Assembly (NCBI GenBank): GCA_950054155.1
Contig: CATLOT010000020.1
Coordinates: forward strand, 1 to 64,000
Source of the DNA: an uncultured Bacteriovoracaceae bacterium
GTDB taxonomy: Bacteria; Bdellovibrionota; Bacteriovoracia; Bacteriovoracales; Bacteriovoracaceae
Direction of reading: 5' to 3'
DNA length: 64,000 nt
Shown here: piece by piece, positions 1 to 64,000 of the stretch
Numbering within the stretch: the stretch's first letter is position 1
Layout of the letters: each line of letters opens with the position of its first letter
Program-made: the position numbers and the translations under genes
Notes under the pieces: model-generated
The model's database searches: none
What the model was told of the DNA's origin: nothing
The model's input: the letters and a program-made list of their open reading frames with translations, nothing else

Positions 1-1018
1 GCCCGATATTCTTGATGCCAGCGATCTTCATGCCCCTGAGGTTGAAGCCTATCTTGGTATTGAGATCAGAGATAAGCTTGAGGAAGATCTAGAAATGGTC
101 TCTGAACTTATGCCTGATTATAACGAAGAAGAATTTCTTGCAGGCATTCAAACTCCTGTCTTCTTTGGGACGGCCCTTCATAACTTTGGAGTGAAAGAAA
201 CCCTTGATCAAATTTCAGGTCACTCACCTGGCCCCATGGCCAGAGAAGTCCAGGTCGCTCCCTTTAATGAAGAGAGTGAAACAAAGATCATAACCCCAGA
301 TCACAAAAAGTTCTCTGGCTTTATTTTTAAGATTCAGGCGAATATGGATAAACGCCACCGAGATCGTGTTGCTTTCATGAGGGTATGCTCCGGTCACTTT
401 AAGCGCGGTGATAAAATTCATCACGTAAGAACAGGTAAAGACATCAAGATAGCGACCCCACTTATTTTCCAGGCCCAAGACAGAGATATTGTTGAAGAGG
501 CTTTTGCAGGCGATATTATAGGCCTTCACGATACAGGTAAATTCCAAATCGGTGATACCTTTACTGAGGGCGAGGCCATTCAATACACAGGTATTCCCTC
601 CTTTGCTCCAGAAATTTTTCAAAAGGTCGTTCTTAAAGATCCTCTCAAAGGCAAGCAGCTTGATAAAGGTCTTAAACAACTCTCTGAAGAAGGGACGGTT
701 CAAGTATTCACCCGCCACACAGTTAATGAAAAGATCTTAGGTGCGGTTGGGATGCTCCAGTTTGAGGTTGTTAAGCACCGTCTTGAGGATGAGTACAATG
801 TTCATGGCGCCTATGAAAGCTATGGTTTTTCAGGAATTCGCTGGCTGCGCTTTCCTAATGAAAAAACGAAGAAAGAATTTATCGCTAAGAACGGTAATAA
901 TATTTGCTATGACCATAAAGATCGTATCTGCTTTAGTGTGCGAAGCGAATGGGACTTAAAGCTTGCGATGGAAAAATTTGAAGAAGTCGAGTTCTTTAAA
1001 AACTCCGACTACCGCTAA
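1..1018 (+). CDS. prfC: Peptide chain release factor 3, C-terminal part (5' end outside window)
   Basis: The reading frame is open from base 2, so the gene starts upstream of the window; about 338 of the usual ~530 residues are visible. RF3 is a translational GTPase that recycles RF1/RF2 from the ribosome after peptide release. The GTPase domain is mostly missing here. What is visible is the linker, the beta-barrel domain II (residues around DKRHRDRVAFMRVCSG and FKRGDKIHHV) and the C-terminal domain III (VVLKDPLKGKQLDKGLKQL, then the GAVGMLQFEV motif), all typical of RF3 rather than EF-G. It converges with the small secreted protein downstream, with no gap between the two stop codons. Confidence 0.95.
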   Translation, partial: PDILDASDLHAPEVEAYLGIEIRDKLEEDLEMVSELMPDYNEEEFLAGIQTPVFFGTALHNFGVKETLDQISGHSPGPMAREVQVAPFNEESETKIITPDHKKFSGFIFKIQANMDKRHRDRVAFMRVCSGHFKRGDKIHHVRTGKDIKIATPLIFQAQDRDIVEEAFAGDIIGLHDTGKFQIGDTFTEGEAIQYTGIPSFAPEIFQKVVLKDPLKGKQLDKGLKQLSEEGTVQVFTRHTVNEKILGAVGMLQFEVVKHRLEDEYNVHGAYESYGFSGIRWLRFPNEKTKKEFIAKNGNNICYDHKDRICFSVRSEWDLKLAMEKFEEVEFFKNSDYR

Positions 1019-1345
1019 TTAAAAAGGGTGGCAGTAGAGAAAACTTGTCAGGCGTGTAGGTCCATACTCAGCAAAACTATTATCTAGGGATATTCTAATA
1101 TACCCCTCGCCTGTCACTCTAAACTGATCTCCCAACTCAATAGCAACAACCTCTCTCTTGACGTCCGGTCGTGACAAGTTGGTGAGGAAGCAATTCTCTT
1201 CATAAAAGTCACAATCATTGATTAAGAGGCGCTCATCCATTTGGTCGATAATCACTTCTTCTGTGAGAAAGGAAGAGTTCCTACAAATTGCGGCCTTGGT
1301 ACCAAGAGAAAGAATAAGACTAGCTGCGAAAAAATAAAGTTTCAT
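1019..1345 (-). CDS. Small secreted protein of unknown function
   Basis: A 108-residue protein with a clear Sec signal peptide (positively charged start, hydrophobic stretch to about residue 18, likely cleavage after the Ala near 19-20). The mature part is about 90 residues with four cysteines (near 21, 47, 53 and 105), which could form two disulphides in the periplasm. An AAGGA ribosome-binding site precedes the ATG. Its stop directly abuts the stop of prfC, tail to tail. I recognise no family. Confidence 0.6.
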   Translation of the reverse strand: MKLYFFAASLILSLGTKAAICRNSSFLTEEVIIDQMDERLLINDCDFYEENCFLTNLSRPDVKREVVAIELGDQFRVTGEGYIRISLDNSFAEYGPTRLTSFLYCHPF

Positions 1346-1484
1346 AGAGTATCCTTTTTGAGAAAATCTATCCTTAAGATCATGAAATTACAAAGAATGT
1401 GATCTTTTTTAATTTTTTTTACATCTATTTGTCTTCCTCAATGCATCTAAGGGGTAAATCATAAGAAAACATGGAGAATGAAAA

Positions 1485-1949
1485 ATGGATAAATTAGCAC
1501 GCACCCTATTAAACTTCTTAGTTATTACAGTCTTCATTAAGACAGGTAATGTCTTCGCCAAAGGCATCAATGTTGACCTTCACTCAACAGGAAGTTCATG
1601 GCCCGTTGAGATTGCTGTTCCCCTAGGCTTCTTTGCTATCTTTCCCACCTGCCTCTTTCTTATTGGTTTCTTTCGCTACCGCTCTAAGCGTGAAAAACAA
1701 ATCACTCTTAGAACCATGGCCGAAAATGGAGCACAAATCCCGCCAGAGATGTTTATGGAAGGGCAAAAGGACCTCAACCCTATCGATAGAGACAGAAGGA
1801 GAGGTCTTCTCTTTACCCTCTCCTCTTTAGGGCTACTCTCTTTCCTTTTAATTATAAAAACAAGTGTGCAAGGCATGTGGTCAATCGCTCTAATTCCTCT
1901 TCTTTTAGGTATTGGCTATCTTATTAGCTGGAAATTAGCTGAAAAATAA
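1485..1949 (+). CDS. DUF6249-like membrane protein preceding an ECF sigma factor
   Basis: A 154-residue protein with an N-terminal hydrophobic or signal segment (about 8-25), a membrane segment at about 41-62 and two more near 108-128 and 132-150. The cytoplasmic loop has the pattern LRTMAENGAQIPPEM followed by RDRRRGLLF, which resembles the DUF6249 family often encoded next to ECF sigma factors. It is three bases upstream of the sigma factor and has a GGAG ribosome-binding site. I infer a membrane component or sensor in a small sigma-factor operon; no enzymatic motif is visible. Confidence 0.7.
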   Translation: MDKLARTLLNFLVITVFIKTGNVFAKGINVDLHSTGSSWPVEIAVPLGFFAIFPTCLFLIGFFRYRSKREKQITLRTMAENGAQIPPEMFMEGQKDLNPIDRDRRRGLLFTLSSLGLLSFLLIIKTSVQGMWSIALIPLLLGIGYLISWKLAEK

Positions 1950-1952
1950 GAA

Positions 1953-2477
1953 ATGCTTATTAGTGATCAAAAGCTGATTGAAAGAGTGGTCCTCAATGAT
2001 GATCACTATGCCTATGGCCAGCTTATTCAAAAATACCAATCCCCCTTGCGCCTCTTTTTAAGAAGAATGCTTCAAGGAGATGAGGCGCTTGCTGATGATT
2101 TGGCCCAAGATAGCTTTCTTAAGGCCTATCAAAAGCTATCCACATTAAAGGCCGGAGCTAAGTTTTCGCCGTGGCTCTACTCGATTGCAAAGAATCAATT
2201 CCTCCAATACAAGAGGAAAAAACGAGAGAGCTATGGATGGGATGAAGAGGATTTCTCTCACCTTCCCAATCAGGGTCATGTTAAAATGGATTTAGAGAAG
2301 GCCATGTTGACTCTCAAGCCCATAGAGCGCGCTTGCTTAACGATGTGTTACTTTGAGGACCTCACCCATGAGGATGTCTCAACAATTTTAGAAATTCCCC
2401 TTGGGACATTAAAAACCCATGTCGCTAAAGGGAAAGAAAAACTGCACTTTCTCCTAAAGTCATACAAAGAGGACTAA
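1953..2477 (+). CDS. RNA polymerase sigma factor, ECF subfamily
   Basis: A 174-residue sigma-70-family factor of ECF size. Region 2 is visible at about 22-80, including the -10 recognition segment DDLAQDSFLKAYQKL and SPWLYSIAKNQFLQYKRKK. Region 4 with its helix-turn-helix is at about 115-165 (LTMCYFEDLTHEDVSTILEI then GTLKTHVAKGKEKL). It is the second gene of a three-gene unit with a DUF6249-like membrane protein before it and a small two-segment membrane protein after it. The last gene is the likely anti-sigma factor. The target promoters cannot be told from the window. Confidence 0.93.
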   Translation: MLISDQKLIERVVLNDDHYAYGQLIQKYQSPLRLFLRRMLQGDEALADDLAQDSFLKAYQKLSTLKAGAKFSPWLYSIAKNQFLQYKRKKRESYGWDEEDFSHLPNQGHVKMDLEKAMLTLKPIERACLTMCYFEDLTHEDVSTILEIPLGTLKTHVAKGKEKLHFLLKSYKED

Positions 2478-2480
2478 AAT

Positions 2481-2777
2481 ATGAAAGAAAACCATGATCT
2501 TTTTCTTGAAGACCTCCTTCGTGATCAGCAAAAAATTGCTGATCAGGGATTCACTCAAAGAACTTTAAAAAGTCTTCCTAAGAATTATCGTCCTCATATT
2601 TTGACGGCTTCTCTTTGCCTATCTTCTCTCGTGACTTTTATCATTCTTTATCAGCAGTCCACTTTCATGAGTTCTCTTCATAGCTCAAACCCCTTTGTTA
2701 TCGTCACTCTTGCCATTGGACTTCTCTTTTCATTAGGGCTGGTCTTCTTTGCTGCTAATGATGAGATAGCTTTATAA
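2481..2777 (+). CDS. Small membrane protein, candidate anti-sigma factor
   Basis: A 98-residue protein three bases after the ECF sigma factor stop. It has a charged N-terminal half of about 37 residues (MKENHDLFLEDLLRDQQKIA) and two membrane segments at about 40-57 and 70-90. A short cytoplasmic N-terminus followed by membrane helices, directly downstream of an ECF sigma gene, is the usual architecture of a membrane anti-sigma factor. I see no zinc-binding HxxxCxxC motif, so this is inferred from position and topology only. Confidence 0.65.
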   Translation: MKENHDLFLEDLLRDQQKIADQGFTQRTLKSLPKNYRPHILTASLCLSSLVTFIILYQQSTFMSSLHSSNPFVIVTLAIGLLFSLGLVFFAANDEIAL

Positions 2778-2821
2778 AAAATTTTCCTTTACAATCATTA
2801 AGATTAATAAAGGAAGACTTA

Positions 2822-3232
2822 ATGAAAGGTATCGAAAATAAATCCTATGGCCCTCAACTTAGCCAAGAAGAAATCAATCTTCTTAGCTCACAAGTGACAC
2901 TTCTCAAAAGCGACACCATCCTCTATGAAGAAGTCTATAAATTAACGGAAGCACAACTTGAAGTGATGTTTAAGAAGCTTCACGAGCTTCTCACAAATGC
3001 TAACTCTCCTCAAACGAAGAAAGTTATTCTTGATATTAGCCGTACAGATAAACCTGACGCCAAAACAAGAGAGTTGTTAAAGTTCTTATGGAAGCCGCTT
3101 TTACCTTATGTTGAGCACATTTTTATTATTACTGGTCGCAATGCAATTGCCAATGTTGCCGCTCGCTTCGTAGCAAGCTCTTTAGGCTTTAGTAACTTTT
3201 CCATTCATCGAACAAGAGAGGAAGCCAAGTGA
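2822..3232 (+). CDS. STAS-like (SpoIIAA-fold) protein of unknown function
   Basis: A 136-residue soluble protein. Residues about 60-135 alternate strand and helix as in STAS-like proteins: KKVILDISRTDKPDAKTREL, then HIFIITGRNAIANVAARFVA, then a final strand SNFSIHRTREEA. No signal peptide is present. Its TGA stop overlaps the GTG start of the next gene, so the two are translationally coupled. The next protein carries only a histidine-kinase dimerisation domain, which suggests a joint signalling role. The family assignment is by fold pattern and not certain. Confidence 0.6.
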   Translation: MKGIENKSYGPQLSQEEINLLSSQVTLLKSDTILYEEVYKLTEAQLEVMFKKLHELLTNANSPQTKKVILDISRTDKPDAKTRELLKFLWKPLLPYVEHIFIITGRNAIANVAARFVASSLGFSNFSIHRTREEAK

Positions 3233-3663
3233 CCTGTGAAGAAGTTCTCAATTACATCATTGAAATTAATGAAGGCCGCTGTTCGATCTCAGAGGATCTC
3301 ATCTCTCAAAAGGAAGATGAAGAGCATCAAAAAATCTTAGCAGGCCTTATGCTCTTACACGAAGACCTTGAACATAAAAAAGAACAGGCGCTAATCACAG
3401 AGAAAATGCGGGCTGCCAAGGCCCTTGTGATCACCTATAATCATGAGATTAGAAATAGTATTAGTGTCGCAAAATCCCTCTGCCATAAACTTCACAAAAG
3501 GGGTTTCGATGAAAGCTCGCCAGAAGAAATTCTTAAGATTGATGGAAGCATCGAGAGGACTCTTGAAGTTTTAAAGAAAATAGAAAAACTTATGGAAGGC
3601 GATGATATCGATTTTGAAGACTATTATAATGGTGCTGAAATCTTCAACATTCATGGCGAATAA
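3229..3663 (+). CDS. Histidine-kinase dimerisation (DHp) domain protein without an ATPase domain
   Basis: A 144-residue protein starting at GTG that overlaps the previous stop (GTGA). Residues about 40-120 read as the two-helix dimerisation and phosphoacceptor domain of a histidine kinase. A lead-in GLMLLHEDLEHKKEQ is followed by the H box TYNHEIRNSISVA, with its His near residue 70, and a second helix DGSIERTLEVLKKIEKLM. The protein then ends after about 20 acidic residues; the N, G1, F and G2 boxes of the ATP-binding domain are absent. It could be phosphorylated in trans or act as a phosphotransfer or scaffold protein for the coupled STAS-like partner. Confidence 0.7.
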   Translation: MTCEEVLNYIIEINEGRCSISEDLISQKEDEEHQKILAGLMLLHEDLEHKKEQALITEKMRAAKALVITYNHEIRNSISVAKSLCHKLHKRGFDESSPEEILKIDGSIERTLEVLKKIEKLMEGDDIDFEDYYNGAEIFNIHGE

Positions 3664-3782
3664 TATCAAACACTTACATAAATTTAAGAACAAATTGTTA
3701 TCATGAAAAGATTCACTAGAGCATAGAAAAAAAGAATCCCTTGCCCTATACATAAGGTCATAAACAAACCGGAGAAGACCTT

Positions 3783-4265
3783 ATGAAAACCCTTATCATT
3801 TTAGCTGGCCTCTTTTCAGCTTCCCTTGCCGCTCAAAACCCAAGTGGGACTTTTAGCTGCCCCCTCCAATATAAAGAAACCTACGCTATTTCTATAGGTG
3901 CTGGAGATGACTTTCCCACCTTTGGTGGCCACTATGATAGCCCTCGTCTTCGTGAAGAAAACCTCCTTGTGAAGTTCTCTTTAAAAGAGGAGAGGCCTCA
4001 TGCCTACGTTCTCAATCCAGAAGCCCTCCCCAATTGGCTGCTCATTGGCCCCTCCTATTATGACTCTCAGGAGTCTTATAGTTACCCTATTGAAGATGGT
4101 ATTTTCTATCAAGTGAGCTGGCATGGCACATGGTATTTTGGCTCGGGCCTTGACCTTGAGACGACACCTCTAAGCACTGATACGTTAAAGATCGATATCA
4201 CCTTTAATGATAATGACTCTGTGGGGGAACTTCACCGCGGGTTAATTTGTCGTAAACTTCGATAG
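3783..4265 (+). CDS. Secreted protein of unknown function
   Basis: A 160-residue protein with a clean signal peptide (hydrophobic to about residue 15, likely cleavage after Ala in SLAAQ). The mature part has one cysteine near residue 26 and another near the C-terminus (LICRK), possibly a disulphide. It is rich in aromatic residues and looks like an all-beta domain. A GGAG ribosome-binding site precedes the ATG. The last 34 bases overlap the convergent ceramidase-like gene. No family recognised. Confidence 0.65.
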   Translation: MKTLIILAGLFSASLAAQNPSGTFSCPLQYKETYAISIGAGDDFPTFGGHYDSPRLREENLLVKFSLKEERPHAYVLNPEALPNWLLIGPSYYDSQESYSYPIEDGIFYQVSWHGTWYFGSGLDLETTPLSTDTLKIDITFNDNDSVGELHRGLICRKLR

Positions 4266-4954
4266 TGAAAGAAGAGAATTCCCATTCCAATTGAGTTAAA
4301 GAGATGCCAAAGCCCGTGAAACTGTAACCAATGGTTTTGCGGGTCACACATGAAGCGGTTGATATCAAGAATCTGACAAGTGACCGCGACAGCGAAGGTC
4401 CCAAGGGCCAAAGCTAAAATATGCCCGTCAATTTTCGCTCTCTTGAAAATCATTATTTTTGTGATGAGACCCGCGACGATAATAATTCCAATGGAAAGCT
4501 GAACGGGCACTCCACTCAAGCGGCAAAGAAAGAAGAGAGCGCTAAAGGGAATGAAGCTCACTAAATAAAGAGGAAGAACCTTTTCTCTTTTAAGTCGACC
4601 TAACCATTCCAGGTTTCCTAATAGAAGAAGCCCAAAGAAGGCGTACATTCCAAGAAAATCTATAAACTGAGTTAAAAAGTTATTACTCAAATGATAAAGA
4701 AGTGAGGTCACCCCCACAAAGATCATATTGATACCGTAGAGCTCTAAAAATCGTGTGCCCTTCTCACCTTGTCTCTGATACCAAAAATGCAGAATGATCC
4801 CGACGAAAATAAAGCCAAGGTTAGACCACGTATTTGCGGGTTCACTGATAAAGTGACAGATTGTCTCCTCGCAATACTTAATATCGGGGACACCAAATTT
4901 CTCTGCGTATTGATGCCAAAAGCATCCGGGAGGATGGGGATTAGGTAAGTTCAC
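4232..4954 (-). CDS. Ceramidase-like (CREST superfamily) integral membrane protein
   Basis: A 240-residue protein with about seven hydrophobic segments. It has the hallmarks of the alkaline ceramidase/CREST superfamily: an N-terminal YCEE...ISEPANTWSNLGF motif (about 28-48), SLLYHLSNN near 83-91, FIDFLGMY just after, and a C-terminal NHWLQFHGLWHLF with the His residues expected for zinc binding. Members hydrolyse amide bonds of membrane lipids or act as related membrane hydrolases. Proline and cysteine richness at the start (NPHPPGCFWHQYAEKFG) is also seen in bacterial members. The substrate is unknown. Its 3' end overlaps the convergent secreted gene by 34 bases. Confidence 0.8.
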   Translation of the reverse strand: MNLPNPHPPGCFWHQYAEKFGVPDIKYCEETICHFISEPANTWSNLGFIFVGIILHFWYQRQGEKGTRFLELYGINMIFVGVTSLLYHLSNNFLTQFIDFLGMYAFFGLLLLGNLEWLGRLKREKVLPLYLVSFIPFSALFFLCRLSGVPVQLSIGIIIVAGLITKIMIFKRAKIDGHILALALGTFAVAVTCQILDINRFMCDPQNHWLQFHGLWHLFNSIGMGILFFHYRSLRQINPR

Positions 4955-4973
4955 AAAAGAGTTCTCCTTTACT

Positions 4974-6044
4974 CTATTTAAACTTATTCGCTAATTGCCC
5001 GCAAGCGGCTAAAATTTCATCGCCCTTAGTGGTCCTGACCATTGTGCGAACCCTCTCTTCAACGAGCCAAGATTTAAACTTCGCAACCTGCTCATCACTT
5101 GGTCTTTTATAGGGGGAATCTGGATAGGGATTAAAGGGAATAAGATTAACGAGGCTTGGAAATTCACTAATCAGTTTTGCTAAGGCCTTAGCATGCTCTT
5201 TCGAATCATTTTCTTCGCCCAGAAGAAGATACTCAAAATTAATAAGCTTACGCCTGCCCCAGGGAAGACCTCTTAAGATTTCAAAGATCCTCTCAATGCT
5301 GTAGGCCTTATTCATCGGAATGAGCTTGGTGCGCTCCTCTTCAAAAGGAGAATGTAAACTAATGGCAAGGTTCACACTCGGAAGTTCGCTCCATCTTTCA
5401 AGACCTGCAAGAAAGCCAACAGTTGAGACGGTGATTTGACGAGGACCAAGCGTGAGACCAGGGGTTTCCATAAAATAGCGAATCGCCTTATCGAGGCCCT
5501 CAAAATTATGAAGGGGCTCCCCTTGCCCCATGAAGACAATATTGGGAGTCATAGGGTGAGCTTTGTCACGATTAAGGTCTCTCCATACCGCGAGGTATTG
5601 CCCGACAATCTCATGACTTTCTAAGTGACGAGAAAGCCCCTGAGTGCCTGTAAAACAAAAAGTACAACCCATGGCACAGCCCACTTGAGAGCTTAAACAG
5701 AGGGTGTATTTCTTATGAAAAGGTATGGCGACACTCTCAACTTTTTTTCCATCTTCCAATTCAAAGAGGTATTTAATGGTGCCGTCTTTTGAAGCCCTTC
5801 TTTCAAAGATTTTTGGTAAATCAAAGGTGAATTCTTCTTTAAGACTTTTCAGAACGTGAGAGGATATCTCTGGGTGCTCCGAGGGGGGGCCCGCTTGATA
5901 CGAGCCCCTAACAATCCCTCTTTGCAATCTCTTATGGGGCCCAATCCCCATACCCTTGGCCGTCCACCACTTCCCAAATTCTTGGGTCGAGAGCGAGTAA
6001 AAATTAGACGGCTTCGAAAATTTTCTTTCTTTCACTTTTTCCAT
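4974..6044 (-). CDS. rlmN: 23S rRNA (adenine-2503-C2)-methyltransferase RlmN
   Basis: A 356-residue radical-SAM methyltransferase that methylates A2503 of 23S rRNA and A37 of some tRNAs. The [4Fe-4S] cysteines are C123, C127 and C130 in GCAMGCTFC. The catalytic pair is matched by C116 (YTLCLSSQ) and the methyl-carrying C348 near the C-terminus (EILAACGQL). The spacing matches E. coli RlmN (118, 125, 129, 132, 355). The FMGQGEPLHNF motif is also present. The downstream ceramidase-like gene follows after about 20 bases on the same strand, so they may be co-transcribed. Confidence 0.95.
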   Translation of the reverse strand: MEKVKERKFSKPSNFYSLSTQEFGKWWTAKGMGIGPHKRLQRGIVRGSYQAGPPSEHPEISSHVLKSLKEEFTFDLPKIFERRASKDGTIKYLFELEDGKKVESVAIPFHKKYTLCLSSQVGCAMGCTFCFTGTQGLSRHLESHEIVGQYLAVWRDLNRDKAHPMTPNIVFMGQGEPLHNFEGLDKAIRYFMETPGLTLGPRQITVSTVGFLAGLERWSELPSVNLAISLHSPFEEERTKLIPMNKAYSIERIFEILRGLPWGRRKLINFEYLLLGEENDSKEHAKALAKLISEFPSLVNLIPFNPYPDSPYKRPSDEQVAKFKSWLVEERVRTMVRTTKGDEILAACGQLANKFK

Positions 6045-6088
6045 TTAAGGCGCAGACTAACCTAAATCTGCGCCCTTTGTCATGACTC

Positions 6089-9000
6089 TTATAAAAATGC
6101 TCCTACAAGATCCACACAGCTATCAGAGCGCACAAAGTCCCCCGGGACTTCTCGCGCGGGAACAATGGCCGCACGCTGACGGTCAGCGGCAGCTGCTGCC
6201 TGAACTCGTTGCTCATGAGTCATGGTATTAAGCTCATCTGCAGGCCCCGGTGTCCATTGACGACCTTCTGAAGCAATCGCATTGTCAGCACTTCTTGGCT
6301 CCACGGCCTGCCCCCATCCTCTTTGTTTAGGATGGTTGGCAAGCTTTTGTGAAAGTGGCTCAAAGAAAGCTGAACGATGGGCCATATCCGTATCAGAGAG
6401 ACCTTCAGCAAGGGCCGGTCGATAGTCATTGATATCAAGACCCAATTCATCACAGAGCTTCGCCAGATCATCATAGGCTTTATCTGTGTTTTGCAGATAG
6501 CTTATATGATCAACCTTTTGAACGGTGCCATCGAGAGGAGTATCTTCATTAATTGCTTTATGAAGAAGTGCTCTGACGAGGCGAATTTGTAGGGCACTTT
6601 CCATCGGATCTCTCGGGGCATTAAAGAGTCTAAACTCAGCTTTTCTAATGCGTGGGTCAGCTCTAAATGTTCTTCTCCATGGGTCCGTTGGTGAATTAAT
6701 ATCAAAGTCATCTGTGAGAAGCTCTTCTGGAATAACATCTTGATAGTAAGCTGACATATCAAGTTGGTTATAACGAGTCTTTCTTCCATAGCGAGTATTA
6801 AAGTACTTATTATTATAGAGAAGCTTCTTAAGCTCATCATCCGTGCCAGTGAAGTTGGCGAGTTGTCTATTGAAGGCGGGATCAATATCAATGGGCTCCG
6901 CTGACTTTAATCGATTCACATACTGGAACATCATACTGATGATCCCACGATGCTCATGAAAAAGCGCCATAAAGCGGCCTACTGCTTTAGGATTATTTTC
7001 AAAGGCCGCAAGGTCAATATTGATGTGCCCTCCCCCGTGCTTAATTGTCGGAAGGATACTATTTTCATCAAAGGCCTTGTAGACAGCTTCCATATCCTCA
7101 ACTTGAGGAACAAATTTTGGTGTCACAAGCTCAATAGAACCGCCACGAATAGAGTCTTCTACAATTTCGCCCGCTTCAGAGTATGAACGGCCAATACCAT
7201 CCCACTCAACAACCCACTTACGGTCTTGAGGGTCTCTAATTTCATACGCGACTTCAAGACCGTGGCCATGGCCTCCGGCATCGATCACTTCTTGGGCTTC
7301 TCCTTCTCCCCCTAGGTTTTTAAGAAGGTCCTCGGCGACATTCTTTAACACCTGCTTGCGCTCATCAAGAGTGAGATCAATTCGAGTCTGTAGCCATGCT
7401 TTCTTATTATCTTGTAAGCGCTCTGGAGAATACTGGGCATCAAGGGCCAGGGGAAACTTACCAGAGTATTCGATACCAAGGTCAATATTATTCACATCCA
7501 AAGCACCAGCAACAACAGGGCGCCCTTCAGGAGGTGAAAAATGAAGAAGGTCATCTGTTTGAGAGGCCATTCTTCTTGGCTTGATATAATTTCTTAATTC
7601 ATCTCCAAGCTTTGTCGACTTCACCCATGAGCGAAGAAGGCTTTTAAGATCGGCCTTAATATTCGCTCCTTCAAGCTCTGCCACCTGAAGGATAAAATCA
7701 CGAGTCAAAGACTCAATAAAGCGCTTCTTACTCGCACTTAAGAAAGGAAGATCAGGGTTCGTCCAGTCCCAAAAAGGAATCATGTAACTCAACTTAAACT
7801 GGCCTGCTTGAATATTCTGGGCAGCTTTTTCAACCTTTTCAAGAGGGACATTAAACTTCCGAGAAACCTCTTCAGCATTGAGACTATATCCACTGCCGGT
7901 ATAGAGAGAGTAATCCCCAATGTCGGCAAGGCCAGAGAAATCATTGGTTGCGACTCTAGCGGCAAGAGTTGTCTGATAAAAGCGCGCAGCTCTAATATCC
8001 TTAGTTCCTGCTCTAAATTCTACACCGTAGTTTTCACTTCCCCAGCGGCTTCTCTCTAGGCGAATAACACCACGACCAGAGTTAAGGCTTTGCAGAGTAT
8101 TGTCATCAAGAACACTCTTAAAGCTCGCTGATTCGATCCCCGTCTTCCCTTGAATACCATCGGCAATAATAAGGGCTTGAATGGCACGATAAAGCTCCGA
8201 GAGCTTCGCTTCATCAAGATTGGGGTGTCTTCTAAAAACCATTCGTTGATGCCCGGGTGCCTGAAAGAGGCGGCCGGCATTTTTAAGCTCGGTTCTAAAC
8301 CACATGACGAACTCTTCAAATTCTCCATAGGTCTGATTAGGACTAAAGTTAATTTCCCATCCTACACTCGTCGCGTGAGCATCCCGGACATAGTTTTGGG
8401 CCTTACCAAATGTGGCCTTCCAGTTATGATAGCCTGAAACATTCTTAAGTTTTTGTCTGTCTGACATCCCTGGTAATTGGGCCTTAAACATTTTCATGCG
8501 CACTGAAGGCTTCATAAAAGTCAAAGGCCTATCATCAGTCATATCAAGGAATTGATTCCACTTAGCTACGAGTTCTTCTGTCGTCACATTTTCAAAGTCG
8601 ATAGAGCGAAAGGGCTCCATATCAATGACCTTGGGATTCCCTTCGTTATCCACAACATCGCGGGCATAATCTATCACAACGCCCTCTTCATTTTTAAAGG
8701 TCCGATAGCCATTGGCATTCTTAACATAGTTAGAGAAGAAATCGAGAAGGAACTCTCTTTGAGAACTCTCCTCCATTCCACTGACCATCTGCTTAAGGCC
8801 TTCTGCTGGAGGTGACATCACTCGCGTAATCAGGCCAGAAGAAGCTTCCTTCTCAGCCCCCCAGGTGACACCAGCGTCCATTCCATCAACGACCAATTCA
8901 CCATCGACCATAACGGCCTTAGCATTAAAAGAGGTCGCCGACTCTTGCAGATCAGCATAGACTTGATAAGCGCTACGCGCCTCTTCATTCGCAACTCCCC

Positions 9001-9091
9001 TAAAGGAGTTATAAGAGCAACTCTCTAATGCCATTCCTGTTACCATCATAGGAATGACAAAGGTCGCTATTTTCTTATTCCAATTTTTCAT
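6089..9091 (-). CDS. Large exported amidoligase-fold protein (putative lipoprotein)
   Basis: A 1000-residue protein with an N-terminal export signal ending MALESCS, an imperfect lipobox with Cys at about 25. The C-terminal region (about 600-850) has the amidoligase (COOH-NH2 ligase) pattern: HGLEVAYE near 607, SIELVTPKF near 655, GGGHINID near 684 where the family usually has GxHxHxD, and KAEFRLFNAPRDP near 817. The N-terminal half seems to repeat this in diverged form: VGWEINFSPN near 247, GHQRMVFRRH near 283 and YGVEFRAG near 357. It follows a secreted protein by 18 bases and faces a papain-like peptidase. An ATP-dependent ligase outside the cytoplasm would be odd, so it may be non-catalytic. 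A GGGAG ribosome-binding site supports the start. Confidence 0.7.
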   Translation of the reverse strand: MKNWNKKIATFVIPMMVTGMALESCSYNSFRGVANEEARSAYQVYADLQESATSFNAKAVMVDGELVVDGMDAGVTWGAEKEASSGLITRVMSPPAEGLKQMVSGMEESSQREFLLDFFSNYVKNANGYRTFKNEEGVVIDYARDVVDNEGNPKVIDMEPFRSIDFENVTTEELVAKWNQFLDMTDDRPLTFMKPSVRMKMFKAQLPGMSDRQKLKNVSGYHNWKATFGKAQNYVRDAHATSVGWEINFSPNQTYGEFEEFVMWFRTELKNAGRLFQAPGHQRMVFRRHPNLDEAKLSELYRAIQALIIADGIQGKTGIESASFKSVLDDNTLQSLNSGRGVIRLERSRWGSENYGVEFRAGTKDIRAARFYQTTLAARVATNDFSGLADIGDYSLYTGSGYSLNAEEVSRKFNVPLEKVEKAAQNIQAGQFKLSYMIPFWDWTNPDLPFLSASKKRFIESLTRDFILQVAELEGANIKADLKSLLRSWVKSTKLGDELRNYIKPRRMASQTDDLLHFSPPEGRPVVAGALDVNNIDLGIEYSGKFPLALDAQYSPERLQDNKKAWLQTRIDLTLDERKQVLKNVAEDLLKNLGGEGEAQEVIDAGGHGHGLEVAYEIRDPQDRKWVVEWDGIGRSYSEAGEIVEDSIRGGSIELVTPKFVPQVEDMEAVYKAFDENSILPTIKHGGGHINIDLAAFENNPKAVGRFMALFHEHRGIISMMFQYVNRLKSAEPIDIDPAFNRQLANFTGTDDELKKLLYNNKYFNTRYGRKTRYNQLDMSAYYQDVIPEELLTDDFDINSPTDPWRRTFRADPRIRKAEFRLFNAPRDPMESALQIRLVRALLHKAINEDTPLDGTVQKVDHISYLQNTDKAYDDLAKLCDELGLDINDYRPALAEGLSDTDMAHRSAFFEPLSQKLANHPKQRGWGQAVEPRSADNAIASEGRQWTPGPADELNTMTHEQRVQAAAAADRQRAAIVPAREVPGDFVRSDSCVDLVGAFL

Positions 9092-9109
9092 ATCATCTCT
9101 CCCAAGGGA

Positions 9110-10141
9110 TTATTTAAAAAAGCAGTTCTTTGTTTTAATCAATTCAAGGCGATCGTCGAGGGCCGCATTGCCACTGGCCTTCGCTTCGAGGTGGCGATAA
9201 AAAGCGGCCTTCTTACTCACCTCTTTTTTCTTTTTAGCATCCTCGGCAACACTCCTGAGCATGCGAGACCACCCCTCTAACTCAACTTCATTGAGATCAC
9301 TCCCAAAGAGTCGCCACAACTGATGAGGGTTTTTAGGATCGAGAACATTGACGTTGCCATTCTTACTTGGCTTTTTAGAAATGAGTTTAATTGCCTCATA
9401 GAGTTCTTTCTGTGCCGGAGAACCATGAGTCGGAATGGCCAAGAAAAGAGCGAAAACTTTTTCATCTTCCTTTGGAAGTTCACTGAGATAATTTAATTTT
9501 TGAGTTGTTAACTTTTGAGACTTAAGATTTTTCTTAATGTACTTCACTACTTCATTTGGTGAACGAGGCACCACAGAATTGAGAATATAAGCGGTCTTCT
9601 CATCCGCTATTTCATCATAGGTAAAGCGAAAGCCTTTCTTTGCAAGTGGTCCACTAATGCAAGCACTACAGGCCATGGCCAGTGAATTATCCACCCCATA
9701 GCGGCCAGCGAGGTAGACAAGAGAATTGACCAGTTCAACAAATTCTTCCTTACTCAACTCTCTTTCGCTCTCACTTAAGAGAGTCGTTAAGCGCCTTTTT
9801 AAGCGTCCATCTGCTCCAGAGCTAATTCCCCTTAGACCGCGGGCCAATTGAGTGCGGTCAGGATTTTCAACCCCCGTGAGATTCTTAAGGGCAAGACCTA
9901 CTACTTGCTCGACCTTACTCGCACTATTTCCCGTAAGGCCAACCGACTGAATCGCTGCGCGCAGTCCGGCCTCAGAAAGAACCACGTCAATGGCTCGAGC
10001 GGCACCACTACCGATAGACTTTTGACTGTCCTTAAAAGACGTCGTTGGAGAAAAGTCGAGATCCTCTCCCATGACGGGACTACTCAACACACACAAGGAC
10101 AAGAGTGTCCCAACCCAAGCATTTACTTTCACTTTCTTCAT
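9110..10141 (-). CDS. Secreted helical protein of unknown function
   Basis: A 343-residue protein when started at the ATG behind the strong site AGGAAGGAAGG. An upstream in-frame ATG would add 24 residues and bury the signal peptide, so I reject it. The signal peptide (MKKVKVNAWVGTLLSLCVLS) ends near VMGEDL. The mature part is mostly helical and has a cysteine pair in AMACSACISGP near the middle. No enzyme motif is recognised. It is the first gene of a two-gene unit with the amidoligase-fold protein and is divergent from the papain-like peptidase. Confidence 0.7.
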   Translation of the reverse strand: MKKVKVNAWVGTLLSLCVLSSPVMGEDLDFSPTTSFKDSQKSIGSGAARAIDVVLSEAGLRAAIQSVGLTGNSASKVEQVVGLALKNLTGVENPDRTQLARGLRGISSGADGRLKRRLTTLLSESERELSKEEFVELVNSLVYLAGRYGVDNSLAMACSACISGPLAKKGFRFTYDEIADEKTAYILNSVVPRSPNEVVKYIKKNLKSQKLTTQKLNYLSELPKEDEKVFALFLAIPTHGSPAQKELYEAIKLISKKPSKNGNVNVLDPKNPHQLWRLFGSDLNEVELEGWSRMLRSVAEDAKKKKEVSKKAAFYRHLEAKASGNAALDDRLELIKTKNCFFK

Positions 10142-10297
10142 TGGCCTTCCTTCCTTTGTCTCAAAATTAAAGGCAAAACATGTACACACGACATCTGCGT
10201 ATCGGAGGGCCACTTCACCTTCTTGAGTCTTTTGGTCGGATTAATAAACAAATTAGGTATTTTCAAAGACTTAGCACTTCGCAGCGTGACCTAACAT

Positions 10298-10326
10298 TAT
10301 CTGACTGTTTCAATAACCTATATAAT
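10298..10326 (+). promoter_or_regulatory. Possible sigma-70 promoter for the papain-like peptidase
   Basis: A perfect TATAAT lies at 10321-10326, 27 bases before the ATG of the peptidase gene. The -35 region is poor (TATCTG at 10298-10303 with a 17-base spacer). The 212-base divergent region between 10142 and 10353 holds nothing else I can name. Confidence 0.35.
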
Positions 10327-10353
10327 TCCCTAACGTATCAAGGATTTGATTTT

Positions 10354-11466
10354 ATGAGACTATTGGCCCTTGCCCTCACCCTTCTAATAACAAACGCCAT
10401 GGCGGCTAGAATCGTTATAGGAACAAAGTCCCCAAATAGTGGAGAGGCTTTCGAAAAGAACCTCTCTCCCATGGAATCAAAGGCCCTCGTTGCCGATGAA
10501 GCCGACCTTATTGGTGGTTTTAATTACTGGGTCGACTCTATGGTGGCCACACCCAATCAAGAAAATGCCGGCTCTTGCCTCTTTATGAGCCACACGGCCA
10601 GTGTTGAGGCCATCCTCAATCAAAAGGAAGGCTATCGAAAGTATGATCTTTCAGAGCGCTATTTTATGAATCTTTCTAAGGCCAATGTCGGCGATAATCT
10701 TATCGATAATTGGATTACCGATACGATCTATCGTCTCAATGTAGAGCAAAAAGTCTATACCAATGAGGTCTTTCCCTACAAAAAGGATTGGTACAAAATC
10801 GTTGGAGGAACTCGCGTTGATGCCGCACCTGAAGAAGAAGGCGCGTACTATGGCATTAAGGCCAATTGGGTCGTCAACCTCGATCAGCTCACTCATGCTC
10901 CTGCCATTAAAACTCCAGAGTTTAAAAGAGATATTCTCTTTGAAGATGGTAATCGTTGGAATGTGGGAACAGCACCAAGTGATATTGTAGAGACAGTAAA
11001 GAAGGCCCTTGCGACAAAGAAAGGACCGGTTGTCGTGATCTATAACCACACCGGCTTCTGGCATGCCGTCATGGTTGGTGGCTATAACGACACCATAAGA
11101 AATCACGGCTGTCCCTTTGTCAGTGAATTTCCTCACAAAATGAATGCGCGCGCTTTAGAGATTCGCGAGGAAGCAGCCGCACAAACTGATGAGAGTGAAA
11201 GAGCACGTCTAGAAAGAAAGGCCCGTCTCTTTGAAAAACGAGGCAAGCAAGTTGAAGACAGCTTTAACGCTGCAGGAGGCTGCTCCAATCAAGGTGCTTT
11301 CTATGTGCGCGACAGTATCTACTCTGATCCTGCACAACCTCTCTATGACTATGACCCCAATCGCACAGGTGAAGAGCGTCACTTAGGCCCACGTGTCATT
11401 CTTCGTGAGTACGAGTGGCTGCGCCACATGGCAAATCACGTCATGCAAATTTATGTCGCTCAGTAA
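10354..11466 (+). CDS. Secreted papain-like (C1 fold) cysteine peptidase homologue
   Basis: A 370-residue protein, started at the ATG behind AAGGA and directly before a signal peptide (MRLLALALTLLITNAMA). NQENAGSCLFMSH places a Gln (69) six residues before a Cys (75), as in the oxyanion Gln and nucleophile of papain. FWHAVMVGGYND gives the catalytic His (237). The usual Asn motif seems to be FYVRDS, with Asp 320 in place of Asn. A charged helical insert (about 265-300) lies between them. It probably acts outside the inner membrane on peptide or protein substrates. It is divergent from the unknown secreted protein and the amidoligase-fold protein, and overlaps the next gene by 14 bases. Confidence 0.8.
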   Translation: MRLLALALTLLITNAMAARIVIGTKSPNSGEAFEKNLSPMESKALVADEADLIGGFNYWVDSMVATPNQENAGSCLFMSHTASVEAILNQKEGYRKYDLSERYFMNLSKANVGDNLIDNWITDTIYRLNVEQKVYTNEVFPYKKDWYKIVGGTRVDAAPEEEGAYYGIKANWVVNLDQLTHAPAIKTPEFKRDILFEDGNRWNVGTAPSDIVETVKKALATKKGPVVVIYNHTGFWHAVMVGGYNDTIRNHGCPFVSEFPHKMNARALEIREEAAAQTDESERARLERKARLFEKRGKQVEDSFNAAGGCSNQGAFYVRDSIYSDPAQPLYDYDPNRTGEERHLGPRVILREYEWLRHMANHVMQIYVAQ

Positions 11467-12364
11467 TCGACTTAAAAAGAACTTCAAACACCTATCAAAG
11501 TGGGCAAGGCGCCAAAAGATTGGGGCCTTTCGCCTCTATGATAGGGATATTCCAGAATTCCCCTACATCATTGACGTCTACAACGATCAAGTTGTCGTAG
11601 GTCTGCGCCTCTCTAAAATTGATTACGAGAAGGGAAAAAAGGAAAACTTAGATCTCCTTGATCAGGCCTTGGACGAGTTGGGTTTTCCTAAGCGCAAGAG
11701 ATTTTACAAAGAGAGACGAGTTCAAGAAACGGGAAATCTCTATGAGAAGAAATCTGAAAAAAAGGTTCTGACAACCATTGAGGAAGCGGGCTTAAAGTTT
11801 GAGGTCAACCTCAGCGACTATCTTGATACAGGCCTCTTTCTTGACCACCGACCTTGGCGTCAGGAGCTCTCCACTCTTGACCTCACCGGAAAGAAAGCCC
11901 TTAATCTCTTTAGTTACACGTGCTCTCTTTCTGTCGCTCTGGCGATGGCCAAGGCCCATGTCACCAGTAATGATCTTAATCCCCATTACCTTGAATGGGG
12001 CAAGAGAAACTTCATCCTCAATGAACTCAATCCTAAAGAGCATGAATTCGCTGAGGGCGATTGCCTCCAATATGTTAAAGACCTTCCCGATCAGAGCTTT
12101 GACATCATTGTTGTTGATCCTCCCACCTTTTCCATTTCCAAAAAGTTTAGAGGAACATGGGATATTAATAGGGATCACTACTTTCTTTTAAAAGAGTGTT
12201 GGCGCGCCCTAAGAAGTGGCGGCTCCCTCTACTTCTCCTGTAATTATCGCGACTTTAAATTAGATGAAGGTATTTCCTTTCTTAAAGAAACTACCTTTAA
12301 AACGATTCCCCAAGATTTTCACGACAAGAAAATCCACCACTCCTATTTTGGAATAAAAGAGTGA
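11453..12364 (+). CDS. rlmK: RlmK-type 23S rRNA (guanine-N7) methyltransferase, stand-alone
   Basis: A 303-residue class I SAM-dependent methyltransferase that matches the C-terminal (RlmK) half of RlmKL, the enzyme making m7G2069 in 23S rRNA. Features in order: NRLKKNFKHLSKWARRQKIG then FRLYDRDIPEFPY, the entry VNLSDYLDTGLFLDHRPWR (about 115-135), the SAM loop LNLFSYTCSLSVALA (about 146-160), DLNPHYLEWGKRN, and the catalytic-site motif VVDPPTFSISKKF. The RlmL half with its THUMP domain is absent. The ATG at 11453 is chosen because the protein then begins where the RlmK domain does. It overlaps the peptidase gene by 14 bases and the permease gene by four. Confidence 0.85.
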   Translation: MSLSNRLKKNFKHLSKWARRQKIGAFRLYDRDIPEFPYIIDVYNDQVVVGLRLSKIDYEKGKKENLDLLDQALDELGFPKRKRFYKERRVQETGNLYEKKSEKKVLTTIEEAGLKFEVNLSDYLDTGLFLDHRPWRQELSTLDLTGKKALNLFSYTCSLSVALAMAKAHVTSNDLNPHYLEWGKRNFILNELNPKEHEFAEGDCLQYVKDLPDQSFDIIVVDPPTFSISKKFRGTWDINRDHYFLLKECWRALRSGGSLYFSCNYRDFKLDEGISFLKETTFKTIPQDFHDKKIHHSYFGIKE

Positions 12365-13095
12365 GCCTAGTCTTTATCATCCTGATGGGATGTTTGGTTT
12401 TTTCCACCGCTATCATAAGCGGTGTTGTGGGCATGGCCGGAGGTATGGTTCTTTTAGCCTCTATGACCTTCTTCTTTCCTCTCCAAACAATCATTCCCCT
12501 TCACGGCATTATTCAACTCTCGAGTAACCTCAGCAGGTGTTTCTTTTTAAGAAGAGACATTAATAAGGAAATCCTCTCCTACTTTCTTATGGGGGCTCCC
12601 CTTGGAACAATGGGGGCTTATTTTTTAATTGATTCCATTGAAAATAAGGATATCTTCTTCCTCCTTATCGTGGCGCTCATTTTTTACACGCTCTTTAAAC
12701 CAAAGAAACTTCCTCCCATCCATATACCAAGGATTGGCTTCTTCCCTCTTGGGACCCTCATTGGTTTTGCTGCTCCCTTAGTCGGGGCAACAGGACCAAT
12801 TCTAGCGCCTTTCTTTCTTCGTGATGACCTCACCAAAGAAGAAATCGTCGCGACAAAAGCGGCTGCGCAAATGTTTACCCACCTCCTCAAGGTCCCCCTC
12901 TTTATCGCACTTGCCTTTCCCTATGGTGAATATTCTCTCTTACTTGGAATCATGATCCTCATGGCGGTTCTTGGCACAAAGTGTGGAGTCTATCTTTTAG
13001 GAAAAGTGAGTCAGGAGATTTTTGTTAAAGTATACAAATTTGCTCTTCTAATTTCAGCACTTCGCCTCCTCTATAAGATTTTCTTGGAGCCCTAA
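12361..13095 (+). CDS. TauE/SafE-family sulphite or anion exporter-like permease
   Basis: A 244-residue integral membrane protein with about seven to eight helices. The two repeated TauE/SafE motifs are visible: ISGVVGMAGGMVLLA near the N-terminus and LIGFAAPLVGATGPILAPFF near the middle. The family moves sulphur-containing organic anions or sulphite across the inner membrane; the actual substrate is unknown. It starts at GTG overlapping the TGA stop of rlmK (GTGA), so translation is coupled. Confidence 0.85.
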   Translation: MSLVFIILMGCLVFSTAIISGVVGMAGGMVLLASMTFFFPLQTIIPLHGIIQLSSNLSRCFFLRRDINKEILSYFLMGAPLGTMGAYFLIDSIENKDIFFLLIVALIFYTLFKPKKLPPIHIPRIGFFPLGTLIGFAAPLVGATGPILAPFFLRDDLTKEEIVATKAAAQMFTHLLKVPLFIALAFPYGEYSLLLGIMILMAVLGTKCGVYLLGKVSQEIFVKVYKFALLISALRLLYKIFLEP

Positions 13096-13132
13096 ACAAG
13101 AAGGGTTAGAATAAAATTATTAAGGAGAGAAA

Positions 13133-14296
13133 TTGACCCAAAGAAAAGAACCCTATGCAGGGGTCTACAAGCAAAATGATGGCAATACTTTTATTGTAAC
13201 GTATGAAGGTGACCAGCTTTACTTAAAGACTTCTGAAATTCATAAAGAAAAGTGTCACCTCAGAGCGGATGGCCTCTTTAGTGTCGAAAACACAAATGCT
13301 CTTCTTAACTTTCAAATCGGTCCCGATGGTATCGCCCGAAACTTGACCTTTATTTTACCTGACCGCCAAACTGTTGCTGTTCGTGATATCCCCCTCTTTA
13401 AAGAACAAAGCCTCTTTGAAAAATTTCGCGAACTCTTCATTGCCCTCATCGTCTTCTTTGCCCTTGTTGGTCTCTTCTTCCTTCTTCAATCTCCTATTCA
13501 AAAGGCCTGTGATCAAGGTCTTCATCCTTATTTTTGTAAAATAGCCTCCATTGGTTCTCGCTATACCAACACCTCTTCCTCACACTATCAATCAAAGGAA
13601 GCCCAGGAGACCTATAAGCAAATTACAGAAGATACCAAGGAAGATTGCTTTGAAGGCGACAATGAAGCCTGTCTACTCATGGCGAAGAACTTGTACAAAC
13701 TGGGCCAAACTGACGAATCCTTTGAGGTTCTCAAGCGCTCCTGTAGTCAAAGTAAGCACGGACCAAGTTGTATTCAACTCAAAGAATATTATCTTGCTGG
13801 TGGACAAATTGATGAAGCGATGGAGCTTCTCAACGACACCTGCACCCCAAGTACCCCTGATAGCTGCTTTGATCTGGCCTGGAACTTAGAAAGAGATAAA
13901 CTTCATGCTAAGGCCAATAAGTATTTCAATAGGGCCTGTGAGTATGGAGTTGCAGAGGCCTGCTATCACCTCGGTCAATTTCATTTAAAGTTTGAAAGAG
14001 TATTAAGCCAAGGCTACTTAGATAAGGCCTGTAAACGTTATCATCGTAAGTCCTGTGTTCTTCTTAAGAAAGTCGATCAATTCCTCCTTCACAAGAGGAA
14101 GTGCCAGGAAGACAACTCTCCGCAATCATGCTTTCTTATGGCGAGTTTTGAACAAGACTATGGAGAGAGAGAAGTTGCCTTTAGTGTCTATGAGAGAAGT
14201 TGTGAACTTGGCTATAAGCTAGCGTGCAATATCGTTAAAACCCAGAAAACAAAAGAGAGACTTAAAAAGAGCGATCAGAGAGTCGATACCCTCTAA
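13133..14296 (+). CDS. Membrane-anchored Cys-rich Sel1-like repeat protein
   Basis: A 387-residue protein starting at TTG, seven bases behind AAGGAG. Residues 1-100 form a beta-rich domain of unknown type. A single membrane helix follows at about 102-122. The rest (about 160-375) is a series of Sel1-like/TPR repeats, each with cysteine pairs spaced as in the Helicobacter Hcp family (CFEGDNEACLLMAK, CSQSKHGPSC, CTPSTPDSCFDLA, CEYGVAEACYHLG). The cysteines suggest that the repeat domain is in the periplasm and stabilised by disulphides. Such domains bind proteins or peptidoglycan fragments; the partner is unknown. Confidence 0.8.
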   Translation: MTQRKEPYAGVYKQNDGNTFIVTYEGDQLYLKTSEIHKEKCHLRADGLFSVENTNALLNFQIGPDGIARNLTFILPDRQTVAVRDIPLFKEQSLFEKFRELFIALIVFFALVGLFFLLQSPIQKACDQGLHPYFCKIASIGSRYTNTSSSHYQSKEAQETYKQITEDTKEDCFEGDNEACLLMAKNLYKLGQTDESFEVLKRSCSQSKHGPSCIQLKEYYLAGGQIDEAMELLNDTCTPSTPDSCFDLAWNLERDKLHAKANKYFNRACEYGVAEACYHLGQFHLKFERVLSQGYLDKACKRYHRKSCVLLKKVDQFLLHKRKCQEDNSPQSCFLMASFEQDYGEREVAFSVYERSCELGYKLACNIVKTQKTKERLKKSDQRVDTL

Positions 14297-15451
14297 TTAA
14301 GCGGCTTCTTTACGGTGCTTATTGATGATCGTCGTGATTTCTTTGATACGCTTATAAGCATCAATTTGAGTTTCAATCATCCCCTGCCAAGTATAGAAAT
14401 TTTGATAATGCTCAAAGGCAGCACGTCCCATTTTAGTCTTGAGCTCATGATTTAAGAAGATCATATCCATCGCCTTAGAGAGCTGTTGTGAATCCTCAGG
14501 CTCGACAATTAAAGTCGTCTTTCCTTTAATGCCTACGGCAGGCACACCACTTTTAAGATTGGTGGTGACCACTGGCTTAGAGCAGGCCATCGCCTCAAGC
14601 TGGACAACGCCAAAATTTTCATTAGGGGTAATTGAGGGAAGAACCAACATATCACAGCCATGATAGAGGCCCACAAAGTCATCATTATCCTTAACTCGAC
14701 CAAGAATCTTAACCTTCTCTTGTAGCCCAAGCTGTTTCACCTGAAGCTCAAGCTCTGCTTTTAAGGGGCCATGACCTACAATCACCACACTTCCTTGAGT
14801 GTCCTTGGCAGCATCAATAAGAAAGCGAATGCCTTTATAACTTACCAAACGACCAACAAAGAGGGCGTAGGGTCCAAACTCACTTCGAAAGTTCTTCGCC
14901 TTTTCCAGGTTAGCTTCAGTTGATTTTAAAAAGTCTGTTCTAATTCCAAAGGGAATGAGTTCACACTTATTTTCAAAATGAATGAGAAAGTCACTAAACT
15001 TAATATGATTCTTCGTAGGAACAAAGACTTTTTGCGCTCTTTTAAAAAAGCGTATAAGAAAAGGTTTGTAGAATTTTAAGAGCGTCTTTTGACGAATGAT
15101 ATCACTATGATGAGTGGAAACGAGGGCGACGCTCTTAGGAAGAAAGAGGCTTAACATTTCGGCCAGAGGATTAGGACTGTGCACGTGAACAATATCGGCT
15201 TCTCTAGCGAGCCTCATCATTTCGATAAAGAGTGTAGGATTGATATTTTGGCCAAAGAGAACCCCAGTGCGCGCGAGGCGAATAACTTTCACACCATTGA
15301 GATTTTCAATGCTTTTCTGGGCGCTCGTATTACTGCAAAGAACCGTCACATCGTGGCCCTTTTGGCTAAGGCCCTCACAGAGGTCTCTTAAAATAGACTC
15401 CATTCCACCTGAATAAGGATGATAATACTTCCCAATATGCAAAATCTTCAC
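14297..15451 (-). CDS. Glycosyltransferase family 4 (GT-B fold)
   Basis: A 384-residue glycosyltransferase. The start ILHIGKYYHPYSGGMESILR is the typical GT4 N-terminus with the glycine-rich loop, and the donor-binding region is seen in YALFVGRLVSYKGIRFLIDA and TPNENFGVVQLEAMACSKPV, which contains the usual acidic pair region. It probably transfers a sugar from a nucleotide donor to a surface polysaccharide or lipid. I chose a GTG start at 15451, five bases behind GGAG, because it gives the family's normal N-terminus; an ATG at 15508 would add 19 residues. It is a solitary gene, not in a polysaccharide cluster. Confidence 0.88.
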   Translation of the reverse strand: MKILHIGKYYHPYSGGMESILRDLCEGLSQKGHDVTVLCSNTSAQKSIENLNGVKVIRLARTGVLFGQNINPTLFIEMMRLAREADIVHVHSPNPLAEMLSLFLPKSVALVSTHHSDIIRQKTLLKFYKPFLIRFFKRAQKVFVPTKNHIKFSDFLIHFENKCELIPFGIRTDFLKSTEANLEKAKNFRSEFGPYALFVGRLVSYKGIRFLIDAAKDTQGSVVIVGHGPLKAELELQVKQLGLQEKVKILGRVKDNDDFVGLYHGCDMLVLPSITPNENFGVVQLEAMACSKPVVTTNLKSGVPAVGIKGKTTLIVEPEDSQQLSKAMDMIFLNHELKTKMGRAAFEHYQNFYTWQGMIETQIDAYKRIKEITTIINKHRKEAA

Positions 15452-15657
15452 AAGCTCTCCAAAAAAGCGGTTCCCTCTCTTTATCGGCTCAATTTCCTTG
15501 GCCTTCATTATACAGGAGCTCCCTTTTTGCAGAGGAAATAATTACCGTTTAAAAGTGTCACCTTTTTAAACACTCCCTGCATAAACTCACGCCCACCCAA
15601 TTATAAGTATAAGGAATAACAAGGTTTTTATGGCCTCAGATTTGAAGGTAGAGGGGT

Positions 15658-16137
15658 GTGAAAAGAAAAACAATTGCTCTGACATTCATTATTTTCTCCC
15701 TCCAATCTGGTGTGCACTCATCAGGAAAGGAGAAGTCTTTTGAACTGACAACTCGCTTTAAGAGGAACCCCAAAATATGGGGAACCTATAAAGTTGCTAA
15801 GGAGTCCCTTAGCCTTAATAACACTTCTTGGAATCTTCCTCAGAAGGTAAGTGATCTCGTCATCAGTAAGGGTCATCTCACCTTCGTCAGAGAAACAAAA
15901 GAGAATAAGGCCACTAAAGTCGTGGTTGAGCGCATCCCCTATAAGAAAGAGCGCCGTAATTATAAGAATAAGGATAAGACCGCTCTTCAGGAAAAGCTAG
16001 ATAGACTGCTCACAAAAACACTGAGTGAACAGCTTCGCCTCAAAAAGAGCGAATCCCTAAGTTATGAAAGAGTAAACTGTGCCCGTATCCGCTCAGGTCT
16101 AGAGTGTACTGTTAAAGGTCAGATTACAAAGCGCTAA
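15658..16137 (+). CDS. Small secreted basic protein of unknown function
   Basis: A 159-residue protein that starts at GTG and has a signal peptide (MKRKTIALTFIIFSLQSGVHS). The mature part is very lysine- and arginine-rich, with one cysteine pair near the C-terminus (VNCARIRSGLECTV). No family is recognised. The last 14 bases overlap the end of purM, tail to tail. Confidence 0.6.
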   Translation: MKRKTIALTFIIFSLQSGVHSSGKEKSFELTTRFKRNPKIWGTYKVAKESLSLNNTSWNLPQKVSDLVISKGHLTFVRETKENKATKVVVERIPYKKERRNYKNKDKTALQEKLDRLLTKTLSEQLRLKKSESLSYERVNCARIRSGLECTVKGQITKR

Positions 16138-17140
16138 ACTCTTCACCATTTAAGAAGAGACCTTTCTCATTCGTCACCTTGCCTAGGATATGAACCTTTT
16201 CATTGAGGCCATCAAGATGCTCCTTCACAAGATCTGGCGATGACGTCGCTAAAACCATGCCAATCCCACAATTAAAGGTCTTAAGCATTTCCTTAGTTGC
16301 AATCTCTCCTCTCTCTTGAACCCATTTAAACTCTTCAGTAAAGAAAGTTTCGCGGTACTGATTCTCACTCATAAGAATCTCGTAACCTAAATCTTCATTC
16401 ATTCTTTGAATATTAAGGAGTCCTCCCCCTGTAATATGAGAACAACCACTAAGTAGACCTTTTTCAATGAGACCTTTTAAAAGGTTCCAATAAATTCGTG
16501 TCGGCTTTAAAAAATCGCTCTTAGTGAATCCACTCATTGAGTTTTCACTCTCTGCTTTCTCTATAACCTTTCTAACAAGGGAATAACCATTGGAATGAAA
16601 TCCATCAGAGGAGAGACCGATAAGCGTGTCACCGGCCTTGACGCGCTTACCGCCAAGAAGGTTTTCTTTCTTAACTTCACCCACAGCAAAACCCGCAAGA
16701 TCATACTCGCCTTCATTATACATGCCAGGCATTTCAGCAGTCTCACCACCAATTAAGGCAGCTCCACTTTGTAAGCACCCCTCAACGATGCCATCAATAA
16801 TCGCTTCACTCACACCGAGTTCTAGTTTTCCCGTGGCCAGATAGTCCATAAAGAAAAGTGGTGTCGCTCCCGTGCAAATAATATCATTCACACACATGGC
16901 AACGAGATCGATCCCAACGGTGTCATGTTGATCACAATCAAAGGCAAGCTTCAGCTTAGTGCCGACACCATCCGTTCCGGCCGCAAGATAACGATCACCT
17001 ACCTCATAGAGGCAAGCAAATCCACCGACACCTCCAACGACTCTTTTGCCGTAAGTGCTCTTAACCTTGCTCTTAATCCTCTCAACAAGAGCATCCCCTC
17101 TTTCAATATCAACACCAGAATCTTTATATGTTAAACTCAT
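16124..17140 (-). CDS. purM: Phosphoribosylformylglycinamidine cyclo-ligase
   Basis: A 338-residue AIR synthetase. It closes the imidazole ring of FGAM with ATP to make 5-aminoimidazole ribonucleotide in the cytoplasm. Family motifs are in place: YKDSGVDIERGDALVERIK at the start, GFACLYEVGDRYLAAGTDGVGTKLKLA, DLVAMCVNDIICTGATPLFFMDY, GGETAEMPGMY, and the glycine-rich CSHITGGGLLNI. It is the last gene of the purine operon, 13 bases after purH, and its 3' end overlaps the convergent secreted gene. Confidence 0.97.
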   Translation of the reverse strand: MSLTYKDSGVDIERGDALVERIKSKVKSTYGKRVVGGVGGFACLYEVGDRYLAAGTDGVGTKLKLAFDCDQHDTVGIDLVAMCVNDIICTGATPLFFMDYLATGKLELGVSEAIIDGIVEGCLQSGAALIGGETAEMPGMYNEGEYDLAGFAVGEVKKENLLGGKRVKAGDTLIGLSSDGFHSNGYSLVRKVIEKAESENSMSGFTKSDFLKPTRIYWNLLKGLIEKGLLSGCSHITGGGLLNIQRMNEDLGYEILMSENQYRETFFTEEFKWVQERGEIATKEMLKTFNCGIGMVLATSSPDLVKEHLDGLNEKVHILGKVTNEKGLFLNGEEFSAL

Positions 17141-17153
17141 CGCTCTTCCTTTT

Positions 17154-18731
17154 TTAGTGACGAAAATGCCTCATACCAGAGAAGGCCATGGCAATGCCCT
17201 TTTCTTCACAAGCACTCAATACTTCTTTATCTTTTATACTTCCCCCGGGCTGAATAATGGCCTTTAGTCCAAAACTTGCAGCAAGGTCAATATTATCCCT
17301 AAAGGGAAAGAAAGCATCCGATATGAGAAGGCATTCACTTAAATCATCATGTCCGTTTTCACGAGCTTTCGCAACCGCCTGCTCAAGGCTAACACGGCGA
17401 TTAGGATTTCCCATCCCTGCGCCCCACAGACTCAAATGACCGTCTTTAAGACCAACAATACCAATAGCATTACTCTTAAGATGCTTAGTCACGGTAAGGC
17501 CAAATTCCATTAAAGACTTATTTTCAAGACTCTTATGATGGCCCACTTTAGTGATAATTTCTTCTTCTCTTCCATTGTCCTCATCTTGGATAACAAAACC
17601 ACCGTCAATTGTTCTGACCATCTTATCTTTAAAGTCTCCCTCAAGTGGAGAAAGTTCAATCAGGCGTAAGTTTTTCTTTTTGGCGAAAAGTGCTTTCGCC
17701 TCTTCACTAAAGGAAGGAGCAAGAACCACTTCCACAAATCTCTCGGCGATAAACTGAGCACTATCTTCAGAGACTTCTTTATTAAAGGCAATAATAGAGC
17801 CAAAGGCACTGACATCATCCCCGCGCCAGGCCTCACTTAAGGCCTTTAATTGAGAAGAAGAAATAGCAGCACCACAGGGATTAGCATGCTTTATAATGGT
17901 CACAGTAAATTGATTCTCGCCTGCACAGCGCGCGTGCAGGTCGCTATTACAGCGCCAGGCTGCATCCGCATCGAGATAGTTATTATAGGAGAGCTCCTTA
18001 CCTTGCAAACAGGGAGCACTGGCCAGAGTTCTCTTTCGCCCTTTCTGACGATTGGGATCAACAAGGACAAAGCCACGCTGATGAGGATTTTCTCCGTAGC
18101 GCACTTCCTTAGCTTCTTTAATGTTTGCATGAAGAATACTTTCTTCTCCTCTAATTTCAGCCCCTAGTGTCTGAGCAATGAGAGCATCATAATCGGCAGT
18201 GTGCTCAAAGGCACTAAGAGCGAATTCCTTTCTGACAGAGAGACTCACTGTCCCCTCGTCTTTATTAAATTCCTCTCTAAAACGCGCGTATTGAGAAGGA
18301 TGAGTCAACACAGTGACGGCATCATGATTCTTAGCTGCGGCCCTTACCATCGTAGGTCCACCAATATCGATATTCTCAATAAGCTCACTATACTCACCTC
18401 CCTTAGCGACCACTTGATCAAAGGGATAGAGATTACAAACCACAAGATCAATAGGGTCGATTCCCAATTCCTTGGCCTGAGATTCGTCTTCAGCATGTGC
18501 CCGTCTAAAGAGAAGAGCACTTGAGATTTGAAAACTAAGAGTTTTCATACGACCACCAAAGGCCTCTGGGTTGCCCGTCACCTCTTCAATAGGAGTGACC
18601 TTAATCCCCTGCTCTTCAAGGACCTTTCTTGTTCCTCCACTAGAGACAATTTCGATATTCTCTCCCCTAAGAAATTGGGCCAATTCGACAATTCCCTCTT
18701 TGTCACTAACGCTCAGTAATGCTCTTTTCAT
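17154..18731 (-). CDS. purH: Bifunctional AICAR transformylase / IMP cyclohydrolase
   Basis: A 525-residue enzyme that makes the last two steps to IMP. The N-terminal cyclohydrolase domain is at about 1-200 (MKRALLSVSDKEGIVELAQF, SSGGTRKVLEE, GGRMKTL). The transformylase domain follows (RYGENPHQRGFV, KELSYNNYLDADAAW, IIKHANPCGAA with the catalytic Lys-His, FPFRDNIDLAA, GMRHFRH at the end). The start at 18731 has AAGGA seven bases upstream and gives the family's normal N-terminus; a longer version from 18797 would run into purQ. It is 13 bases after purQ. Confidence 0.97.
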   Translation of the reverse strand: MKRALLSVSDKEGIVELAQFLRGENIEIVSSGGTRKVLEEQGIKVTPIEEVTGNPEAFGGRMKTLSFQISSALLFRRAHAEDESQAKELGIDPIDLVVCNLYPFDQVVAKGGEYSELIENIDIGGPTMVRAAAKNHDAVTVLTHPSQYARFREEFNKDEGTVSLSVRKEFALSAFEHTADYDALIAQTLGAEIRGEESILHANIKEAKEVRYGENPHQRGFVLVDPNRQKGRKRTLASAPCLQGKELSYNNYLDADAAWRCNSDLHARCAGENQFTVTIIKHANPCGAAISSSQLKALSEAWRGDDVSAFGSIIAFNKEVSEDSAQFIAERFVEVVLAPSFSEEAKALFAKKKNLRLIELSPLEGDFKDKMVRTIDGGFVIQDEDNGREEEIITKVGHHKSLENKSLMEFGLTVTKHLKSNAIGIVGLKDGHLSLWGAGMGNPNRRVSLEQAVAKARENGHDDLSECLLISDAFFPFRDNIDLAASFGLKAIIQPGGSIKDKEVLSACEEKGIAMAFSGMRHFRH

Positions 18732-18744
18732 CACAAAATCCTTA

Positions 18745-19434
18745 TTAAAATCTTTCTTTACAGTAATTAACAGCGTTTTTAAAAATCTGAAGTCCAAGAC
18801 TTCCTGTTACAACTCCGCCAGGATAGAGGGCCTCTTTTATAGCGGCTTCAGGGTGTGGCATTAGACCAAGAACGAGACCACTTTCATCAGTCACTCCAGC
18901 AATAGAATCATCGCTCCCGTTGGGATTATCAAGATACTCAAGTGCTTTTCTTACGGTGTGACCATTAGAAATAAAGCGACCTTCCCCATGGCGAATAGGA
19001 AGATGCATCTCTTTAATCCCCTTTAGCCATATACAGTCTTCATCAGTCACTTTAAGAGTAGCCCATTGATCAATGAAGTGTCCCCCCTCATTATGAGCGA
19101 GTCCGATCTCTCCTGGCTTACTGAGAAGACCAAGTTTTGTTAAGACTTGAAAGCCATTACAAATGCCTATAATGGGTTTTCCTTGAGCCACAAAATCAAA
19201 GAGAGCATCTTGAAGAAAGTTTTTAATTTTTAAACTAAAGACCTTTCCACTTCCAAGCTCGTCACCGAAACTAAAGCCACCAGGAAGAGCAAGCGCTTGA
19301 AAATCATGAATAAGACTCGCCTCAGTGAGATCACTCACATGAAGAATTTGAGTCTCAGCTCCCGCCATCTTAAAAGCACGGGCCGTCTCTAACTCACAGT
19401 TAACACCATCTCCCGTAATTATTAAAACCTTCAT
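18745..19434 (-). CDS. purQ: Phosphoribosylformylglycinamidine synthase, glutaminase subunit
   Basis: A 229-residue class I glutamine amidotransferase that supplies ammonia to PurL. It has the nucleophile elbow IIGICNGFQVLTKLGLL (Cys near 90), the His-Glu pair in MPHPEAAI, and the N-terminal ALPGGFSFGDELGSGK. The start ATG overlaps the TAA stop of purL by one base (TAATG), with GGAG six bases upstream inside purL, so the two subunits are translationally coupled. Confidence 0.95.
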   Translation of the reverse strand: MKVLIITGDGVNCELETARAFKMAGAETQILHVSDLTEASLIHDFQALALPGGFSFGDELGSGKVFSLKIKNFLQDALFDFVAQGKPIIGICNGFQVLTKLGLLSKPGEIGLAHNEGGHFIDQWATLKVTDEDCIWLKGIKEMHLPIRHGEGRFISNGHTVRKALEYLDNPNGSDDSIAGVTDESGLVLGLMPHPEAAIKEALYPGGVVTGSLGLQIFKNAVNYCKERF

Positions 19435-22400
19435 TATAAACTCCAATCACGCTGCCAAGATGTTCGCAATTCCTTAACAGATAAATCATTAATATGCTCG
19501 CCCACCATTTTTCCTGAACTATTAATAGTGGCCACTTTTTCAAAGGGTACCTTAAGCTCAGAAGCCACTCTTTCAAATTCATGAGTCTTGTGATTCTCAA
19601 TCGCTAAAATAAATTGCCCTGGTCCTTCACCAAAGCCTGTAAGAAGAAAATCTTCATAGGTTGATTTTCCAAGAAGTTCTACACCCCAGTTATGATCAAA
19701 GACCATTTCACTCACAGCACAGAGAAGACCACCATCACTAATGTCGTGAGCGGCATGGATCAGCCCTTCTTTATTTACCTTTGAGAAGTGATCGTAAGTT
19801 TCCTTACAAAGAGCGTAGTCCCAGTCGTGGGGACTCACCCCTTGATCAAGGGAGACTCCGCTCGTCATCTCGGCTAATTCACTGGCAACAAAGCTCAATT
19901 GCTTGTGACCAAAGTGATAAAGAGTCACCTCTTCTTTTTCGACAACAGAGCGTAGTATTTGATCTTGATGACCATAGCCCATTGAAGTCACCAGAAGAGT
20001 CGGTTGGATTGAAATAACAAGAGGATCTCCTGCACGGTTCTTGCCCCGAAAATCATTCTTCATGGAGTCTTTTCCACTGACAAGAGGGGTCTTATAAAGA
20101 GTGCAAATATCATAGAGACCACTACAGGTGTCCACCAATTGACCAAGCTTCTCTTCGCCTTGGGTATTGGTTGGACTTTGAACAGGATCTGGCCAACAAA
20201 AGTTATCGAGTAGACAAATCTTTTTAGGATCCACTCCCGTGGCGATAATATTTCTTACGGCCTCATCAACACTCTGCTTGGCCATCACACGAGCACTCAC
20301 CATACTCATGCGTGGAGCGAGCCCACAGCCGACTGCGGCCATCGCCCCTTCGCTTCCCCCATGGGCCTCAAGGTCAATAACCCCTGCATCCCCAGGACTA
20401 ATCCCTTTAGAGCCACCAAAGGGTTTACCGATGGTTGCTCCCTGAACTTCATGATCATACTGGCGCACCCAAGGAGCTTTACTCGCAATATTTTCTCTAT
20501 TGAGGAGATGTTTGAGTGTATTTCCAGCATCATTAAGACAATCTCTTTTGGGAAGAGTAACCCAAGTTTGTCGCTCTTGGTTCTTCACGGACTTTGCTTT
20601 CAACTCAAGAGTGGGAACACCGTCATGGAGAAATTCCATTTCAAGAAGCGCCACCCGCTCGTCCTTATAGAAGACCTCCAAAAAGCCGCTGTCACTAAAG
20701 TGACCCATGCAAAAGGCACTCACGCCTCTCTTCTTAGCGAGTTCACTAAAGGCATCACTATGCTTGGGATCAACTGCACATGTCATTCTCTCCTGAGACT
20801 CACTAATCATGATTTCCCATGGAGAGAGTCCTGGATATTTTCGGGGGTGAGTGTTCAAATCAATTTTAGCGCCGCCTGTGAGTTCTGCCATTTCACCGAT
20901 ACTTGAAGCGATCCCTCCTGCACCATTATCTGTAATACAAGTGTAAAGACCTAAGTCTCTGGCCTCCATGAGAAAATCCATAACTCGTTTTTGAGTCAGA
21001 GGGTCCCCAATTTGCACCGCTGTTGCCGGTGAGTCCTCGTTAAGTTCCATACTACTAAAAGTCGCTCCATGAATGCCATCAGCACCCACAGCTCCACCAA
21101 TCACATAGATCTCATCACCGACTTTCGCTCCCTTTTCATCACCAGCTCTGCCATCAGGGAGTGTCGCACTCATAAGCCCTACCGTGCCACAAAAGACTAG
21201 GGGCTTGCCTGCATAGTCTTGATCAAAGACCATGGCACCATTGATTGTGGGAATTCCACTTTTATTTCCCCCATCTTCAACGCCCTTATGGACACCACGA
21301 AGAAGTTTGGCCGGCTCCATCAGCCCTGCCGGAAGTAGGTTCTCGTCAATAAGTTGGGGAAGCTCGGTTGAACCCAGACAGAAAACGTCAGTATTAGCGA
21401 TGGGTTTAGCCCCAAGACCACAACCCATAATATCACGGTTAACACCAAGAATACCGGTAATGGCACCACCATAGGGATCAAGGGCAGAGGGGGAATTATG
21501 AGTCTCTACTTTTATACAAAGGTCAACATTCTCATCAAAGCGCACGATACCAGCATTGTCACTAAAGACACTGACCAGCCAATCAACTCCCGCCGCTTCA
21601 ATATCCTTAGTCGCTTTCTTTATAAAGCTAGGGTAGAGACCTTTGATTTGAGAGTTCTCCCCTGTCTCACTATCAGGGTAATCGATGGTCGCTGCAAAAA
21701 TCTTATGCTTACAGTGTTCACTCCACGTCTGGGCGAGTACTTCAATTTCAACATCTGTAGGCCACTTGGGAAGACCTAGCTCTAAGCGCCTCTTTTGCAC
21801 CTCTTCTTTTTCATAGTAGGCCTTAATCGTTTGAAGTTCATTCTCATTAAGAGCAAGACAGCGCTCTTTACTAAGGGCCATCAGTTCTTCGAGGCTTCCC
21901 TCTAAACTAACTTCATACGCCTTTTGATCATGGTGAATTTTAACACCAGGAAGCTCACATTTTTCAAATCTATCATTCTTTAAAAAAGACTCTCCGCTAT
22001 GAACAGAAATACTTTGAATGAGGGAGTTCCCGACCTCAGGTGCTAAGTTATTTTTAACATCCTCTTCACGGCACTCTCCTAAAACATAATAGAGACTACC
22101 ACTAGCACACTTTGCGCTTATCCCTTGAAGCTTCAAGGCTTCTTCTAAGGCCTTTGCACTATTATCAGTAACTCCGGGAAGAAATTGCACGTCGAGCACA
22201 AAGCTAGGTTGATTTTCATGAGGGTAGAGGGCCGAGAATTCAAAATTCTCCCCTTTTAACATTTGAAGAGAAGGATCAATTACTCCTTCAACTAAGGCAT
22301 CCCACGCGGGTGTGGTCTCGCTCTCAATAAGATAGTAGGAAGATTTAAAGATCTTTCCTTTAAAGCCAGGCAAAGCCGATGAGAGACCTCTTAAGTTAAC

Positions 22401-22436
22401 GGGATACTTGGGTAAAATTTCAATTCTCTTTTTCAT
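19434..22436 (-). CDS. purL: Phosphoribosylformylglycinamidine synthase, large subunit with PurS-like N-terminus
   Basis: A 1000-residue FGAM synthase. It is intermediate between the ~740-residue small PurL (which needs separate PurS) and the ~1300-residue enzyme with fused glutaminase. Residues about 1-150 include a PurS-like segment (FVLDVQFLPGVTDNSAKALE, LYYVLGECREEDVKNNL). The synthetase core follows (about 225-990): WSEHCKHKIF, KVETHNSPSALDPYGGAITG, GVEDGGNKSGIPTINGA, ITDNGAGGIASSIGEMAE, GKPFGGSKGISPGDAGV, KTPLVSGKDSMKND. The glutaminase is the separate PurQ downstream. It overlaps purN by four bases (ATGA) and purQ by one. Confidence 0.95.
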   Translation of the reverse strand: MKKRIEILPKYPVNLRGLSSALPGFKGKIFKSSYYLIESETTPAWDALVEGVIDPSLQMLKGENFEFSALYPHENQPSFVLDVQFLPGVTDNSAKALEEALKLQGISAKCASGSLYYVLGECREEDVKNNLAPEVGNSLIQSISVHSGESFLKNDRFEKCELPGVKIHHDQKAYEVSLEGSLEELMALSKERCLALNENELQTIKAYYEKEEVQKRRLELGLPKWPTDVEIEVLAQTWSEHCKHKIFAATIDYPDSETGENSQIKGLYPSFIKKATKDIEAAGVDWLVSVFSDNAGIVRFDENVDLCIKVETHNSPSALDPYGGAITGILGVNRDIMGCGLGAKPIANTDVFCLGSTELPQLIDENLLPAGLMEPAKLLRGVHKGVEDGGNKSGIPTINGAMVFDQDYAGKPLVFCGTVGLMSATLPDGRAGDEKGAKVGDEIYVIGGAVGADGIHGATFSSMELNEDSPATAVQIGDPLTQKRVMDFLMEARDLGLYTCITDNGAGGIASSIGEMAELTGGAKIDLNTHPRKYPGLSPWEIMISESQERMTCAVDPKHSDAFSELAKKRGVSAFCMGHFSDSGFLEVFYKDERVALLEMEFLHDGVPTLELKAKSVKNQERQTWVTLPKRDCLNDAGNTLKHLLNRENIASKAPWVRQYDHEVQGATIGKPFGGSKGISPGDAGVIDLEAHGGSEGAMAAVGCGLAPRMSMVSARVMAKQSVDEAVRNIIATGVDPKKICLLDNFCWPDPVQSPTNTQGEEKLGQLVDTCSGLYDICTLYKTPLVSGKDSMKNDFRGKNRAGDPLVISIQPTLLVTSMGYGHQDQILRSVVEKEEVTLYHFGHKQLSFVASELAEMTSGVSLDQGVSPHDWDYALCKETYDHFSKVNKEGLIHAAHDISDGGLLCAVSEMVFDHNWGVELLGKSTYEDFLLTGFGEGPGQFILAIENHKTHEFERVASELKVPFEKVATINSSGKMVGEHINDLSVKELRTSWQRDWSL

Positions 22437-23020
22437 AAGTTTCCTCTTATAAAGGACTTTAATATGTGGGCGTAATTTTCATTTTCACTTTGCTTGGCAC
22501 GTTCAACCATATCCTCAAAACTCTCTCCTTCAATGCGATTAAGAGAGACTTGAGAAATAAGCGGGCCTGCATCAAGTTCTTCAGTCACGTGATGAATACT
22601 GTGACCAAACTTTTCGTCTTTATTAGTGAAGGCCTTCTTGTAACCTCCAAGGCCTGGATAGAGGGGCAGAAGGCTCGGGTGAATATTAATCACCTGAGAT
22701 TGGGAGTGACCTTCATTGAAAACCTTTAAGAAACTCGGGCTTAGAATTTTTAAAAACCCAGCCAGAAAGAGCCACTTCACTTTATAATGATCAACAAGAT
22801 CGAGAATCTTCTCTTCAAGAGAAATGTCGACGCCTTTAACTCGACTCTTCTCATGGTAAAAAGGAATACCTTCCTCTTTGGCCACTTCACGTAAAGGACT
22901 CCCCTCATTCGTCACCAAAATAAAAGAAGGCGCCACCTCACAAGCCTTTCCCATTTTAATAAGGGCCATAGCATTCGTTCCCGTGCCACTGGCCATAATT
23001 GCGTAGGGGCCAAAAGTCAT
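22433..23020 (-). CDS. purN: Phosphoribosylglycinamide formyltransferase (10-formyl-THF dependent)
   Basis: A 195-residue GAR transformylase. It has the N-terminal phosphate loop ASGTGTNAMAL, the catalytic NIHPSLLPLYPG segment with Asn-His, and the catalytic Asp in TEELDAGPLISQ. It transfers a formyl group from 10-formyltetrahydrofolate to GAR. The gene overlaps purD upstream and purL downstream, each by four bases (ATGA). Confidence 0.96.
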   Translation of the reverse strand: MTFGPYAIMASGTGTNAMALIKMGKACEVAPSFILVTNEGSPLREVAKEEGIPFYHEKSRVKGVDISLEEKILDLVDHYKVKWLFLAGFLKILSPSFLKVFNEGHSQSQVINIHPSLLPLYPGLGGYKKAFTNKDEKFGHSIHHVTEELDAGPLISQVSLNRIEGESFEDMVERAKQSENENYAHILKSFIRGNL

Positions 23021-24312
23021 CTGCCTTGTCCTCTCTCTTTTTGACCAATATCGCGGCGGTAGTGTTTCGCTTTAAAATCTATTTTCGCTATATCTTGATA
23101 AGCAAGCTCTCTTGCTTCTTCTATCGTCGCCCCGAGCGCCGTTACTCCAAGAACACGTCCCCCTCGATTGATAAGATCACCAGAATCATTGTGGCCAACA
23201 CCGGCCAAAAAGAGATGTCCTTCAACAGAGTCAGTCCCCTGGATCGTATGCCCAAGTTCTAGAGGAGTATCATCAATACTAGGATAACCTCCACTCGTCA
23301 TAACCACATGAACAGAGCAAAGCTCCTCTAAGCTGAGATCCCTCGACTTTAAGGGCTCATTATTAAGTAACGCCAGAAGTGACTGTGAAAGATTTCCCTT
23401 AAGAAGAGGAAAGAGCGTCTGCGTCTCCGGATCTCCCATGCGCACATTGTACTCGACAACATAGGGGTCACTTTTCTCATCAATCATAAGACCCATAAAG
23501 AGAAAACCGCTAAAGGGAGTCCCTTCACTTTGGAGACCTTTAAGAGTCTTCTTTAAAACTTGCTCCTTAATTTTCTCAACGAGCTGTTGATCAGGCCATG
23601 AAGGAGAATGAAAACATCCCATACCTCCAGTATTTGGTCCTTCATCATTATCAAAGACTCGCTTATGATCACAGGCGCAACCGAGAAAGAAGAATTCCTC
23701 TCCATGACAAAGGGCAAAGGCACTCACTTCCTCACCTGGAAGAACCGCTTCAAAGAGAATCTCATCACTCTTTACACTGACCTTATCATTGACCATAAAG
23801 TCGTGAAGCGTTTGCTCACTTTGCGCGCGATCATGGGCCACGACCACGCCCTTCCCGCCAGCAAGGCCATCGGCCTTAATTACAATACCCTGCTCTTCAA
23901 CAGGCCAATTTCTAAGACCCACCAAGGCCTCATCATAACTTTGGTAAGTTTCATATTTTGCCGTAGGAATCCCATGGCGCTTCATAAAATGCTTAGAAAA
24001 GATCTTAGAGCCCTCTAGTTTTGCCGCCGCTTCATGAGGCCCAAAGAGCTTTAGGCCATTGGCGCTAAAGAGATCAGAAAGTCCCTGCGTCAGGGGGGCT
24101 TCTGGTCCTACGACAGTGAGGTCGATTTTATTCTCAAGCGCAAAAGAGAGGAGTTCAGCATGGTCTTTTTTTCCAAGAAGAGAGACCTTTGAAAAACGCT
24201 CCATAGCGGAGTGCCCTGGAGAGATATAGATTTTTTCGACATTCTCTTCTTTTTGAAATTTCCAAAGAAAGGCATCTTCTCGACCACCACTTCCTATTAC
24301 GAGTATTTTCAT
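23017..24312 (-). CDS. purD: Phosphoribosylamine-glycine ligase
   Basis: A 431-residue ATP-grasp ligase that joins glycine to phosphoribosylamine. Motifs: KILVIGSGGREDAFLWKF at the start, LTVVGPEAPLTQGLSDLF, VIKADGLAGGKGVVVAHD (the ATP-grasp loop), DHKRVFDNDEGPNTGGMG, and YNVRMGDPETQTLFP with the metal-binding Glu/Asn region. Coupled by ATGA overlaps to purC upstream and purN downstream. Confidence 0.97.
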   Translation of the reverse strand: MKILVIGSGGREDAFLWKFQKEENVEKIYISPGHSAMERFSKVSLLGKKDHAELLSFALENKIDLTVVGPEAPLTQGLSDLFSANGLKLFGPHEAAAKLEGSKIFSKHFMKRHGIPTAKYETYQSYDEALVGLRNWPVEEQGIVIKADGLAGGKGVVVAHDRAQSEQTLHDFMVNDKVSVKSDEILFEAVLPGEEVSAFALCHGEEFFFLGCACDHKRVFDNDEGPNTGGMGCFHSPSWPDQQLVEKIKEQVLKKTLKGLQSEGTPFSGFLFMGLMIDEKSDPYVVEYNVRMGDPETQTLFPLLKGNLSQSLLALLNNEPLKSRDLSLEELCSVHVVMTSGGYPSIDDTPLELGHTIQGTDSVEGHLFLAGVGHNDSGDLINRGGRVLGVTALGATIEEARELAYQDIAKIDFKAKHYRRDIGQKERGQGR

Positions 24313-25424
24313 AGTGATGCCTCACAGTCTTTCATAAGCTTAATAACCTCTTCGAGGCTCATTTCACCCTCATCAGAAGAGCTTCCCTTAAGTTCTCTTA
24401 ATAAAGCGGGATAGAGGGCTTGCGCCGCTTTGTAGAAACTTTTATCTAATTGTTTGGGGGCTTCGTTATACTTATCTTTAACGATAGGATGCCACTCCTT
24501 AATTCCTAATCTCTTGGCATCCTCTTTTGCTAATTTGACGGCCTTAAGCCACTCACTCTGACGGTAAAATCCTCTGAGAAATTCCTTGCTTAACTTTTGC
24601 CCTTCTTTCATGAGTCTCAGCTCATCAGGCCCAATACTATCGACTAACTCAAAACCTCTTCCCTCACGATCTTGACCAAAGGCCCACTCAAATTTTCCAT
24701 CCCACAGTTCAATGCCACTTTCAAAGAAGAGATCTTTAAGCCGACAGGCGAGAATAATATTATGAGCATAGAGTTCACTAAATTCACGATCTGAAAGACC
24801 GCTTATCCTCTGTGCTTCTTCATACTTAATATAGCGATCAGTTGATTCAAGCTTTGTTGAAAATTCAATGAGCGGTCGATTAAAAGACTCCCCTTCTTGT
24901 GGAATATGGTGGAGCCCAAGCTCTCTTCGATAATCCTCATCTTCTAGGCGCTCAAAGAGACTCGATCCACTAGGAAGACCAAAGCGAAAGATGACCTCAA
25001 GAGGAACAAGAGTATTCTCTGGTCTCAACTGATAACAAGAATAATCATAGCGGCCATCATCAAAAGGAACTTTGGGGACATCTACTTTTTTGACATAGAA
25101 AGAATCCCTGTCACAAGGATGTTTCCCAAGAGAGTGGTTCTTAAGACCCTGTCCTTTAAGCGTGTCCAGCACAGCAAGCTCGCTCTTTTTAAGATTATAA
25201 TGCGGCTTCCAGTTTTTCCACGTCTCCCCAAGACTAAGCCATTCAAAGAAGAATAGGCCCATTTCAGCAAGGGTTTGGCCTTTGCCTTCAATTAAATCCG
25301 GCATCTCACCCCAGTCAAAAACACTGTAGCGATCACTAAATTTAAAGAGAAGACGCTCAGGGTTTTCAAGGTCTTCATAAATATCTTTAACACTGCCTCG
25401 ATAGAGAAGTTTTGCTGGCATCAT
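24309..25424 (-). CDS. purC: SAICAR synthetase, long form
   Basis: A 371-residue phosphoribosylaminoimidazole-succinocarboxamide synthase that joins aspartate to CAIR using ATP. It starts with LLYRGSVKDIYE, the family signature, and has EVIFRFGLPSGSSLFERL and LWDGKFEWAFGQDREGRGF, followed by SIGPDELRL. At 371 residues it is longer than the ~240-residue enzyme of E. coli and nearer to the eukaryote-like long forms; the extra length is mainly at the C-terminus. It lies 17 bases after purF and overlaps purD by four bases. Confidence 0.93.
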   Translation of the reverse strand: MMPAKLLYRGSVKDIYEDLENPERLLFKFSDRYSVFDWGEMPDLIEGKGQTLAEMGLFFFEWLSLGETWKNWKPHYNLKKSELAVLDTLKGQGLKNHSLGKHPCDRDSFYVKKVDVPKVPFDDGRYDYSCYQLRPENTLVPLEVIFRFGLPSGSSLFERLEDEDYRRELGLHHIPQEGESFNRPLIEFSTKLESTDRYIKYEEAQRISGLSDREFSELYAHNIILACRLKDLFFESGIELWDGKFEWAFGQDREGRGFELVDSIGPDELRLMKEGQKLSKEFLRGFYRQSEWLKAVKLAKEDAKRLGIKEWHPIVKDKYNEAPKQLDKSFYKAAQALYPALLRELKGSSSDEGEMSLEEVIKLMKDCEASL

Positions 25425-25441
25425 AGCGACGATTCCTCTTC

Positions 25442-26911
25442 TTACGACCTTCTCATTTGAGCAAAGGTCTTCCCCTCTTCAACATCGGTGGGGTATTTAT
25501 TAGTGACACAGGCCATGCATAATTTGGTGGTGCCAATGGCCTTTTCTAGGTCTTCTTCATCAAGATAAATGACTTTATTAGCCCCTACCCATTTAGCAAT
25601 CTCTTCCAGATCACGACCATTGGCGATCAATTCACTTCCCTTGGGAAAGTCAATGCCATAGAAACAGCCATAGCGCAGAGGAGGACAAGTAATGGCCAGC
25701 GTGATCTCTCTTGCCCCATTTTTCTTAAGAAGCTCAATGATTTTCTGGGAGGTCGTTCCTCTCACCACACTGTCATCAACAAGAAGAATATTCTTATCTT
25801 TTATTTCACTTTGAACGGGACTCAGCTTTAAGGCTACGGCCTTCTCCCGCTTATCTTGAGTGTTCAAAATAAAGGAGCGCTGGATATAGCGATTTTTAAT
25901 AAGGCCTTCGCGATAAGGCATCTTTAACGATTCAGCCAAACTAATACTGGCCGTACGGGAGGTATCCGGCACCGGACAGACAAAGTCTGGCGAGATCTCA
26001 CCACTGTTAATACTCGCCTTCACCTTATCAGCAAGGACGCGCCCAAGATTAAGACGAGTGGAGTAGACAGACTTCTCTTCCATCGTACTCTCGGCACCAG
26101 CAAAGTAGATCCACTCAAACATACAGTGGCTTACCTTTTCAGCTTGGCCCACAATTTCGGAGATAACCTCTCCTTTTTGAGTGATAAGAATCACTTCACC
26201 TGGTTGAATGTCTCTCACAAATTCAAAGCCTAGAAAATTGAGGGCAAGACTTTCACTGGCCACACAATACTCATCTCCCTTTTCTCCCTTGCGCTTACCA
26301 AGGACAAGAGGTCGGATGCCATTGGGATCACGAAGAGCGAAAAGCCCTACATTGGCCATCAGTCCAACAAGGGCGTAAGCACCATTTGCCTCTTTAAAAA
26401 TACTCTTTGCCGCTTCTTTAATATGACGAAACTCAAGGGGTGTGTTTTGCGTTTCTCTCTCTTCAAGAATCTTTTGACACCAAAGGTGAAGCATCAATTC
26501 AAGATCATTATTGGTCAGGAGTTGAAAGTCATAGGTCTCGCCCAATTTCTTAGCGAGGCTGTGGTAGTTAAGAATATTCCCGTTATGAACCATGCCCACG
26601 CCAAAGGGGAATCCGGCCACCATGGGTTGCAGATCACTCACTCCATCCGTACCGACAGTAGCGTAGCGCGTGTGGGCCACGGCCATATTCCCGGTACAAG
26701 CTTCAAGATCTTCTTGCTCCAGCGCTTGACTCACTAAGCCAAGATTCTTCTTTCCATAGAACTTGCGCCGGTCTTTATCGTAAGAGAGAACACCGGCAGC
26801 GTCTTGGCCTCGGTGCTGTAGGGTGAGAAGGCCTCTATAAGCCTCGTAAGCGGCCCAGAAAGGCACTTTATCCTCATGGTAGGAACCAATGACTCCTATA
26901 ACGCCACACAT
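25442..26911 (-). CDS. purF: Amidophosphoribosyltransferase
   Basis: A 489-residue enzyme for the first committed step of purine synthesis. The glutaminase domain starts with MCGVIGVIG, so the nucleophile Cys2 is exposed by Met removal with no propeptide. QHRGQDAAG and AVAHTRYATVG follow. The PRTase domain has the PRPP loop ILLVDDSVVRGTTSQKI. Cysteines resembling the Fe-S ligands of the B. subtilis enzyme are visible (CMFEWIYFAGAES, then CFYGIDFP, then KLCMACVTNKYPT), so an oxygen-sensitive [4Fe-4S] type is likely. It is the first gene of the eight-gene purine operon. The 98 bases upstream contain no purine riboswitch that I can see. Confidence 0.96.
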   Translation of the reverse strand: MCGVIGVIGSYHEDKVPFWAAYEAYRGLLTLQHRGQDAAGVLSYDKDRRKFYGKKNLGLVSQALEQEDLEACTGNMAVAHTRYATVGTDGVSDLQPMVAGFPFGVGMVHNGNILNYHSLAKKLGETYDFQLLTNNDLELMLHLWCQKILEERETQNTPLEFRHIKEAAKSIFKEANGAYALVGLMANVGLFALRDPNGIRPLVLGKRKGEKGDEYCVASESLALNFLGFEFVRDIQPGEVILITQKGEVISEIVGQAEKVSHCMFEWIYFAGAESTMEEKSVYSTRLNLGRVLADKVKASINSGEISPDFVCPVPDTSRTASISLAESLKMPYREGLIKNRYIQRSFILNTQDKREKAVALKLSPVQSEIKDKNILLVDDSVVRGTTSQKIIELLKKNGAREITLAITCPPLRYGCFYGIDFPKGSELIANGRDLEEIAKWVGANKVIYLDEEDLEKAIGTTKLCMACVTNKYPTDVEEGKTFAQMRRS

Positions 26912-27009
26912 AATAATCTCCCTTTTTATAGGGGTTTATATTCTCTAATTCCCTCCTTTATGGCCACACTTTTTACAAGCCTAACTAATATTTTCTATTA
27001 GAGTTTCTA

Positions 27010-27471
27010 ATGCAATTATCCTTTGCCAAATTTATGGCGTTCAGCTATAAACGCTCCATGTTAGAATCAGCTGCCGCAAATTACGAATATCGTGAAGTTA
27101 CCGACAATGTAGAAATCACTGTCACGCCCTCTTACATCCTGGAAAGAAGTGCCCCTGAGAATGATTACTATTTCTTCGCATACAACGTTACAATAAGAAA
27201 CCTAGGTGATGAGCCCCTTAAGCTTATCAATAGGCATTGGAATATCCGTGACGGCCAAAAGCGCGAGCGTTACGTCAACGGTGAAGGCGTGGTCGGGCAA
27301 AGACCCTTGATTGAAGCTGAAGGTGAATTCAATTATCAATCATTTTGTCCTTTGAGCACACCGACTGGAAATATGAGAGGTAAGTTTGAATTTGAAGATC
27401 CCACAGGCCATCGCTTCTGGATCCCCATTCCGCTTTTCTTTTTTAGAACTCCTGATAGTTTCTTGCAGTAG
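27010..27471 (+). CDS. apaG: ApaG-domain protein
   Basis: A 153-residue protein with the ApaG beta-sandwich (about 28-145): ITVTPSYILERSAPENDYYF, YNVTIRNLGDEPLKLINRHW, then GVVGQRPLIEAEGEFNYQSF and STPTGNMRGKFEFED. ApaG domains bind small anions or phosphorylated compounds; in E. coli apaG sits with ksgA and apaH, which are not here. About 22 extra N-terminal residues are present compared with typical ApaG. The ATG at 27010 has AGAG six bases upstream. The 3' end overlaps the next gene by 86 bases. Confidence 0.88.
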   Translation: MQLSFAKFMAFSYKRSMLESAAANYEYREVTDNVEITVTPSYILERSAPENDYYFFAYNVTIRNLGDEPLKLINRHWNIRDGQKRERYVNGEGVVGQRPLIEAEGEFNYQSFCPLSTPTGNMRGKFEFEDPTGHRFWIPIPLFFFRTPDSFLQ

Positions 27472-28396
27472 TCTCTTTCTCGTTAATTGCACTCTTCAAA
27501 AAGAGCGCACTCCCAATTCCTTTGCCTTTAATCAGTGCGAGGCCATCACGCCACTTTCTGAGTACAGGCAAAAGCTTCACCATGAGTTAAACTTTAACAA
27601 AGAAGAAGACCTAAGCCGCTGGTACCGCGTCCCCGACCCAACTTCCTATTCACTTGTTGTCCATGGCCTTAATCTTAAACCTAAGCGCATGGAACCCCTC
27701 ATTAAAGAACTCAATAAAAGAGGCTCTTCTGTCTTATTAGTCGCTCTCACGGGGCATCGTGGAAGTCTTGAGGAACAAAAGGGGGTCTCTTGGGATGACT
27801 GGATTAATGATATTGATTATCACACTTGCCTCTTAAAGAACGAAGCCAAAGGATTGCCTCAATACTCGCTTAGCTTTAGCTTGGGCTCCCTTGCTCTTCT
27901 TGGTCATCAAATCGAGAGCAGAAGTAATAGCTTTTCTAAGCAGGTTCTCATCGCCCCAGCAGCGTGGATCAAATGGTATGGCGCTCTTCCTCAAGTTCTC
28001 AGTTTCTTTAGCACTGAACTTGGTCTTCCTAGCCAAAACCTAGAGAGTTATCGGTCCCAGGACACGACAAGTGTAGCAGCTTATCAGGCCATGGCCTTAG
28101 GGCGAGAGCTTTTTGAGAATCTTCCGCAAAACGCTCCCCTCTTTCATTCGAACACTCTCATCATTGTTGATCCTAAGGATGAACTTGTGAGCCCTCGAAA
28201 GATTAAGAAATTTATTCGCGAGTATGGCCTTAACCAGCGCTTTATTATCGAAGAGGTTTCCAATCGTGAACATGAACTTGAAAAGGGCTATCACCACTTG
28301 ATCATTGATTCCCCCTCCCTTGGAAAAGCCCAGTGGCACAGGCTTCAGGCGCTTTTAGACACTTTTTTCCGATCCAAAAACTCGGATACACCGTAA
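27386..28396 (+). CDS. Alpha/beta-hydrolase-like exported protein
   Basis: A 336-residue protein. It has an N-terminal hydrophobic segment ending in a Cys (LFLVNCTL, about 24-36), possibly a lipoprotein signal though Asn at -1 is atypical. The rest has alpha/beta-hydrolase features: YSLVVHGLNLKPKRMEPLI (oxyanion loop), a nucleophile elbow SLSFSLGSLALL near 165, DPKDELVSP for the acid and KGYHHLIID for the His. The substrate is unknown. It starts at TTG behind AGAGG, inside apaG, with which it overlaps by 86 bases in another frame; the start is the least certain part. Confidence 0.72.
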   Translation: MNLKIPQAIASGSPFRFSFLELLIVSCSSLFLVNCTLQKERTPNSFAFNQCEAITPLSEYRQKLHHELNFNKEEDLSRWYRVPDPTSYSLVVHGLNLKPKRMEPLIKELNKRGSSVLLVALTGHRGSLEEQKGVSWDDWINDIDYHTCLLKNEAKGLPQYSLSFSLGSLALLGHQIESRSNSFSKQVLIAPAAWIKWYGALPQVLSFFSTELGLPSQNLESYRSQDTTSVAAYQAMALGRELFENLPQNAPLFHSNTLIIVDPKDELVSPRKIKKFIREYGLNQRFIIEEVSNREHELEKGYHHLIIDSPSLGKAQWHRLQALLDTFFRSKNSDTP

Positions 28397-28517
28397 TATT
28401 CAAAGCTTATATCATTCTCTAACACTTCCCTTCAGAGCCTTGACCGCGCCCTCTGCCACTGTGGTATCCTATTTAAAGAGATAATGTTGGGTACTTTGCC
28501 ATGGAGGTGAATCCCCT

Positions 28518-29027
28518 ATGAGGACCCTAGTTTTAGACTCCACCTACTTCCCGGTGAGAATTGTCACTTGGCAAAAGGCGATGATTCTCCTCTTCACAGG
28601 ACGCGCTGAAATCGTCACTGAATATGATGAGCGCAAAATTCGAGGCGTCAGTCATACTTTCTCTCTTCCCAAAATCCTACGCCTCTACTCACGCCATAAA
28701 AGTAGCAAGCTCGTGCGCTTTAGTCGTCACAATATTTTTTGGCGAGACAATTTCACCTGCCAATACTGCCACAATAAATTCTCCGCAAGCCAGCTCACCC
28801 TTGATCACGTTCTGCCTCAAAGCCGAGGTGGAAAAAATAGTTGGGAAAATGTCGTCAGTGCTTGCTCTCCTTGCAACACTAAAAAAAGCGATAAACTTCC
28901 CCATGAAGCGCGCATGAAGCTTCTCAAAAAACCAGTGCGGCCCAAGTGGTCCCCACAAATTTGCTTGAGACTTAAGAAGGATGATCCAGAGGAATGGTTC
29001 CAATGGTTTAGCCTTAAGAGTGCTTAA
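28518..29027 (+). CDS. HNH endonuclease family protein
   Basis: A 169-residue protein with an HNH nuclease domain at about 70-125. The paired zinc-ribbon cysteines are CQYCHNKF and CSPCNTKK, and the active-site segment is LTLDHVLPQSRGGKNSWENVV. The first 70 residues (MRTLVLDSTYFPVRIVTWQK, LLFTGRAEIVTEYD) are the conserved lead-in of a widespread chromosomal HNH group that is not tied to phage or restriction. Function in the cell is unknown. It is a single gene between the hydrolase and the signalling island. Confidence 0.88.
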   Translation: MRTLVLDSTYFPVRIVTWQKAMILLFTGRAEIVTEYDERKIRGVSHTFSLPKILRLYSRHKSSKLVRFSRHNIFWRDNFTCQYCHNKFSASQLTLDHVLPQSRGGKNSWENVVSACSPCNTKKSDKLPHEARMKLLKKPVRPKWSPQICLRLKKDDPEEWFQWFSLKSA

Positions 29028-29056
29028 AAAAGAACCTTAAGTTTCTCCCTGAACTC

Positions 29057-29077
29057 AACCGAGAAATCGGTTATAAT
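29057..29077 (+). promoter_or_regulatory. Inverted repeat overlapping a TATAAT box before the first signalling gene
   Basis: AACCGA-GAAA-TCGGTT (29057-29072) is a perfect six-base inverted repeat. It runs into a perfect TATAAT at 29072-29077, 21 bases before the TTG start at 29099. It could be an operator over a promoter; without a T-run it is unlikely to be a terminator of the HNH gene. The -35 region is weak. Confidence 0.35.
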
Positions 29078-29098
29078 AAAGAGACTCGAGGAGACTTA

Positions 29099-30469
29099 TT
29101 GAAAGCATTATTTGTTTGTGACGAAAAGGAAGAGTGGACTCTCTTAACCAATCTCTTTCATGCTCACTTTAAAAAAATTTCCCTGATCTGTGTTCGAAAA
29201 TCCCATGAGGCCATGGAGACACTCTCCTTTGATGGTCCCTTTGGAATGATTATTATCGAATGCGGAATGAAAGAGGGAAATCCAACGGATCTTGCTGAAG
29301 ATATTTTCGACACCGTAGGGCCACGCCCTCTTATCTTTGTCGGTACTCCAACGATGATTAAAGATCGTGTGCGTGAAGATTTCTTTGATGCTCATGAAAT
29401 GGTGAGCCTCTATAACAAACCCTATGAGCCCGAACAGCTGACCAAGTCTATTGAGGATGCGATCAACTGGGCCAAGAAAGAAGAGTTTGAAAACTCCATC
29501 GTCGAGCTTAACCCTGATGAATTTCTTCCACTCAAATTGAGGAATTTCTATCTCTATAATAAAGTCCCCTTTGATGTTTATGTGGAACTAACAAAGACTA
29601 AATTCATTAAGGCCTTAAGTGCCAATAAGCCCTACACCCAAAGTCAGATTCAAGAATTCCAGCGGCGTAATATTAGATACCTCTACCTTGAAAAAAATGA
29701 GCACCTGACTTTCTTAGAAAATTCGATTAGTAAAATTAGCCATTCTCTTGAAAATATTCCAAATGATGATGCTAAGAAACGCATCCAAACCACTATTGCT
29801 GGGGTACTCGTGGCCCATCAATATATTAGAGATGTCGGCGTTTCAGATTCTCTTAAAAGTTTTGTTGAGATTCTTATTGAGCACATCTCTAAGGGACTTG
29901 ATGGGTACGAAAGTTTAGAAAAACTTCTTTTGGAGTTTCCCATGGAACACGGGGATATTGCTGAGCAGTCCGTGCTCAAAGGATTAGTGTGTGAGTTCTT
30001 AGTGCGCAGCCTTGGCTGGAAATCAGATCTCACCAAAGGAAAAACAAGTATTGCCGCCATTCTTCATAAAGTCTTTCTTGAGCGAGAAGAGTGGTCGACG
30101 ATCACCTACAAAGATCACCCTGACCTTGATTACCTCACGCCCGAGCAAAGAGAAAATTTCATTAGCCACCCAAAGGCAGCAGCTAATGTTAGTCAGTACT
30201 TTAGTCAGTTTTCTGAAGTTGACTTCATCATTGAAGAACACCATGAGCAGCCCGATGGAAACGGTTTCCCTCGGGGTATCCCGGCCAGTAAAATCACTCA
30301 AGTGAGTGCCTGTTTTATTCTTGCCAGTAATTTTGTTATTCAAATGGTGATCAATGGAATTTCTCCGTCAAGCCTTCGAACAATTATAAGAAGCTTTTCT
30401 TCCATTTATAATATTGGAAATTTTAAAGAGCCCTTTAACCAACTCGCCAAAGAAATTAGAAAGAAATAG
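29099..30469 (+). CDS. Receiver-like plus degenerate HD-GYP protein
   Basis: A 456-residue protein starting at TTG behind GAGGAG. Residues 1-120 resemble a receiver domain but the phosphoacceptor strand reads MIIIECGMKEG, so the usual Asp is missing. The middle (about 140-230) is helical, with unknown fold. The C-terminal part (about 310-440) resembles HD-GYP: ILHKVFLE where HD is expected, HPKAAANVSQYF, and EEHHEQPDGNGFPRGIPASK, the HHE-DGxGYP segment with GFP. Replacement of the metal-binding Asp by Lys suggests a non-catalytic c-di-GMP-related or scaffold protein. It converges with a second HD-GYP-like gene, overlapping by 14 bases. Confidence 0.72.
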   Translation: MKALFVCDEKEEWTLLTNLFHAHFKKISLICVRKSHEAMETLSFDGPFGMIIIECGMKEGNPTDLAEDIFDTVGPRPLIFVGTPTMIKDRVREDFFDAHEMVSLYNKPYEPEQLTKSIEDAINWAKKEEFENSIVELNPDEFLPLKLRNFYLYNKVPFDVYVELTKTKFIKALSANKPYTQSQIQEFQRRNIRYLYLEKNEHLTFLENSISKISHSLENIPNDDAKKRIQTTIAGVLVAHQYIRDVGVSDSLKSFVEILIEHISKGLDGYESLEKLLLEFPMEHGDIAEQSVLKGLVCEFLVRSLGWKSDLTKGKTSIAAILHKVFLEREEWSTITYKDHPDLDYLTPEQRENFISHPKAAANVSQYFSQFSEVDFIIEEHHEQPDGNGFPRGIPASKITQVSACFILASNFVIQMVINGISPSSLRTIIRSFSSIYNIGNFKEPFNQLAKEIRKK

Positions 30470-31808
30470 TCTCTAAGCAATCGATAATTTTCTTGTAGGT
30501 GTGCTTGGTAAATTTTGCTCTTAAAACTTCAATCACGTGCTCAAGATCGGGACCTTTATTGGCATCTTTGTAACGAATTAGCTCTTCTACGAAGGCCTCA
30601 CTGACAATAAGGACTTTTGCTAAGGGAGAAATATCGTCTTTATAATCAAGCGTGAAACCAACTCCATTAGTCATGCCATGATGCTGGAGGATTATCGCAT
30701 CACTTCCCATGGGACAACGAGGAAAGGTTTTTATCATCTCAGAAGCAAGACGAGCATGGTTGAGAACCACTTCTTTTTCTTTATCAGATAGCTCTTCTTT
30801 AAAGATCACATCTTCTTCAAATTGAAGACTGGGATGCTTACTAAAGATAGGTGCGAGGAACATATCGTGAAAGAAGAAGACAAAACTTAATTTTTCCGCA
30901 TGCTCTTCCGAGCCCCAAGAAATCTCTCTCACAATATGACGAGCAATATAAGTGCCCATAACAGAGTGGAGATAGAGGTAACCTGTCTTATTATCTAAAA
31001 TAGTGAGGAGAAGTCCCTTCACTCTTGGCACTTCTTTGATAATATTGGCGACGGCTTCCATACACTTCTTTGAGATTTTGATAACCTCTGGAGTGACTTC
31101 CTTGGCCTCACCCAGAAGACCTCCAACAAGGTCGTAACCACTCTCAGTCGCACGAATGCGATCATCAGGCTCAAGGCTTGGGTCATCCAGCTTTTCAATC
31201 ACAATCTTGGAAACCTGATTAACAACCTTAAGGCGCTCTGAAGAAGGTATATAGAGCTTTACCGTGCCTTTTTCCTTGTACTCGCGAACCTTTCCTTGAA
31301 AGGGAGCACCACTATCACAGAGTTTTACAAACTCTCCACTGGTGCTCGTCTTACTGACCAAAACAAAGATTTCACAAGGGCTCACATCGAAGTTTTCCAT
31401 CAAGGACAAGGCAACGGGATAATGATCAGGAACTTCTTTGGCCATCATGTCTTTGGCCGTGACTCCTAAGATCTCTGCCGACTTTTTAACAACGATGGGC
31501 ACATTCAAGTTTGGAGGCAAAGTGTAGACCTTATTGGTGTTGCTCACACTGGAGCGCTCTCCGATAACAACAACAGGTGTATCGGCTTTAAGTTCCTCAA
31601 GAGTATCAACAATACTCTCTCCGCAGTCTTCATCATTAATTCTACTGAGTGTGATGATAATATCGCCCTGAGAGCCTCCTCTTAAGACGGTAAGCGCTTC
31701 ACTAAGAGAAGTTTTTACCATTAACTCAAGGTCAACAAAGGCCTTTAAATTAAAGCTATAGAGGTCATTGAGAAGAGGATGATCAGATACGAGAAGTCCG
31801 CGTGCCAT
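30456..31808 (-). CDS. Diverged HD-GYP-like signalling protein
   Basis: A 450-residue protein. The N-terminal 120 residues look like a receiver-type fold without clear phospho-site. A central region (about 130-210) is of mixed alpha/beta nature. The C-terminal HD domain has FVFFFHDMFLAP with an intact His-Asp pair, LNHARLASEMI and LQHHGMTNGVGFTLDY, where HD-GYP enzymes have HHExxDGxGYP. The HD metal ligands survive but the GYP specificity segment is lost. It follows the OmpR-type regulator after three bases on the same strand, so the two form a unit. Confidence 0.7.
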   Translation of the reverse strand: MARGLLVSDHPLLNDLYSFNLKAFVDLELMVKTSLSEALTVLRGGSQGDIIITLSRINDEDCGESIVDTLEELKADTPVVVIGERSSVSNTNKVYTLPPNLNVPIVVKKSAEILGVTAKDMMAKEVPDHYPVALSLMENFDVSPCEIFVLVSKTSTSGEFVKLCDSGAPFQGKVREYKEKGTVKLYIPSSERLKVVNQVSKIVIEKLDDPSLEPDDRIRATESGYDLVGGLLGEAKEVTPEVIKISKKCMEAVANIIKEVPRVKGLLLTILDNKTGYLYLHSVMGTYIARHIVREISWGSEEHAEKLSFVFFFHDMFLAPIFSKHPSLQFEEDVIFKEELSDKEKEVVLNHARLASEMIKTFPRCPMGSDAIILQHHGMTNGVGFTLDYKDDISPLAKVLIVSEAFVEELIRYKDANKGPDLEHVIEVLRAKFTKHTYKKIIDCLETISF

Positions 31809-31811
31809 ACT

Positions 31812-32498
31812 TTAAAAAAGAGGGGCCAGAAGATAACCCTTCTTGTGAAGAGACTTCACAGTCATTCGACTACCCTCTAGCTTCTTTCTCAGTTTAGAGA
31901 CGTGCTGATCAACAGTGCGATCGATAACATTTTGATTCTTTCCCCAGACTGTCTCTAAGAGATCAGTTCTTGAGCGCACAACTCCCTCTTCTCGAGCAAG
32001 TTGATAAAGTATCTTAAACTCAATAGGGGTGAGGCTAATCTCTTGCTCACCTTCTTCTTTAATGAGAGTAAGGTGCTGGTTAGTTAGGTCAAGTTTAAGG
32101 TCTTCTCTTTCAAGAAGATTGGAATTTTTGGGATTAGTGCCTCTTAAGCGAGCATTAACACGGGCCAAGAGTTCTAAGGGCTCAAAGGGCTTACTAATAT
32201 AATCATCGGCACCGGCCTCAAAAGCGTTGAGCTTATCTTTAAGCTCCTTTCGTTGGGTGAGCATAACAATGGGAATATCTTCCTTGCCATCTGTTGACTT
32301 CACTCTTTGGAGAAGTTCCGTACCGAACCCGTCAGGTAAATTCTCATCAAGGATAACGAGATCATAATCACCCTGGGCAATCAAGCGCTCACCTGCGCTG
32401 ACAGTATCAGCGAAAGCAACCTCGAAGTCCCTTGAAAGGCTGTGTTTAACGAGGGCGAGAATATCTTGGTCGTCATCAATTACAATAATCTTTTTCAT
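31812..32498 (-). CDS. OmpR/PhoB-type response regulator
   Basis: A 228-residue regulator. The receiver domain (1-118) has the acidic pocket IIVIDDDQDIL, the phosphoacceptor Asp in DLVILDENLPDGFG, the Thr in MLTQRKE and the Lys in ISKPFEPLE. The winged-helix DNA-binding domain (about 130-226) has ISLTPIEFKILYQL and VIDRTVDQHVSKLRKKLEG. It should bind DNA on phosphorylation. No cognate histidine kinase is adjacent; the neighbours are an HD-GYP-like protein and an Hpt protein. Confidence 0.93.
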   Translation of the reverse strand: MKKIIVIDDDQDILALVKHSLSRDFEVAFADTVSAGERLIAQGDYDLVILDENLPDGFGTELLQRVKSTDGKEDIPIVMLTQRKELKDKLNAFEAGADDYISKPFEPLELLARVNARLRGTNPKNSNLLEREDLKLDLTNQHLTLIKEEGEQEISLTPIEFKILYQLAREEGVVRSRTDLLETVWGKNQNVIDRTVDQHVSKLRKKLEGSRMTVKSLHKKGYLLAPLF

Positions 32499-32577
32499 AG
32501 TTCTTACTTTTCTCCAGAGTCAAATAAAATTATACTTAAAAGTGAAGTAATCTCAAATTATTAAAATAAAGGTAAAA

Positions 32578-32883
32578 ATGAGCAACGAAATTCATGTGAC
32601 GATTGATAAAGATTTAGAAGACATCATGCCTATGTTTTTAGAAAACCGCCAAAAGGATCTCAATGCCCTTAAAGGCCATCTTGAAACAATGGATATTGAA
32701 AGTATTCAAACGATTGGACATCGCTTGGCAGGTAATGCGGGAAGCTACGGCCTTGATGACCTAGGTCACATAGGGGCTGCCATTGAAGAATCCTGTATTT
32801 CTAAGGACGAGGCAGGTATCAGAGAGAATTGTCAAAAGTATTCTGAATTTATGAGTCTTCTTAAAATCAGCTATGCAGATTAG
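32578..32883 (+). CDS. Histidine phosphotransfer (Hpt) protein
   Basis: A 101-residue single-domain protein. The four-helix Hpt fold is suggested by LEDIMPMFLENRQKDLNALK, the phosphoacceptor segment TIGHRLAGNAGSYGLDDL (His near 47; the usual HxLKGSS has become HRLAGNA), and a helical C-terminus. It should pass phosphate between receiver domains in a phosphorelay. It overlaps the first of two receiver-PilZ-like genes by 11 bases, which suggests that those receivers are its partners. Confidence 0.82.
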   Translation: MSNEIHVTIDKDLEDIMPMFLENRQKDLNALKGHLETMDIESIQTIGHRLAGNAGSYGLDDLGHIGAAIEESCISKDEAGIRENCQKYSEFMSLLKISYAD

Positions 32884-33562
32884 TAAAGCAAAGAGTAAGA
32901 AAGAAATTCTCGTTATCGATGACGATAGTGACACTCAGCTTTGGCTCAAGAAAATTCTTGAAGGCGCCGGCTATCACTGCCGCTTTGCTGCGAATGTTGA
33001 TGAAGGGATTCAGCAAGTCAAAGAGCACGCCTCTCATCTCATCATTCTCGACTATCGATTGGAAAATGAAATTGGCTTTGAAGTGGTGGAGTTTCTTCGC
33101 AACTCTTCCCATTACAAGAGTATCCCCATCGTCATGATTAGCGCGAGTGCCAATAAGAAGGTTGTTTTAAATGCTTTTATTATTGGGGCCAATGAGTTCT
33201 TAGCGAAACCCTTAAATCCAGCCCTCTTACTGCAAACGATAAAAAAACATCTTAAACTCAATGAACTTCCGTCCATAAAGTTTGAAGAAGATAATGCTCC
33301 AAGTGTTCAAGTGAAAAGTATTGGTGATCTTATCAAGATCAACGAGCTTGGCTTTATTCTTCAAAGTAGTATCAAGTTAGCCCCCAAGACAAAGCTGATC
33401 TTTACATCACAATACCTCAAGACCATGGGCGCTTCCCCCTGTGAGACCGTAACCAATGATGTGGCCTCAGTAGCTAAACCAGGAACCTACCGTAATGAAG
33501 TCAAGTTTAAGGGAATGGATGAGGCAACAGCCAAGCGCATACGAAATATAAAAATCACCTAA
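32873..33562 (+). CDS. Response regulator with C-terminal PilZ-like domain
   Basis: A 229-residue protein. The receiver domain (about 10-130) has ILVIDDDSDTQLWL, the phospho-Asp in HLIILDYRLENEIGFE, MISASANKK and FLAKPLNPALL. The C-terminal part (about 140-229) looks like a reduced PilZ-type domain (INELGFILQSSIKLAPKTKL and GTYRNEVKFKGMDEATAKRI), without the RxxxR motif that binds c-di-GMP in classical PilZ. It overlaps the Hpt gene and is followed after 16 bases by a paralogue. Confidence 0.82.
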   Translation: MQISKAKSKKEILVIDDDSDTQLWLKKILEGAGYHCRFAANVDEGIQQVKEHASHLIILDYRLENEIGFEVVEFLRNSSHYKSIPIVMISASANKKVVLNAFIIGANEFLAKPLNPALLLQTIKKHLKLNELPSIKFEEDNAPSVQVKSIGDLIKINELGFILQSSIKLAPKTKLIFTSQYLKTMGASPCETVTNDVASVAKPGTYRNEVKFKGMDEATAKRIRNIKIT

Positions 33563-33578
33563 ATAAAGGTATCGGTAA

Positions 33579-34295
33579 ATGAGCACAGATAAAGAAAGCG
33601 ACGATAAGCCCTATATTCTCAATCTCGACGATGACCCTGATTTTAATAATATTTTAAGAGTTGTTCTTAAAAAAGAGGGCTTTAAGCTTGTCTCCACTAA
33701 GACCCCTGAAGAGTTTGCCGCAAAAATCAAAGAGAAGCTTCCCGCCCTATGCCTCATTGATATTAATTTAGATATTGGCCAAGGGGCAGGCCTTACTTTA
33801 GTTCAGGCCATTCGCAATAAGTATGGTCAGTCCCTTCCTATTCTTATCATTAGCAGGAGGGCAGACCGAGAAACAATCTCTCGCGCACTCGAACTAGGGG
33901 CGGATGATCTCATTCCAAAGCCACTTGATGACACCCTCCTCATTCAAAAAATTAATCTCTATCACCGCCAATCTCATATTCCACCGCTTCCCTATTTCAA
34001 AGTCAGTGAAAAGGATTGGCCACTCGAATTTACTTATGACCTTAATATTTGCGAAGTTAACGAATTTGGCGTGACCTTTAAGAGTCCCCATTTCCTTGGC
34101 AAGGGAACCTATCTTGAAGTTCAAGGTGAATTCATTGAAAAACTCACCCGTAACACGCACCCTTTGAAAATTACAGTTAATAGAAGTTGGAAAGAGGAGA
34201 ATGAGGATCAGTACCGGGCTTTTTGTGAATTTGACTACACCGATATTGATCTCAAAAGTGCGGTGAGAAGTTTTATCCTCTCCTTTGAGAGCTAA
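33579..34295 (+). CDS. Response regulator with C-terminal PilZ-like domain, paralogue
   Basis: A 238-residue protein with the same layout as the gene before it. The receiver domain has YILNLDDDPDFNNIL, the phospho-Asp in ALCLIDINLDIGQGAG, ILIISRRADRE and LIPKPLDDTLL. The C-terminal domain (about 145-238) is PilZ-like (CEVNEFGVTFKSPHFLGKGT, a hydrophobic strand pattern, then FCEFDYTDIDLKSAVRSFI). A classical RxxxR is not seen. The tandem arrangement suggests gene duplication. The 3' end touches the convergent hypothetical gene by four bases. Confidence 0.8.
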   Translation: MSTDKESDDKPYILNLDDDPDFNNILRVVLKKEGFKLVSTKTPEEFAAKIKEKLPALCLIDINLDIGQGAGLTLVQAIRNKYGQSLPILIISRRADRETISRALELGADDLIPKPLDDTLLIQKINLYHRQSHIPPLPYFKVSEKDWPLEFTYDLNICEVNEFGVTFKSPHFLGKGTYLEVQGEFIEKLTRNTHPLKITVNRSWKEENEDQYRAFCEFDYTDIDLKSAVRSFILSFES

Positions 34296-34681
34296 GCCCT
34301 CTCAAGAAGTGAGATCAGCTTCTCCATTCTCACATTAATCTGAGGGCTATTAAAATCAAGACGATGATCAAAGAGAAAGAGTGTGTTCTCTCGAAGTTCC
34401 CTAAAAGAAAAGAGTTTATCTAAGTCTTCGACCATCATTTCGGCAAGTGAGGGCTTTTGCTCATTAAAGACCACGGCAATAAAGCCATCTGGAATCTCAA
34501 AATCTACAAGACGGCCAAAGCGAGGGTGATCGGGCTCAAAGCCTTGGCTAAAATAAATTTCATAGTGAGGTGAGCTTCTCTTGATAAAGAGTTGACCCCT
34601 CTCAAGAGAGGACTCAAAACCAAGCTCCTTAAAACCGCTGAGATCCGGCATAAGGGAGAAAAGAAAGCGAAGCCATTTCAT
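34292..34681 (-). CDS. Small cytoplasmic protein of unknown function
   Basis: A 129-residue protein with no signal peptide or membrane segment. It is rich in aromatic and acidic residues, and the middle alternates short strands (QLFIKRSSPHYEIYFSQGF, RLVDFEIPDGFIAVVFNEQK). No family recognised. It overlaps the stop of the convergent receiver-PilZ-like gene by four bases. The 154 bases upstream of its start, before the barrel gene, contain nothing I can name. Confidence 0.55.
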   Translation of the reverse strand: MKWLRFLFSLMPDLSGFKELGFESSLERGQLFIKRSSPHYEIYFSQGFEPDHPRFGRLVDFEIPDGFIAVVFNEQKPSLAEMMVEDLDKLFSFRELRENTLFLFDHRLDFNSPQINVRMEKLISLLERA

Positions 34682-34835
34682 TTCCCTATTATTTCATAGA
34701 CTTATAAATCGTCAAAGCCCTTTTCACCACCTGTAAATCTTACAATTGAGCCCCAAATAAAGGAGAAAAGCCCTAAAATTAACGCAATACACCATTAAAA
34801 AGTAACCCAAGCCACTTATTCCCTAGGAGTAAAAA

Positions 34836-35879
34836 ATGTTTAAAAAAGCCCTTCCCCTTGTCCTGCTAGGCCTTACCCTAAGCCCACCACAGGCGAATGA
34901 TGATCTCCTTGGAGGTCTCCTTGGTGATGATTTTCGTGTCGGTTATGAGGCAGAGATCAACAATAATGCTAGTGTTTCAACAGAGGGAAGTGAGTCTGTT
35001 AATTTTCAAGGCTCCTATATCAGCCTCAATGCCGAGTGGAAGAATAAAATCCGCCTCGTTCTCACGGCCAAACTCGAAGAGATCTTTAAAGAAAATAAAG
35101 TTTCTTTCAATGAAGACTTTGATTTAGGTGAATTTGTGGAAGAGGCCTATATCGAAATTAAAGAAGTCGGCGGCTCACCTATCGCTGTCATTGTTGGTAA
35201 GCAGCCTATTCCTTTTAGTCAAAAAGTTCAGGCCATGCCCCTTTTTAACAATAACCCTATTGCCCACCTTCAAACGATTGATGAAGTCTTTGGAGTCACC
35301 GTTGATCTTACGGAGGGGCTCTTTGGTGTCTTCGATCAGGTCGAACTTTCAGCATTTGAAACAGAAGCTGGGGATTTGGAAATCGGAAATGTGAATGGCG
35401 CTAGTGTTCGCCTTAGCAAAATGCTGACAGATAACATCCTCCTAACAGTAGGACACGCAGAGATAGGAGCGAGCGAAACGAACACAGATCATCAAAGAAG
35501 AACTTCAGTCGGACTTGTCGCTGAATCAACTGATGGGATGCTCGTTGGTTGGGTAGAAGGAATGTATTTTAGTAACGATCCCACTTACCCCAACTCAGAG
35601 TTTGCCATTACAGCAGGGGCCATGGCGCGCGTCCACAGAACAACGGATGTTGTCGTTGAATTTACTTATGTAGAAAATGCCCTCAATCAATATGCCATTG
35701 GCACAAGAACCGCCCTTACTAGCAGAACAACCTTAGGTGTAGAGGTTCGTTATAACGACTACCAAGATGGAAGAGATGACGATGTGGTTTTTGGTGTCAA
35801 TATTAGTTATGCCCTTGGATCAGATGGTTATCGTCCCAATGACGAATACCTCTTTGACGGCGATGACGACAACTTCTAA
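34836..35879 (+). CDS. Outer-membrane beta-barrel, porin-like
   Basis: A 347-residue protein with a signal peptide (MFKKALPLVLLGLTLSPPQA) and alternating amphipathic strands throughout (VGYEAEINNNASVSTEG, GSYISLNAEWKNKIRLVLTA, VEEAYIEIKEVGGSPIAVIV, TTLGVEVRYNDYQDGRDDD). The LGEFVEEAYIEIK and GKQPIPFSQKVQAMP region resembles porins of the LbtU type, which have an aligned barrel of about 14-16 strands. The acidic end (YLFDGDDDNF) is unusual. AGGAG precedes the ATG. It is 25 bases from the next secreted gene, so the two are likely co-transcribed. Ligand unknown. Confidence 0.72.
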   Translation: MFKKALPLVLLGLTLSPPQANDDLLGGLLGDDFRVGYEAEINNNASVSTEGSESVNFQGSYISLNAEWKNKIRLVLTAKLEEIFKENKVSFNEDFDLGEFVEEAYIEIKEVGGSPIAVIVGKQPIPFSQKVQAMPLFNNNPIAHLQTIDEVFGVTVDLTEGLFGVFDQVELSAFETEAGDLEIGNVNGASVRLSKMLTDNILLTVGHAEIGASETNTDHQRRTSVGLVAESTDGMLVGWVEGMYFSNDPTYPNSEFAITAGAMARVHRTTDVVVEFTYVENALNQYAIGTRTALTSRTTLGVEVRYNDYQDGRDDDVVFGVNISYALGSDGYRPNDEYLFDGDDDNF

Positions 35880-35904
35880 GAAGAAACTATTTTAAGGGAT
35901 ACTG

Positions 35905-37392
35905 ATGAAATCGACACTTAAACTTATTCTTATCGCAGCTCTGCTGAGCGTATCATTCTCTGGTCACGCCTTTTCAATTTGGACGGCCTTAAAGAGTGGA
36001 AATACTTTTGCGACAAATTATGATGTGGAAAATTACATCTGTACCCTTCATCTCAGTGATGAAGCACGAATCGAATTCTTTAAACAAGCTAATGGTGATT
36101 TCAATCGCTATGAAGAATTGAGGCGTCAATGGGCCCAAAAACGTTTCAATAGTGGTCTTAGACAAATGGCCTACGTCAGTGCCGTTCAACGTCATGCCAC
36201 GACTAGCTTTGGTAAAGAAACACGGGCCTTTAAAATCACCGAGAGCAATTACTTTAAAAGAACTCAAGAACTTGAAACACGAACGCTTAAGAAATGGCTT
36301 GATCAAAGATTAGGAATTGTAAAAGCTCGTATTGCCTTCGCTCAAGAACTTAAAAAGATAGGTTATCCCCATAAGAAAGATCAAGATGATACAGAGCTCT
36401 TCTTTGAGTGGTTCACTTTGCAAAAGAATCGTTTAAAAGAAAAGATCCGACTTGAGGAAGTGAGCAAGTATGAATACGAGCTAGCTCTTGGTTACCAGCG
36501 TGAATTCTATGTTCGTCCCGTTGAGATCTTTGACTTTGCCAAAGAGATGACGAGTAAAATCGACTCTCAAATCGAGGGAGCACGCCTGACACCTCGTGAG
36601 CTTGCTGAAATTGTCGCAAGTGACGAGAAGATTTCTATTATGGCGAAATCCATCGAACTCTTAGGTCCAAGCACTTTAACACTTTCAAAACTAAGTAGTG
36701 AAGCACCCGCTGTCTTTGACGACCTAAAAACGGAGCTTGAAAAAACTTCTTTGAGTCTTAATCAGATGCCAAAGTACTTTCAAGCAGCAGACCAACTCGC
36801 TCAAAGTAAGAGCGAAGCAGAACTCCAAGACAGTATTAAAGAAGCTCGAAATAAGTTTCTTCTCTCGCATAATGACTACACAGAGCTGATGAAAGCTAAA
36901 ATCTATGAACTCTCCCTAGCTCTTAAGTCGGGAGAAAAAATAGAATTTTCTGAACTTACAAAGTACCAGCAAATCGCTCAAGAGCAGGCGACACGCCTTT
37001 TGCAAGTTGCCCTTAATAATCCTGAGGATGTCGACTCGAGAATTGAGGACCATCTCATCTCTGGTATCACTCACTTAAGAGATCAGTTTTCATCTCTTAA
37101 TAAAGCAAGTAAAGAGGCAATTACGCTCACGAACTGGATCTTAAAATTTCAAGTTAAAAAGACGACTCTCGCAATAAAACCTCAAGCAAGAGTGACCTTG
37201 ATTGACAGAAACTCTTGGCAAGGACAAAAGAGAATCGAAGATTATCTTAGAAATAAGCAATTCACGGAGCGCCTTAACGAAACAAGGGAAGGAAAGCTGA
37301 GCAGAACAGGTGAGTATATTGATCTTCGTCTCACTAAAGATACTCGTTTAGAAGGTCATGATGCCTGGAGCTTCGTACTCGAACAATTTTAA
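35905..37392 (+). CDS. Secreted coiled-coil-rich protein of unknown function
   Basis: A 495-residue protein with a signal peptide (MKSTLKLILIAALLSVSFSG, cleavage near HAFS). The mature part is almost entirely helical, charged and Lys/Glu/Leu-rich, with long stretches suited to coiled coils (residues about 55-120 and 150-200). It has a single cysteine near 46 (NYICTLHLSDE). No family recognised. Located downstream of the outer-membrane barrel with a short spacer; it could be its periplasmic partner. Confidence 0.62.
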   Translation: MKSTLKLILIAALLSVSFSGHAFSIWTALKSGNTFATNYDVENYICTLHLSDEARIEFFKQANGDFNRYEELRRQWAQKRFNSGLRQMAYVSAVQRHATTSFGKETRAFKITESNYFKRTQELETRTLKKWLDQRLGIVKARIAFAQELKKIGYPHKKDQDDTELFFEWFTLQKNRLKEKIRLEEVSKYEYELALGYQREFYVRPVEIFDFAKEMTSKIDSQIEGARLTPRELAEIVASDEKISIMAKSIELLGPSTLTLSKLSSEAPAVFDDLKTELEKTSLSLNQMPKYFQAADQLAQSKSEAELQDSIKEARNKFLLSHNDYTELMKAKIYELSLALKSGEKIEFSELTKYQQIAQEQATRLLQVALNNPEDVDSRIEDHLISGITHLRDQFSSLNKASKEAITLTNWILKFQVKKTTLAIKPQARVTLIDRNSWQGQKRIEDYLRNKQFTERLNETREGKLSRTGEYIDLRLTKDTRLEGHDAWSFVLEQF

Positions 37393-37408
37393 TTCTCTTG
37401 TTATCATT

Positions 37409-37432
37409 ACGGGGTGATCTAATTCATCCCGT
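37409..37432 (+). promoter_or_regulatory. Inverted repeat just upstream of the AidB-like gene
   Basis: ACGGGGTGA (37409-37417) pairs with TCATCCCGT (37424-37432) across a six-base centre, with a single G-T wobble. It ends nine bases before the ATG and abuts the GAGG ribosome-binding site. No T-run follows, so it is more likely an operator or a translation-control hairpin than a terminator. Confidence 0.45.
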
Positions 37433-37441
37433 GAGGTAATC

Positions 37442-38983
37442 ATGAGTTTTATACAAGCTGCCCCTGAATTTACAAATCCCTTTGAAAAGCAACTCTTCCA
37501 AGAAATTCTTCAAATCACTCTCAAAGGAAAAACTAAAAAAGACACAATCACGGCAGACCTCAAGCAATTTAGCGATCAACTCCTAAGAGAAGTTCATGAC
37601 TGGTCGCTTGAAGCTGACGCTCATCCTCCACAGCATATTCCCTACTCTCCCTTTGGCGAGAGAATCGACACCATTAAAGTCCATGACAGCTGGAAAAAAC
37701 TCGATCAGCTTAGTGCGCGTGAAGGCCTTATCCAACTGGGCTACAATCCAGACGATTTAGAATCTGGACGTCTTCATCAATTCTTAAAACTCTTTCTCTT
37801 TCACCCCTCAAGCGCTTTTTATTCCTGTCCTCTTGCCATGACAGATGGTGCTGCCAAACTCATCACCACTCTTCTTAAAGGCCCTCTTAAAGAAAATGAA
37901 AAAGAAATTCTCACCAATGCTCTCACTCATCTTACAAGTCGTGACCCCGAGCACTTTTGGACCTCAGGTCAATGGATGACAGAGAAATCAGGAGGCAGTG
38001 ATGTTGGTCACTCTGAGACTGTGGCCAAGAAAGAAGGACAAGACTATCGCCTCTATGGGACAAAGTGGTTCACTTCGGCCACCACAAGTCAGATGTGCTT
38101 TACACTGGCCCGCACAGAAGATGCCCCCGAGGGAAGTCGTGGTCTGTCCCTCTTCTTTGTTAAACTCCATAAAGAAGATGGCTCCCTTAATCAAATGCAA
38201 GTGAGAAGATTAAAAGACAAGCTTGGCACTCACGCCCTTCCCACTGCAGAGATCGATCTTCAGGGAACACCAGCAACCCTCATTGGCAATAGTGGAGAGG
38301 GCGTAAAAACCATCTCTCACCTCTTTAATGTCACAAGAATTTATAATGCCGTCACAAGTGTGGCGAACTTCTTTCATATTCTTCATCTTGCCATCGATTA
38401 TAGTGAAAAGCGTGTGGCCTTTAAAAAGAGATTATGTGATCTCCCCCTTCACAAGAGAATGCTTGATGAAGCCAAAGAGGCCTGTCGAGACTGCATGCTC
38501 CTCACCTTCTATACTGTGGGCCTTCTGCAAAAAGAAGAAACACTAGCAGCAAAAGGAAAAAGAGATGAGGCCATCTCAACATTACTTCGTCTTATGACTC
38601 CCTTAACAAAGCTCTATACCGCCAAGATCAATATGCGGTGGACCAGTGAACTGATCGAATCCTTTGGCGGTGCGGGCTATATTGAGGATACCGGACTTCC
38701 TCGCCTTCTAAGAGACTCTCAGGTACTTTGCATTTGGGAGGGAACCACCAATGTTCTAAGCCTTGACTGCTTAAGGGCGATCACGAAAGAGAATGCTCTC
38801 AGTGTCTTCTTAAAGGAAGTCAGCTCTTCAAAAAGCTCAAAAGCCGTTGAAGGACTTGTTAACGACATCAATGCTCTTACTGCGAAGTGTGGCAATGAGA
38901 GTGAACTGTGGGAGTATCACGCCCGTGACCTCTCTTTTCTCTTATGCCAAACAATGATTGAATACTTAAAGTGCGAGGTTTAA
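37442..38983 (+). CDS. AidB-like acyl-CoA dehydrogenase family protein
   Basis: A 513-residue flavoprotein. The FAD-binding core is seen in [20 protein letters not shown] (about 178-197), [30 protein letters not shown], and the C-terminal [36 protein letters not shown] (split here by a short linker) near 420-450. The [11 protein letters not shown] motif is typical of the AidB/ACAD11-like branch rather than of the short-chain fatty-acid enzymes. AidB is linked to the alkylation response and may bind DNA; other relatives act on acyl-CoA. The 3' end overlaps that of cpaF by four bases. Confidence 0.85.
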
Positions 38984-40110
38984 GCAGCCTGCTTCTTGAG
39001 ATCATTATACCATTCAGGACTAATGAATTGATTCTTAGGAAAGGGAAGCTTGTTAACGACGATATCTTCAAAGAAGGTCGGAACATAATTACAGGGAACC
39101 ATCTCCCCTACATACTTTCCGGTTTCAGGATCTTTTCCCGTTTGCACCCAACGAAAAATATCACGAGAGATATAGTTACCATTCTTATCAATGCCTAGAA
39201 TCTCACTAATGTGACTAGTACGACGACCACCATCGTGATAGCGGCTACACTGAACGATAATTTGCATGGCCGAGGCCACCATCTTTCTCACTGCATCTGG
39301 TGGAATTTTTGTATCGCCCATCAGACAAAGAGTCTCAAGACGAGTACAAGCATCGATGGGGTTATTAGCGTGAACTGTTCCCATAGAACCATCGTGACCC
39401 GTATTCATTACCTGAATGAGATCAAGTGCTTCTTCTCCCCTTACCTCTCCAACAATAATACGATCAGGTCTAAGTCTCATCGCCGAAATCACTAGTTCTC
39501 GAATAGTCACTTCTTCAACGCCTCGAGTGGGATCGGCCTTACGGGTTTCAAAGTTTACCACGTGCTCGGCCTTCACCTGCAGCTCGGCCGCATCTTCAAT
39601 AATAAGAAGACGCTGTGTTTTTGGAATTCTTGAGCCAAGAACATTGAGCATGGTTGTCTTACCAGAGCCCGTTCCTCCACTCACAATAATATTCTTTCCA
39701 AGATGAATACAGATATCAAGAAAGCGCGCTGCCGCTTTAGAAACAGAGCCAAAGGCAATGAGATCATTAAGGGTTAACTTCTCCTTAGAGAACTTTCGAA
39801 TAGCAACTGTTGTCCCGTTCTTCGCCATCGGTGGTAAGACCACGTGAATACGAGAGCCATCAGGAAGACGAGCATCTAGCCTGGGATTATCATTATCAAT
39901 AACTCGACCCACAGACTGCGCAATCGCTCTCATGGCCGAAATAAGGGCATCTTCACTAGGAAATTGATTTTCAGTTTTATAGACGAGACCCTTCTTTTCC
40001 ACAAAGACTTCATGGGCCCCATTGATCATGACTTCTGAGACACCTTCGTCTTCTAGTAAGTCGCGAATAGGCGAGAGCAAACTCGCAATTGCATCATTAA
40101 ATACTGACAT
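38980..40110 (-). CDS. cpaF: CpaF/TadA-type secretion ATPase
   Basis: A 376-residue type II/IV secretion ATPase of the Flp-pilus (tad) type. It has the N-terminal domain ([20 protein letters not shown]), the Walker [20 protein letters not shown], the Asp box [12 protein letters not shown], the Walker B region [20 protein letters not shown] and the His box [13 protein letters not shown]. It would power pilus assembly at the inner membrane. No other tad gene is in the window, so it is an orphan here. Upstream lie the cupredoxin-like gene (six bases away) and a divergent run of secreted proteins. Confidence 0.92.
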
Positions 40111-40116
40111 GGGCTC

Positions 40117-40575
40117 CTATTCTTCCCTTGGCATCCAAATCTTTACACGCTCACTGGCGATTGTTCTTTGGGCCCTTTCCTTTTTCACATCCTGTGGTCG
40201 CTCTAAAACTGTTAAACGCCCCTTCTCAATTGAGGTTGGGCAATAGAACTCCACACTTTCTTTTCGGTCAAAAAGAAGGGTTCCTTCACTGATTTTTCCT
40301 TTTTCTGCCGATAAAAAGAGATCTTTTCCCTTTAGAATGAAACAATTCTTGCTGTCAGTGGTGCTGGTCACAAAGAATCTGACCTTTTCACCCTTAAAAA
40401 CACTAATTTTTTGCGGATAAAATCCCTCTTCAGTGACAATTATTGATATTTCACGTTGAGGAAGCTCAAACTTTCGGGGCTTACTATAAGGGCCTTCATC
40501 AAGGGCATAAACACCTTGCCAGGTGACTAACGCCCATAAAATCAAGGAGATAGTTAATGTTGTCTTCGCTTTAAT
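40117..40575 (-). CDS. Exported cupredoxin-like protein, apparent ATT start
   Basis: A 152-residue protein when started at ATT. Only then does it have a complete signal peptide (KAKTTLTISLILWALVTWQ up to GVYALD) and a GGAGG site eight bases upstream. No ATG, GTG or TTG lies between that site and a TTG at 40545, which would remove the positively charged N-region and lacks a site. The body (about 40-130) has a cupredoxin-like beta-sandwich: ISIIVTEEGFYPQKISVFKG, VRFFVTSTTDSKNCFILKG and VEFYCPTSIEKGRLTV. The His ligands normally around the Cys are not visible, so it may not bind copper normally. It lies directly upstream of cpaF. Confidence 0.72.
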   Translation of the reverse strand: MKAKTTLTISLILWALVTWQGVYALDEGPYSKPRKFELPQREISIIVTEEGFYPQKISVFKGEKVRFFVTSTTDSKNCFILKGKDLFLSAEKGKISEGTLLFDRKESVEFYCPTSIEKGRLTVLERPQDVKKERAQRTIASERVKIWMPREE

Positions 40576-40583
40576 GGCCCTAT

Positions 40584-40588
40584 CCTCC
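40584..40588 (-). promoter_or_regulatory. Ribosome-binding site that decides an ATT start
   Basis: GGAGG on the minus strand, eight bases before ATT at 40575-40573. An in-frame TAG stop lies just upstream and no standard start codon lies between, so this site points to ATT as the start of the cupredoxin-like gene. Confidence 0.6.
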
Positions 40589-40641
40589 GTCTAGGTTTCT
40601 TACCTAATCGGAAGACAGACCAAAATACTTTACTAATTAAG

Positions 40642-41166
40642 TCAGATTTGAGGTCGACTGAAGGGGAAAATCAGCGCCATCTTTCCATCACGCTCTTCAA
40701 TTCGCATTTTCTCTCCATCACAATTCATAGGAACCGGAAAGGATTGCTTAAAAACACTGCGGGTTTTTCCATATTGGCCAAACTTGCGTTCAATATCGGC
40801 TTCTACAGTGACCTGACCATCCTTAACCTTGATATCAAACTTGCCCCCTTCAACCGGCTTGCCCTCTAAAAGGTAGACCATCCCCTCTTTTTCTTCGATC
40901 CACTTTCCTTCCTGAAGGGGAAATGAATCTGTAAAGAAAGGATCTTTTTCAAAGGCCTTTTGGATTTCTTTAAAAGCTTCATCATTCATCGATTGATCAA
41001 GCATACTATCCATACGCTTAAGAAAATCGTCCTTAAAGAATCCTTTGAGGGCTTCATTATCGCGAAAAAAACGTGAGCGTAAATCTTTAGGGTCCTGTGC
41101 AAAGAGCACAGGACTAAGAAACAAATGAATAAGCAGACAGGCAATAAGACTTTTCTTCATCATCAC
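40642..41166 (-). CDS. Secreted alpha-crystallin-like (Hsp20-fold) protein
   Basis: A 174-residue protein with a signal peptide (MMMKKSLIACLLIHLFLSPVLFA). The mature part has a helical N-terminal half rich in Phe and Met (RSRFFRDNEALKGFFKDDFL), followed at about 100-170 by a pattern resembling the alpha-crystallin domain: GKFDIKVKDGQVTVEADIER, then SVFKQSFPVPMNCDGEKMRI and DGKMALIFPF. Small heat-shock proteins are normally cytoplasmic, so an exported form would be a periplasmic holdase. The match is by pattern only. Confidence 0.6.
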   Translation of the reverse strand: MMMKKSLIACLLIHLFLSPVLFAQDPKDLRSRFFRDNEALKGFFKDDFLKRMDSMLDQSMNDEAFKEIQKAFEKDPFFTDSFPLQEGKWIEEKEGMVYLLEGKPVEGGKFDIKVKDGQVTVEADIERKFGQYGKTRSVFKQSFPVPMNCDGEKMRIEERDGKMALIFPFSRPQI

Positions 41167-41183
41167 CTATTATAGACAAAAAA

Positions 41184-41765
41184 TTAATATTTTACACTAC
41201 ATCCATAAGGCTTTGATTTTGCCACGCTGACAGCTTTTCCCGCAAGAACTTCACCGAGCGCTTTATCAACGTAGTTAGTGGCCCCATGAATATCAGCCTG
41301 GTTAGCAGAAGCGACACTATCAATAGCCCCTTGATAAACGATAGAACCCTTAGGGTCTATGATAAACATATGGGGAGTGGTCTTGGCCCCATACTTTTGT
41401 CCTATCTCGCCATTACTATCAAGAAGGAGAGAGATCGATTGCATCTGCTCTTTTGAGTAGGTCTCTTTAGCCGCATCAGAATTCTTAAGATAACCCTGTT
41501 TTCCAGGAGCAGACGAATTAATCGTAAGCCATGAAACCTTACCGCGATATTTCTTTTGAAGCATTTGCATATTCTTGGCGTCATAATGCTTGCGCACAAA
41601 AGGGCACCCTTCATTAAACCACTCAAGAACCACAAACTTACCCTTGTGGTCATTAAGAGCTGCCTTAGTAGGAGCACCATTAAGATTGAATTCGGGAGCC
41701 AGGGTATTATTATCAATCGCATAAATTTGTGATGTCAAAATGAGAGAAAAGAGTAGAGATTTCAA
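41184..41765 (-). CDS. Exported redoxin / AhpC-TSA-like protein
   Basis: A 193-residue thioredoxin-fold protein with a signal peptide (MKSLLFSLILTSQIYA). The fold is seen in PEFNLNGAPTKAALNDHKGK, VVLEWFNEGCPFVRKHYDAK with a single Cys in place of CxxC (near 54), LDSNGEIGQKYGAKTTPHMF and IDPKGSIVYQGAIDS. Lack of the second Cys argues against classical disulphide exchange; it is closer to the AhpC/TSA-like periplasmic redoxins. It lies 17 bases upstream of the alpha-crystallin-like gene on the same strand. Confidence 0.82.
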   Translation of the reverse strand: MKSLLFSLILTSQIYAIDNNTLAPEFNLNGAPTKAALNDHKGKFVVLEWFNEGCPFVRKHYDAKNMQMLQKKYRGKVSWLTINSSAPGKQGYLKNSDAAKETYSKEQMQSISLLLDSNGEIGQKYGAKTTPHMFIIDPKGSIVYQGAIDSVASANQADIHGATNYVDKALGEVLAGKAVSVAKSKPYGCSVKY

Positions 41766-41835
41766 GTTGTCCTCCTTGAATCTAGATTAAGTTACTCCAT
41801 TATCAACCTAGAATTTAGGTGGACACAAGATAAAG

Positions 41836-42558
41836 CTATTCGACAGCCCCACATTTTATAAGTTCTTCCTGAATTTCAGGAAAATTCTTAGACAGACTTA
41901 AAGCTGTAAAGGTTTGCTTGCGCCGGCCACGCCCTCTTTCAACTTTAACATTGGGATCTATATCAGGGTGCAGGCAAAAGAGCTTAACCATGCCTAGCAA
42001 GCGGCGACTTGAGGCTTCCATTAAATAAGTAAAATTACCACCATTTCGGCCATCAATATGGGCGCCTAATTGATTAAGATAAGTGTCGACCGAAGGAATG
42101 AACTTCTCCTCAGTCTCGGGCTTTGAGTCCGTGAGTAAATTAAAAATGGCAGCATTGGCCACATCTTCTTTAAGAGGGGCGAGATCAAAAATCGCCTCCC
42201 ACGCCTCGGTCTGATCACTAAGCTCAGCAAGCATGCGGGCGCTCTCCCCTTCATCATCCTCAGAATCAGGATTCGCTCCCCCTTTAATGAGGTAGTAACC
42301 AATAATGAGCCTCTTATTTTCAACGGCCTTATTCAGGATGAGCTCCCCTTCTTTATTAGGGACATTAATTTCAAAAGAACCAACACTTAGTTTTTCAATA
42401 ACGTAACTGACATCATTTTGAACAATGGCCGTGGTCAATTCCTCAAGAAGAGAGAGGTTAACAACACGAGCTTCGGTTTCACCTTGAACAATATTTTCCT
42501 GCTCATGCATTTCACAACCAAAGAACAAGAGAAGGCATAAAAGTGTGAGCTTCTTCAT
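41836..42558 (-). CDS. Ankyrin-repeat lipoprotein
   Basis: A 240-residue protein with a short lipoprotein signal ending in LLLFFGCEM (lipobox Cys near 15). The mature part shows ankyrin-type repeats: NKEGELILNKAVENKRLIIG then KGGANPDSEDDEGESARMLA (about 67-110), and LNQLGAHIDGRNGGNFTYLM followed by HPDIDPNV near 160-205. Its ATG overlaps the TAA of the TonB-dependent receptor by one base (TAATG), so it is coupled to the receptor and is the last gene of that operon. It probably sits on the periplasmic face of a membrane as a binding partner of the receptor system. Confidence 0.78.
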   Translation of the reverse strand: MKKLTLLCLLLFFGCEMHEQENIVQGETEARVVNLSLLEELTTAIVQNDVSYVIEKLSVGSFEINVPNKEGELILNKAVENKRLIIGYYLIKGGANPDSEDDEGESARMLAELSDQTEAWEAIFDLAPLKEDVANAAIFNLLTDSKPETEEKFIPSVDTYLNQLGAHIDGRNGGNFTYLMEASSRRLLGMVKLFCLHPDIDPNVKVERGRGRRKQTFTALSLSKNFPEIQEELIKCGAVE

Positions 42559-45500
42559 TAGAATGTCCTCGTAAAGCTAAGGGATGCGCGACGCCCCTTC
42601 TTATAGGTTTCCGTAATTTCATCACCCATAGTAAGTTCAGCATCGGGATTTAAAATATTTTGCAGTTTAAAGCGGATTTTATTTTTGTCCTCTGATCCAA
42701 ATTTTTGACTGATAACAAAGTCAAGCTGATTAAAGGGTTCTTGATAGGTATCAGGTCTCCGGTCTGTTCCCACGGTATCAATTCTGGCCCCAAAGCGATT
42801 AAAGAGCACCGTCGCATTAAAACCCGTATCTTTATTATCATAATCCAGATTAACATTGATCACGTAAGGACTTTGCCCTTGAAGGGGTCGAGAAGTATTC
42901 GTGACCTGACTGCTGAGTTCTTCAAAGATTTGCATCTCACTATCAATATAAGCGTAGTTCCCTCCAAGAGCGAGTGGCTGAAGACGTGGGTGGAGAAAAC
43001 CAAAATTCTTTCTAAACTCTAGCTCAAATCCACGAACCTTGGCATTACCCACATTCGCAAGTTGGAAGCCACCTTCTGAATAAGTAAGCACTCCGTTTTG
43101 AAAACTTCCGGCCACCTCTTCAATCGGGTTTTGAAATTCTTTATCAAAAACACCTAAACTGATATTTTCTTGGTTCCCAAAATACCACTCAATCCTAGCG
43201 TCAAGATTCGTAATAATCGTCCCACTAAGATTAGGGTTACCATTAACGCTTCGGTCTCTTTCATCATCGTAGTAACCAACAGGGTTAAGGTCTTTAAAGG
43301 CAGGGCGACTAATGGTCTCACTATAACCAAAGCGAATCTGCATAGAGTCCGTAAGGAAGTAAGTCAGTCCGGCCGCAGGCAGGTAGTCTTTCATGATAAG
43401 GGAGTTTTGAACTTCAACGAGCTGACTTCCCTCATAGGTCGTAATATCCTGACGGCTATCTTCAAAGCGCATCCCAAGATTAAGTCGCAGCTTATTATAG
43501 ATCTTAGTGTCCGTATCAAAGAAGAAAGAGCGAAGCTCTTGCTTGGCCTCGAAGCGGTCACTTGGAACAGTTGTGTCCACAAGATTACAAGCTCCCGCTC
43601 TAATCACCTCATCAGTACAGATTTGATCGGGTGAGCCCCCAAGGATATTTGGGTCACCTGTGATATTGACGGCCGCTGCCGTATCCACTTCATACTTAAA
43701 GCGCTGAAAGCGAGAGGTGCGCTCTTTATTCATCACACCTGTACCCACTTTTGTGTGCAGCTCAAAGTTCTTAGTCTCTACAAGAGGAAGCTCAAGACTG
43801 ATTTCCCCTTCTCTCACCTCATCTTCAACAAGGCCAAAGACTCTCTCATTTGAGCGCCCTTGATTGTCAAAGCGCCTCTGGCCTTCATCGACAAGCACTT
43901 GATAGTAGCGAGAATCAGGCTGATCCATCTGAGCACTTGATAAGCTTCCACGCCACTTAAGAAGTCTCTTTTGATTACTGCCAAGTTGATGAGTACCATT
44001 CACAATTTGACTTAATAGGAGCCTCTCCTGCCACTCAATATTAGTCCCTTCAAACTCATTATCTTGAGTACGGATATAGCGCTTTTCTACACGATCGGTA
44101 GTCTTTCTTAACACAAGGGTATTGGCCCTGATATCTGCCATAGGACCAAGATCCACCCCAAGATTGAGCATCCCCGAAAGGTTGATATCCCTTCTTGAGC
44201 GCTCATTTTCTTGAATGCCTGTGCGCGTAAGTTCACTTGATTCCGAGGAGACAACATCATAAGACTGTCTTGAGACATCGTCATAGCTATAGCGGTCACT
44301 ATAGAGACCGGCCAGATTAAAACCAAATTTCTTTCCACGGTGCTTAAGAGTATTGCCAACACTGAGCGAGAGTCCCGGAGGGAGATTAGTTCTCTCTTTA
44401 GTCGTGCTGTAATTTCTTTTAAAGGCTAAACCATAGTTAACAGTATTAGGGTCGTTATTACTAATACGCTGACCATTGGCCGTGGCATTTCTAATAATTT
44501 GTGGAAGTTCACGAGTGCCATCATCAATCCCAAGCCAGTCTTTAGAACCCCCTTCATAAGTATCCAGGCGCCCTTGTCCATCTTCATAGCTGGTTTTAAG
44601 AGTCACCTTTGCGGTGAATTCTTCTGGGATATCCTTTGTTTTAAGATTAACGGCCCCGCCACCAAAATTACCGGGAAGCCCAGGGGCATAACTTTTTTGA
44701 ATGACCATTGACTCAAGAATTCCCGCTGGAAAGAGGTCAAGCTGAACCACGCGACGGGTAGGATCAGGAGACGGAAGACTTGTTCCATTGAGAAGAACAT
44801 TTGAATAACGCTCACCGAGACCACGAATATAGACAAAGCGACCATCAACAACGGTAAGCCCAGTAACACGGGCAAGAGAACTCGCAGCATTAGAGTCTCC
44901 ACTCTTACTCATCTGCTCAGCCCCTAAAACATCAGCAACAGTAGAGGCCTTGCGGCGGACTTCGATTAAGGAAGCCAAACTTCCCTTGACGTGGGGAGCG
45001 ACAACCACAAATTCATCTAATTCAAGACCTGCTGGTATAAGAGCGATCTTTAAATCAAGAGGTTTCTTCGCCGTTACCGTTTTATTGGCGACCGTCTGAG
45101 TTGAGAAGGCCTTATGAAGAATAGTCAGGGAGTAGCGCCCCTGGGGAACTTCAACCTTAAAGCGACCATCATCACTCGTCTCTAGAGTGTTATCCACACC
45201 GGTAATAAAAACACGAGCCCCAGAAAGTGGCTTACCACTGTCATCGACAATAGTTCCTGAAAGAACTCCCTTTGGAGCATTAGGATCAATTTTAAGTGGA
45301 AGATTAGGCTCTGAGATATCAACATCTTCACTCTGCTGCTCAGAAAAAGTATTGATGAGAACTTGAGTGGTCTCCCCTTTACTCACAAGAAATGAAACCG
45401 ATTGAACGTCATCTCCTTTTTTAAGTTCAAAGAAGTGACGGCCCTCTTTAAGGACCTCCACAATAAGACCTGATTCATCTGATTTTCTAATCAATTGACC

Positions 45501-45665
45501 ATCGATAGTGATTTGGACTCCAGGAAAAGGAACTCCATCTTTAAAGACCATCCCTTGGAAAGTACCAACCTTATCATCACGAGTAGAGCGGGCTTCGCCA
45601 CTAAAAGCAATTAAGAGGGAAAAGAGAATAACTAATATATTTTTAACGGAACCATTTACAGGCAT
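42558..45665 (-). CDS. TonB-dependent receptor with carboxypeptidase-regulatory-like domains
   Basis: A 1035-residue outer-membrane receptor. After the signal segment (NILVILFSLLIAFSGEA) come two regulatory-like beta-sandwich domains (about 30-100, and 125-200 with GTIVDDSGKPLSGARVFITG). The plug domain follows (TGLTVVDGRFVYIRGLGERY, VLLNGTSLPSPDPTRRV, GAVNLKTKDIP). The rest is the barrel, with a C-terminal phenylalanine (ASLSFTRTF). This type imports a bulky substrate, often a glycan or metal complex, using TonB energy; the substrate is unknown. The start at 45665 has GGGGAGG upstream, while an earlier ATG has no site. It overlaps the TPR gene by 10 bases. Confidence 0.9.
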   Translation of the reverse strand: MPVNGSVKNILVILFSLLIAFSGEARSTRDDKVGTFQGMVFKDGVPFPGVQITIDGQLIRKSDESGLIVEVLKEGRHFFELKKGDDVQSVSFLVSKGETTQVLINTFSEQQSEDVDISEPNLPLKIDPNAPKGVLSGTIVDDSGKPLSGARVFITGVDNTLETSDDGRFKVEVPQGRYSLTILHKAFSTQTVANKTVTAKKPLDLKIALIPAGLELDEFVVVAPHVKGSLASLIEVRRKASTVADVLGAEQMSKSGDSNAASSLARVTGLTVVDGRFVYIRGLGERYSNVLLNGTSLPSPDPTRRVVQLDLFPAGILESMVIQKSYAPGLPGNFGGGAVNLKTKDIPEEFTAKVTLKTSYEDGQGRLDTYEGGSKDWLGIDDGTRELPQIIRNATANGQRISNNDPNTVNYGLAFKRNYSTTKERTNLPPGLSLSVGNTLKHRGKKFGFNLAGLYSDRYSYDDVSRQSYDVVSSESSELTRTGIQENERSRRDINLSGMLNLGVDLGPMADIRANTLVLRKTTDRVEKRYIRTQDNEFEGTNIEWQERLLLSQIVNGTHQLGSNQKRLLKWRGSLSSAQMDQPDSRYYQVLVDEGQRRFDNQGRSNERVFGLVEDEVREGEISLELPLVETKNFELHTKVGTGVMNKERTSRFQRFKYEVDTAAAVNITGDPNILGGSPDQICTDEVIRAGACNLVDTTVPSDRFEAKQELRSFFFDTDTKIYNKLRLNLGMRFEDSRQDITTYEGSQLVEVQNSLIMKDYLPAAGLTYFLTDSMQIRFGYSETISRPAFKDLNPVGYYDDERDRSVNGNPNLSGTIITNLDARIEWYFGNQENISLGVFDKEFQNPIEEVAGSFQNGVLTYSEGGFQLANVGNAKVRGFELEFRKNFGFLHPRLQPLALGGNYAYIDSEMQIFEELSSQVTNTSRPLQGQSPYVINVNLDYDNKDTGFNATVLFNRFGARIDTVGTDRRPDTYQEPFNQLDFVISQKFGSEDKNKIRFKLQNILNPDAELTMGDEITETYKKGRRASLSFTRTF

Positions 45666-46795
45666 AGGGCCTCCCCACTCGTGCATGATTCCATGGCCTC
45701 TCTAAGAGCGACGGCCTTTTTAAAGAGATCTTCCCGACCAATTGTTTTAAGATGGGCCTTCGTTTTATCGTACTCTCCCTTCATAAAGTGAGCATACGCG
45801 AGGGCATAGCGAATATCCTGATCTTCTTTTAACTCTGTTCGCACCGCCCTTTCACCAATGAGGGCCATCTTTGTAAAGTCTTCTTGTAAGAGAGCAAGAG
45901 TAAGCATGGTCTTATACTTCATCACTGGATTTCGAATCTCCATTGCAAGCCTCTCGCTATAAACGGGATATCCCGCTTTTCGCCAAAGCTCACTACTTTC
46001 AACAAGATATTCTGGGTAATGTTCAGCAAGACTTGTGAAAAGCTGGGCCGCCGCCAGTAGCTTCTCCCCTTTTAGATAACTTCGCGCGAGGTCTTTAATA
46101 ATTTCCTCGTCCTTGGCATCTTTTAAGCGTGCAAGCTCACCAAAGAAGATCGCCTTTTGAGTTTCTCCCACTTGACGATACTTTTGACCCATTCGCGCAA
46201 CATCAAGAGCACTCAAAGGGTAGTTATCAACGAGATCTTTTCCCGTTTCAAAGCTCACTTCAAAGAGCTTATTTTCCATTAAGTAAAACCACTTTTGTTT
46301 CATAAGGGGAAGAAAGCGCGGAAACTTTGCGATTCCTTCTGAGAGGGTTGCCCATGCCAACTGAGGTTTCTTTGCTTCAAACAAAAGAGAGGCCTTAAGT
46401 TGATAGAAAAGGGAATCTGAATCGAGACCCTTTTCTTTTAGAATTTTAAGACCACTTTCTGTGTCCTTTAAACCCAAGTAGGCCTCTGCTAAACCAAAGG
46501 CCAGATCCTTTCCTTTAAGACCTTCGGCTTTAGCACTTTCAAAAGCTTTCAAGGCTTCTTGATAGCGTTTTTGACGCAACTCAAGTACTCCCCTCAGGGC
46601 GAAATACCTTTCAGGTATCACTTCATGGGGGTCCTTAATTTGATTGAGAACAGCACTTGCGCGCGAGTAATTCTTATTTTTGATCAAAAGGCTTGTAAGG
46701 GCTAATTGATCAACTTCTTCACCATAGGCGTTCACACCTAAGATACCAAAGAAGATGATGTATAAGAGAGCAGTAAAAAGAGCGAGTACTTTCAT
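45656..46795 (-). CDS. Periplasmic TPR protein of the TonB operon
   Basis: A 379-residue protein with an N-terminal signal or anchor (LALFTALLYIIFFGILGVNA). The rest is helical TPR-like repeats (RYFALRGVLELRQKRYQEAL, DLAFGLAEAYLGLKDTESGL, DIRYALAYAHFMKGEYDKTK). In several bacteria a TPR gene follows tonB in TonB systems that also carry DUF3450 and duplicated ExbB, and supports energy transfer. It is nine bases after tonB and its 3' end overlaps the receptor gene by 10 bases. Confidence 0.78.
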   Translation of the reverse strand: MKVLALFTALLYIIFFGILGVNAYGEEVDQLALTSLLIKNKNYSRASAVLNQIKDPHEVIPERYFALRGVLELRQKRYQEALKAFESAKAEGLKGKDLAFGLAEAYLGLKDTESGLKILKEKGLDSDSLFYQLKASLLFEAKKPQLAWATLSEGIAKFPRFLPLMKQKWFYLMENKLFEVSFETGKDLVDNYPLSALDVARMGQKYRQVGETQKAIFFGELARLKDAKDEEIIKDLARSYLKGEKLLAAAQLFTSLAEHYPEYLVESSELWRKAGYPVYSERLAMEIRNPVMKYKTMLTLALLQEDFTKMALIGERAVRTELKEDQDIRYALAYAHFMKGEYDKTKAHLKTIGREDLFKKAVALREAMESCTSGEALCL

Positions 46796-46804
46796 CTTGC
46801 CTCC

Positions 46805-47425
46805 CTAATTGAGGTTAAAAGAGATTTTCTGTTTAACCCAAACCTTTACGGGACTTCCCTTATAGGTCGCGGGATCAAAACTCCACTCTTTCACACTATT
46901 AATGGCCACTTGATCAAAAAGACCTTGAGGCTCACTAGTTAATAATTTCACATCCTCAACTTCACCTGTGGCATTCACAAGAAGATTCAAAAGAACATGA
47001 CCATTGATACCGCGCTTACGAGCGTAATCAGGATACTTAAGAGGCGGACGGTAACTCGCGCGAGGTGGCTCATCGACTGTATCCTCAGTCATGATAACCC
47101 CGGTGGTATCTCCAAGAAGCCCTTCAGCTCCCTCACCTAAAAATTCAAATTGACCAAGGCCGAAACTAGAGCCCGCAAGACTAGAGCCCAAATTTGGCTT
47201 AGCAAGTTTCTTAGGCTTCTTCTTAACGACCTTCTTTCTTACGACCTTCTTAGGTTTCTTCTTCTTTTGAACCTGGGAAAGATCAAAGCTGGTTGCAGGA
47301 CCTGTATTCTTATTTCTTTTATGCCCTTCAAGTCCATTCATGATCACAAGACCGACCATGACAAAGACCACACCACTTAGAGCGGCTATCAGGGGAAGAA
47401 TTTTTCGTTGTCTCTCTAAATTCAT
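46805..47425 (-). CDS. tonB: Energy transducer TonB
   Basis: A 206-residue protein with one N-terminal membrane helix (ILPLIAALSGVVFVMVGLVI). A Lys/Pro-rich linker follows (VQKKKKPKKVVRKKVVKKKP), and the C-terminal TonB domain is at about 125-206 (YRPPLKYPDYARKRGINGHV, LLTSEPQGLFDQVAINSVKE, WSFDPATYKGSPVKVWVKQK). It transmits proton-motive-force energy from ExbBD to outer-membrane receptors. The start at 47425, four bases after exbD, gives a normal N-terminus; an earlier ATG would overlap exbD. Confidence 0.9.
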   Translation of the reverse strand: MNLERQRKILPLIAALSGVVFVMVGLVIMNGLEGHKRNKNTGPATSFDLSQVQKKKKPKKVVRKKVVKKKPKKLAKPNLGSSLAGSSFGLGQFEFLGEGAEGLLGDTTGVIMTEDTVDEPPRASYRPPLKYPDYARKRGINGHVLLNLLVNATGEVEDVKLLTSEPQGLFDQVAINSVKEWSFDPATYKGSPVKVWVKQKISFNLN

Positions 47426-47429
47426 TCTT

Positions 47430-47834
47430 CTACCCTGCCTCATTCTCAGCTGCAACGCCCACGTCTTTGGCCCCGGCCAATCGGCAAGCATCAACAACTT
47501 CAATTAAACGCTCAGCAGGCACTCCCTTATCCGTCACAACTAAAACAGAGTCACTGCCGCCGTTTTTAAGAAGCTCACGAACTTTACTTTGCAGCACCCA
47601 GACTCGAGTGGGCTGACCGTCAACATAGACCTTTGCATTTTGGTCGATGTAAACGCGAATACTTTTGGTGTTGGCCGCCCCCGCACTTGAAGCTCCAGGT
47701 CTCTCTAGATCGAGCTTCATGTCTTTCACAAAGGTGGTCGACACCATAAAGAAAATAAGAAGGATAAAAACCATATCGATAAGAGGAGACATATCAACTT
47801 GTGCTTCCTCTTCTTGACGCCACTGCCTACGCAT
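47430..47834 (-). CDS. exbD: Biopolymer transport protein ExbD
   Basis: A 134-residue ExbD/TolR protein. It has the conserved membrane segment DMSPLIDMVFILLIFFMVST with the proton-handling Asp. A periplasmic domain follows (SIRVYIDQNAKVYVDGQPTR, VLVVTDKGVPAERLIEVVDA). With ExbB it forms the proton-driven motor for TonB. The start at 47834 has GAGGAGG upstream and overlaps the end of exbB by eight bases; an earlier ATG at 47879 is deeper in exbB and has no site. Confidence 0.92.
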   Translation of the reverse strand: MRRQWRQEEEAQVDMSPLIDMVFILLIFFMVSTTFVKDMKLDLERPGASSAGAANTKSIRVYIDQNAKVYVDGQPTRVWVLQSKVRELLKNGGSDSVLVVTDKGVPAERLIEVVDACRLAGAKDVGVAAENEAG

Positions 47835-48381
47835 GATGACCTCCTCGCTGATGCTTATCAGCGTTAAAAAATCCTTCAATCATACTCTCCATATCAACGA
47901 GCAGATTAAGTTGCTTTCTCTCAAGAAGACGACCGACAATTAACCCTGGAATGGCCACGGCCAATCCCATTTGAGTGGTGATAAGAGCTTGAGAAATTCC
48001 CCCTGCAATACCACCTGACTGGCTAAAGAGGCTCATGTCAGCGAGAGAATCAAATGTTTCAATCATCCCTGAAACCGTGCCTAAGAGCCCGAGAAGGGGT
48101 GAAAGAATAACAACTGTTTTAATAAGGACTTTGTATTGATTAAGACGATCTTCTTCTTCAGAAAGAAGAAGGCTAACATCTGAGCGGCTGCCCCTTTTCT
48201 CAGTTACGAGGACTTCAAACTTCGCTTTAAAATCACGATAGACGCCTAAAGACCCGCGAGAGAGAAGGAGAAGACGCTGGCACATACCATACCAAAGGAG
48301 TCCTGCTCCGATCAAAAGCGGAGGCATGACAAATCCACCAGCGTGGTAGAGCTCGATGATTTTTTGAGTAAAATCACCCAT
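47827..48381 (-). CDS. exbB: Biopolymer transport protein ExbB (short form)
   Basis: A 184-residue MotA/TolQ/ExbB protein. It has an N-terminal membrane segment (FVMPPLLIGAGLLWYGMCQR). The conserved region is LSPLLGLLGTVSGMIETFDS then GGIAGGISQALITTQMGLAV with the signature Thr and Gln-Met-Gly-Leu motif, and IPGLIVGRLLERKQ. It is the second of two consecutive ExbB-family genes. The start at 48381 has GAGG upstream and lies one base after the previous gene, whose frame would otherwise be shared. Confidence 0.9.
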   Translation of the reverse strand: MGDFTQKIIELYHAGGFVMPPLLIGAGLLWYGMCQRLLLLSRGSLGVYRDFKAKFEVLVTEKRGSRSDVSLLLSEEEDRLNQYKVLIKTVVILSPLLGLLGTVSGMIETFDSLADMSLFSQSGGIAGGISQALITTQMGLAVAIPGLIVGRLLERKQLNLLVDMESMIEGFFNADKHQRGGHHA

Positions 48382-48382
48382 C

Positions 48383-49690
48383 TTAAACCTCGCTCCCCTG
48401 TTCTTTATCAAAGAGGTTAGAAAGGCGAAGAGCTTCTCTTTCAAGCATGACTTTAATCTTTCCAGACCAGCCACCAAGAAGGTTACCCAAAAGAAGACTT
48501 GGGATAGCAACAACGAGACCAAGCTTAGTTGTAATGAGTGCTTCAGAGATACCACTTGAGAGAAGTTTAGGGTCACCGGTACCAAACTCAGTGATGATAT
48601 CAAAAGTAGAGATCATACCCGTCACAGTCCCAAGAAGACCAAGGAGAGGGGCCACGGCTGCCATCACAAGAATAATGGCCCCAAACTTATCAAGGTAATT
48701 AAGTTCTCCAAGGATAGATTCATGAATCACATTCTCACGAGCTTCACGTTCTTTATCTTTGGAAAGAAAGGTCTTAAGAAGGACTCGATCAAAGGGAGTG
48801 TTTCCTGAAAGGGATTGTTCCTCAACCAGTTTAAGATCACCCTTTTGAATATGAGCTAGAATACCTTTATCAAATTGACTGGCCTTATAAAGAAGGAAGC
48901 CACGAATGAGAGCAAGAAAAAGGGCTACAAGACCAAGACCTACAATGACATAGGCAATAGCACCTCCAGCTTCAACGATTTCCATAAAAGTTTTTTCTTT
49001 CTTTGGCTCAATTCCTTTTGACGTTGTCTCATAGAGAAAGATAGGCATTGAAGTGAGAAGGTCACCAGAGCGAAATTTGGCGAGTTCTTTTTCTAAATTA
49101 TTCTCAGTGAGCTTTAGCTTGCCAAGACCTACCGGCATGAGCATTGAACTATGCTTTGGAGTAATGCCGTAACTTGCAATACGACCAACCTTTATCATGC
49201 GACCTTCGGTAAGTTTTCCCTCTTGAGTGAAAAACTCACCATCAATCATTTCGATCTCTCCACCCTTTGTCAGAAGCTTTACCGCTCCACTAAGAATGGC
49301 AGAAATTTTAGCCTCACCTGTCTCTAAACCTTTCCACTTTCCCTCGTCAAAGTTAAGTGTCATCTTTCCTTGAAGAAGGGTCGTTTCAAGAAGAGAGTTT
49401 GATCCTTCAATATTCTCAAGATTTCTCTCGGCTTCAAGAAGCTGAGTGCTCTTAAGCTCATTGGTCTTTGTCAGTTTAACAAGGTCGTTTTGCGCCTTAT
49501 CAAGGTCTTTTTTGGCCTTAGCCACTTTAGAGACGAATTGCTTTTCAATCGTTGTCTTTTGTTTTTCTAGCGTTCTTTTTTGCGCCGTTAAAAAGGCGAG
49601 CTCACGCTGATAAGTTTTAAGAAGTGAATCCTCTGCCAGGAGGTTTGCACTAAGAAGAAAAATAGCTGCAGTAAGAATTGTCTTTTTCAC
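48383..49690 (-). CDS. ExbB-family protein with long coiled-coil periplasmic N-terminus (TtpC-like)
   Basis: A 435-residue protein. A signal peptide (MKKTILTAAIFLLSANLLA) leads to a coiled-coil stretch (about 22-105: REL, LEKQKTTIEKQF, KKDLDKAQNDLVKLTKTNEL) and a beta-rich segment. The MotA/TolQ/ExbB domain is at about 240-425 with membrane helices and VAPLLGLLGTVTGMISTFDI, then SGISEALITTKLGLVVAIPS. This is the architecture of TtpC, an extra ExbB-like protein needed for some Vibrio TonB2 systems. It is followed by the short ExbB with a one-base gap, and preceded by the DUF3450 gene 10 bases away. Confidence 0.87.
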   Translation of the reverse strand: MKKTILTAAIFLLSANLLAEDSLLKTYQRELAFLTAQKRTLEKQKTTIEKQFVSKVAKAKKDLDKAQNDLVKLTKTNELKSTQLLEAERNLENIEGSNSLLETTLLQGKMTLNFDEGKWKGLETGEAKISAILSGAVKLLTKGGEIEMIDGEFFTQEGKLTEGRMIKVGRIASYGITPKHSSMLMPVGLGKLKLTENNLEKELAKFRSGDLLTSMPIFLYETTSKGIEPKKEKTFMEIVEAGGAIAYVIVGLGLVALFLALIRGFLLYKASQFDKGILAHIQKGDLKLVEEQSLSGNTPFDRVLLKTFLSKDKEREARENVIHESILGELNYLDKFGAIILVMAAVAPLLGLLGTVTGMISTFDIITEFGTGDPKLLSSGISEALITTKLGLVVAIPSLLLGNLLGGWSGKIKVMLEREALRLSNLFDKEQGSEV

Positions 49691-49700
49691 TTACGACCTC

Positions 49701-50480
49701 CTAATTAAGAACGTTGGGGATAGAATATTGACCAGAGCGGATTTGTTTTTTCAGACCGTCAAAAAGGATCGCGACTTTTTCAACTTGATCCTTTTCTTTA
49801 AGAGCAATGAACTCGTAAACCCCATCTTTATTCTTCTTAGTAAAGCCGTACTTATTATCGGCCGTCTGATAGAACATGGCGACCATTCCAAGCTTTGCCA
49901 CACTGACAAGATTTTCTTCACCATCGATGACGAGTGTCTGGCGATGAACACCATTTTCTCTGCCTAAGCGAAGCTCATCTTCAATAAAAGCCCAGAGACG
50001 ACCAAGTGCTTTTTGCCCTGTCATGACACCATTATTTAAACCCGCTTCAATATCTGAGATTTCTTTTAACCTCTTCTCCTTTTGAAAAGGAAGAGATCCA
50101 GCAACCCAGGTTTTAAGGGGAGTAATTTCTTTTTTAAGGAGAGGAACAAGTGTCTCGCCATCAATTGACGCCTTGGCGATTTGTTCCTTAATAGTTTTGA
50201 GTCTTTCAGTACTTTGCTTAAGACTCAGTTCGATTTGCTGCATTTGAGTGGCAATGGCAGCTTTTCGCCCTTGAAGGCTTTTGAGTTCACTTTCAAGCTC
50301 TGTCTTTCTTGCAAGATTTTCTGTGTTGAGGGTTTCAACCTCGCTTCTCAGCTCGACTATCTTTTGAGCAAGGACGCTTAAGGCCTGCTCGTCATTCTTC
50401 GCACCTTGGGCTTGGTTGATTAGGAAGGTACCCAAGATCAGAGCCGCCACTGTGCTCAGGATTGTGTCTCTCATTTTCAT
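49701..50480 (-). CDS. DUF3450-family periplasmic coiled-coil protein
   Basis: A 259-residue protein with a signal peptide (TILSTVAALILGTFLINQAQ then GA). The coiled coil is at about 35-110 (KIVELRSEVETLNTENLARK, MQQIELSLKQSTERLKTIKE). The second half matches the DUF3450 pattern (WVAGSLPFQKEKRLKEISDI, RLWAFIEDELRLGRENGVHR, VAKLGMVAMFYQTADNKYGF). DUF3450 is commonly encoded beside TtpC/ExbB in TonB operons and is thought to act in the periplasm on the energy-coupling complex. First gene of the operon. Confidence 0.87.
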   Translation of the reverse strand: MKMRDTILSTVAALILGTFLINQAQGAKNDEQALSVLAQKIVELRSEVETLNTENLARKTELESELKSLQGRKAAIATQMQQIELSLKQSTERLKTIKEQIAKASIDGETLVPLLKKEITPLKTWVAGSLPFQKEKRLKEISDIEAGLNNGVMTGQKALGRLWAFIEDELRLGRENGVHRQTLVIDGEENLVSVAKLGMVAMFYQTADNKYGFTKKNKDGVYEFIALKEKDQVEKVAILFDGLKKQIRSGQYSIPNVLN

Positions 50481-50569
50481 GTCTCTCTCGTTTTTTAAAG
50501 TTTGTTTTTTAAAAAAAGGTCTCTCATTTATTCATCACTTTTCTTGGGAGTCTCAAAACCAAGAAAGAA

Positions 50570-50602
50570 GGGTGCTCCCGAGAGAGACGTACGAGAGCAC
50601 CC
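50570..50602 (-). terminator. Likely intrinsic terminator after the beta-helix gene
   Basis: GGGTGCTC (50570-50577) pairs with GAGCACCC (50595-50602). Read on the minus strand, it starts eight bases beyond the stop of the beta-helix gene and is followed by CTTCTTTCTTGGTTTT, a moderately T-rich tail. It would reduce read-through into the DUF3450-TonB operon. Confidence 0.6.
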
Positions 50603-50610
50603 AAGTAAGA

Positions 50611-51924
50611 CTAGTTTCTGGCCAGATTAGTCCAACCTTTATACCAATTGTCATTTGCGTCTTTTACAGCACCTGCGTAATCAACAGCTGAGAACCAAGT
50701 TCCGTGACGATCACCAAAAGGAGTAACATCACCAAGGTTTACAACAGGAGAACCAGCAGCTGGAACAAATCCATTAAGCATTGGATCAGCAAGCTCGTTG
50801 AAGTCTTCAGAAGTGAAGAAGTCAGCTACAGACCAAGTTTCACCAGCTTCAGCTTCAAATGGTCTTACACAGTTGATGAAGTTACCGATAAAAACAACTT
50901 CACCAGAAGCAGCAGTTGGAGCATCGTCAATATCGATACAACCTTTCTTTGCCGCTTGAAAGATAGAGTTATTGAACTCAACACCAGATCCACGTCTTAG
51001 AAGAACAGAAGATCCACCTTTTGCAGCATCACCCTTAGTACCAAGGATGGTGAAGTTAGATAGGATTGGGTTTGAACGAGGAGTAGCATCCATTGGTGAC
51101 TTAAGTGAGTCAGCTTCGATACCATTGTTTGCCGCATCTTCAAATTGATCGATGATGACGAATTGAGCGCGCCCTTGCCAACCAGAAGTCCAGTCCATTG
51201 AGTCGTCTCTGTTACCAGTAAGAAGAACGTGCTTAACGTCTACAGTTCCACCGAAGAATTCAACACCATCGTCAGAGTTCTTGTGAACCTGGATGTAGTC
51301 AACAACAGTTCCGTTACCAACACCTTGGAAAGCGATACCGTTAAGTTCGTTATCTGGAGATACTTCAAATCCAGCGAATTCAACTCTTACATACTTAAGG
51401 ACACCAGAGTTGTCGCTTGGGTTATTCCCACCGTAAACACCAGTACCTTTAGCGCCTGGGCCTTCGCCAGTTGCTTCACAAGGTGTGCTAGCTGAGTAAG
51501 TACCACAAGTGTTAATAGGAGCGTTACCGTTAAGAACGAGACCGCCCCACTGACCGCGCGCTGTATTACCTTCGTTAGCTGTTGTGAATACGATTGGAGC
51601 ATCGGCAGTTCCTTCAGCGAAGATTTGTGACCCACGTGAAATAACGAGGAAGTCAGCACCTTTGCTGCCTACAATTTTAGTTCCTGGTTCAATTGAAAGT
51701 GTTCCTTTCGCTGTGTTGTCACCACCGATGAAAACGCCACCTTGAAGAACCCAAAGCTTGTCAGCTGAAAGAAGAAGGTTACCAGAGTAAGGAGCAGCGT
51801 CATTAAGACCACATGTTTCCTGACCATTTGTCATTCCAAGACTGTCTGCCCAAGTAGGACAAGCAGCATTTGCAGAAGCACCAAGACCGAGACCGGCTAC
51901 GAGTGCAAGAGTTTTAAAGTTCAT
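50611..51924 (-). CDS. Secreted right-handed beta-helix protein
   Basis: A 437-residue protein with a signal peptide (MNFKTLALVAGLGLGASANA). It is rich in Gly, Asn, Asp and Thr with a repeating strand pattern. Early recurring elements are GGVFIGGDNTAKGTLSIEPG then FTTANEGNTARGQWGGLVLN. The parallel beta-helix ladder reads GIAFQGVGNGTVVDYIQVHK and FGGTVDVKHVLLTGNRDDS. Six cysteines form plausible pairs. Its codons differ from most neighbours in being those expected of a strongly expressed gene. Similar proteins often lie next to TonB-dependent receptors, and this one is just upstream of such an operon, so a surface or periplasmic substrate-binding role is plausible. Confidence 0.72.
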   Translation of the reverse strand: MNFKTLALVAGLGLGASANAACPTWADSLGMTNGQETCGLNDAAPYSGNLLLSADKLWVLQGGVFIGGDNTAKGTLSIEPGTKIVGSKGADFLVISRGSQIFAEGTADAPIVFTTANEGNTARGQWGGLVLNGNAPINTCGTYSASTPCEATGEGPGAKGTGVYGGNNPSDNSGVLKYVRVEFAGFEVSPDNELNGIAFQGVGNGTVVDYIQVHKNSDDGVEFFGGTVDVKHVLLTGNRDDSMDWTSGWQGRAQFVIIDQFEDAANNGIEADSLKSPMDATPRSNPILSNFTILGTKGDAAKGGSSVLLRRGSGVEFNNSIFQAAKKGCIDIDDAPTAASGEVVFIGNFINCVRPFEAEAGETWSVADFFTSEDFNELADPMLNGFVPAAGSPVVNLGDVTPFGDRHGTWFSAVDYAGAVKDANDNWYKGWTNLARN

Positions 51925-52055
51925 AAAGACCTCTCGTGTGTATGGGTGTTAGATAATAAATTTGTGTTGTCTTATTTCTAGGAAAAGGCCCACGAGATGT
52001 CTAAACAAGGTATGATTACTTATATTAGAGTTTTGTTAGATTGTATTAGGAATTG

Positions 52056-52373
52056 CTAGAAGTCGATTTGAGCGTGTTTAAAGACATCATACGCCACTTC
52101 CTCATAGGGATGAGCACGCTTCATAGCGCTGAGCACTGCTGTTATATTTTCATCCTCAACGACCATTTCGACCTTCATCTCCCTGACATATTCAACTGAA
52201 TCCTGAGTGCCAATAGCAGGACTGCTTCCTTTTAAAGGACGAAACTGACCTACACCTTCTGTCTCGAAACAGCACTGGTCATAGGCCCCTATTTTACCTG
52301 CTCCAGCGTCAAACATGGCCTCTTTTAAGGATTCCTTACTTTCAATGGGGACAAAGACGATAACTTTATACAT
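52056..52373 (-). CDS. Small NIF3/YqfO-insert-like (PII-like fold) protein
   Basis: A 105-residue soluble protein. It begins MYKVIVFVPIESKESLKEAM, continues GAGKIGAYDQCCFETEGVGQ and FRPLKGSSPAIGTQ, and ends AMKRAHPYEEVAYDVFKH. This is the PII/CutA-like domain usually inserted in NIF3/YqfO proteins, here stand-alone. The HPYEEVAYD segment is especially typical. The biological role is unknown. AAGGAAG precedes the ATG. Nothing else recognisable lies in the 131 bases upstream of the beta-helix gene. Confidence 0.82.
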   Translation of the reverse strand: MYKVIVFVPIESKESLKEAMFDAGAGKIGAYDQCCFETEGVGQFRPLKGSSPAIGTQDSVEYVREMKVEMVVEDENITAVLSAMKRAHPYEEVAYDVFKHAQIDF

Positions 52374-52546
52374 TTGAACTTCCTTTTACTTGAGCGTTTC
52401 AATATGCCAATTTTCACGATTCCCAATACTTTCTTACATTAAGAAGATATTCATGACGAATCATGGACAAAGGCCAATCAAAAGCCAACAATTTTCTAGT
52501 ACCCTAACATAAAGTTACGGCGCCCATTTCATTCAAGGAGGAATTT

Positions 52547-53425
52547 ATGAAAAGGGAACTGTTAAGCTTAGGCTTTGCGGCTATGCTCACGGCAACACCA
52601 CTCTTCGCATGCGACCAACACGGCAATGATGGAATCGTTGAAGAAAACAATCTCTGGATCCCCAGTAACGTTAAAACAGTAACAGGTATGAATGAAGCAA
52701 CATTCAATACTGTTCTTGATCGTGTGGAGAAAATCTACGCTCCAATCGTTAGTGCTGAAGGGAAAACTCTTAAAGTTGAGCGTAAATGGTCTGATGGGAC
52801 TGTTAATGCTTACGCACAGCAAAGAGGAAATACTTGGCAAATCTCTATGTTTGGTGGACTTGCTCGTCATGAGACAGTAACACCAGATGGTTTCGCTCTT
52901 GTGGCCTGTCACGAACTTGGTCACCACCTCGGCGGCCAGCCTCGTAAAAGAAGCTGGTTTGGAACAGCTTGGGCCTCAAATGAAGGTCAATCAGACTACT
53001 TTGGTTCTTCAAAGTGTATGAGAAAGTACATGGAAGAAGACGATAACGTTGCTCTTATGGATGGCGTTGAAGTTCCTGCTTTCGCTGTTGAAAAGTGTGA
53101 AGCGAACTTCTCTAATGTTGAAGAGATCGCCATGTGTAAGAGAAATGCAATGGCAGGGATGAGTCTTGCTGGTCTTTTTAGGGCCCTAAGAAACCTTGCT
53201 GAGCCTCTTGATTTCACAACACCAGACGATAATGTTGTAAGATCAACTGATCACAATCACCCTCAACCGCAATGTCGTCTTGACACTTACTTTGCTGGTT
53301 CAATCTGTGACGTAGATGCTTATGCTGATATGGACCCTTCAGATGAGACAGTTAATGTTTGTACTCGTGTTGATGGTTACTCTATCGAAGCTAGGCCACT
53401 TTGCTGGTACAAGCCGAGAAGTTAA
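52547..53425 (+). CDS. Secreted HEXXH zinc-metalloprotease-like protein
   Basis: A 292-residue protein with a signal peptide (MKRELLSLGFAAMLTATPLF then AC). The zinc site is at 122-126 in ALVACHELGHHLGGQP, followed by EGQSDYFGSSKC with E146 or D150 as possible third ligand, a layout seen in several metalloprotease families (HExxH then ExxxDxFG). Eight cysteines suggest disulphides. A secreted protease fits the predatory life style suspected for this lineage. AAGGAGG precedes the ATG and a strong terminator follows at 53461. The codon use is of the high-expression kind. Confidence 0.8.
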   Translation: MKRELLSLGFAAMLTATPLFACDQHGNDGIVEENNLWIPSNVKTVTGMNEATFNTVLDRVEKIYAPIVSAEGKTLKVERKWSDGTVNAYAQQRGNTWQISMFGGLARHETVTPDGFALVACHELGHHLGGQPRKRSWFGTAWASNEGQSDYFGSSKCMRKYMEEDDNVALMDGVEVPAFAVEKCEANFSNVEEIAMCKRNAMAGMSLAGLFRALRNLAEPLDFTTPDDNVVRSTDHNHPQPQCRLDTYFAGSICDVDAYADMDPSDETVNVCTRVDGYSIEARPLCWYKPRS

Positions 53426-53460
53426 TTTCTTAACAGGTTGACGTCTGTTTAAAAATAAAG

Positions 53461-53487
53461 GCCACCCTCCAAGGGTGGCTTTTTTTT
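53461..53487 (+). terminator. Intrinsic terminator of the HEXXH protease gene
   Basis: GCCACCCT-CCA-AGGGTGGC followed by eight T at 53480-53487. The IS-like element begins at the next base, so the insertion lies exactly at the end of this terminator. Confidence 0.9.
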
Positions 53488-53506
53488 ACTGACCCCCTCA
53501 GTTGGA
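53488..53506. repeat. Left terminal inverted repeat of the IS
   Basis: ACTGACCCCCTCAGTTGGA. It matches the reverse complement of the right end at 16 of 19 positions, with differences at 11, 12 and 14. Confidence 0.85.
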
Positions 53507-53594
53507 GTTCATGAGAGCAATACCCAAGCTTTCTTAAATAAATTCCAGACCATATCACCTAAAAAAGGTGCTTCTCTTAACAAGGAAGCACCTC

Positions 53595-54473
53595 ATGTGT
53601 CCGCACTGTCAAACAAGCACTCATCTTATTAAAAGAGGGATCTATCGCCGCCCCTCCGACCAAAAGAAAATTCAGCGATTTCACTGTAAGAAATGCAATA
53701 AAGGTCATTCTACTCAAACCCATTCTTTTGATTACCGTCAAAGAAAACGCCACATTAATCAAACGGTTTTTCGCCTCTTTAGTAAGGGGTCATCGGAACG
53801 CGCTATCGCTGAAATTATTGGAGTTAACAAGAAGACTATCGCAAGAAGAGTGGCACCCTTTGCAAAGTGCGCGCGAAAGAATCTTGAGCGTATGCGAGAG
53901 GAGACAAAAGATGTTAGCGAGATCGTTTTTGATGAAATGGAAAGCTTTGAGCACACAAAGCTTAAGCCTCTGACAATTCCTCTAGCTGTGGAGAAGGACA
54001 CGAGAAAGATCTTGGCCTTTGATGTGGGTGTAATAGCAGCAAAGGGCACTTTAGCGCATATTAGTGTGAAGAAGTATGGCAAAAGAAAGTGCCAAAGAAG
54101 AAAAGTTTTGGAATTTCTTTTTAAACAAATTGAACAGGTCGCCCATCCAAAATGTTGTTTCTCTTCAGATGAATCCACTCACTATCCTGGAGTCTTAAGA
54201 AGGCACTTTAAGGACGCTGAACACCTTCAATTTAAGGGGCGAGCAGCTGCTGTTGTCGGGCAAGGTGAGATGAAAAAGGGTGGCTTTGATCCACTGTTTT
54301 CCTTAAACCAGACGGCTGCCATGATTCGCGATAATATTAAGCGTATGGCAAGGCGGACATGGTGCACGACCAAGCGCATAGATAGACTGTTAGATTTTTT
54401 GGCGATCTATGCAATTTATCATAATCAGATTATTGAGGGGATTCGAAGGCCAAGGATCTTTAATGCGGTCTAG
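53595..54473 (+). CDS. IS1-like DDE transposase
   Basis: A 292-residue transposase. It starts with a zinc ribbon (CPHCQTS and FHCKKCNKG). A helix-turn-helix follows (SSERAIAEIIGVNKKTIARR, about 66-86), then the catalytic core: VFDEMESFEH (Asp 113), CCFSSDESTHYPG (Asp 192) and a C-terminal RDNIKRMARRTWCTTKRID segment resembling IS1 transposases, in which the third acidic residue could be Asp 246. It resembles InsA and InsB of IS1 fused in one reading frame. The ATG at 53595 has AAGGAAG upstream. No frameshift or stop is seen, so the enzyme may be active. Confidence 0.87.
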   Translation: MCPHCQTSTHLIKRGIYRRPSDQKKIQRFHCKKCNKGHSTQTHSFDYRQRKRHINQTVFRLFSKGSSERAIAEIIGVNKKTIARRVAPFAKCARKNLERMREETKDVSEIVFDEMESFEHTKLKPLTIPLAVEKDTRKILAFDVGVIAAKGTLAHISVKKYGKRKCQRRKVLEFLFKQIEQVAHPKCCFSSDESTHYPGVLRRHFKDAEHLQFKGRAAAVVGQGEMKKGGFDPLFSLNQTAAMIRDNIKRMARRTWCTTKRIDRLLDFLAIYAIYHNQIIEGIRRPRIFNAV

Positions 54474-54474
54474 A

Positions 54475-54493
54475 TCCAATTAGGGGGGTCAGT
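54475..54493. repeat. Right terminal inverted repeat of the IS
   Basis: TCCAATTAGGGGGGTCAGT, the partner of 53488-53506 in opposite orientation. Confidence 0.85.
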
Positions 54494-55222
54494 TTAATAG
54501 GTAATCGTTCGCCCATCCCAGTTTTTAAAAAGACCTGTGCCCTCTAGAAGGCACTTCTCTAATGTATTGAGGATATTGACCGCTGCTCCTTCAGGGGTCC
54601 ACACCTTGTGCTTTATTCCTTTAAGAAAGTCTTTGGACAATTCCGTCTCCGTTGTACCAGGATGAATGGCCACAACGGAAGTTTTTAAATGAGAGCGAGA
54701 GAATTCAATGGCAATTGTCTTTAAGAACATATTCAGTGCCGTCTTTGAAGCGCGATAGCTGTACCAACCACCAATTTCATTCTCCTCAATACTTCCGACC
54801 ATTGCCGACAAGGTCGCAAAAATTGATTGCGTCTCCCGACTTAACTTCTTTTTTAGATACTTTGCCCATAAAGGAGTCACAAAGGTATTGACCTGAAAGA
54901 CCTCTGTCATAAAGTCTACATCGATATCTCGTAACGACTTCTCAGGTCCCTGTCCCTCTCGATTTTGAAGCATGCCCACACAGTTGATAGTGAGGTCGAC
55001 ATTAGTAAGAGTTTCACAAAATGCTCTCACTTCATCTTCATTTAAAGGATCGACCTGAAAGGAGTTTTCATTAAAATCAATAAGATCTTTAGCTTTTTCT
55101 CTTCTTCGGTAAGTGGCAAAAATTTTGGCATTGGGGTAGCGTGACCGGCATTCTTTTACGATACCAAGGCCAAGGCCATGTCCTGCTCCAATCACGAGAA
55201 TGGTGTCAGGACAAAAGGCCAT
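54494..55222 (-). CDS. Short-chain dehydrogenase/reductase (SDR) family protein
   Basis: A 242-residue SDR. It has the nucleotide-binding TILVIGAGHGLGLGIVKEC at the start, the TINCVGML segment (normally NNAG), and the catalytic Tyr/Lys in WYSYRASKTALNMFLKT with a Ser in LSAMVG. It resembles the CsgA-like SDRs that are linked with cell signalling in myxobacteria but could act on many small substrates. Its stop codon is the first three bases after the IS end. I used the ATG at 55222; a TTG at 55231 is possible and would overlap the upstream gene. It is the second gene of a pair with the PD-(D/E)XK protein. Confidence 0.83.
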   Translation of the reverse strand: MAFCPDTILVIGAGHGLGLGIVKECRSRYPNAKIFATYRRREKAKDLIDFNENSFQVDPLNEDEVRAFCETLTNVDLTINCVGMLQNREGQGPEKSLRDIDVDFMTEVFQVNTFVTPLWAKYLKKKLSRETQSIFATLSAMVGSIEENEIGGWYSYRASKTALNMFLKTIAIEFSRSHLKTSVVAIHPGTTETELSKDFLKGIKHKVWTPEGAAVNILNTLEKCLLEGTGLFKNWDGRTITY

Positions 55223-55223
55223 C

Positions 55224-56045
55224 TTATCCAAATGACTCTGCTAGCTTCATCGCGAGAGTTGGTGTCGCATATCTTAGAAGGGCTGATGAATTGGCAACCT
55301 TATCGAGGTGCTTTTGGGACATACTAAAGAAGTACTGGTTTACATCACCATCTTTTAGAAAGATTGTGTGCCCCTTACCGCCATGCTTTCTTAAAATAAA
55401 ATCGCTATCGAGAAAGCAAACCTCACGAATTCTAAAATTCCTCGCGACATACATGATAACAGTGTAATCAGAAAGATCAGCGAGAGACTTTCTCAACTTC
55501 ACACCCTTGGGACTTGTTGAATCACCCCATTCCACTTTAATCTCAACCCTCTTCCCATCGAGGAGAAAATCAAACCCCCTCTGACTGGTCGACTTTAACT
55601 GATCAAGACCAAAGACACATTTTGCATACCACTCACCGAGCTGAACCGGGAGGTTCTTATTGTTGAGAATAATATGCTCATTTCTAAGGATGTCATAACT
55701 TTTATGAACAAGCTCAATAGCATCGAAAATGCTCTTATTGTCGGGCTTATAAATGATGAGAATCTTCTTGGCCTCCGAGCGCTTGAGCTTTCGGCTGAAC
55801 TGACGTTCAAACCAATCCGTAAACTCAGGTCGATCGTAGAGATCAAGAGCATCACTTACATAACCCGCTTTAAAGAGCTTGTTCTTTGAGTCAAGGTTTG
55901 CATCTTTCTTTGAAAGATATTTCAAAGGCGCGAAGTGGTCGTCCTGCCGTCCTCTAACAAAAGTAATTTCTTTGTCATAGTCGCTACTTCCGTGCGTTTC
56001 CTTTGAGAATACCTCTATCAACTGATAAAGATCTTCTTCGTTCAT
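55224..56045 (-). CDS. PD-(D/E)XK nuclease-like protein of unknown function
   Basis: A 273-residue protein. The central GEWYAKCVFGLDQL (Glu 138) and RGFDFLLDGKRVEIKVEWG (Asp 159, Glu 168, Lys 170) form the D...ExK site of restriction-endonuclease-like folds. The first 120 residues are helical and charged, of unknown fold. It may be a nuclease, for instance in restriction or repair, or an inactive relative. It is directly upstream of the SDR gene. No methyltransferase lies nearby. Confidence 0.65.
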   Translation of the reverse strand: MNEEDLYQLIEVFSKETHGSSDYDKEITFVRGRQDDHFAPLKYLSKKDANLDSKNKLFKAGYVSDALDLYDRPEFTDWFERQFSRKLKRSEAKKILIIYKPDNKSIFDAIELVHKSYDILRNEHIILNNKNLPVQLGEWYAKCVFGLDQLKSTSQRGFDFLLDGKRVEIKVEWGDSTSPKGVKLRKSLADLSDYTVIMYVARNFRIREVCFLDSDFILRKHGGKGHTIFLKDGDVNQYFFSMSQKHLDKVANSSALLRYATPTLAMKLAESFG

Positions 56046-56097
56046 TAGTACCTAACTTTTTAAAATTTAAACCAATAAAATCGTATCACGAAGATTT

Positions 56098-57828
56098 TTA
56101 AAGCTCTAGCTTCATGAGGTCTTGGTCAAAGTTTAAAATGCTCTGTGCTATTGCCGAGTTGCGAGTCAGGTAGTGCTGACAGAAAACTTTAAAGTCGACT
56201 ATTTTACTCTCCAAATATTCTTTCTCACTACTATTTCCAGCAGCAAGCTCTTCACTAGCGACAATAGCTCCTCTAAGAAGTCTCCAGGCCACAATCAGGT
56301 TACCGCAGTAAGTAAGAAAGTCCGTCGCCGAAGCGAGAATACTATTGAAGTCTTTAGATGCTGCACTCTTGCCATAGCCCTCTAAGATTGTCTGAGCTTT
56401 TTGCATTGAAGTCATTAAAGAAGCACACTCGTTCTTCCACTGTGCGCAAACTGGACTCTTGAGAGTTTCCTGAATTTTAGCACCTAGAGCATTGAAGGCC
56501 TCTCCTTTGTCTTTAAGAATTTTTCTCATAACAAAGTCCATGGCCTGAATACCATTGGTCCCTTCATAAATGGTCGCAATTTTTATATCACGAGCAAATT
56601 GCTCAATGCCGTATTCACTACAGTAACCATAACCTCCGTGAACCTGAATAGCATCAACCGCAACCTGAAAGGCCTCATCAGTACTGTAGGCTTTACAGAC
56701 CGGAGTAAGAAGAGCGAGTTCCTTTTCAGCGTGCTCATCACCCTTCTTTTCAAGATCAAAGAGATTCGCCGTGTAGAGAATAAGTGACCTCATTCCTCTA
56801 CTCATCGCACGCATTTTTAAAAGCATTCTCTTCACATCGGGAAGATGAACAATCTCTGATTTAAATTGGCTTCTCTCTTTTGCGTATTGAACAGTTAGCT
56901 CGTAGGCGAGATTCGCTTGAGACTCACCTTGAATACCACAAAGAAGACGGGCCTCATTCATCATGATAAACATGTTGGCCATTCCTTCATGCTCTTTACC
57001 AATAAGCCATCCCTTACAAGCGCCTTCACCACCAAAAGTTAACTCACACGTAGCCTGACCATGGATCCCCATCTTTTCTTCAATCTTCGTACATTTAACA
57101 CTATTGCTAGCGCCACTTGTTCCGTCGTCGTTGATGACAAAACGAGGGACAATAAATAGTGAAAGACCTTTTGTCCCCTCTTCACTTCCTGGGGTTCGAG
57201 CAAGAACAAGGTGGATGTTATTGTCATAAATATCCGATTCTCCAGAACTAATGAAAATCTTTACGCCTTTAATGTCGTAAGAACCATCATCATTAGGGGT
57301 CGCCGTCGTCTTAGCTGCACCGACATCAGATCCAGCACCTGGCTCCGTTAAGCACATAGTGCCACCCCAGCGCCCTTCCATCATCGGTGGCACAAACTTA
57401 TCTTTTTGCTCTTGGCTCCCAACTTGAAGAATGACATTCATCGCCCCTTGGGAAAGCCCTGAATACATCGAGAGCGCAACATTGGCTCCAACATAAATAG
57501 AGGTACAAGCGAAGCTTACGGAATGAGGAGCTGGCATGCCCCCGATCTCTTCAGGATAGCCAAGCGCAAACCAGCCATTTTCATAATATTTCTTGGTGGC
57601 CTCAACAAAGGAAGGAGGGACAACAACACCTTTGTCCTCAGTAAGCCTTACGCCCTCTTCGTCACCAATGGTACGGCAGGAGTAAACTTCATTTTCTGCA
57701 AATTTATCAAATTGAACAATGATATCTTTAAGATCGTTTTCCCCAAGTTCGTTGCTGTGCTCATGAACCTTGAGATCCTTAAAGAGGTTGAAGCTAATGT
57801 CTTGAATGTCTGTTTTAAATTTTGCCAT
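56098..57828 (-). CDS. Acyl-CoA dehydrogenase
   Basis: A 576-residue flavoprotein, likely one of the long-chain or branched-chain type with an additional C-terminal helical domain. Motifs: GGTMCLTEPGAGSDVGAAKT (FAD-binding), YDIKGVKIFISSGESD, KGLSLFIVPRF, EKMGIHGQATCELTF, and VDAIQVHGGYGYCSEYGIEQ then RDIKIATIYEGTNGIQAMDF, where the catalytic Glu lies in EGTN. It carries out the first step of beta-oxidation, passing electrons to ETF. A palindromic operator-like site and TATAAT box lie just upstream, so it is probably controlled by a TetR-type regulator. Confidence 0.92.
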   Translation of the reverse strand: MAKFKTDIQDISFNLFKDLKVHEHSNELGENDLKDIIVQFDKFAENEVYSCRTIGDEEGVRLTEDKGVVVPPSFVEATKKYYENGWFALGYPEEIGGMPAPHSVSFACTSIYVGANVALSMYSGLSQGAMNVILQVGSQEQKDKFVPPMMEGRWGGTMCLTEPGAGSDVGAAKTTATPNDDGSYDIKGVKIFISSGESDIYDNNIHLVLARTPGSEEGTKGLSLFIVPRFVINDDGTSGASNSVKCTKIEEKMGIHGQATCELTFGGEGACKGWLIGKEHEGMANMFIMMNEARLLCGIQGESQANLAYELTVQYAKERSQFKSEIVHLPDVKRMLLKMRAMSRGMRSLILYTANLFDLEKKGDEHAEKELALLTPVCKAYSTDEAFQVAVDAIQVHGGYGYCSEYGIEQFARDIKIATIYEGTNGIQAMDFVMRKILKDKGEAFNALGAKIQETLKSPVCAQWKNECASLMTSMQKAQTILEGYGKSAASKDFNSILASATDFLTYCGNLIVAWRLLRGAIVASEELAAGNSSEKEYLESKIVDFKVFCQHYLTRNSAIAQSILNFDQDLMKLEL

Positions 57829-57865
57829 TTGAGGGGCTCCCGTTTTTAGGTTTAGTCCACCTTCT

Positions 57866-57893
57866 ATTATAGACTAAACGTACGGTCGTACGG
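57866..57893 (-). promoter_or_regulatory. Promoter with palindromic operator before the acyl-CoA dehydrogenase gene
   Basis: A perfect TATAAT lies on the minus strand at 57871-57866, about 38 bases before the ATG. Eight bases upstream of it, at 57879-57893, is CGTAC-GGTC-GTACG followed by G, an inverted repeat overlapping the spacer and -35 region. TetR-type repressors of fatty-acid degradation genes often use such short palindromes, but no regulator gene is adjacent. Confidence 0.55.
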
Positions 57894-57943
57894 AAGAAAA
57901 ACCCCTCGATAAATGACTGATTTTAGGAATTATTAGGCTTTAT

Positions 57944-58732
57944 CTACATTAAGTTGAAGACAAAGGGCTTTCTCACTGTCGTTACCTTCTGACTTGGTGT
58001 CGGTGGGTAAACAATTGAGTAAAGCACTTGGGAAAGACAACTCACAACTTTTGGGTTGTTAATTTGAGTGGTGTCCTCAAGGCCAAGGTGATCAAGATTT
58101 CCATTGGGAGCAATCTTAAGCTGAACCTTTAAAACTCCTTGCTGCGAGTAACCACCCTTACGGTAACATCTGAGAAGATCCTGACCTCTTTGAGAGATGC
58201 GTGAATCAACGTCTCTGATAAATTGGCTTGTTCCACTAACAGCGCGCGTTCTCTTTGGAGCTGCTTCCTTGAAAGAAACTTCATCTTGAGAATCATAGTC
58301 ACGATAAACTGGCTTACGTTTTAAAACTTTCTTCTTTTTCTTCTTTCCAGCATCAGGAGCACACTTAAGAGCATCGCCATTTTTTAAGCATTCAATTGTC
58401 TTGTTATAACCTTGAATAGCGGCTTCATATTCAACTCTGTGTTCGATGTAATCGCTGAAGTTCTCTTTAAGCTGCTCACTTTCTTCCGTCAGCTTCGTGT
58501 AAACCTTTGCTTTTTTCTTATACCCACGACGAAGGCCACGAACATTATTAAGCTCGCCCTTAAGGTAGTTAAGCTCTTGATCGGCTTCACCTTCAACTTC
58601 TCCATCCACGTGAAGAGTTTTATTTTCTACTTTTTTCTGTGGTTTTGCCGCTGTGGCCACACCACTGGTCAAGAGAAGTCCTACGCACAGTAGCAAACCC
58701 TGTAAATTTGATAGGTTAATCGTTCTTTTCAT
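57944..58732 (-). CDS. Exported protein with C-terminal AgmX/PglI (TonB-like) domain
   Basis: A 262-residue protein with a signal peptide or anchor (NLQGLLLCVGLLLTSGVATA), a charged coiled-coil stretch (about 50-120: QELNYLKGELNNVRGLRRGY, KLTEESEQLKENFSDYIEHR) and a Lys-rich linker. The C-terminal domain at about 175-262 matches AgmX/PglI: SRISQRGQDLLRCYRKGGYS, LKVQLKIAPNGNLDHLGLED, then VVSCLSQVLYSIVYPPT with the two conserved Cys. In Myxococcus such domains belong to gliding-motility trans-envelope proteins. It is divergent from the kinase-AgmX gene, with about 107 bases between. Confidence 0.78.
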   Translation of the reverse strand: MKRTINLSNLQGLLLCVGLLLTSGVATAAKPQKKVENKTLHVDGEVEGEADQELNYLKGELNNVRGLRRGYKKKAKVYTKLTEESEQLKENFSDYIEHRVEYEAAIQGYNKTIECLKNGDALKCAPDAGKKKKKKVLKRKPVYRDYDSQDEVSFKEAAPKRTRAVSGTSQFIRDVDSRISQRGQDLLRCYRKGGYSQQGVLKVQLKIAPNGNLDHLGLEDTTQINNPKVVSCLSQVLYSIVYPPTPSQKVTTVRKPFVFNLM

Positions 58733-58825
58733 ATGCTATCTCCTATGAAATTTAGCCAAAATGATAATGTTGAGTTAGAAGGGTTATAGCGCAGAGAAGC
58801 ACAAAGTTTTTGCACCCCTAGACAC

Positions 58826-58831
58826 AAGGAG
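58826..58831 (+). promoter_or_regulatory. Ribosome-binding site that decides an ATA start
   Basis: AAGGAG, eight bases before ATA at 58840-58842. An in-frame TAG lies at 58819-58821, and no ATG, GTG or TTG occurs before a TTG at 58873 that has no site of its own. Confidence 0.6.
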
Positions 58832-58839
58832 TCATTACC

Positions 58840-60084
58840 ATAAGTACTCGATTTGACGATGACATTTGGCTTTTGCAAAAGATCAGCTCAGGACTGGACT
58901 TTGATTTGTATATTGCCTTTTGGCCTGAAGAGAACGAAAAGGTCCTCGTCAAACACGTGCGCCAAGGGGATGGGGATGAACAAAAGAGGCTCAAGATTGA
59001 AGAGAGGCTCCTAAAAGAGGCTGCCACGCTTGAAGAGTTTTGGAGTGTCTATTTTCCCAAGATCTATGACATAAGAAGAAAAGAAGATGACAATAGCCTC
59101 TATATTATTAGCCAATACTTTCCAGGCTGCTCCTTAAGAGAAGTTCTTAACACAAAGAATCCCAAAATTTTAACGGCAGAATTTCTGGCAACTTTTAAGA
59201 GCGACATGCTCTTTGCTTTGGACTACCTTCATCAAAAGAAAGGCATTCTCCATCTTGATCTCACCCCAGACAATATAATCATCGACCTCGATCATAAAGC
59301 TCATATTATCGACTTTGATAACTCGAAGAAGAAAGATACTAAAATTGCAGCCCACGAGATTAGAGGAAAAGAAAATTACTTAGCGCCTCTTCTTAAGATG
59401 GGATGTGAGGTGACCTTAGTACCAGAGTTCGATCACTACTCTTTAAACCAAATAATAAAAGAAATATATGCCTCCCTTCATTGGCGTGAGAAAATTAAGT
59501 TTCAATTTCGTCACCTTGATAAAGGTCTTCTCCGCTGGGCAGCGATTGCACCCCTGTGCCTCTTTATTATTGGTCTTCTCTTTGTGACAACCCCTTCCTC
59601 TAATAAAACAGCACAAGTGAATACGAACACTCATCAAAAGGTGCCGACTCAAAGAGAGCCTGCCATTACACAAGAAGTGAAAGTCGAAAGGGCTGCTCCC
59701 AAAAGAGAGAAAATTACTCGAGCACCGAAAAAGATAAGGATAACAAAACGAGCCAAGATTAAAGTTAAAAAGACATCTAAGAAAACTCTGCCCAAAAAGA
59801 AGCTTACTTTTAAGCAAGAATTTAAAAGGCTAATAAATACAAAAGATAAAGATTTTAAAGAGTGCATCAGTTTCTCACCCAAACGCAAGAAACCTCTTAC
59901 CCTTGACTTTGAAATTGAAGGCAAGACAGGTTACCTGACCCAAGTAAGCATTAAAGAGGCAACAAATCTGACAAACCTCTCTCGCGTCTGCTTAGACACC
60001 GTCTACAAGGAACTCCAATACCCTGAACACAAAAGCGGAAAGAATATTATCATTACTCAAACCTTTTGGATTACGAAGAAATGA
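58840..60084 (+). CDS. Membrane-anchored protein kinase fused to an AgmX/TonB-like domain, apparent ATA start
   Basis: A 414-residue protein when started at ATA. That start restores the first strand of the kinase N-lobe (STRFDDDIWLLQKISSGLDF), which a TTG start at 58873 would remove. The kinase lobe has Lys 38 (VLVKHV), HLDLTPDNIII with Asp 140 and Asn 145, and DFD with Asp 158, so it can in principle be active. It is small, about 220 residues. A membrane helix lies at about 233-251, then a Lys/Thr/Pro-rich linker, then a C-terminal domain (about 335-414: KDFKECISFSPKRKKPLTLD, SRVCLDTVYKELQYPEHK) resembling AgmX/PglI. The layout recalls GltG of Myxococcus, where an FHA domain replaces the kinase. 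Confidence 0.78.
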   Translation: MSTRFDDDIWLLQKISSGLDFDLYIAFWPEENEKVLVKHVRQGDGDEQKRLKIEERLLKEAATLEEFWSVYFPKIYDIRRKEDDNSLYIISQYFPGCSLREVLNTKNPKILTAEFLATFKSDMLFALDYLHQKKGILHLDLTPDNIIIDLDHKAHIIDFDNSKKKDTKIAAHEIRGKENYLAPLLKMGCEVTLVPEFDHYSLNQIIKEIYASLHWREKIKFQFRHLDKGLLRWAAIAPLCLFIIGLLFVTTPSSNKTAQVNTNTHQKVPTQREPAITQEVKVERAAPKREKITRAPKKIRITKRAKIKVKKTSKKTLPKKKLTFKQEFKRLINTKDKDFKECISFSPKRKKPLTLDFEIEGKTGYLTQVSIKEATNLTNLSRVCLDTVYKELQYPEHKSGKNIIITQTFWITKK

Positions 60085-60971
60085 GAGTAAATAAGCACAG
60101 AAGACTTTCTAAAATTGTTCAAGTCCTCGAACGTTGGGCCCCTCTTGAGACAAGTGAAGTCACGGCACATTTGAGTCAGATCTTTGATATTCCCGAAAAT
60201 GATCTCAAAAGAAATGTTCTCAATGATCTTAAATTTCTACGAGATGAAGGAGAGCTTATTGCTCTCTATTATAATAAGTTTGGAAAACTTGAAAGTATCG
60301 ATCTTGAACCAGAAGATGGCAGCTACTACAAAATTAAATGGCAATTTGCTCAAACCCAAGACCAGCTAATCTCGGGAGCGAGTGTACTCGCTCAATTTCA
60401 AACTCACATTCAAGCCACCCCTGGCTTTGAGGATCTTATTAAAGTCAGAAAAGGAATTGGACAAAACTCTCTTGAGTTCTTTTATTTCTATTTTGAGGTT
60501 AATCACGAACTCTACCATCTCACGATTCCCAAGGCTCCTGGTGCTCCTAAGGATACCCCCTATTTTCACCTGGCCATTTCGAGAACCTCCTCTCAATACC
60601 CCCAATCCATGGCCCAGGATTTTAAAAAGATTCAGACACAGGATATTCCACTTATTTTCTTAAGTTTTAACAACCCTTTCATCAGCTCTTTTGATGGTGT
60701 AAGTCCACTAAAACTAACCTTTCGCTTAAATGGAAGTGTTTCTTTTGAAAGTTCTCATAATAAGAACACAATTCAGTTTAGGGAAATTCAGGCAGAGAGG
60801 CTTAAAGGCCTCCTTGAAAGCTTGACCTTTTTTAAAGATCAGACACAGACCCAGCACTGGACCCAGATTAGTAAAAAGGAAGAAAACGATTATCTTACAG
60901 GAGACAAAGATAATTTAAAGGCTCCCGTAATTTTTAAAATTAAAGATACAGCTGGATTTATTCTTCAATAA
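60081..60971 (+). CDS. Winged-helix-like protein of unknown function coupled to the kinase gene
   Basis: A 296-residue cytoplasmic protein whose ATG overlaps the kinase stop (ATGA). The first 70 residues look like a winged-helix (RRLSKIVQVLERWAPLETSE, SQIFDIPENDLKRNVLNDLK, FLRDEGELIALYY), as in DeoR-type regulators. The remainder (about 90-296) is a beta-rich region of unknown fold, not like a sugar-binding DeoR effector domain. It could be a DNA-binding target of the kinase or a partner; I do not recognise the family. A terminator follows directly. Confidence 0.65.
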   Translation: MRVNKHRRLSKIVQVLERWAPLETSEVTAHLSQIFDIPENDLKRNVLNDLKFLRDEGELIALYYNKFGKLESIDLEPEDGSYYKIKWQFAQTQDQLISGASVLAQFQTHIQATPGFEDLIKVRKGIGQNSLEFFYFYFEVNHELYHLTIPKAPGAPKDTPYFHLAISRTSSQYPQSMAQDFKKIQTQDIPLIFLSFNNPFISSFDGVSPLKLTFRLNGSVSFESSHNKNTIQFREIQAERLKGLLESLTFFKDQTQTQHWTQISKKEENDYLTGDKDNLKAPVIFKIKDTAGFILQ

Positions 60972-60976
60972 AAAAA

Positions 60977-60998
60977 GCCCCCGTTAGGGGGCCTTTTT
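60977..60998 (+). terminator. Bidirectional intrinsic terminator
   Basis: GCCCCC-GTTA-GGGGGC with a run of T after it and a run of A before it, so it can act on both strands. It separates the kinase operon from the convergent lipoprotein gene. Confidence 0.88.
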
Positions 60999-61061
60999 CA
61001 CACACACACTTCACACTTCGAAGATCCGTTTGGGATCCCGCAGGGAAACTTCTTTTAATTT

Positions 61062-61706
61062 TTAGAGTGGTTGAAAGCCATTATTATTGTAAAGGGAGTT
61101 AGAGCTTGTCCCTGTGTAATAATAACGTTCACCTGAATCACTATCCATTTCAAAAATTGGATTGGCACCAATTGGCTTACAAAGATCAATACCATAGATC
61201 ATGCCCGAGCTTGTTAAGACCTCAATGTAGCTGTCATTACCTACGATTCCATCATACATATTACGATCACGACCATTAGTTGCACTATTAAGGATCGACA
61301 TTAAATAGTCTCTAACGGCAGTCTTCGTACTCCCAGCCTCATGAGTGACAGTATCGCTGTCCTTAGTACTTGTTCTTGTGAAATCACCAATATAATTCCA
61401 TCTCACCGTAGTACTTTTAAATATCCACCAATCTCTATTCTTAATTTCTGGCTCTTGGTGAATAAAGAAATAAGTTTCATAAGAGCTTCTCTCTTGAATA
61501 AACTGTCCGTTACTAACACGGTTTTTAAAATCTTGATAATTAGAAGCAGCCGAACAAGATGTCACTCCACCACCTACTGGATTATTACCAGTGATGGGGT
61601 CAACTCCAGTCAAGGTACTTCCGCCTTCATTGTCACTTCCACATGAAGCGAGTCCTAAAGATAAAAGACCTGCCATAAGTAGTGTTAGAAAGTTCTTTGT
61701 TTTCAT
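61062..61706 (-). CDS. Lipoprotein of unknown function
   Basis: A 214-residue protein with a classical lipoprotein signal: MKTKNFLTLLMAGLLSLGLA followed by SCGSDNEGG, with the lipobox LASC (Cys near 22). A Gly/Ser/Thr-rich spacer of about 25 residues leads to a domain rich in Tyr, Asn and Asp (RSSYETYFFIHQEPEIKNRD, WWIFKSTTVRWNYIGDF), with two more cysteines. No family recognised. GGGAGG lies six bases before the ATG. Confidence 0.72.
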   Translation of the reverse strand: MKTKNFLTLLMAGLLSLGLASCGSDNEGGSTLTGVDPITGNNPVGGGVTSCSAASNYQDFKNRVSNGQFIQERSSYETYFFIHQEPEIKNRDWWIFKSTTVRWNYIGDFTRTSTKDSDTVTHEAGSTKTAVRDYLMSILNSATNGRDRNMYDGIVGNDSYIEVLTSSGMIYGIDLCKPIGANPIFEMDSDSGERYYYTGTSSNSLYNNNGFQPL

Positions 61707-61881
61707 AATTCCTCCCGCTTGGTCTCTCTCCCAAAGCGTGGCCTCTTGGGCCAGTTTTGTTTATTTCCTATTCACTGAATATATAGAGCAAAAGAGGTGC
61801 CAACTTTCAGAACTAAAAAACAGGCATTTAGAATGGTGAAATTGGAGTGTCAAATTTACAGGTGTTTAAATTATTGACGCT

Positions 61882-63399
61882 TTACTGGCGTGTGGACTCA
61901 AAAAGAAGTCTTCTCTGCTTCTTTTGGGCGTTTTGATAAATCTTCTCATTTGTCTCTTCTGCGACTTCACTAGCAACAGAACGTGCCCTTTTTCGGGCAA
62001 AGAGGGTCGCAACGAGAGAGCCTGCTCTTTCTTTCGCCTTATCAGCCATATACGTGGCAATATCGTGGCTCACACTTTGGGAGACTGAACGAAGCGCTTC
62101 TTTCGCTATTTGCTTAGAGATTTCTTTTCCGCGCGTGTTTATCATTCTCTCAGTGAGGCGTCTCGCCGTTAGGTAGGTAATGTGTTTGATAAGACGATCG
62201 ACATCCTTTGAATAGACAAGTTCACTCTTTTTAATCACCTCCATCACTGGCTTCTTAGCAAGAGGACGAACTTTTTCATAAATATCTTTAACGAGAAGGG
62301 GATTAACCACTTTAGGCAGAAGATCCATGACGTATTGATGTGTTTCTCTCCAGGCCTTTTCATAGCCCTTCGTTTCCACAAGGACCTTCGCCACACGATA
62401 AGTCCTAATTTCAGCGACCTTCTTAGTTGAAGATTCATAGCTATCATAATAGTGAAAAGAATTTGTATCCTCTTGAGTATTGTCTCTTAATTGATTTTCA
62501 TAGGAACTCTTAACAGCAAGAGGAACTTGCTGGTCCTCACTCTCTCTTGCAAAATAGACGCCCCACCTTTTCATCGATTTTCCAGCAACATCCCAGACAA
62601 GCTGTGAACTTGCTTCCTTTATGGCAATAGGAGCCAGTTTTTCAACCTCACGATAGACCAACTCTTCAATAACTCGCACTGTCTCATCAAAAATAATGTC
62701 ATGAACCCAAATCTCACCTTTCTCTTCATCAATTTGGAATTCACTATCAAATGGCTCTTTGTCGATTTCAACACTGGCAATCCCTCTTGAAGCAGCCTTC
62801 TTTGGGGGAGTGATCGCAATATCATAATTGACTCCCTCCTCTACTTTGGGAAAGTAGTAGGAATAAGGCTCTTCAATAGTGTACTTTTCGCCATGAATAT
62901 CCTCAGGTCTCTTCGAGTATTCCTTAGGAAGAACAACTTCTCCCTTATGAAATACGTGCCCCGAATAGGCCGTAAGGTCAGTTCTCAAGATACTATTTTT
63001 TTGATTAACATCAACAAGATATTCACCACTATAAAGAGAGAATTCTCGCTGAGGAGTGCGGATAACTTTTTCACCTTTATAACTCAGAAGACGAATTCTA
63101 CCTCGTCCTAAGTTTACGTGGAGCTTTCCTTTCTTATTCACTAAAGATAAGAAAGTGTCTGATCCTATATGAATGAGAGTATTATCGGCTAGCATTACCT
63201 TGGCGTAACTCTTATCTCTCACTTTAATGGCAACAAACTCGTTAATCCCCTCGCCTAAGCGCGGTGAGAACCAACTCCTGCCTTCTTTACTTAGTTTCAC
63301 ATCGCCCACAATACTCGCAATAGTCCCCACACTTTGAGCAAAGCTATTAAAAGAAAAAATAAGTAAGAGGACTAAAAGAGTCCATTTTTTAACCTTCAT
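61882..63399 (-). CDS. FecR-domain exported protein
   Basis: A 505-residue protein with a signal peptide (KWTLLVLLLIFSFNSFAQSV, cleavage near SFA-QS). A FecR-type domain follows at about 23-145: VGTIASIVGDVKLSKEGRSW, GEGINEFVAIKVRDKSYAKV, DNTLIHIGSDTFLSLVNKKG and GRGRIRLLSYKGEKVIRTPQ. The C-terminal 250 residues are helical and basic with no recognised domain; the end (KERAGSLVATLFARKRARSV) is strongly positive. FecR-like domains in such secreted proteins are thought to bind partners in the periplasm. It is divergent from the next gene. Confidence 0.75.
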   Translation of the reverse strand: MKVKKWTLLVLLLIFSFNSFAQSVGTIASIVGDVKLSKEGRSWFSPRLGEGINEFVAIKVRDKSYAKVMLADNTLIHIGSDTFLSLVNKKGKLHVNLGRGRIRLLSYKGEKVIRTPQREFSLYSGEYLVDVNQKNSILRTDLTAYSGHVFHKGEVVLPKEYSKRPEDIHGEKYTIEEPYSYYFPKVEEGVNYDIAITPPKKAASRGIASVEIDKEPFDSEFQIDEEKGEIWVHDIIFDETVRVIEELVYREVEKLAPIAIKEASSQLVWDVAGKSMKRWGVYFARESEDQQVPLAVKSSYENQLRDNTQEDTNSFHYYDSYESSTKKVAEIRTYRVAKVLVETKGYEKAWRETHQYVMDLLPKVVNPLLVKDIYEKVRPLAKKPVMEVIKKSELVYSKDVDRLIKHITYLTARRLTERMINTRGKEISKQIAKEALRSVSQSVSHDIATYMADKAKERAGSLVATLFARKRARSVASEVAEETNEKIYQNAQKKQRRLLFESTRQ

Positions 63400-63495
63400 T
63401 ACCTTCTTTATCGGAAGATTAAAGGTAAAGCTTTGCCCTTTCGATCAAAACCTTTTCACTCTTGTTAAAATAACTTATGGAAATTAGGACTTAAT

Positions 63496-63502
63496 AAGAG
63501 AG
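63496..63502 (+). promoter_or_regulatory. Weak ribosome-binding site that decides an ATC start
   Basis: AAGAGAG seven bases before ATC at 63510-63512. An in-frame TAA at 63495-63497 precedes it and no ATG, GTG or TTG intervenes. The next ATG at 63549 falls inside the signal peptide. Confidence 0.45.
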
Positions 63503-63509
63503 TAATTTT

Positions 63510-64000
63510 ATCAGATTATTTTTAATCGCCTTACTTTTACTAATCTCAATGACTAGCTTTGCTCTAAGTGAAAGGCAGGCCCAGGACATTCGCTTTAGTA
63601 AGGCTAAACTCTATCTTGTTCAAAACCAAGAATCGAAGGCGATGGCCCTCTTTAAAAAAATTCTCAGTGGTCCCTTTCACTATGACGCAGAAATATTCTT
63701 AGCTCGCTATTTTTACGAGCAAAAAGTTTTTACAAAGAGTTTTCGTCTTTATCAACATATCCTCAAAGAGCAATTTAATAAGGCCATTGTTAATCATCCC
63801 TATTCTCATAAGAATCGCAGTAAGTTTGACACTGTTCTAAAAAAGATAAATCGCCCCTCCCCTCGAACTCTGAGCACAATCTTTGAATTAGCTGAGAAAT
63901 ATTTTGAGGCTTACACTTTTAGATATCTTCCCGAAGAGTTTCAAAAAAGTATCCTGAACCTTTCTCAAAAATATTTTCACATTAGTGATTTCTTTAATAT
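63510..64000 (+). CDS. Exported TPR-like protein, 5' part, apparent ATC start (3' end outside window)
   Basis: The frame stays open to the window end, giving about 163 residues. With ATC at 63510 as start, the protein begins with a signal peptide (RLFLIALLLLISMTSFA then LSERQAQD). Starting at the ATG at 63549 leaves only five residues before the cleavage site. The mature part is helical with TPR-like repetition (IRFSKAKLYLVQNQESKAMA, AEIFLARYFYEQKVFTKSFR). It is divergent from the FecR-domain gene with 110 bases between. Confidence 0.68.
   Translation, partial: MRLFLIALLLLISMTSFALSERQAQDIRFSKAKLYLVQNQESKAMALFKKILSGPFHYDAEIFLARYFYEQKVFTKSFRLYQHILKEQFNKAIVNHPYSHKNRSKFDTVLKKINRPSPRTLSTIFELAEKYFEAYTFRYLPEEFQKSILNLSQKYFHISDFFN

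Follow-up and report, generated by a model that had tools for sequence, protein, structure and literature searches.

The 1000-aa protein P0001 (positions 6089–9091, minus strand; identified from its open reading frame, Pfam and homologues) is tentatively interpreted, with somewhat less than even confidence, as an exported enzyme with two glutamine synthetase (GS)-like amidoligase domains in tandem, at least one of which would be a working ligase outside the cytoplasm with a peptidase as partner, the fold being judged from sequence. The gene lies in a 64,000-nucleotide stretch (the window) of contig CATLOT010000020.1 from an uncultured Bacteriovoracaceae bacterium. Amidoligases are ATP-dependent and regarded as cytoplasmic, and the interest of P0001 lies in the export of such an enzyme class with its active-site residues kept.

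The first-pass annotation had described one gene across positions 6089–10141. This interval holds two minus-strand open reading frames, that of P0001 and a second at 9110–10141, separated by 18 bp; the three motifs named for the single gene (WEINFSP, GHQRMVF and VEFRAG) are present and all fall within P0001, which has its own signal sequence. The second frame, upstream of the P0001 gene, encodes the exported protein P0002 (343 aa when counted from an internal ATG), which is not assigned to a family and in which a CxxC motif and the C-terminal CFFK end are conserved. On the plus strand at 10354–11466, transcribed divergently, is a gene for an exported papain-like (C1) peptidase, with the start placed by homology. 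The P0001 gene is present in a single copy in the source genome.

Homologues of P0001 were found in 30 of 116 genomes of the family Bacteriovoracaceae, which indicates that the protein is not essential for the lifestyle, and across the phylum in 54 of 325 genomes (28 of 165 genera). Viral contigs, plasmids, phages and PHROGs yielded no relatives, and nor did the sequences of solved structures (PDB). The homologue in L179 has an N-terminal extension of 440 aa, and comparison gave no support for its being P0002 or a known ligase. Conservation was evaluated on 44 homologues, which form two deep subfamilies of 33 and 11 sequences. All coordinates given below for parts of P0001 are on the minus strand.

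The export signal, reported earlier for this protein, was upheld by a sequence rule and by orthologues. It covers aa 1–25 (MKNWNKKIATFVIPMMVTGMALESC; 9017–9091) and has a lipobox-like end. Among homologues with a complete start, 35 of 42 were called as exported, using a simple signal-peptide rule and not a trained predictor, and the remaining 7 were hydrophobic and signal-like by eye. The signals end either in a lipobox-like sequence (LESC, LPGC, ITGC, IASC, and LYNC among the cases judged by eye) or in a signal-peptidase-I type site; since the signals are shared and their ends vary, export is the conserved property and anchoring is not. Where a lipobox occurs in orthologues, it suggests a protein held on the envelope of the predator itself and not one that diffuses freely into the prey, and its presence in P0001 and several orthologues likewise fits envelope anchoring better than it would delivery into the prey cytoplasm. 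At the opposite end of the protein, the tail (aa 990–1000, DSCVDLVGAFL; 6092–6124) contains a Cys that is conserved in subfamily 1 and is retained after a helical extension of ~1000 aa in homologues of 1844 and 2020 aa. A general C-terminal Cys sorting tail was considered and rejected, as the excess of a Cys in the last 12 residues among proteins of the source genome was too modest (22/96 exported versus 34/301 others, p=0.007).

The amidoligase pattern previously noticed in the C-terminal region was borne out by a match to PF12224 (Amidoligase_2) at aa 583–784, with E=1.4e-5 and a score of 25.5 bits (cut-off 22). A profile of the C-half family was compared using hhalign with a canonical amidoligase profile built from 19 sequences of the same phylum, giving a probability of 95.8% and E=8e-9. 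On both grounds the domain was placed at aa ~530–850 (6542–7504). Its first motif, GIEYS (aa 539–543; 7463–7477), corresponds to canonical GxExE; the first acid is retained, and among the homologues that were inspected S or T takes the place of the second (G-[IVLN]-E-[YF]-[ST]), so that the C half of P0001 lacks a GxExE with both acids. The ElvSP, GGxH and ExR elements are all present, with E654, G686, G687, H689, E819 and R821 conserved in both subfamilies: ELVTPK (aa 654–659; 7115–7132) occupies the canonical ElvSP strand by profile alignment and conservation, and conservation identifies GGGHIN (aa 686–691; 7019–7036) as canonical GGxHxH with the second H changed to N, and AEFRLF (aa 818–823; 6623–6640) as the canonical ExR strand. 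VEWDG (aa 628–632; 7196–7210), in which E629 and D631 are conserved, takes the position of the canonical D-x-S-L strand, again by profile alignment and conservation. Conservation also delimits GHGH (aa 607–610; 7262–7273), whose added histidines are peculiar to P0001 homologues, H608 and H610 being conserved in both subfamilies.

The N-terminal half (aa 74–390; 7922–8872) is, by conservation and profile alignment, a candidate amidoligase/GS-like domain and the first of the two in order. Four motifs were located in it, each recognised by conservation. The first, G78-A-E80-K-E82 (GAEKE, aa 78–82; 8846–8860), is the counterpart of GxExE and had been overlooked by the first-pass annotation; E80, K81 and E82 are invariant in 44 of 44 homologues. 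A long insertion separates it from the second, WEINFSP (aa 245–251; 8339–8359), the ElvSP counterpart with an invariant E246. The third, GHQRMVF (aa 280–286; 8234–8254), is the counterpart of GxHxH, with G280 and H281 invariant, GHQ retained and GHQH in subfamily 2, and the fourth, VEFRAG (aa 357–362; 8006–8023), is the counterpart of ExR with E358, R360 and G362 invariant. Over the 44 homologues only 15 N-half residues are conserved in both subfamilies (E80, K81, E82, E246, G280, H281, Q282, E299, G341, E358, R360, G362, K364, R379 and W443), and these contain the ordered pattern ExE...E...GH...ExR, which is the active-site order of amidoligases and glutamine synthetase. When 15 N-half positions were drawn at random the ordered pattern appeared in 0 of 200,000 trials, and when residues were shuffled among the 15 positions it appeared in 810 of 200,000 (0.4%).

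In Bacteriovoracaceae the P0001 gene adjoins both the P0002 gene and the divergently transcribed peptidase gene. The catalytic Cys (NAGSC) and His (FWHAV) of the papain-like peptidase are conserved and Asp replaces Asn; against PF00112 it scored 16.4 bits, under the cut-off of 20.7. A member of this peptidase family with 37% identity is encoded directly downstream of a distant subfamily-2 gene in L167, and an exported subtilase is encoded alongside most of the remaining subfamily-2 genes (one was tested: PF00082, E=9e-45). Among distant relatives, an exported protein-glutaminase (PF18626) is the neighbour in L029, with a similar protein in the same place in L180, and exported BPL_N/amidotransferase-like proteins (PF09825) stand beside the P0001 homologue in L178 and L179. 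The repeated presence of exported protein-processing enzymes beside the gene gives the best clue to function. Amidoligases are reportedly linked to peptidases, according to Iyer and colleagues in 2009.

In the proposed mechanism, P0001 would be exported as a lipoprotein or by the signal-peptidase-I type of signal, carrying two GS-like amidoligase domains in tandem. At least one of these would activate a carboxylate and join it to an amine, as a peptide or protein modification made outside the predator cytoplasm, and the neighbouring peptidase may trim or reverse the ligation product. The site of action could be the prey compartment, with the lipobox placing the protein on the predator envelope that faces it; less securely, ATP might be supplied by the invaded prey compartment.

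On the grounds that amidoligases use ATP, and that none is to be had beyond the cytoplasm, the first-pass annotation had proposed either a non-ligase use of the fold or export of a protein acting in another cell. Both are predictions, and of the two, action elsewhere after export appears more likely than the non-ligase use. Bdellovibrio is reported to have an ATP uptake system during growth within its prey (Ruby & McCabe 1986, cited in PMC4834554), which would weaken the objection for this lifestyle. The term 'amidoligase' is absent from a proteomic study of Bdellovibrio predation (PMC12546842). Exported fusions of an amidoligase with an ATP-grasp domain of the R2K clade were found in L131, L134 and L136, with the D...E-x-N metal-site residues apparently intact by eye. 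Because two unrelated ATP-dependent ligase folds are here exported in one chain, the fusions suggest that ATP or an activated substrate may be present where exported amidoligases act; the export of intact canonical amidoligases in the same phylum points the same way.

Another possibility considered is an ATP-independent use of the GS-like fold by the exported protein, which would then hydrolyse amides with the aid of a metal or act as a transferase (aminolysis of existing amides), with the GHGH histidines helping and the second GxExE acid lost. The C-domain changes common to homologues (GIEY[ST], GHGH and HxN), the hydrolase nature of the partner proteins and a periplasm not expected to contain ATP all speak for this; it is nevertheless judged unlikely, as the N half retains the full canonical set with both acids included, ATP-grasp domains are exported alongside canonical amidoligases in the same phylum, and we know of no ATP-independent member of the GS-like amidoligase fold.

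Both domains may alternatively be inactive or regulatory remnants, and P0001 a structural or binding part of an envelope or surface complex, often with a helical-repeat scaffold. Consistent with this are the missing second acid of the C domain, the large size of the protein, the lipobox in some homologues and the HEAT-like C-terminal extensions in several of them; some homologues reach ~1850–2140 aa with an added helical region, and a HEAT-repeat trace (PF13646) was detected in L031. A scaffold would not, however, be expected to have catalytic-type residues as its most conserved positions, as is the case in both halves and across two deep subfamilies. This conservation argues against a mere binding fold and makes the inactive alternative quite unlikely.

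Profile and structure comparisons bear on whether the N half is a domain of the same kind, as the reading of P0001 as a tandem ligase would have it. In the Pfam search of P0001 the N half had no match and did not reach the PF12224 cut-off, and an initial profile comparison with canonical amidoligases, covering the entire N half, gave no match. A direct profile comparison of the N half with the C half was not significant, so a recent duplication cannot be recognised in them. The N-core profile (aa 236–390) aligned in register with the canonical amidoligase profile, with WEINFSP over gvEIVSP and GHQ over giHxH, at a score of 26.6, which none of 150 column-shuffled N-core profiles reached (maximum 22.1, mean 12.7); taken by itself the match is weak, with a probability of 10%, and the signal emerged only once the 44 homologues and the core region were used, so that the choice of region is partly involved. 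Against a smaller HxH-only profile the register was unchanged and the score, 17.7, was within the shuffle range. Short N windows taken separately placed GAEKE onto GiExE and VEFR onto ExR, and in all three separate N segments fell on matching canonical motifs in order. Subfamily 2 alone gave the N motifs in the expected order in three segments, with scores that were not significant (11 of 100 shuffles reached them). AlphaFold2 run from few homologues (6 sequences) returned a mean pLDDT of 44.9 for the full protein and 44.6 for the N half; in structural comparison this low-pLDDT full model, too poor to be informative, retrieved OsmC-like and other chains with Z of ~6 or less, and the top 50 contained no GS-fold chain.

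The earlier claim that the N half repeats the order of motifs in diverged form thus stands as to the positions, the 15-residue conservation and the random tests, and the direct match between the halves was not obtained. With good confidence, the N half is probably a second, diverged GS-like domain, the fold again being predicted from motifs and alignments. A reading in which the amidoligase domain is confined to the C half and the N-half motifs are coincidental or convergent in an unrelated domain would agree with the missing Pfam match, the non-significant comparison of the halves and models too poor to reveal a fold, but is improbable given the in-register N-core score unmatched by shuffling and the three segments falling in order on canonical motifs.

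Exported amidoligases throughout the lineage, with catalytic residues conserved and exported peptidases encoded alongside, would imply either ATP chemistry outside the cell's own cytoplasm or a new ATP-free use of the fold; ATP-dependent chemistry in such a place would be plausible inside an invaded prey cell. A broader proposal, held to be doubtful, is that Bdellovibrionota-type bacteria possess an exported ATP-dependent ligation system, made up of tandem amidoligases and ATP-grasp fusions together with dedicated exported peptidases and fuelled by prey ATP. If true, its targets would be proteins or cell-wall peptides outside the predator cytoplasm.

A survey with PF12224 brought up further amidoligases of this phylum, among them ones unrelated to P0001. 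GS-like amidoligases are said to have been described by Iyer and colleagues in 2009. With the Amidoligase_2 family (PF12224) P0001 shares a C domain above the cut-off, the ElvTP, GGxH and ExR motifs, and an association with peptidases and glutamine-amidotransferase-like proteins; it differs in being exported, in its much greater length and two motif sets per chain, and in a C domain with GxEx[ST] in place of GxExE and an extra GHGH. Among the unrelated amidoligases that were read, small ones (~310–355 aa) and helicase-fused ones have no export signal, and many others have an export signal and an intact GxExE. The exported single-domain amidoligases (e.g. L043, L055, L091 and L103) resemble P0001 in export signal, amidoligase motifs and phylum; unlike it they have one domain, ~340–420 aa, a canonical GxExE and usually HxH, and a standard search gives no alignment between them and the P0001 N half. 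The fusions with ATP-grasp R2K are, like P0001, exported and large, with an amidoligase domain and a C-terminal Cys tail, whereas their second ligase domain is ATP-grasp rather than GS-like and their amidoligase is nearer to canonical. Glutamine synthetase has its active-site motifs in the order ExE, E, H, ExR, and P0001 shares this order with glutamine synthetase and glutamate-cysteine ligase (GS/GCS fold), from which it differs by being exported and by having no detectable match to them in Pfam or PDB sequences. The extracellular glutamine synthetase of Mycobacterium tuberculosis, a true GS from a different organism, with a different architecture and no signal peptide, is an earlier example of a ligase with the GS fold that occurs outside the cytoplasm.

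A conserved cysteine was found close to the C-terminal end of several predicted exported amidoligases and of P0002, located in the tail of the tandem amidoligase-like protein P0001 (window 6092–6124, minus strand), in the terminal CFFK of P0002 (window 9113–9124, minus strand) and at loci L093, L097, L098, L103, L105, L127, L128 and L134 of the same phylum. In the 2020-aa P0001 homologue at L031 it is the sole cysteine of the protein, and the general enrichment of such near-terminal cysteines among exported proteins is modest. The P0002 family (343 aa, predicted exported, window 9110–10141) had no match in Pfam; it carries an invariant CxxC and a C-x-F at the C-terminal end, and its gene adjoins the gene of the tandem amidoligase-like protein in 9 of the genomes seen.

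At L179, the 2118-aa homologue is predicted to be exported and has an N-terminal extension (aa 1–440) fused to the tandem amidoligase. Predicted exported proteins of 760–1176 aa at L131, L133, L134 and L136 combine an amidoligase domain with at least one R2K ATP-grasp domain, and their active-site residues look intact from sequence. Contig G214:C76 (L135) looks like an inverted duplicate, probably an assembly artefact. Cytoplasmic helicase and amidoligase fusions of 780–950 aa (L096, L100 and L101) are a different use of the amidoligase fold within the same phylum.
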